This document shows, one piece after another, positions 1 to 23,064 of a stretch of 23,064 nt of DNA (positions are counted from its first letter, which is position 1; each line of letters starts with the position of its first letter). The stretch is from positions 1 to 23,064 of the IMG/VR virus record IMGVR_UViG_3300042542_004722; one strand, 5' to 3'. A model generated the notes under the pieces. It was not told the DNA's origin, did not search any database, and saw only the letters and a program-made list of their open reading frames with translations. The stretch comes from a virus. Position numbers and translations under genes: made by a program.

Positions 1-287
1 GGAACGCTTAGTGACTGCGCGCCGCCACCCGACAAGCTGACCGCCGGCGCGTAAAGCACATTGCCGTCAGCAAGGAAGGGCAAGCCAAGAGAAACCGCGC
101 CCGGCGCGACGACGGGCGCGTAAAGCACGCCGCTGGACGCCAGGAAGGGCACACCAAGCGACTGCGCACCACCACCCGACAAGCTGACCGCTGGCGCGAA
201 AAGTACATTACCATCAGGCAGGAATGGCGGCGTGAGCGATTGCGCACCGCCGCCCGATCCGGGCTGATTAAGCAGCAGTAGCAACAT
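1..287 (-). CDS. Repeat-rich phage tail protein, 3' end outside window
   Basis: An open frame starts at the ATG at 287 and runs to the window edge without a stop (95 codons visible). It opens with a Leu-rich stretch (MLLLLLNQPGSG) and then consists of 24-26-residue repeats of the pattern GGGAQSLxxPFLxxGxVLYAPAVSLS. Units lie at 254-177, 176-102, 101-30 and 29-1 (cut). The start is 24 nt after the stop of the 594-aa gene, in the same direction, with a GAGGGGG tract upstream as likely ribosome binding site. Gly/Ser/Ala-rich repeats of this size are common in phage tail appendages, but I do not recognise a specific family. A structural role is inferred from position and composition. The frame was chosen over the overlapping Arg/Cys-rich frame at 8-247 because only this one gives clean protein repeats. 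Confidence 0.6.
   Translation of the reverse strand, partial: MLLLLLNQPGSGGGAQSLTPPFLPDGNVLFAPAVSLSGGGAQSLGVPFLASSGVLYAPVVAPGAVSLGLPFLADGNVLYAPAVSLSGGGAQSLSV
30..254 (-). repeat. In-frame tandem repeats of 72-78 bp
   Basis: Three full repeat units and the start of a fourth lie in the coding strand of the left-edge gene. Their lengths are 78, 75 and 72 bp (26, 25 and 24 codons), so the frame is kept. Each unit encodes a Gly-rich start, a PFL motif, a VLY/VLF motif and an APxV motif. The third unit lacks the GGGAQ start and has GAVSL instead. Confidence 0.7.
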
Positions 288-311
288 TCCTTACGCCCCC
301 TCGGCGGCGCG

Positions 312-2096
312 CTACCGGCTTATGGCGAGGTAGAAAGTTTGGGCCAAGCTTGACGGAATGTTCACCAAAAACCCAAGTTTCGTCGGATCGTCAATCAGGA
401 AGGACATCGCGCATTTTCCGCCCACGACCGCAGTACTAGGCGGAGCCGACAGAAAGGTGCCCGCTTCCAGCACCCGGTTCTTCATGTCGAACCGCACGAA
501 CCGCTGTGTTCCGTTCACACACAGATGCAAAAACCGGCCACCCATTGTAACGGGGTCTTGGGCGCCGCTTGTGCCAGTCGTGAAAGTCTGCGCCTTGCCG
601 CCATACCAAATATCCGGCTGCCAAACGCCAGTTGCAGCGCCCGCAATGTCCAGAATATCAATCGCTTGGCTGTTGTTACCGCGAACACGGTAGATATGAG
701 AATGCCGCGTTGCCTTCTGGCCCTCCGGCACGATTCCAAAATTGCCAGCGACCACAACGCCGGCGCCGCTCGCCGCAGCCGGTGCGGCAAAGGTGGAGGT
801 ATCCCAAGTACCCGCCGCGATGTTGTGCGTATAGACGAAAGCGGAGCCGGTGAAGAGCAGGATTTTATCGTCGTCGTACTCGACAACAAACTTCGCGCTT
901 GACGAAGGCGTGACTGTCCAAGCGGGCACCGTGAACACGCCGGTGGCGCCGCTGGTGTGGGAAGTGATCCTGCGCCGCTGGCCTGCCGCAGTGACGTTGA
1001 CGGTATCTTCCACAATCCTGATCTGGAAATTCCGGTATTCGTCGGCCAAAAGACCGGCAGGCATACCGCTGCCTGTAATGCTGGTTGAACTCGCCGCCGT
1101 GGCCTGGATACAGTTTTCGCCATTAGCTGTCGCGCCGCCATTGACAAAGCCTGAACCCGGCACCCGATTATGCGGCACATAATCTTCGCTCATGTGGAAA
1201 AGCGCGGAATCGGTCGCGACCGCAAGATTGGTGACGCCAAGGTTGCCGCTTACCGTATTGGTCGCAGGATCATAGTATTTCCACTGTCCTGCCGTCGCAG
1301 TGCCGGGGTTGAGCATATACACCCGGCCTGACCGGATTTCGTAAGAAGACCCAACAACCGGCGTGAAGCTAAGCGGCGCGGACAACTCCACAATCGGCTG
1401 GACGCCGCCCGTGTTGCCAATGATCTTGCGCGTTTCTACCTTACCGCTGCCACCTGAACCATTGTCAATGATGCGGATGGTGTAGCCTTGCATATCGCCG
1501 CGATTGGCTAGTGCGTTTGCCGCGGCGACAATGCCGATGGTCAGCGTGCCCGATGTCGCGCCCGCGTTCGGGCAGGCGAAAGTGTAGGTTGTGCCTGTCG
1601 GCACCGATACAAGCGTCACCATCCCCAATGGGATCGCCGCCAAATCAGAAGACACCGCAACCACCACCTGCTGCCCGATTGCGAAGCCATGCGCCGCAGC
1701 CGTGGTGACAGTGGCGACGGCGCCGCTGCGCGTCCAGGTCGCGGTTGAATATGGGACGTTATTGAAAAGCCCATCGAGCGGAACCAATGAAGCTGTCGCG
1801 CCTGACAGAATTTTGGACCGTGGGCCGTGCGACGCCGCGAAAACGGCGGCTGATCCCGCGCCTAACGTCCCTGCCAAGCCGGGCGACGTCAACGGAACAA
1901 AATCATTGGTCACAGCGTCCAGCCGATCCAGCTGACTCGCGCCCCGCAACATGAAAATGCTTTTCATGCGGTCTTCGTCTGTGTTGGACAGATCGTAAGC
2001 CAAAGATACGCCGGCAGACGCGCTGCCAATCGCGGGCGCCCCAGGACGCCACGCCGGTTGATCCATGACGCTTTTGAAATCCAGTATCGTTGTCAT
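312..2096 (-). CDS. Large phage virion structural protein, unknown role
   Basis: This 594-aa protein lies downstream of the tail-fibre genes. It is rich in Ser, Thr, Gly and Ala and in beta-strand-like segments, with no signal peptide or membrane span. Residues about 119-190 (ATVTTAAAHGFAIGQQVVV and what follows) resemble the small beta-rich modules of many phage tail and fibre proteins (pattern A-T-V-T-x-AHG-x-x-x-G). Later segments with repeated KYYDPATNT- and FTGSAFVYTHN-like strands could form a beta-propeller or beta-solenoid. Its ATG overlaps the stop of the upstream 61-aa gene by 4 nt (ATGA), so translation is probably coupled. A distal tail or decoration role is likely from context. 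No enzymatic motif was seen. Confidence 0.75.
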   Translation of the reverse strand: MTTILDFKSVMDQPAWRPGAPAIGSASAGVSLAYDLSNTDEDRMKSIFMLRGASQLDRLDAVTNDFVPLTSPGLAGTLGAGSAAVFAASHGPRSKILSGATASLVPLDGLFNNVPYSTATWTRSGAVATVTTAAAHGFAIGQQVVVAVSSDLAAIPLGMVTLVSVPTGTTYTFACPNAGATSGTLTIGIVAAANALANRGDMQGYTIRIIDNGSGGSGKVETRKIIGNTGGVQPIVELSAPLSFTPVVGSSYEIRSGRVYMLNPGTATAGQWKYYDPATNTVSGNLGVTNLAVATDSALFHMSEDYVPHNRVPGSGFVNGGATANGENCIQATAASSTSITGSGMPAGLLADEYRNFQIRIVEDTVNVTAAGQRRRITSHTSGATGVFTVPAWTVTPSSSAKFVVEYDDDKILLFTGSAFVYTHNIAAGTWDTSTFAAPAAASGAGVVVAGNFGIVPEGQKATRHSHIYRVRGNNSQAIDILDIAGAATGVWQPDIWYGGKAQTFTTGTSGAQDPVTMGGRFLHLCVNGTQRFVRFDMKNRVLEAGTFLSAPPSTAVVGGKCAMSFLIDDPTKLGFLVNIPSSLAQTFYLAISR

Positions 2097-2278
2097 TCTA
2101 CCACCTCATAACCTTCAAGGGTTGCCAAAACGATGGGAAGCGATCCGTCATCTGGGTAAAATATGAATTCCCATGGATGCACGTCCCGCGTTTCGCCTGG
2201 TTGGGCGTAAATCAGGGCGCGGCCTGTGTTTTGCGGCATGATGGTGCCGGTCTGGCCTTCGGGCGATTTATACTTCAT
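2093..2278 (-). CDS. Small phage protein, unknown function (61 aa)
   Basis: I place the start at the ATG at 2278 (MKYKSPEGQTG), ten codons inside the longest open frame. That ATG overlaps the previous stop as ATGA and has GAGGGTCAC just before it, a good ribosome binding site. The 61-aa product is acidic and soluble, with a PQNTGRALIYAQPGE segment and no membrane span. It is coupled by 4-nt overlaps to both the upstream 116-aa gene and the downstream 594-aa gene. The three are therefore probably made together as parts of one appendage. I do not recognise the family. Confidence 0.6.
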   Translation of the reverse strand: MKYKSPEGQTGTIMPQNTGRALIYAQPGETRDVHPWEFIFYPDDGSLPIVLATLEGYEVVE

Positions 2279-2625
2279 GTGACCCTCGCGCGCACAGTCA
2301 AAGCCCAAGCGGTCATCATATTATCCAGCACCAGGCTGTTCGCCGCCACGCCACCCACCTGGGTGATGTTTGTCACACTCTGAACAGTCCCGAGCGTGCC
2401 AGATGAGATGTTTATCGGGCCGGCGTTCACATTCGACGGAATATAAACCCGCATGGCGCCAACCGATGCATCGAAGGACATCGGGCTTGCGATCTGCTTC
2501 AGCGCAGCGATCAGCGCCGCGCTTTCCGCCGCGCCGAGCGCGATCACCTGACGGTGCTTGCCATCCGGCTGCTGAAGCGTTTCAACAACTTCCCCAGTGC
2601 CGGGGAGGGTTACATTATCACCCAT
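2275..2625 (-). CDS. Small phage structural protein, unknown function
   Basis: This 116-aa protein starts at the ATG at 2625, with a G-rich ribosome binding site (AGGGGG) about 8-9 nt upstream. The N-terminus (MGDNVTLPGTGEVVETLQQ) and C-terminus (ending ALTVRARVT) look like the short virion-associated proteins often found beside tail-fibre genes. A helical middle (AAESAALIAALKQIA) is followed by a beta-rich, Asn/Gly/Val-rich half. There is no catalytic motif or membrane segment. It is preceded by a 41-bp gap containing an A-rich stretch and overlaps the next gene by 4 nt. Confidence 0.6.
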   Translation of the reverse strand: MGDNVTLPGTGEVVETLQQPDGKHRQVIALGAAESAALIAALKQIASPMSFDASVGAMRVYIPSNVNAGPINISSGTLGTVQSVTNITQVGGVAANSLVLDNMMTAWALTVRARVT

Positions 2626-2666
2626 GCTTAGGCCCCCTTATTTTTTGCTTGGAGATCATCGCGCGA

Positions 2667-3068
2667 TCACAGCGCAAACCAGCCAGACGCATTGACATTG
2701 ATATTGATATCCCCACCATTCGGCGTAACCGGCAGGCCAGAAACGCCCGTGTCATAGAACCCCACCAGCCGCGAAGTGCTGGGCGTGCCCGTATCAATGA
2801 ACAGGATAAGCGCTTCCGAAACATCGCCGGTTACCGCCGTGAAGGAAGGATCAGCGCTGTCAAAAACCCCATTGGTAAAGGTTTTGCTGGCCAGGTTTGC
2901 ACTGGTGGCCACGCGGCCGCCTGCCGCCACGTCAGACAGGAATTCATGCGCGGCGGAATAAGTATAGTCAGCCAAATCAACCAACACCGCCTTGATGTTG
3001 CCGCTGGAAAGGTTCACGCCGCCCTGCAGCGCCTGTTCCTTGAATTTCGGGTAGAGTGCGTTTGCCAT
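2667..3068 (-). CDS. Conserved phage virion protein of unknown role
   Basis: The 133-aa protein has a layout I recognise from many phages: MANALYPKFKEQAL at the N-terminus, a KAVLVDLADYTYS segment, AAHEFLSDVAAGGRVATS, VTGDVSEALILFIDTG, and a C-terminal GLPVTPNGGDI motif. Proteins of this kind sit in tail or lysis regions and are assumed to be structural; no biochemical role is known to me. It starts 3 nt after the holin-like stop, with AAAGG about 11 nt upstream of the ATG. The predicted fold is a beta-sandwich, by inference from alternating strand-like segments. The family likeness is from memory, not a search. Confidence 0.7.
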   Translation of the reverse strand: MANALYPKFKEQALQGGVNLSSGNIKAVLVDLADYTYSAAHEFLSDVAAGGRVATSANLASKTFTNGVFDSADPSFTAVTGDVSEALILFIDTGTPSTSRLVGFYDTGVSGLPVTPNGGDININVNASGWFAL

Positions 3069-3071
3069 GGC

Positions 3072-3380
3072 TCATTTACCTTTCGGGTGCCGTTCAAGAT
3101 AAGAAGTGAGTAGGTCGAGCCCGCGCGTGCCCATAGCACCAGCCAGGCCCGCCGCGCCGGCGGTGATGAAAATCGCCCATGAATCCGCCTTCAGCGCAGG
3201 GTCAAGCCACACCGCAGCCGCGGCGGCGATGACGCCAAGGGCCGCACCAACCACGGCTTCAATCACCAGCCGCCAGCCACGCGCGCCGCCCTGCGCAGCA
3301 AAGGCCACGCGCACAACCGCGCCCATGCCAGCCGCAGCCGCCGCCACCTTGGCGATGAAGCCAATGGAATCATCAGACAT
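3072..3380 (-). CDS. Putative phage holin
   Basis: A 102-aa Ala/Gly-rich protein with three likely membrane segments (residues about 7-28, 38-58 and 68-85) and a charged C-terminal tail (SYLERHPKGK). Size, three-span topology and position next to tail-fibre genes fit a holin, which sits in the inner membrane and opens it at the end of infection so that an endolysin can reach the cell wall. A short acidic N-terminus (MSDDS) precedes the first span. AGGGA lies about 8-9 nt before the ATG. No endolysin is visible nearby; it may lie beyond the left edge. A plain membrane protein of other function cannot be excluded. Confidence 0.6.
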   Translation of the reverse strand: MSDDSIGFIAKVAAAAAGMGAVVRVAFAAQGGARGWRLVIEAVVGAALGVIAAAAAVWLDPALKADSWAIFITAGAAGLAGAMGTRGLDLLTSYLERHPKGK

Positions 3381-3391
3381 GATGGAATTCC

Positions 3392-3814
3392 CTAAACGCG
3401 ATTGACGAAGGGGAAAGCCTGCGATGAAGGCGGCGCCACCGGCTTGCGAAGCGCCGCCAGCGCCAGCGTTTCAGGCGTCACGCTGCCCAGCACGGCTTGC
3501 GCGGCTTCCCAGGCATCAAGGGCAGGATTGGGCGGCGTGTAGCTGCTACCATCAGGCATTGGCATGCTTGGCAGCGCGGGCGGCGGCGTGCGGCCCGCCG
3601 TGAGCATCAGCGCGGCCTCATAGGCTTCCACCGCCGCCACGACGTCATGCACGGCGACGTTGCCCGCCTCGGCTGCGCTAATGTCTCCCGCGCTGGCCGT
3701 GGTGGTATCCAGCGCATCTTCAACGCATCGCGGGTAGCCCTCCACAAGCGACCAGCGGCGCAGGTATCGGCCCGCGCGATAACGGTCAGGCAGGATAAAA
3801 TCAGCCATAGCCAT
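3392..3814 (-). CDS. Hypothetical protein after the tail fibre (possible fibre accessory)
   Basis: The 140-aa product starts at the ATG at 3814, which shares one base with the stop of the tail-fibre gene (TGATG); GAGGAG lies about 9 nt upstream. A second ATG at 3808 is possible. The N-terminal part (FILPDRYRAGRYLRRW) is basic and aromatic. The middle is an Ala/Glu-rich helix (residues about 40-72), followed by a Pro-rich linker and a C-terminal helix. Small genes directly after a fibre gene often encode fibre chaperones or assembly factors, but I see no specific motif of those families, so the role is inferred from position only. Confidence 0.55.
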   Translation of the reverse strand: MAMADFILPDRYRAGRYLRRWSLVEGYPRCVEDALDTTTASAGDISAAEAGNVAVHDVVAAVEAYEAALMLTAGRTPPPALPSMPMPDGSSYTPPNPALDAWEAAQAVLGSVTPETLALAALRKPVAPPSSQAFPFVNRV

Positions 3815-6702
3815 CAGACAATCTCCTCATACTGGGCATCAGAGATGCGCGTGGTTTCCAGCGTGGCGGTCCAGACAATTCGCGTAGCCGCCACGCCCGT
3901 CACTTGCGGCGTCACCGTCTGCGCAGTGGTGTCAATCAGCAGCGTGGCATCGGCGGTGCCGGTGACCTCAGTATCCGTGCCGATGGTCTGCACAGAACCT
4001 TGCAGCGTCACGTTGCCGCCCGCATCCCGGTAATAGGTGGCGCGACGCTGGTAGCTGATGCGCTGCCCGTCCGCCGCGCCAAAGACGCGGCCAACGATTA
4101 TGGCCTGAACAATAAGCGTTTCGCGTTCGCCGATATGCACGCGCGGTGCCAGCGCCAGCGGCGTGGCATCAGTGGTCACACCCCGCGCGGTGATGCGGCG
4201 TGGCGAGAATGGCGCACGCGCCGCGGCCTGCATCCGGTCCAGGCCGGTGATGGCATCGCGCCGGACGCCTGCATTAGCCGTAGTGCCAACCATCAGCGCG
4301 CCCGCTTCAAGCGCGACCTTACTGGTGTTGTTCGCGCCCATGGCCGGCGAGAGGTTGCCGGCGCTGAGGTATTCAACGCGGCGAAGGCCCGAGAAGACCG
4401 AAACGCCATCAGCCGTCGCGACCGCCAGGCGCCGCGATTGTTCGGAAAATGACAGGTCATTTACTGCGCTGCTGGTGCCACCAAGGAACGCCTTGGCGCC
4501 AGCATCAAACAGAGGCGCTTCATCCCGATACATGCGCGCGATCTGCGCTGGCGTGGGGGCATAGGCGGCGATGCGGAAAAGCGCCAAAGAAACATTCACG
4601 CCGGGGACAGAAAGTGCAGAAGAAATACCGACGCGCAGCGGATTAGACGCCGATACGCTCATGCTGGCGGCGATAGTCGCCTCACGCACACCGTCAATCC
4701 AGATTTCTGCAACACCTGAGCGCCTTGATGCCACCACAAATCGCCAGACGGAAGGGTTGGCCTGCGAAGTGCTGACTACGGTTGGGTAGGAAGAACCATC
4801 GGTGCAGGCGAAGCTGAACGTGTTGCCGGAAGTCATTTGAATATAAAAGCCCGCCCCGGCGCCAGTACCCGCCGCGCGACGGTCAAGCAAGTATTCAGTA
4901 TTGATGCCGCCGCGCACCCATAAAGCAATGCTGAAATCACCCGTGCCAAAATCGAGAAGCGAGCTATATGGCTGTTCGAGATAGTTGCTGGCGCTCCACC
5001 CAGAAAAGGCCACCACGTCATTGCCGGTGCCGACCGGGGAGCGCGACAAGCTGCCAATGGCGTGCAACCCACGAGCGCGATAGCTGCGGTCCGCCACGCC
5101 GGCGCGGATGGTGATGTTATCGAATTCGGCATAATTAGTGCCGGTGACAGTCGTTGCATAAAGCAGCAGGGTCGCAGACGTAGCTTCTGCGACAAATTGA
5201 ACCCGCGCCCCAACCGCATCACTAGACGAACCGACACCCGTTGCAGCAATAACCAAAAACCAGGCTCCGGCGGTGCCAATGTATGCGTCGAAATCGACCG
5301 AATATGTTTCGCCTACTGTTAAGCCGGAAACAACTATGCCGGCATCGGGGTCATTGACACCGTTGCGAGCCACACGAATACGCCCACCAGTACTAGTGAT
5401 AGTAGCCGAGCGCGTCGAACTGAACCCCGCCACACTTGTTCCATCCAGCGTCAGCCGAATATCGTTGGCCAATGCGCCAGTCCGCCCGTCGCAAAGCGTG
5501 GCAAGGCGAATGTCGCCGGGCTGCCAGCCGGTGGCGTGAGTCTGCGCCGCGACCGCGACCATGCCGGTGCTTGGGTTGGTGGCGATTTCGTGCGCAAACT
5601 GCACCGCGCCCAATGCGCCGCCCACCGCATTTGCGACCAACGATGACTGCCCGCCAATCACATAGTTAATCGCCTGCCCGTTGGCTGCATAAGTAGCGAC
5701 CCGCGCCCCCGCTTCTGCCGCCGTAGCATAGGGCAACGCATAGACACAAAGGTTTGTTGTGGCTGCGCCGGGGATGCCGCTAAGGTGCGTATCTGAAAGA
5801 AACGAAACCGCGCTATGGCCCAAGGCATCCGTCAGGCTCACCACCCGCCCATCGGGGTGAATAACGCTGATACCACCCGCAGTCGCGACCGCCACAGTTG
5901 GGATCGGCAGGCCCGCGCCATCGCGCATCGCGCCGGGAAGGACGCGCACGGCGACATCCAAGACATCATTGCTGGCAAGGCCAGCCGAAGCAACATTGAT
6001 GGTAATACCGACCGCACGTGTGGCGATGCTCCTCGCGGTGATCTGATATAGGCTAACCAGATGCCTGCCCACGACATCGCGGGCAAAGTCATAAACCAAA
6101 AGGCCTGCTGAACCAGTGAGCAGGATGGTGCCATTCAGCGCAGCCGCACGCCGCAGGCCGGTGCCGCTGTATAAGTTGGTCGCTGGCACCACCATCCACA
6201 TGCGCGGCGCCCCGCTACCATCCAGATCGTGCAGATCATAAATCGTCAGGCTTGCTTCCCGCGCCACCATCAGCGCAACAGCCGGGAAGTCCCGCTTGGC
6301 GCCGCGCGTGGCAGTGTTCAACGCTTCTTGATGCCAGCTTGTGTGCTGGGATTGCATCCGCCATGCGCCGCCGTCGCTATCCAACCGCGTGTCATAGATG
6401 AACACGTCCCGAACATCAGCCGCCGTGACAAGGTTTGCCACTGCTTCCGGGTAGATCAGGTTGGCCGTACTGCCCGCCGTGACGCCCGCCACCTGCGCCG
6501 CAGCCTGCGCCGCGCTTACCGCCGCCGCCGCCGCACTAGCCGACGCATTAGCGGCCTGCACCGCGCCTTGTGCGCTCGACGCCTGCGCGGCAAAATTGCC
6601 AAGTAGGTCGGGCAGATTGGTGGCGTACCCGTAAGGAGAGAAGTCCGATTGCTGGTAAGTCTTGCCGTTGACCACTTGGGGCCAGGTGTAAGTGCCGCTC
6701 AT
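3814..6702 (-). CDS. Tail fibre / receptor-binding protein with LamG-like domain
   Basis: A 962-aa protein downstream of the tail-tip genes. Residues about 38-75 form an Ala/Ser/Gln-rich helical stretch, typical of trimeric fibre stalks. Residues about 95-410 hold repeated beta segments suggesting a propeller (for example LLVYDFARDVVG, AVATAGGISVIHPDG). Residues about 440-535 look like a carbohydrate-binding beta-sandwich (GLTVGETYSVDFDAYIGTAG). Residues about 565-730 resemble a LamG/concanavalin domain (FGTGDFSIALWVRG, then WRFVVASRRSG and EIWIDGVRE). Propeller-like strands reappear after 740 (RRLAVATADGVSVF). Such proteins bind host surface glycans. It ends with a 1-nt overlap with the next gene. 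Domain calls are by pattern; no enzyme active site was recognised. Confidence 0.75.
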   Translation of the reverse strand: MSGTYTWPQVVNGKTYQQSDFSPYGYATNLPDLLGNFAAQASSAQGAVQAANASASAAAAAVSAAQAAAQVAGVTAGSTANLIYPEAVANLVTAADVRDVFIYDTRLDSDGGAWRMQSQHTSWHQEALNTATRGAKRDFPAVALMVAREASLTIYDLHDLDGSGAPRMWMVVPATNLYSGTGLRRAAALNGTILLTGSAGLLVYDFARDVVGRHLVSLYQITARSIATRAVGITINVASAGLASNDVLDVAVRVLPGAMRDGAGLPIPTVAVATAGGISVIHPDGRVVSLTDALGHSAVSFLSDTHLSGIPGAATTNLCVYALPYATAAEAGARVATYAANGQAINYVIGGQSSLVANAVGGALGAVQFAHEIATNPSTGMVAVAAQTHATGWQPGDIRLATLCDGRTGALANDIRLTLDGTSVAGFSSTRSATITSTGGRIRVARNGVNDPDAGIVVSGLTVGETYSVDFDAYIGTAGAWFLVIAATGVGSSSDAVGARVQFVAEATSATLLLYATTVTGTNYAEFDNITIRAGVADRSYRARGLHAIGSLSRSPVGTGNDVVAFSGWSASNYLEQPYSSLLDFGTGDFSIALWVRGGINTEYLLDRRAAGTGAGAGFYIQMTSGNTFSFACTDGSSYPTVVSTSQANPSVWRFVVASRRSGVAEIWIDGVREATIAASMSVSASNPLRVGISSALSVPGVNVSLALFRIAAYAPTPAQIARMYRDEAPLFDAGAKAFLGGTSSAVNDLSFSEQSRRLAVATADGVSVFSGLRRVEYLSAGNLSPAMGANNTSKVALEAGALMVGTTANAGVRRDAITGLDRMQAAARAPFSPRRITARGVTTDATPLALAPRVHIGERETLIVQAIIVGRVFGAADGQRISYQRRATYYRDAGGNVTLQGSVQTIGTDTEVTGTADATLLIDTTAQTVTPQVTGVAATRIVWTATLETTRISDAQYEEIV

Positions 6703-6703
6703 G

Positions 6704-7570
6704 TCAGATCAGCTCCTCCGCGGTGATGTTCCAGGTCCAGTTGTTATGAGATGGGATAGCGATTGGCGCGCTATCCACCAGCGCGGCATAGATGCTGCGG
6801 CGGAAGCGAAACTGGCCTGCCTCATCCGGGTTGAATGAAACGTAGAAATTGCCGCCCTTGCCGAGCTGACGGTTGATTTCAAAGGAAACGCCAAGCGCTT
6901 CATCCTTGGAAAGATGTTCGAAGGACATGCTGAATTCCCGGTAGCGCGGGCGGGCCAACACAAGGCGCCGCCCGCCACGCGTGCGCTTGGTTTCGCTTGG
7001 ATCAATCCAGCGGATGGAAGCGCCGTAGCCCGCATTATAGCGCGGCGACCAGGCGGCGCCGGCCATGAAGCGACCGATCTGGATATACCCCGCCGGGTTC
7101 GCCGCATCGGTCACATAAACCCAAAGGTAACGCCCAAGACCGCTTTGGCCGGAGCGATGGAAAAACGCCGGGCCTGCCGGGTAGGCGGCAGTATCCACGC
7201 CATCCCAGGGGAAAACGCCCCAGGGAAGCGTGCCCGGCAAAACGGTCGGCACCCATACCGGAATGGCGGCGGTTTCAAGCGTGCGCGCTGAAGGCGTGGC
7301 ATCGGCGGCATCAGTTGTCACCACAAAGCGCACGGTTGCAGCCGTGGTCAGGTTGTGCCCCAAAATCACGAAATCGCTTATGGAAACCGGAACGGTTGCG
7401 CCAAAATCCACCCGAAAGCGCGTATCTGCCGCCGCTGCGCTGGTGCTTCGCGCGACTTTCCGCACGTCAGGATCAGTCAAATTCGCCAGCGGCAAACCTG
7501 CTACCCATGAGCCCTGAGAATAGGTCCCGGCATCGGTCGGCTTATTCCACAAGATCGCGACGTTAGCCAT
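6704..7570 (-). CDS. Tail-tip protein (distal tail/baseplate-like)
   Basis: I choose the ATG at 7570 (MANVAILWNKP), not the TTG three codons earlier, because it shares one base with the preceding stop (TGATG) and has GGGG just upstream. The 288-aa protein has an N-terminal beta-sandwich resembling discoidin-like modules of phage tail proteins (LPLANLTDPDVRKVARST ... FRVDFGATVPVSISDFVILG). Its C-terminal domain (REFSMSFEHLSKDEA ... GGNFYVSFNPDE) resembles the part of distal tail proteins that joins the tail tube to the fibre. It sits between the hub-like 501/502-aa gene and the tail fibre, which fits a place in the tail tip. The family is not identified with certainty. Confidence 0.6.
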   Translation of the reverse strand: MANVAILWNKPTDAGTYSQGSWVAGLPLANLTDPDVRKVARSTSAAAADTRFRVDFGATVPVSISDFVILGHNLTTAATVRFVVTTDAADATPSARTLETAAIPVWVPTVLPGTLPWGVFPWDGVDTAAYPAGPAFFHRSGQSGLGRYLWVYVTDAANPAGYIQIGRFMAGAAWSPRYNAGYGASIRWIDPSETKRTRGGRRLVLARPRYREFSMSFEHLSKDEALGVSFEINRQLGKGGNFYVSFNPDEAGQFRFRRSIYAALVDSAPIAIPSHNNWTWNITAEELI

Positions 7571-9078
7571 CAGCCCCAAAGCTCCATCGTGACTTCCTGA
7601 TCTGCGGCAAGGCGTTCGGTACGCATCACGCGGAACCGCTTGCCGCCGGCCAGGCCGAAGCGCGGGTCTGTGATCTGCACTGTTGCGCCAGCGCGAAGCC
7701 CGGCCACAAATTCCACCACGGCTTCAAAGCCCGCGCGCCGCGCGCCGTACAGCGTCACGCGGCGCTGCGCTTCGGCCAAGGCATCGGCACCAACATCCAA
7801 GGCGCTGTTGAGCGTTTCTTCACGCGCCAGAAGGGATGCAGCGGCTATGGTGGCGCTTGCGTCCTTTTCTTGCCGCCATTCTTCTATCAGCGCCTGGCGC
7901 GCGGTGCCGGTGACGCTGCCGGCGATGTCCTCATCTTGCAGCGGGCGAAGGCGCCTGCCCCAGCGGACAATCTGTGTCTTGAGCCTGCGTTCGGCGGGCA
8001 AGGGCCGCAAACTGATCAGGTCTCGTTCGCCAAAAGAAAAATCTGGCGTGACGGCTGGCGCATCAAGCCGCCCCAGCACAATTTTCCGGCTATCGTCGAA
8101 CCCATAGAAAGCGCCGATGCTCTGCGCCAGATCATCCAGCATGGCGCGAACGGTCAGGTCGCCGCCGCCATCATACCAATGCCCAAGCGTTTGCGGGCAG
8201 GTGGTGTTGAGCGCGGTGACTGTGCCCGTAGCAAAATCGGAAGCTGATAGCGTGGTTGCGGTATCAATCACATGAACAGCGATGTCTGCGAATTTCTTCA
8301 GCACTGTGCCGGAAGGCTTTGCACCTTCCGCATCAATCGTCAGCACGCCGGACAATGCCGCGCCAAGCCGGATCAGACCAAGCGCATTGCAGGTGGCGTA
8401 AGTGCCAGCCGTAACCGTCGCGCCGGTCAAAGCGGCGTAGGTGGCATAATCGGCGCCCGCCGTGAGCGCCACGCCAGAATCCAGCACAGCAAGCGGCCCG
8501 CCAACCGGCCCATCGCCATAACACCACACCAGCGATGCTTGATTAAGCAGCAGCGGCGTGAATTGCCGCACCACGCCCATCACGCGGGGCTTGCGCCGAT
8601 CCTTGTATTCGGTTGGCCCTTCCACGCCGCCAGTGCCCGCAAAGCGCGCGGGCTGGTAGGGTTCATCGAACAGGATTTGCAGGTCGCGCACTTCAATGGC
8701 GATTTCATCGCCGGTCACGATGCGCTCTGCGGTGCCGGAAAACACCACGGCGAAATCCGCCAAGACAGGATTGGCAAGTGCGCTGTACCGCACCTCAATC
8801 AGCCGCCCATCCCAATCATAATCCGCCAGCGTATCAAGCGCGCCGTCTTGATTGGCGAGGGTGATCTGCCCAATGCTGACCTCGCTCCGCCCCCCAATAT
8901 CAGCGCCGGAGAAAAGCGATTGAGACACCACCAAAGGCACTTCAATGCGCCGATCCCAATAGGTATTGGCCGGGCTTTCGGAAGGCGTGGTGACAAAGCC
9001 AACATCACTGAAATACAGGCTGCGAATCCCGGTAATAGCTTCATCATAGGGTTGCGCGAAAAGCAGCCAGGGCATCAC
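7570..9078 (-). CDS. Putative tail-tip / baseplate hub protein
   Basis: A protein of about 502 aa directly after the tape measure, where siphoviruses encode tail-tip components. It starts MMPWLLFAQPYDE. The first codon is GTG (9078) and the second ATG (9075); both overlap the tape-measure stop and share a GGAGG upstream, so the start could be either. N-terminal beta-rich segments (RRIEVPLVVSQSLFSGADIG, then ANQDGALDTL and DWDGRLIEVRY) resemble proteins that occupy this site in many alphaproteobacterial phages. A C-terminal part with QRRVTLYGARRAGFE and AGATVQITDPRFGLAGGKRF looks like the last beta domains of hub proteins. No lysozyme or peptidase motif is visible. Confidence 0.6.
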   Translation of the reverse strand: MMPWLLFAQPYDEAITGIRSLYFSDVGFVTTPSESPANTYWDRRIEVPLVVSQSLFSGADIGGRSEVSIGQITLANQDGALDTLADYDWDGRLIEVRYSALANPVLADFAVVFSGTAERIVTGDEIAIEVRDLQILFDEPYQPARFAGTGGVEGPTEYKDRRKPRVMGVVRQFTPLLLNQASLVWCYGDGPVGGPLAVLDSGVALTAGADYATYAALTGATVTAGTYATCNALGLIRLGAALSGVLTIDAEGAKPSGTVLKKFADIAVHVIDTATTLSASDFATGTVTALNTTCPQTLGHWYDGGGDLTVRAMLDDLAQSIGAFYGFDDSRKIVLGRLDAPAVTPDFSFGERDLISLRPLPAERRLKTQIVRWGRRLRPLQDEDIAGSVTGTARQALIEEWRQEKDASATIAAASLLAREETLNSALDVGADALAEAQRRVTLYGARRAGFEAVVEFVAGLRAGATVQITDPRFGLAGGKRFRVMRTERLAADQEVTMELWG

Positions 9079-12000
9079 GCAGCCCTCCGCCCAACAATAA
9101 CCTCACGCCGCGCCATGGTGGAATTACTGGCCGCAGTGTCTTCCGTCGCGTCCGCCGTGCGTTCGCCTGCTGACACCATGCGCTGCATTTCGGCGCGAAG
9201 TTCTGCGACCTCCGAAATTAGGTCACTTATCAGCCTGGCCACCCCGTCAGAGCCGCCGCTGGTAGAACCCGAGATTGGGATACCGCCATTGACGGCAAGC
9301 ATGGTGTTATAGGCCGTCGCAGCTGCGTAGCGATTGCCGTCTGCCATGATGGCATTTGCGGCCTGCAGATTCGCCACAACCAGGTTGGTGCCGCTGTAAG
9401 TGAGTTCGCCAAGCGCAACCATGGAAGATGTAAGGCTGTTTTGCTGGGCAAGCTGTTCAACCGTTCCCGTGCCAGTGCTGATTACGCCATCCAGCCGGGT
9501 ATTGGCTCCGGCGGCGAGGGAAGACTGAACCGCCGCCGCCGCCTGCTGTTCGTTTGCCATCCGGGTCAGCGTGTCCAGCGTTTGCTTTTCCCAGCTTTGC
9601 GTGGCCGGCAGATTGGCCAAGGTGCTTTGCACCATCTGCTGAAGCGCCTGAAATTCCGGCCCGCTGGCAAACATGCCGCGCCCAGCCGCCAAAAGATTTT
9701 CAGCGCTGCCCGTAATGCGACCCAACGCATCAAGATCATTGCCGCGCGCAAGGGTAAGGTCTCGCCCAAAAATGCTTTGCGCATTGGTAAATTGATCACT
9801 TGGCGAAAGGCCGCCCGCGCTTGTGGAATTGAGACTGTCCAGATAGCCACTGATCGCGCCGCCCGCGTTGAATATGGCACGAAGATTATCGGCGGTTTTG
9901 GCAAGCGCTTCGGCAACTTCCTTCTGCTTGATGGCGGTTTCGGCAAAAAGCACCGCGACATCATCCACGCCGCGCAGCGCTTCAACGGCCGTGGTAAGCT
10001 GCTTCACGTCCAGGCTGTTCACAATGGCGCTGACCTGCGCGGCGAAAAGCACGTTTGGGTCGCGCCCCGCCGAAAGATAAGACCCGGCATTTGCCTGGAA
10101 ATTGTCCCGCACCAACATAAGCTGATCCACGAAGCTTTCGCCCCGGGCGCCACGCACCGCGGAATCGAAACCGCGCTGCGCATCCGCGCGCATTTTCGCA
10201 AGCGCTTCGCTGCGCTTTGCTTCCAAGGTCTCTGTTGCCAGCCCCAAGTCGCGCGCCTTGGTGATCGCCTCATCATAGGTTTTGGCGAGCGCATTCATGG
10301 CAGCGGTGAAGCTATCAGTCTGTTCGCCCGCCTTGCTGAGCGGTTCGAAAATCTGGGTGATGAAATCTGCCGCCTGCAGCGCCTGTTCCAGATTGCCACC
10401 GCGCCCGGCAAGCGTGCCGAAAGCCGTCATCTGGTTTGCATTGCCGCCGCGAAGCTGGCCGACAAGGCTGGTCAGTGACAATTCCCGCGGAGACCCGGAG
10501 GCCTGGCCAAAGCCGACCGCAGCCTGCCCCGCACCCGCGAAGGAAAGGCCACGCGCGCCGATTTGCGCGTTGATGGCATTAAGCTGCGCCTGGACCTCTG
10601 CCGTGGCTGCGCCACCATCCCAACGCTTGCCGGCAGAGCCGGTGATGACAAGCTGGCCATTCGCGTCAGTGCCGAGCAAGACATCGCCGCCGGAGCGGCT
10701 GGCATTGCCCTTAGTGGTAGGGCCAAACAAGCCGCCCGCCGTGCCGCCAAGTGCGCCGCCAATAGCCATGCCGACAGGCCCGCCGGCAAGGAAGCCGAGG
10801 CCCATGCCAAGGCCAGTGCCAATCATGCTGCCGGGCATGGGGTTCGCCGTGCCACGCAACCCGCCCGCAAAATTACCGCCCGCTATGCCCAGCCCTGCAC
10901 CAATCGCAGCTGACCCAAGAAAGCTTCCGACCGTAGTGGCGCCCAGGCCAAGGCTTGAAGGCGCAGCCGGCCCCATCATACCGCCCGGCATGGCGGCAAG
11001 CGCGCTATTGGTGGCGCTGGCCTGCGCCGCAGACCCGAAAAGCGGCATAGCCATGAAGCTGCTGACGCCAGCGCCAATGCCGCCCAGGCTTGGCATGAAG
11101 GAACCAAGCGAGCCGAGCGAGCCGAGCATACCGCCGCCAGAAGCGGAAGACTGCGCACCGCCACCGAAAGCCCCCGCCAGCGTCGGCCGCGCAGTGCCAA
11201 ACACGGCATTGGTGATAGGCGTGACAACGGCCAGCTTCAGCAAATCCGCCGCGATGCTGGCGGTGACGCCCCGCATGAGGCTTTGGAAATCAAGCGCTGC
11301 CTTGCCGCCGGACGTGAAGGCATTCACCAGGCCGGTGCCAATCCGGTCCATGGCGGTTTCGCCGATTTGGGCCAGGGCATCGCGGGACCGGCGGGCGAAT
11401 TGTTCCGCCTGGCGCGCGGCCTGTTCCTGCGCTTCACGCGCGGCGCGGGCGGCGGGGTCCAGCGCGGCGACCGCGGCGTTGTATTGTTCCTGCGTGATCC
11501 GCGCGGCACCAAGCGCGGCGCTGAGCGCCAGCACTTGTTCGCCGTAGCGTTGTTGTTCCGTGGCGGCGGTGCCCGCAAGCTGAACACCCTGCTGCACAAG
11601 GCGCTGATATTCGCGTTCGGCTTCGGTCAGTTCCGCCCGTGCAGTGCGCGCTTCGCGCGCGGCGCGGGTGGCTTCGGCGGATGGCGCTGACGCCAGCACC
11701 GATCCCACATTTTCCTGAGAGGCAGCGTATTCACCGGCAAATTGCTGGCGCCGCCGCTCCAATTCTTGCAGCGCACCCTCCCGCTGCTGAATTTCCGCAC
11801 GCAAGCGCAAGACTTCTGGATTGTTGGCCGCCCGTTGCCGGGTTCGGTCAATTTCCATCTGCAGGATGCGTTCGCTTTCTTCCGAAAGCGCAGCACCACC
11901 AGGCCCGCGCCGCGCAGCCTGCAGCCTGCCTTCTGTCAAGCCAACGCGGCGATCAATTTCACCAGAAAGCCCTTGAATTTCGGCGCGCAGTGCCTCCTGC

Positions 12001-12548
12001 GAAAGCGAAACCTGCGCCTGCCGCGCCAAGATCGCCTCACCAGCCAAGCGTGCCGTCCGCACCGCAGCCGCTTCCGTCAGGCGATTGTATTCATTAAGCA
12101 GCGTGTTTGCTTGTTCAAGCGCGGTAGAGTTGTCGCGGAAGCGCCCGGTCAAAGCATCCATGGCGCCAGTCATCGCGCCAGTAATGCGGCCCCAGTTTTC
12201 ATAGATGGCATAAGCCGCAGTGGCAGCCGTCACCACCAAACCGATAGAACCAGCTAGGCCCGCACCGCTGCGCAGCGCAGATGTCAGCGCCAGCGTGGAA
12301 TTCGCCAGCGCTTCAAACTGCCGCCCGGTATTTGCAAGATCGCCATTGATCTGCCCAAGCCCGGCGCGCAGCACATTGCCCGCATCGGCAACCGATGCCA
12401 CCCCACGCCCAGCCGCCTGCCCGCCCGCTTCCAGCTTGCGCATGGCGGTATCGCCCACCTGCCCAAGCTGTTCCAACTGCGCACGCGCTTCCTGCGCGCC
12501 ATCAAAACTCAGCCTGATGGATAGGCGCTGATCGGAAGAACCGCTCAT
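9075..12548 (-). CDS. Tail length tape measure protein
   Basis: This is the longest gene in the window (1157 aa) and lies after the chaperone and DUF6441-like genes, the standard place. A hydrophobic segment (about 97-116) is followed by long heptad-like helices (about 140-400, rich in Glu, Gln, Arg and Ala). A glycine-rich, partly hydrophobic stretch (about 455-610, for example GAGLGIAGGNFAGGL, GLGMGLGFLAGG) follows, then further helices to the end. Tape measures line the tail tube, set its length and leave with the DNA. At the usual 1.5 A per residue, 1157 residues would fit a tail of about 170 nm, which is an estimate only. It starts with a 4-nt overlap (ATGA) with the DUF6441-like gene. 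Confidence 0.9.
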   Translation of the reverse strand: MSGSSDQRLSIRLSFDGAQEARAQLEQLGQVGDTAMRKLEAGGQAAGRGVASVADAGNVLRAGLGQINGDLANTGRQFEALANSTLALTSALRSGAGLAGSIGLVVTAATAAYAIYENWGRITGAMTGAMDALTGRFRDNSTALEQANTLLNEYNRLTEAAAVRTARLAGEAILARQAQVSLSQEALRAEIQGLSGEIDRRVGLTEGRLQAARRGPGGAALSEESERILQMEIDRTRQRAANNPEVLRLRAEIQQREGALQELERRRQQFAGEYAASQENVGSVLASAPSAEATRAAREARTARAELTEAEREYQRLVQQGVQLAGTAATEQQRYGEQVLALSAALGAARITQEQYNAAVAALDPAARAAREAQEQAARQAEQFARRSRDALAQIGETAMDRIGTGLVNAFTSGGKAALDFQSLMRGVTASIAADLLKLAVVTPITNAVFGTARPTLAGAFGGGAQSSASGGGMLGSLGSLGSFMPSLGGIGAGVSSFMAMPLFGSAAQASATNSALAAMPGGMMGPAAPSSLGLGATTVGSFLGSAAIGAGLGIAGGNFAGGLRGTANPMPGSMIGTGLGMGLGFLAGGPVGMAIGGALGGTAGGLFGPTTKGNASRSGGDVLLGTDANGQLVITGSAGKRWDGGAATAEVQAQLNAINAQIGARGLSFAGAGQAAVGFGQASGSPRELSLTSLVGQLRGGNANQMTAFGTLAGRGGNLEQALQAADFITQIFEPLSKAGEQTDSFTAAMNALAKTYDEAITKARDLGLATETLEAKRSEALAKMRADAQRGFDSAVRGARGESFVDQLMLVRDNFQANAGSYLSAGRDPNVLFAAQVSAIVNSLDVKQLTTAVEALRGVDDVAVLFAETAIKQKEVAEALAKTADNLRAIFNAGGAISGYLDSLNSTSAGGLSPSDQFTNAQSIFGRDLTLARGNDLDALGRITGSAENLLAAGRGMFASGPEFQALQQMVQSTLANLPATQSWEKQTLDTLTRMANEQQAAAAVQSSLAAGANTRLDGVISTGTGTVEQLAQQNSLTSSMVALGELTYSGTNLVVANLQAANAIMADGNRYAAATAYNTMLAVNGGIPISGSTSGGSDGVARLISDLISEVAELRAEMQRMVSAGERTADATEDTAASNSTMARREVIVGRRAA

Positions 12549-13276
12549 GACAACCTCCCTGCTATGGCTGCGTTGACTTCACGTTTTACTGCCCGGCGCG
12601 CGGCTTCAGCCGGGCCGGAAATGTCCAGTAGTTTCTTGCCTTGAATCTGCTTGCGCAAAGCAAAAAGCGGCAGGCCCTTCGGCTGATCCGGCGCATAAAA
12701 AACCGCTGTCAGGCCATCGCCCTTACGCGCCTTCATGATCACGATGCGCCGGCCGGCCAGGGGTGCATTCCGGCCCTTGGGCTTGGCCTTCGCCATGCGC
12801 GGCCCGCGCTTGGCGTTATGGGCGGAAACCACCACGGCGCGCAGCAGCTTTGCCGCCGCTTCAATATCAGAAACCTTGCGCCGCTGGCCGGCTGGCACCG
12901 CGCCGCCCTTGCGACTTTTCTTGGAATAGCCCAGGCCAAGATGGATGGCAGCCGGCAGGGCAATCACCAGATATTGCGCGCGCACCGCGCGAACAAGGCG
13001 GCTTTCTTCAAAGGCGCGGTGCAGGATGGTGCTTTTGGAATAGACAACAGCCGCCGGCCCCATATTCAGCTTCGATCGGCGCTTAGGGTATTTATCCAGG
13101 CGCCAAGCTTTTTCCAGCCCTTCGCCCAAATTCGCGCGCCGCACCTGGCCGCGCAATTCGGCCTGCAGCGCCTCACCCGTGCGATGCACACCATCACGAA
13201 GGGCAGAGGCTAGAATTTCCTGACGTTGCTTGATTTCTTCCGAAACCATGCCTTGAACCTTCATCAGGATTTTCAC
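12545..13276 (-). CDS. DUF6441-like phage tail-module protein
   Basis: The 243-aa protein begins with a GTG that overlaps the stop of the frameshift ORF by 4 nt (GTGA), with AAGGGG about 7 nt upstream. It is basic and resembles the DUF6441 group from alphaproteobacterial prophages: a helical N-terminus (residues 13-45), an AWRLDKYPK motif (57-65), and AAVVYSKSTILHRAFE (75-90), followed by a Lys/Arg-rich middle. Its function is unknown. A position between tail chaperones and tape measure suggests a role in tail assembly or at the tube end. Family recognition is from memory. Confidence 0.65.
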   Translation of the reverse strand: MKILMKVQGMVSEEIKQRQEILASALRDGVHRTGEALQAELRGQVRRANLGEGLEKAWRLDKYPKRRSKLNMGPAAVVYSKSTILHRAFEESRLVRAVRAQYLVIALPAAIHLGLGYSKKSRKGGAVPAGQRRKVSDIEAAAKLLRAVVVSAHNAKRGPRMAKAKPKGRNAPLAGRRIVIMKARKGDGLTAVFYAPDQPKGLPLFALRKQIQGKKLLDISGPAEAARRAVKREVNAAIAGRLS

Positions 13277-14135
13277 TCGCCGCCCCTTCGCCGTTTCTTC
13301 GCCGCGTCCATTTCCGCTTCAATTCCGCCCAGCGCGCGGAAGGCATCAAAAACCCATGCCGCCTGGTCCGCCACGCCGCCGGCATCCGGCCAGGCGGCAT
13401 AGCCACCCATGCCAGCGCGGCAGGCGAACCAAAGCTGCACAAATTCAATGAATGGCCGCGGCGTGGTGATGCGCGGGTTCTCAGCAACCTCATCATCACC
13501 GATCAGAAAAGCGCCCCCGTCAGAGGCGTATCGGCCTTCTCCTGCGCCAATGCCGCTGAGGGCTGCAAAGGCGCCTTTCAGTTTTTTTCCGCGGCCTTGG
13601 TGACCTGCATCATATCCATTGCGGCGGCGGCGATGATGGAAAGGTCTTCTTCGCCGCATTCTTCCAGCAGCGCATCCGGCACCAGGCCGCGCACGCGGGC
13701 AAAGGCGGGCAACAGGTCAGAATTCCAGCCGCGCAAAGCGTGGCGCGCGGCGACCAGCGGCATCAGGGAAAACCAGCGCACCTGATCCGCCAGCATGGCG
13801 GAATAGGCCGGCACCCTGCGCGCTGCGCTTTCCATGACGCGAAAGGCATCTTCATCGGCCTTGTCCATGGGTTCCGCGCCATCGGCCAAAGCGGCTTCAG
13901 CGCGGGAAATCACAGTCAGCAAATCGGGCAGGTTATCCGGCGCCAATTCCTTTAGTGCGCTGGCCAGCCCTGCCAGCAATTCATCCCGCATCGGCAGGCG
14001 GCAGCCTTCGCGCGCCATATCAGCGCGATATTCCGCACGTTCGCGGACGCTCAGCGGCGCCACGGTATAGATCGCGCGCTTGCCTTCCACTTGCCGCGTG
14101 GTGTGGCGGGAAAGGATGGCTTCTTCGTTTTTCAT
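13273..14135 (-). CDS. Tail assembly chaperone fusion gpGT by -1 frameshift
   Basis: In lambda-like phages a small share of ribosomes slip back one base near the end of gene G and make gpGT, which recruits tail tube subunits to the tape measure. Here the gpG frame ends GCG GAA AAA AAC TGA. A -1 slip on A AAA AAC (13587-13581) continues as CTG AAA GGC GCC and enters an open frame that ends at 13273. This gives a product of about 287 aa: 185 from the G frame plus 102 new residues. The extension (LKGAFAALSGIGAGEG ... PFIEFVQLWFACRAG ... KKRRRGGE) has no start and ribosome binding site of its own that look better. The length is close to lambda gpGT (279 aa). Confidence 0.8.
13578..14135 (-). CDS. 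Tail assembly chaperone, gpG-like
   Basis: The start is the ATG at 14135 (MKNEEAILSRHTTRQVEG), 15 codons inside the longest open frame, because AAGGGA lies 7 nt before it. The 185-aa product is mostly helical, acidic and soluble, as expected for the chaperones that keep the tape measure soluble during tail building. It lies between tail tube and tape measure and carries a slippery site at its end, as lambda gene G does. It is somewhat longer than lambda gpG (140 aa). The 120-bp gap before it is the longest non-coding stretch inside the gene block and holds two stem-loops. Confidence 0.8.
   Translation of the reverse strand: MKNEEAILSRHTTRQVEGKRAIYTVAPLSVRERAEYRADMAREGCRLPMRDELLAGLASALKELAPDNLPDLLTVISRAEAALADGAEPMDKADEDAFRVMESAARRVPAYSAMLADQVRWFSLMPLVAARHALRGWNSDLLPAFARVRGLVPDALLEECGEEDLSIIAAAAMDMMQVTKAAEKN
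13581..13587 (-). other. Programmed -1 ribosomal frameshift slippery site
   Basis: On the coding strand the heptamer is A AAA AAC in the gpG frame, followed at once by the gpG stop TGA (13580-13578). It is preceded by an extra A, so seven As precede the C. This fits the X XXY YYZ rule for tandem -1 slippage and lies where lambda-like tail chaperones carry it. I did not establish a downstream pseudoknot. Confidence 0.85.
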
Positions 14136-14163
14136 GGGATGTCCCTTGTGCGAGGGGTTGGTT

Positions 14164-14189
14164 GGCCGGGCCGCGCACACGGCCCGGCC
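14164..14189 (-). other. Strong GC-rich stem-loop before gpG-like gene
   Basis: The sequence GGCCGGGCCG, a 6-nt loop, then CGGCCCGGCC makes a perfect 10-bp stem, extended by one more T-A pair at 14163/14190. It lies about 29 nt upstream of the gpG start. No U-run follows on the minus strand (the next bases are AACCAACCCC), so it is not a standard intrinsic terminator. It may slow ribosome access, protect mRNA ends or reduce read-through. Confidence 0.6.
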
Positions 14190-14196
14190 AGTGTCA

Positions 14197-14230
14197 CGCG
14201 CGGCTTGCCGGTCAAGGGCCCGGCCGCGCG
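14197..14230 (-). other. Second stem-loop in the tail tube-gpG gap
   Basis: CGCGCGGC (14197-14204) pairs perfectly with GCCGCGCG (14223-14230) across an 18-nt loop that itself contains CCGG repeats able to pair. It lies 26 nt after the tail-tube stop and 7 nt from the next stem-loop. No U-run follows. Together the two structures occupy most of the 120-bp gap. Confidence 0.5.
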
Positions 14231-14255
14231 CAACCGCGTTCCGCTGTGCGGCGGA

Positions 14256-15434
14256 TTAGAAGGCGGTGATGAAAACGGGGGCGTCAGCGCCGTCCGCCTG
14301 GAAGCCAATACTGTCAACCGCCAAGGAACCACGGTCGCCCGGGTTCATGGCCGTGGCGCGGATGGAAGGCAGCACAATGGCGAAGCGGTTGCCCGCCGTG
14401 CTGCCCAGGATGGCGCCCAGGATCATGTTGGTGCCGTTGCGGAAATTGTTGAAGCGGCTGACGGAAACAGTGGTGTCCATCAGCGGGTCAAGGCTGCCGG
14501 CCACGTCGCGTTCCACAGGAACGGCGGGGTCATAGCCTTCAGTGGCTTCCGGGTTTTCCGGCAGCACCGTGGCCACACCGGCCTGCACCGAAAGCGCGCG
14601 CACGCGGGCGACCGCGCCATTCAAACGGCAGGCGCCAGCCACAAAGCGCGGGGCGGTTGGGCGGATAACCGTATTCCAGCCGGTCGGCAGGGCGGTCGCG
14701 CTGTAATCCACAAAGTTCCCGACCAGATCAAAGGACAGCATGCCGATCCCGCCCGTGGTGAGGTCCAGAGACCAGGTGCCCAAGCAGCCCGTAAAGCGCC
14801 AGCGCATGCCATCCGCGAAGAAGTAGATGGTGCAGGTCTTGAACACCGCTTCATCCGAAGTCGGCGCGTAGCGCTGGTTGATGGGGATTTGTGCGGTTTG
14901 CGTGCTGGTGAAGGCGCTGGCAACCGTATGGATAAAGGTGGCCACCCGGCCAGCCGTGTAATCAGAAATGGCGCTTAGCGCAGGCTGGTCGCCCGTGATG
15001 GCGCCAAGCGCCACAGGCATGCCGCGATATTGCTGCGCCGTGGTGCCAAAGGTGGCGCCAAGCGTGCCACCATTCGTGGTGCCAGCCGTCAGGGCGAGCG
15101 GGCTGGCAGGCACCGGCGCAGCGGTAAGGGTTTCCACCATGGTCGCGCATTGCAGCAACCGGCCCCATTCCGGCGCCGTGCCGGCCGTGCCCGAACCGCG
15201 CAGCGGCATCATCAGGCGCAGGCGCGGGCGAAGCCCACCCACAATGGCGGGCGAGCGATCCAGGCTGCCAGTCAATTCCGGGTTCGGCACCGCGGACTGG
15301 TCAAACTGGATTTGGCAATCGGACCCAATCCAATCCACATTGGCGGGCGTGCCAGCGATGGCATCAACGCCAGGCGTGGTTTCGATTTTGACAGCGACGG
15401 CAGCTTTGCGCAGCGCCACCAGATTGTTGCTCAT
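14256..15434 (-). CDS. Major tail tube protein
   Basis: A 392-aa protein whose N-terminus (AVAVKIETTPGVDAIAGTPA) matches the pattern seen in many phage tail tube proteins. Beta-rich segments follow, then a C-terminal part with SRFNNFRNGTNMILGAILG and FAIVLPSIRATAMNPGDRG. It lies between the tail terminator and the chaperones, where tube proteins are encoded. It should form stacked rings of the non-contractile tube. AAAGGA is 6 nt before the ATG. At 392 aa it is longer than lambda gpV (246 aa), so it may carry an added outer domain, perhaps the Thr/Gly-rich part at residues about 105-165. Confidence 0.75.
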   Translation of the reverse strand: MSNNLVALRKAAVAVKIETTPGVDAIAGTPANVDWIGSDCQIQFDQSAVPNPELTGSLDRSPAIVGGLRPRLRLMMPLRGSGTAGTAPEWGRLLQCATMVETLTAAPVPASPLALTAGTTNGGTLGATFGTTAQQYRGMPVALGAITGDQPALSAISDYTAGRVATFIHTVASAFTSTQTAQIPINQRYAPTSDEAVFKTCTIYFFADGMRWRFTGCLGTWSLDLTTGGIGMLSFDLVGNFVDYSATALPTGWNTVIRPTAPRFVAGACRLNGAVARVRALSVQAGVATVLPENPEATEGYDPAVPVERDVAGSLDPLMDTTVSVSRFNNFRNGTNMILGAILGSTAGNRFAIVLPSIRATAMNPGDRGSLAVDSIGFQADGADAPVFITAF

Positions 15435-15445
15435 GGGTTATCCTT

Positions 15446-15889
15446 TCAAGGAGCGTATGGTGATTTTGCTGGCGTCATCGCCATGGCTTCAAAGCTGGCG
15501 TTGAATTCGCCCGCGGGCTTGGCGGATTCTTCAGTCGAATACAGTTCGAACTGCGCGCTGCCGACATTGCACTGGACAAAGCCTGAGCCCAGGTCATGAT
15601 CCTGCAGCGCCGCGACCACGCGCGCATGCAAATCAGACATCGCCTGGTCGGCCGCCAAATCCGTGGCGGCGGTGATGTATCCCGCGACGGCAAAGCCGAT
15701 CCGCCATTGGGTTTCCCCGAAGGACATATCTTCATCAGCATCCATGCTGGTGCCCGTGATAACCACGGCAGGGCACTGGCGCGGGTCCAAAGCGGCGCGA
15801 TACGCGCGCAGCACCGTCACGCCAGCGAGCTGCGACTCCAGGCGCGTGGTGACTGCGGCCAGGATGGCTTCACGAATGGGCGTGGGCAT
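15446..15889 (-). CDS. Tail terminator-like protein (gpU position)
   Basis: The 147-aa protein starts at the ATG at 15889, sharing one base with the previous stop (TGATG). It opens with a helix (IREAILAAVTTRLESQL), then mixed strands, for example CPAVVITG and WRIGFAVAGY. Size and position between a neck protein and the tail tube match the tail terminators (lambda gpU, 131 aa) that stop tube growth and join the head. Similarity is in layout rather than a diagnostic motif, so other minor tail or neck roles remain possible. Confidence 0.6.
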   Translation of the reverse strand: MPTPIREAILAAVTTRLESQLAGVTVLRAYRAALDPRQCPAVVITGTSMDADEDMSFGETQWRIGFAVAGYITAATDLAADQAMSDLHARVVAALQDHDLGSGFVQCNVGSAQFELYSTEESAKPAGEFNASFEAMAMTPAKSPYAP

Positions 15890-16215
15890 CAGGGCTCTGC
15901 CGCCAGCATCAAACGCCAGACCAGTTGCAGGTCATCACGTTCCGCTGATTTGATGCGCAGATCATCCGTGCCGATCACCAGCCTATCGCCTTCGGCGGGC
16001 TGGGTAGCCACATCTGCCACCAGCATATCCGCCATAAGCGATGCCTGTAGATTGCCCATGCCGCCGGCGGGGCCATAGACAGGCTGGATGGGCGCTGAGC
16101 GGATCACGCGCAGCGCCACCCCAGGGCCGGAGCCGCCAGCGTAATAGGTGGCTGGCTCCGATAGGTTTTGGTCCGCGTGCAGCACGGCGGCTGCGGCGGA
16201 GAAGGCATCTGGCAT
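15889..16215 (-). CDS. Head-tail connector, gpFII-like
   Basis: A 108-aa protein between the capsid cement gene and the tail terminator. The C-terminal half (EGDRLVIGTDDLRIKSAERD, residues about 75-94) resembles the GDTLTIGEENFWVDRVSPDD part of lambda gpFII, and the N-terminal helix (DAFSAAAAVLHADQ) also fits. gpFII-type proteins join the gpW ring to the tail. Its length is close to gpFII (117 aa). The match comes from recall of the lambda protein. It ends with a 1-nt overlap with the next gene. Confidence 0.65.
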   Translation of the reverse strand: MPDAFSAAAAVLHADQNLSEPATYYAGGSGPGVALRVIRSAPIQPVYGPAGGMGNLQASLMADMLVADVATQPAEGDRLVIGTDDLRIKSAERDDLQLVWRLMLAAEP

Positions 16216-16254
16216 GATGGCACCCAGGGCGGGTTGCCCCGCCCCGGTTTATCC

Positions 16255-16605
16255 TTAGGCGGCCGTGGCGTTCGGGCGACCCAAGCGCACCAGGATTTCC
16301 GTGGCGCCGGAGGCATAGTTGCCCGGGCCAATGGCCCAGCCGATGCAGTTATTGCTGGTGGCAGTGGCGGTGACATTGCCGGCGGTATTGTCCCAGAACA
16401 CCCGCACGCCTTCATTGATGGCAACACCCGTTGCCTTCGGCAAGCGAAACACACCTTCGGTCATGATGGCGACGTTGGCGCCAGATGCAGCGGCATGAAT
16501 CGCCACCCCAAACAGCAGGCCAACCAACACGCCAGCGCCGGAAGCCACTGCAGCCGGCGCGGTAACGGTGATAACATCAGACTCACCAACCTTATTTGTA
16601 GCCAT
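16255..16605 (-). CDS. DUF2190 capsid cement/decoration protein
   Basis: The 116-aa protein has the recognisable DUF2190 layout: DVITVTAPAAVASGAGVLVG near the N-terminus, LFGVAIHAAASGANVAIMT, GVFRLPKATGVAINEG, VFWDNTAGNVTAT, and a C-terminal GWAIGPGNYASGATEILVRL. Proteins of this family follow the major capsid gene and bind the outside of the shell as small cement proteins. It is preceded by a 68-bp gap with a stem-loop after the capsid stop, which could lower or adjust its expression. The start is the ATG at 16605 (MATNKVGESD). Confidence 0.8.
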   Translation of the reverse strand: MATNKVGESDVITVTAPAAVASGAGVLVGLLFGVAIHAAASGANVAIMTEGVFRLPKATGVAINEGVRVFWDNTAGNVTATATSNNCIGWAIGPGNYASGATEILVRLGRPNATAA

Positions 16606-16643
16606 GGGAATTACCCCTTTCGATCGAATGGATGGATGGGAAA

Positions 16644-16667
16644 GCGGGCGGCCCTTCAGCCACCCGC
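16644..16667 (-). terminator. Stem-loop just after the capsid gene
   Basis: On the minus strand GCGGGTGGC, a 6-nt TGAAGG loop, then GCCGCCCGC make a 9-bp stem with one G-U pair, followed by TTTCCC. It starts 7 bp after the capsid stop codon. The U-tract is short, so it could be a weak terminator or an RNA stability element that partly separates capsid from downstream expression. Confidence 0.45.
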
Positions 16668-16673
16668 ATCAGA

Positions 16674-18023
16674 TCAGCCCAGGTTCGCGGCCATGGCGCG
16701 CGGCTGTACCGCCGCGGCGCCAAAATCGAACACCACGCGGAAAGTCATGCCGCTATAGCGGATGTCTTCGGCGCTGGTGATGGTGGGCGCGCGCTGGCCT
16801 TGCAGATACGCAATTTCCACTCCGCGAATATCGCCGCGGCACAGGTAGTAAGGATCATTCCCGGTATCCAGGAAGGGTTCCATAACCAGTGAAGTGCTTG
16901 TGCGGTAGGCGTCGGGCAGCACCGCGCCAGTAGCGGTTGGAACAATGCGGTTGCCCAACAATTCCAGGGCTGTGTCTTCTTCATCCGGGCCAACCAGCAG
17001 CACCATGGAAGAAGGCGGCGGCAGCGGCGCGGCACTTTCACCCGCGCGGGCAGGGCTGGTTTGCTTGGTCAGCAGCGCGCGCAGCTCAGCGAAGGTGCCG
17101 GCGGCCAGGTTGCCAGCCGTGCCCAGGTTATTGCGGCCTGCCGCGAACAGCGCCGTGGCGCCACCCGCCGGCCAGTTGGCATTGGCGGTCAGGATGCCGA
17201 ACACCACGCGGCGCAGCGCCGTGTAGCCAGCCAGGGCCGCACCCGAAAGCACATCCTGGAAGGCGCGCGTATCGTCATTCACCAGCGCCTGGCGCGTCAG
17301 CGCCACAAGGCGGCCGCGTTCCTGCACCGCATAGGTCTGGCCTTCTTCCGCGATTGAGCCATAGGTATAAGGCGCGCCTTCAGAAATGGCGGCCACTTCC
17401 GGGAATTGGCCAGCAAAGGCAGAAGTGATGGCTTTGAAATCCGCCACATCAACTTCGCGCGTCCAAGAAGCCCATGTGTTCGGGTATTGGCCAAACAGGC
17501 CCTGCACAGATTTGTTCGCGGAATTGACAAGGATCAGCGGGAAGTCGCTGGTGGAATGCTGCGCGTTGATCCGCCCAGACAGAACCATTTCCGCCAGATC
17601 GGCGCCGGACATGCGATGCACGTCCTTCACACCATTGGCCACCGCGATTTCACGCATAAGGCCATGGAAACCCATATTAGCGAATTCGCGGCTTTCCGCC
17701 GGCGGCGCCTGGTTGGAAAGCTGCGCGGAAAGCGCACCAGTCCAGCGGGCGCGCAGCGTATCACGTTCATCACGGATCACGCTGACCACGGCGGAATTCG
17801 GCATGATCGGGGCAGGGCTGCGCGCCGCCACCGCTTCAAGCGCGGCTTCAAGCGCGGCTTCGCGCGTGGCACCGCGTTCAATCTGCGCCAACGCAAATTC
17901 AGCCGGCAGGCCGTTGCGCTCAGCAATGCCGCGCACTTCAGCAATGGAAGCCGCCGCCGGCACAACCGGGGCAGGGGTTTGGGCCGGGCTATTCCCGCCG
18001 GCCTGGGCGATGGATTCGGACAT
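16674..18023 (-). CDS. Possible separate scaffold-capsid product from internal start
   Basis: Codon 228 of the fusion is ATG (MSESIAQAGGNSPA) and has AAGGAG exactly 6 nt upstream, one of the best ribosome binding sites in the window. Translation from here would give a 449-aa product lacking the protease, containing the Pro/Ala linker, the helical delta-like region and the capsid fold. This would give many more capsid subunits than protease. It recalls the nested C/Nu3 arrangement of lambda. Expression is inferred from sequence only. Confidence 0.55.
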   Translation of the reverse strand: MSESIAQAGGNSPAQTPAPVVPAAASIAEVRGIAERNGLPAEFALAQIERGATREAALEAALEAVAARSPAPIMPNSAVVSVIRDERDTLRARWTGALSAQLSNQAPPAESREFANMGFHGLMREIAVANGVKDVHRMSGADLAEMVLSGRINAQHSTSDFPLILVNSANKSVQGLFGQYPNTWASWTREVDVADFKAITSAFAGQFPEVAAISEGAPYTYGSIAEEGQTYAVQERGRLVALTRQALVNDDTRAFQDVLSGAALAGYTALRRVVFGILTANANWPAGGATALFAAGRNNLGTAGNLAAGTFAELRALLTKQTSPARAGESAAPLPPPSSMVLLVGPDEEDTALELLGNRIVPTATGAVLPDAYRTSTSLVMEPFLDTGNDPYYLCRGDIRGVEIAYLQGQRAPTITSAEDIRYSGMTFRVVFDFGAAAVQPRAMAANLG

Positions 18024-18704
18024 GCCGATCTCCTTGGCTACTGCCGGCGAAATTGCCGGCGGGTTGGAAACTACCGGCGCCGCTACCGGCACCGCATCGC
18101 GCGCCGCGCGCACCAGCCCACAAAAGGCTGCGGGCGCGGCGGCGTAACGATTGGGGTCAAGCGCCGCAAAGGCGCGAATTTCTGCGGGCTCCGCCGTTTC
18201 ACTAGCAAAACCTTCCGCCACGGCCATATCCGCATCAAACCAAGTTTCGGCGCGCATCAAGGCGGCCACGGTTTCTTCATCTTTGCCGGATTTCCCAGCA
18301 TAGGTGCGGCGATAGGCGCTGCTGATTTGGTCCAGCACATCGGCCTGTTGGCGCATGGTTTCCGCATCGCCCAGCGCGCCACCCCAAGCTTCATGGATCA
18401 TCAGAAAGGCATTACCCGGCATCACAATCCGGTCGCCCGCCATGGCGATAAGGCTGGCTGCTGATGCGGCGATGCCTTCCACAATCACGGTCTTCGGCCC
18501 TGCATGGCGCGCCAGCATGTTGTGGATGGCAATGCCTGCCAAAGCGTCACCGCCATAGGAATTGATCGAAATGGTCAGCGGTTGATTGGCCGAAAGCTTT
18601 TTCAACTCCGCCGCCACACCGGCGGGCGTAATGTCCCACCCCACATCACCCAACAGCGAAAGCACCGCAGCCTGTTCGGCCGCAGCGCGCATTTGCACTG
18701 GCAT
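16674..18704 (-). CDS. Prohead protease / major capsid protein fusion
   Basis: A 676-aa ORF. Residues about 10-200 are a ClpP-fold serine protease: SYGGDALAGI (49-58), likely nucleophile Ser81 in GIAASAAS, likely His104 in LMIHEAWG. The third catalytic residue is less clear (E153 in AETWFDAD or a nearby Asp). Residues about 205-250 are a Pro/Ala linker; 250-345 is helical and may act as scaffold. Residues about 385-676 are the capsid subunit, with a Mu gpT-like pattern (ISEGAPYTYGSIAEEGQTYA, RLVALTRQALVNDDTRAF). Protease-capsid fusions of this kind are known. The enzyme would cut scaffold and capsid during maturation. The start at 18704 has AAAGGGG 5 nt upstream; an internal start exists at 18023. 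Confidence 0.85.
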   Translation of the reverse strand: MPVQMRAAAEQAAVLSLLGDVGWDITPAGVAAELKKLSANQPLTISINSYGGDALAGIAIHNMLARHAGPKTVIVEGIAASAASLIAMAGDRIVMPGNAFLMIHEAWGGALGDAETMRQQADVLDQISSAYRRTYAGKSGKDEETVAALMRAETWFDADMAVAEGFASETAEPAEIRAFAALDPNRYAAAPAAFCGLVRAARDAVPVAAPVVSNPPAISPAVAKEIGMSESIAQAGGNSPAQTPAPVVPAAASIAEVRGIAERNGLPAEFALAQIERGATREAALEAALEAVAARSPAPIMPNSAVVSVIRDERDTLRARWTGALSAQLSNQAPPAESREFANMGFHGLMREIAVANGVKDVHRMSGADLAEMVLSGRINAQHSTSDFPLILVNSANKSVQGLFGQYPNTWASWTREVDVADFKAITSAFAGQFPEVAAISEGAPYTYGSIAEEGQTYAVQERGRLVALTRQALVNDDTRAFQDVLSGAALAGYTALRRVVFGILTANANWPAGGATALFAAGRNNLGTAGNLAAGTFAELRALLTKQTSPARAGESAAPLPPPSSMVLLVGPDEEDTALELLGNRIVPTATGAVLPDAYRTSTSLVMEPFLDTGNDPYYLCRGDIRGVEIAYLQGQRAPTITSAEDIRYSGMTFRVVFDFGAAAVQPRAMAANLG
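18021..18035 (-). promoter_or_regulatory. Internal ribosome binding site and ATG in protease-capsid ORF
   Basis: The coding strand reads AAGGAGATCGGCATG (18035 to 18021), in frame with the fusion and at the junction between protease and scaffold/capsid parts. The match to the 16S anti-Shine-Dalgarno and the 6-nt spacing are close to ideal. Confidence 0.65.
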
Positions 18705-18715
18705 GGAAGCCCCCT

Positions 18716-20278
18716 TTAAGCGTTTGTGGCCGCAAGCCCCGTGGCGGCAATTTCAATGGCGGAATTCACCGCCGCATCCTGCGCGCCGCCGGAAGCATTG
18801 GCGCGGCGCGGGTCAGCGTCCAGGATCAAACCCAGATCATCATGCAGCGCGTTATCCTCTGCGATTTGCTGCGCGATGGTGGTGGGGTCATAACCCTGTT
18901 CCGTCACCGCCTGGCGCCAGGTCTTCAGCCCCATGCGGATCATGGCCTTGGTGGCCAGCGCATCCTTCATGGGGTCAACAAATTCAAACACAGGCGGGCC
19001 CCAGGCTACCGGATAGGCGTGCTGCGCGGGCGGCAGCGCACCGGCACCAAGCGCAGATGCCACCCAGGCGCGCCAGATCGGTTCGCACATACCAGGGACC
19101 AGCAAATGCCATTGGTCTTGTTCAAGCTGGCGCTTGAAGGCCAGGCGCCCGGCGCGGAGCGATGAATAATTCGCGCCCGAAAGATCACCCGTCAGCAAAT
19201 CATAGGTCAGGCCATAGGCCGCCGCGATGGCGTGCAACTGGTGCTTCGCCAATTCATTGAAGCCGCCGGCGCCGGACGGCGTGGCAAAGGACACATCTTC
19301 ACCGGGCAGCAACCGTTCGATCATGCCGGGCGAAAAAGTTTTCAGTGCATCGCCGGTTTCCGAATCAGTCCCCTCGAGCGGGCCGCGACCAGGCGCGGCG
19401 TCACTGGTGATGAAGGCCGCTAGGCAGGCCTGCACCTTGGCTTGCTGCAGCGCTGCGTCTTCCAATTCATCCAAAGCCATTAGCCGCGTAATGATGGGCG
19501 ACGCCACCGGCACACCCCGCACCTGGCCGGGGCGCGTGGCCTTGAACAGGTGGATAATGTCGGAAGCCGGAACGCGGCGGCGCAGCATGGTGCCGCGCCC
19601 AAAGGTGGCAGCTTCGCCGGGGTGCCGATCAAACAGCCAATAAGCCACCGGCGCGCCCATGGCATTGTATTCGACGCCATTGGCAATCAGATTGTCTTCC
19701 GGTCGGCGGCGTTCTTCATTGTAGGTTTCATCCAGCAAATCAGGTTCCAGCACCTGCAGCGCCAGCGGCACATTCAAGCCGCGCCGGCGCTGTTCGGCAG
19801 GCGCCAGGCGGATCAACTGGATCAGCACTTCACCGGCTTCAGCGCGCGTGCGGGCGGCTAGTGCTTGCAACCCGTAAAAATCCATCTGGCCGGTAACGTC
19901 ACACCGCGCGGACCATGCTTCGAAAGCGGCATCCACCGCGGCATTTTCCGCATTGATCTGGTCGCGTTCTTCCCGCGTTGACAAGGGCACCGCGGAACGC
20001 GGTGTGATGCCGGTGCCGATCTGATAGCCGATCAGCGTATCCAGCGCGGAAGCCGCCCAGGCATTGTTACGCACTAGGTCGCGGGACCGGTCGCGTAGCG
20101 TCTTTAAGCCTTCCTGCACTTCGGCGCGCGGGCCGTTCGCGCTGGAAAGCCGACCCATGCGGCGAGACCGGCGCGCACCATCATAGGCCGCCTGGATGCC
20201 GTGCAGCGCCAGGCGCGCGCGCGCACGGCGCAGCGCGGCTTCCGGCGCAAGGCTGGCAAGCAGGCGGTCAAACCACAT
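18716..20278 (-). CDS. Portal protein (lambda gpB family)
   Basis: The 520-aa protein has the lambda-type portal signature LLTGDLSGANYSSLRAG (residues about 361-377), plus DVTGQMDFYGLQALAARTRA (about 127-146) and AEAGEVLIQLIR, and a basic N-terminus. Twelve copies form the ring at the single packaging vertex through which DNA enters and leaves. It lies between gpW-like and protease-capsid genes, as in lambda (W, B, C), with gaps of only 6 and 11 bp. Length is close to lambda gpB (533 aa). The C-terminal tail (SGGAQDAAVNSAIEIAATG) is Ala-rich and probably flexible. Confidence 0.9.
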   Translation of the reverse strand: MWFDRLLASLAPEAALRRARARLALHGIQAAYDGARRSRRMGRLSSANGPRAEVQEGLKTLRDRSRDLVRNNAWAASALDTLIGYQIGTGITPRSAVPLSTREERDQINAENAAVDAAFEAWSARCDVTGQMDFYGLQALAARTRAEAGEVLIQLIRLAPAEQRRRGLNVPLALQVLEPDLLDETYNEERRRPEDNLIANGVEYNAMGAPVAYWLFDRHPGEAATFGRGTMLRRRVPASDIIHLFKATRPGQVRGVPVASPIITRLMALDELEDAALQQAKVQACLAAFITSDAAPGRGPLEGTDSETGDALKTFSPGMIERLLPGEDVSFATPSGAGGFNELAKHQLHAIAAAYGLTYDLLTGDLSGANYSSLRAGRLAFKRQLEQDQWHLLVPGMCEPIWRAWVASALGAGALPPAQHAYPVAWGPPVFEFVDPMKDALATKAMIRMGLKTWRQAVTEQGYDPTTIAQQIAEDNALHDDLGLILDADPRRANASGGAQDAAVNSAIEIAATGLAATNA

Positions 20279-20284
20279 GGCGGG

Positions 20285-20482
20285 TCAGTCCTTTCTAAAA
20301 ACTGAAAACGTGGTGCGGTTCATAGGCACGGAAAGTTCGCGGCGCAGCGCGGCGATGGCTTGGCTCATTTCCGTGATGCTGCGATATTTCACTGATCGGC
20401 CATCGGAAAAGCGCACTTCCATCACCGCGCCGTTTTGCGCCATGGCGGCGGTCAGCGCGTCTATATCGGCTTGCGTGGCCAT
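20285..20482 (-). CDS. Head-tail joining protein, gpW-like
   Basis: I place the start at 20482 (MATQADIDALTAAMAQNG), giving 65 aa, because it is 10 nt after the large terminase stop and has GAAAGG about 8 nt upstream; the longer open frame to 20617 would overlap the terminase. Lambda gpW is 68 aa with the same helix-hairpin-helix order. The strand pair (VMEVRFSDGRSVKYRSI) and second helix (EMSQAIAALRREL) match its pattern. gpW binds below the portal and prepares the head for tail joining. The order terL-gpW-portal is that of lambda. Confidence 0.8.
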   Translation of the reverse strand: MATQADIDALTAAMAQNGAVMEVRFSDGRSVKYRSITEMSQAIAALRRELSVPMNRTTFSVFRKD

Positions 20483-20492
20483 GATGAACCTT

Positions 20493-22478
20493 TCAAATCC
20501 AGTCTGATCGGCGTTCAAACCAGGCACCGCGCGGGGCAACAGTTGCAGTTTTTGCTTGTGGCGCGGGCGGTGTTGCCGCACCGGCCAGCGTTTTAAGATC
20601 AGGTTGCCAAAGCGCAATCATATCCGCCTGCGCATCTTCGGGCTTTCCAACCCGCTCAGCGATCAGCCTTTCCCAATGTGCATCGGTCAGGTTTGCGGTT
20701 TCATGCCGGGCCAAGGCGCGGGCATAAATGGCAATATCCCATTGCTCATTTCGCGGCCGCACCTTGCGCCATTCCCGCCTGGTGAACCCGGCGCGGTTTC
20801 CAATTTCAACGCAGGCTTCAGCGGTAATCTGCTCGAAAAACCCAAGGTCCAAGGCTTGCGGGAAATGTGCCGCGCCCTTCGGCCAGGCGCCGGCAGCATC
20901 AGGCCCCATTTCCGTGAGCCTGAGCGCCGCCGCCACTTCGGTCTTCAAATCCCATGTGCCGACCGGCCAAAGAAGGACCGATCCGATTTTCTTGCCGTTG
21001 TAATCCACATCTTGCGGCTTTGGCATGCCAAGCGGCGGTTCACCCCACTTTGCCCGGCCATCCAGCGCCATGATGCGCGGGTCTCGGCCGGCGGCGTGGC
21101 GGCGGGCGTAGGAATAAACCCGCTGCGGCAAATAGCCCGAATCAATCCCGTAAGAAATCGGCGCCCATTCGCGATTCCAGGCATCGCGATACCGCTTGCC
21201 GATCACCTCATCCAAGGCCAGCCACACCGGATCAAGCGCGGGGTCGCCTTCCAGAATGCCCCCATCTATCCACCAGGAAGACAGGTTGCGATCCCATCCG
21301 TAGACACCCCATTCTAGCCGATCCCCCTGGACGTCAACCGCGCCAGTCAGGAACAGCACACCGGGCGGAATACGCCGCGGCGGATAGGCTTCGCGCCGGC
21401 GCCACAGTAATTCGTGGCTCGGCAAATCGTACCGAGGCTCATAAGGCAGCCCCAACACTTGCTGGGTGAACACCTTATCCAGCAGCGGATCATCCTGGCT
21501 GCGTTCGCGCTGTTCAGCCACCCAAGCCCAAGACACGAAAGGCGAATAAAGCGCGTTCAAGGCGAAGCTGGCGTGATGCACCAAAAGTTCCGGCCGCTCA
21601 TGAACCCATTCGCCGGCGGCCAGCATCGCGGCCTTGTGGCGATGCTCAATCCCCGAACCGCAGGCGGTGCAGTGGTATAACGCGGCGCTTGGTTCACCTT
21701 TCGGCCAGCGCAAATTCTCAAACACCAGCGGCTGCTTTGCGCTGCAGTCTGGGCAGGCCACATGGAACCGGCCTTGGCTGCCATCTTCAAAACGGGCGCT
21801 GATGCGGCACTGGCCCTTGATTCCGGGCGTGGATGCCGCGGCGATCTTCTCCCGGCCTGTCCAGGCGATGGCGCGGGCTTCAGCCATGGCAACCGGGTCG
21901 CCTCGGCCATCCACATCCATCGGGAATTCTGAGACTTCATCCAGCAGGATCACCCGTTTGGTGACCATCTGCAGGCCCTTCGATGAATTGGCCCCGGTCA
22001 GGTCAATGTTCCCGCCCGGGAAATTCTTGCGCTTGGTGGTGGAACCAGTCTCATCCCGGCTCACCAGCGCCTTCACCTTGGCCGATACCGCGGGCGAATT
22101 CGCCAGCATTGGTTCCAGCTTGTCGCGGTTGAACTTCTGCGCTTCATCAAGGCTGGGCAGAACCCAAAGAACCGTGGTCGGCGTTTCCGCGATAACCTGG
22201 CCGGCCAAATTCAGCAGGGCCATTGTCTTGCCGACCTGCGCGCTGGCCATCAGCGTCACGCGCCGGGCCGGGTGCGCCAGGCTCAGCGCGTCCATCACAT
22301 CGCGCAGGTAGGGCACGCGGTCAGTGCGCCAGCGGCCCGGGAATGGTCCTTCTTCCGGGCCCAGAACGCGATTCGCATCAGCCCAGGCAGACACCAAGCG
22401 TTCCGGCGGTGAAGCCAGCCCGCGCGCCCATGACCGGCGAAGAATAGGCGCCGGGTCAGGCAGGGTCTGGAACATCAT
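20493..22478 (-). CDS. Terminase large subunit (lambda gpA family)
   Basis: A 661-aa packaging motor. Walker A is ASAQVGKTM (residues 78-86) and Walker B VILLDE (176-181). A zinc-ribbon-like pair CPDC (243-246) and CTAC (270-273) follows, typical of gpA relatives. The C-terminal nuclease has Asp residues in TGAVDVQGDRLEW (378-390), ISYGIDSGY (441-449) and NEQWDIAIYARAL (577-589). Size matches lambda gpA (641 aa). The enzyme cuts concatemeric DNA and drives it into the prohead through the portal. The start is MMF: the ATGs at 22478 and 22475 are both possible, with AAGG directly before the first. It overlaps the small terminase gene by 23 nt. Confidence 0.92.
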   Translation of the reverse strand: MMFQTLPDPAPILRRSWARGLASPPERLVSAWADANRVLGPEEGPFPGRWRTDRVPYLRDVMDALSLAHPARRVTLMASAQVGKTMALLNLAGQVIAETPTTVLWVLPSLDEAQKFNRDKLEPMLANSPAVSAKVKALVSRDETGSTTKRKNFPGGNIDLTGANSSKGLQMVTKRVILLDEVSEFPMDVDGRGDPVAMAEARAIAWTGREKIAAASTPGIKGQCRISARFEDGSQGRFHVACPDCSAKQPLVFENLRWPKGEPSAALYHCTACGSGIEHRHKAAMLAAGEWVHERPELLVHHASFALNALYSPFVSWAWVAEQRERSQDDPLLDKVFTQQVLGLPYEPRYDLPSHELLWRRREAYPPRRIPPGVLFLTGAVDVQGDRLEWGVYGWDRNLSSWWIDGGILEGDPALDPVWLALDEVIGKRYRDAWNREWAPISYGIDSGYLPQRVYSYARRHAAGRDPRIMALDGRAKWGEPPLGMPKPQDVDYNGKKIGSVLLWPVGTWDLKTEVAAALRLTEMGPDAAGAWPKGAAHFPQALDLGFFEQITAEACVEIGNRAGFTRREWRKVRPRNEQWDIAIYARALARHETANLTDAHWERLIAERVGKPEDAQADMIALWQPDLKTLAGAATPPAPQAKTATVAPRGAWFERRSDWI

Positions 22479-22953
22479 CCTTGCTCATGTCATCAGCCAG
22501 CCCATCAAGCGCGCGGCGAATGGCCTGCGTGATGGTCTTCTGAATTGCAATCTCATCGCCCAGCCTGGCGCAATCCGCCGCCACTTCCTGAGGCACCTGC
22601 AGCAGCCGGTCCCGCAGCTTCCGGGTCAAATCTTCTTGCTCGGCTTCAACGCGGGCCACTTCAACCAGCTTGCCCTTCTGCCGACCAAGTTCCAGTTCGG
22701 CGAGCTCAGCATCCGCCGCCATCTTGCGTTCGCGCTGCGCGGCCAGCCCGGTTTCAGGATCGCCACTGGCTTGCGCGGCGCGACCCGTGGTTTGCAGCAG
22801 CGGATCAAGACCCGATTCGCGAAGCGTGAGGTACGCATCCAGATCAACCTTGCCGTCAGCACCGCGAAGCCCGTGCGCGGCCACCTGGCGCGACACGGTT
22901 GACTTGTGAACCCCCGAATGTTTCGCGATATCGGTTATGCTTAGTCGCGGCAT
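22456..22953 (-). CDS. Terminase small subunit (Nu1-like)
   Basis: The 165-aa protein has an N-terminal helix-turn-helix (ITDIAKHSGVHKSTVSRQ, residues 6-23), a middle ELAELELGRQKGKLV segment (83-97) like other Nu1-type subunits, and a C-terminal helical part with an acidic end (ADDMSKDDVPDPA). It recognises the packaging site and recruits the large subunit. Length fits Nu1 (181 aa). The ATG at 22953 is the only sensible start because an in-frame TAA directly precedes it; GGGGAG lies about 10 nt upstream. It is the first gene of the block, and the 111 bp upstream carry a palindrome. Confidence 0.85.
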   Translation of the reverse strand: MPRLSITDIAKHSGVHKSTVSRQVAAHGLRGADGKVDLDAYLTLRESGLDPLLQTTGRAAQASGDPETGLAAQRERKMAADAELAELELGRQKGKLVEVARVEAEQEDLTRKLRDRLLQVPQEVAADCARLGDEIAIQKTITQAIRRALDGLADDMSKDDVPDPA

Positions 22954-22958
22954 TTATG

Positions 22959-23038
22959 CCACACTCCCCGCAGGCATCTGGGGCTTTCTGTTGCGCAACA
23001 AAGAGAAAAATGTTGCACCCTTCAGCAATTTCCACACT
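22959..23038. repeat. Direct repeats CCACACT and TGTTGC upstream of small terminase
   Basis: CCACACT occurs at 22959-22965 and 23032-23038, 73 bp apart. TGTTGC occurs at 22989-22994 and 23011-23016, 22 bp apart (about two helical turns). They flank or overlap the palindrome at 22989-23000. The repeats are short and could partly be chance. Confidence 0.4.
22989..23000. promoter_or_regulatory. Perfect 12-bp palindrome upstream of terS, operator or packaging site
   Basis: TGTTGCGCAACA is a perfect inverted repeat, extended to an imperfect 22-bp palindrome at 22984-23005 with two mismatched pairs. It lies 36 bp before the small terminase start. It could be an operator for a helix-turn-helix repressor controlling the late genes, or part of the cos-like site bound by the terminase. 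I found no convincing -35/-10 promoter. Confidence 0.45.
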
Positions 23039-23064
23039 ACCAATGCCGGGCGCGCAAAGCCGCC

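Follow-up and report, generated by a model that had tools for sequence, protein, structure and literature searches.

A predicted internal translation start conserved in the linker of fused protease-capsid genes of Gifsy-2-type phages

The protease-capsid fusion gene of the viral DNA analysed here (IMG/VR record IMGVR_UViG_3300042542_004722, positions 1 to 23,064; 23,064 nucleotides, hereafter the window) very probably encodes two proteins from two in-frame starts. Ribosomes initiating at position 18704 would synthesize a 676-aa protease-scaffold-capsid fusion, and initiation at an AAGGAG-ATG in a disordered linker (18023) would yield a 449-aa scaffold-capsid protein. We propose that both products could co-assemble via their common capsid part, that only part of the subunits would bring protease into the prohead, and that the protease would then cut off itself together with the scaffold segment. 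The candidate initiation signal at the linker ATG is well supported by the sequence comparisons described below. We infer that ribosomes do initiate there and that the short product is made in excess; for the product ratio, the co-assembly and the cleavage, HK97, λ and Mu provide the likely models.

The gene is a single ORF located directly downstream of the portal gene and upstream of small head genes, and its surroundings comprise portal, decoration, attachment and terminase genes (Table 1). Pfam searches placed CLP_protease (PF00574) at residues 34-170 (E 3.5e-25) and Phage_capsid_4 (PF25209) at residues 374-673 (E 5.3e-34, compared with 2.7e-53 for Gifsy-2), while phrog_133 spans residues 4-674 (E 6e-101). 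The N-terminal ClpP domain, the Gifsy-2-class capsid domain and the gene position are those of a Gifsy-2-type fusion (phrog_133). The first-pass annotation had described the gene as a ClpP-fold protease joined to a Mu gpT-like capsid protein. The protease assignment held, but "Mu gpT-like" is valid only at the superfamily level, since the Mu-like_gpT profile matched Gifsy-2 and Pd_22F and remained unmatched at 1e-3 in the 676-aa protein.

An AF2 model of the 676-aa protein, built from an alignment of 58 sequences in which S81 and H104 of the protease domain are invariant, reached a mean pLDDT of 85.6. It places the protease up to about residue 204, disorder at 207-245, a helical part at 254-376 and a capsid-like part from residue 388. 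Foldseek matches of this model were viral ClpP proteases and viral major capsid proteins, and the C-terminal domain is predicted to have the HK97 fold. Because Met228 lies within the disordered stretch, the nested product would consist of the helical segment plus the capsid. A PDB sequence search with this 449-aa product gave no match at E<=0.1, and a separate AF2 model of it, made from 14 aligned rows, was set aside as poor (pLDDT 62).

Table 1. Features of the fusion gene and its neighbours, in window coordinates
Feature	Position	Strand	Description and basis
Full ORF, protease-scaffold-capsid	16674..18704	-	676 aa, ATG start; ClpP-type prohead protease, linker, scaffold-like segment and major capsid protein
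Shine-Dalgarno of full-length start, AAAGGGGG	18710..18717	-	serves ATG 18704-18702
Protease domain, residues 1-204	18093..18704	-	Pfam, alignment, AF2 model
Disordered linker, residues 207-245	17970..18086	-	pLDDT <50 in AF2 model; contains the candidate internal start
Internal Shine-Dalgarno AAGGAG	18030..18035	-	sequence, close relatives, family-wide enrichment
Internal start codon ATG, codon 228	18021..18023	-	sequence, close relatives
Predicted nested product, 449 aa, MSESIAQAGG...	16674..18023	-	scaffold-like segment and capsid
Helical scaffold-like (delta-domain-like) segment, residues 254-376	17577..17945	-	AF2 model; putative function
Capsid core, residues 388-676, Phage_capsid_4, HK97-type	16677..17543	-	Pfam, AF2 model, Foldseek
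Neighbour: lambda-type portal protein	18716..20278	-	profile matches
Neighbour: head decoration (cement) protein	16255..16605	-	profile matches

Two earlier statements about the internal start agree with the sequence: that an in-frame ATG at codon 228, preceded by AAGGAG at a 6-nt spacing, opens a 449-aa product starting MSESIAQAGG, and that its Shine-Dalgarno (SD) sequence is better than many gene starts of the window. Of the 21 gene starts scored in the window, 13 have a poorer SD than the internal one (duplex energy -8.5 kcal/mol) and six have a stronger one. The full-length start has the SD sequence AAAGGGGG (-10.7 kcal/mol). Among the named phages, neither start is consistently the stronger in the way that would favour the internal one, so the excess of the short product stays conjectural. 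The pattern AAGGAGN4-9ATG occurs once in the window against 0.61 expected, and 45 of 100 shuffled sequences contain it at least once. This single occurrence is not significant and, given the shuffling result, the window's sequence alone proves nothing. It fits an alternative in which only the full-length fusion is made, the protease of every subunit excises itself, and the SD-like sequence arises by chance or from coding in an E- and K-rich linker, which favours AGGAG-like codons. We consider this alternative improbable, for reasons that come from comparing the gene with its relatives.

We looked for fusion-keeping close relatives that had lost the internal ATG or the AAGGAG and found none: all 27 viral loci of the window's clade with a covered junction keep an in-frame start with an SD sequence. 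It reads (A/G)AGGAG-6-ATG in 23 loci, AAGGAG-9-ATG in three loci of about 51% identity and AGGAGG-5-GTG in one. One pattern scan had scored L008-L022 as missing the site, which is an artefact, as the full scan recovered it wherever the junction is covered. In another locus of the window's clade (L025:3001-4992), C-terminal capsid segments stand in swapped order, which probably reflects a misassembled contig and possibly a real rearrangement.

For the whole family, we assembled 368 fused ORFs from viral contigs, one genome-contig scan and cultured-phage records, which form 95 clusters at 65% identity. An ATG with an SD match of at least four bases is present in the linker of 86 clusters, whereas equally sized zones from the rest of the same genes predict 21.2. 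Requiring at least five bases leaves 54 clusters against 4.3 expected from same-gene zones; allowing GTG with at least four gives 90 against 36.3. With coarser clusters (45% identity), 23 of 25 carry a linker SD-ATG, compared with 5.2 expected. An SD sequence precedes 89 of 197 linker ATGs (45%) and only 116 of 1680 other internal ATGs (6.9%; Fisher 9e-41). Methionine density is not raised in the linker (0.0281 vs 0.0276). The linker SD-ATGs with at least five bases are also biased in frame, with 48 in frame 0, nine in frame +1 and none in frame +2. Both this bias and the enrichment over same-gene zones argue against a fusion-only gene.

The site is kept in 63 of 70 ClpP and 23 of 25 S78-type fusion clusters, and Gifsy-2 and F10 share a homologous AGGAG-9-ATG. 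The corresponding ATG is codon 188 in mEp460, codon 211 in mEp043 and codon 220 in F10. Across the family, the nested product would measure 425-491 aa (5-95%), with a median of 459 (449 in the window). For the cultured phages S1, LPPA33, PY223 and Shewanella 1/44 (L447-L450), the predicted products comprise 454, 450, 479 and 484 aa, respectively; the SD-like match in Shewanella 1/44 is weak. The few fusions lacking the site, which speak for the fusion-only alternative, are found at tips of the capsid tree. A clear SD-ATG is lacking in the fused L284, L300, L286 and the four-member L295 cluster; L293 is a doubtful case, and the candidate start of L280 lies slightly outside the zone. Three clusters of ClpP fused to PF05065 capsids likewise have no SD-ATG in the linker, which indicates that fusion is possible without an internal start. 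In these clusters (L033, L035 and L045, within L033-L064), ClpP and the PF05065 capsid share one ORF of about 690 aa. The RcKvothe-type fusion of L392 has a frame break just past the internal start (near 4078-4168); the break in the fusion is either natural or due to a sequencing error.

Could amino-acid coding in the linker account for the signal? Relative to the codons, the linker SD occurs in each of the three phases, and it is translated as KE, EE, QE, KG, RG, GE and others, which counts against a coding-driven origin. In all 64 Gifsy-2-type lineages with the motif [EKQ][ED]F..MP (dereplicated at 92%), the SD codon ends in G (GAG 51, AAG 8, CAG 5) although its amino acid varies, and AGGA can form only with that G. 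Elsewhere in these genes, control Glu-[Glu/Asp] pairs use GAG 402 and GAA 471 times (p 3.6e-17 vs the motif), and the codon in the second position of the motif is free to vary. Shuffling synonymous codons with the amino acids fixed gave modest significance across clusters (combined p 7e-4), as expected if amino-acid choice in a free linker carries part of the signal. A best-in-zone version of this shuffle (ATG and GTG, wide zone) was weak, with 2 of 95 clusters at p<=0.05, because the zone is full of candidate starts and the SD is encoded by the amino acids themselves; it was superseded by the same-gene zone, frame and codon-third-base controls. At the sequence level, the internal site is conserved beyond amino-acid constraint.

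The predicted mRNA structure also argues against a fusion-only gene. At the internal ATG, the mean folding energy of 50-nt windows climbs to -6.7 kcal/mol from a level of about -14, and it falls back within 40 nt. Relative to the gene mean, structure at linker SD-ATGs is weaker by 6.0 kcal/mol (n=90; p 3e-17); the corresponding shift is +0.4 kcal/mol for linker ATGs that lack an SD and +0.3 kcal/mol for SD-ATGs elsewhere, so the dip is confined to linker SD-ATGs. The window's own clade shows no opening at the site (-15.3 vs a gene mean of -15.3 kcal/mol); its SD lies partly in predicted weak hairpins, and small hairpins surround the ATG. This lack of opening is the chief argument against an internal start at this specific locus. 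In the window (17985-18075, minus strand), L020, L025 and L026, a small hairpin may form with the internal ATG in its loop (UCGG-CAUGU-CCGA and variants), and GCCGGC repeats lie immediately upstream of the SD in the window's clade. These features may be a control element or merely reflect high G+C.

Protease and capsid are not always fused. In one well-supported clade of the capsid tree (20 rows, support 100/99), they occupy separate ORFs, in which the protease stop and the capsid start often overlap as TAATG. Where an SD is recognised, the capsid ORF of this clade has a GGAGG-ATG start and a length of 483-519 aa. In these split relatives (part of L402-L434, and L446), whose two genes overlap or adjoin each other, the capsid gene begins at the place equivalent to the internal start. 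The cultured representative, Faecalibacterium phage FP_Epona, has a 176-aa S78 protease and a 530-aa capsid protein preceded by AGGAGGT-8-ATG. Its RefSeq record (NC_047910; L446:1483-3619) gives the S78 protease gene the name "major head and protease protein" and lists the capsid gene as "head maturation protease"; the two product names look swapped. Judging from FP_Epona and Pd_22F, the hosts of the uncultured split phages would be Firmicutes. The split clade lies within a group of fused S78-type relatives (one change), which indicates that fusion and fission interconvert at exactly this point.

The protease attached to this capsid varies as well. RcKvothe carries Peptidase_S78 instead of ClpP ahead of the same capsid, with AAAGGA-6-ATG at codon 214. 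On the capsid tree, ClpP and S78 swap several times, and the well-supported branches require three to four such changes. Two unrelated proteases are connected to the same capsid via this linker.

That split relatives carry a ribosome-binding site exactly there could mean that the internal one is an unused leftover of an ancestral two-gene layout. We regard this as less probable still than the absence of a second product, since the split forms are nested inside the fused ones by one change, and deeply diverged fused lineages maintain the site at third codon positions, where a fossil would decay. Least probable of all is that the SD-like stretch, placed just past the protease domain, slows ribosomes for protease folding before the capsid without initiating, as pausing would need neither an in-frame ATG at initiation spacing nor a loss of mRNA structure, both of which are seen, and homologous split genes start translation at the site.

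Dual initiation, the reading we prefer, resembles known head gene arrangements. In the λ C/Nu3 genes, an in-frame internal start after the head protease gives rise to a nested C-terminal product. HK97 uses two genes, gp4 for a separate protease and gp5 for a capsid precursor that begins with a scaffolding (delta) domain. The predicted 449-aa product has the layout of HK97 gp5, but here one frame would serve both proteins; FP_Epona and part of L402-L434 have an HK97-like layout with an S78-type protease. The capsid gene of Gifsy-2 is reportedly tripartite, as Effantin and colleagues are said to have described in 2010. Mu I/Z and the Mu-like PaMx73 also have an in-frame internal start after the head protease that yields a second C-terminal product (PMC4378225). 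As in λ C/Nu3 and Mu I/Z, an in-frame SD-start within the protease ORF is predicted here, from sequence and conservation, to yield a C-terminal product. The nested product of those phages is scaffold only, with the capsid in a separate gene, whereas here it would comprise a scaffold-like segment plus the major capsid protein. Since the reading frame continues across the capsid domain as far as the stop codon, the gene works like the λ and Mu nested genes without being a member of them. Of the λ C/Nu3-like nesting first suggested for it, the in-frame start inside the protease ORF stands, but the nested product is closer to HK97 gp5 than to Nu3.

Gifsy-2 and Pseudomonas phage MD8 share with the window gene a ClpP protease, a scaffold region and an HK97-type capsid in one ORF (phrog_133, PF00574 and PF25209). 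They differ in that each is considered to make one fused product: MD8 gp5 is treated as such, and the MD8 paper makes no mention of an internal start (PMC8508860). The nested start is the addition made here. Actinobacteriophages of clusters EE, EL, AM/AU and AN are described as having the same functional protease-scaffold-capsid fusion, and the passages on these fusions do not mention an internal start (PMC7302621, PMC5513430); their likeness to the window gene is one of functional description. A protease-capsid fusion is also known in Paracoccus. None of the openly accessible papers searched reports an internal start for genes of this kind. A major capsid protein as the nested product, conserved across the family and two protease types, would be new with respect to the literature searched.

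Many temperate phages that infect Enterobacteriaceae, Pseudomonas, Pasteurellaceae and alphaproteobacteria carry genes of this type, which are annotated as one fusion. With more reserve than for the window gene, we favour the view that throughout the Gifsy-2-type family (including the cultured phages Gifsy-2, Fels-1, mEp043, mEp460, F10, S1 and RcKvothe) the major capsid protein comes mainly from an unannotated internal start, and that the disordered linker with its ribosome-binding site is the joint for both ClpP/S78 exchange and gene splitting or fusion. A second start is a plausible answer to the protease dosage problem and would explain how a protease on every capsid subunit is avoided. 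It would also predict where the capsid precursors of dozens of phages truly begin, correcting their annotation, and would link fused, nested (λ, Mu) and split (HK97-like) head gene layouts in one series.
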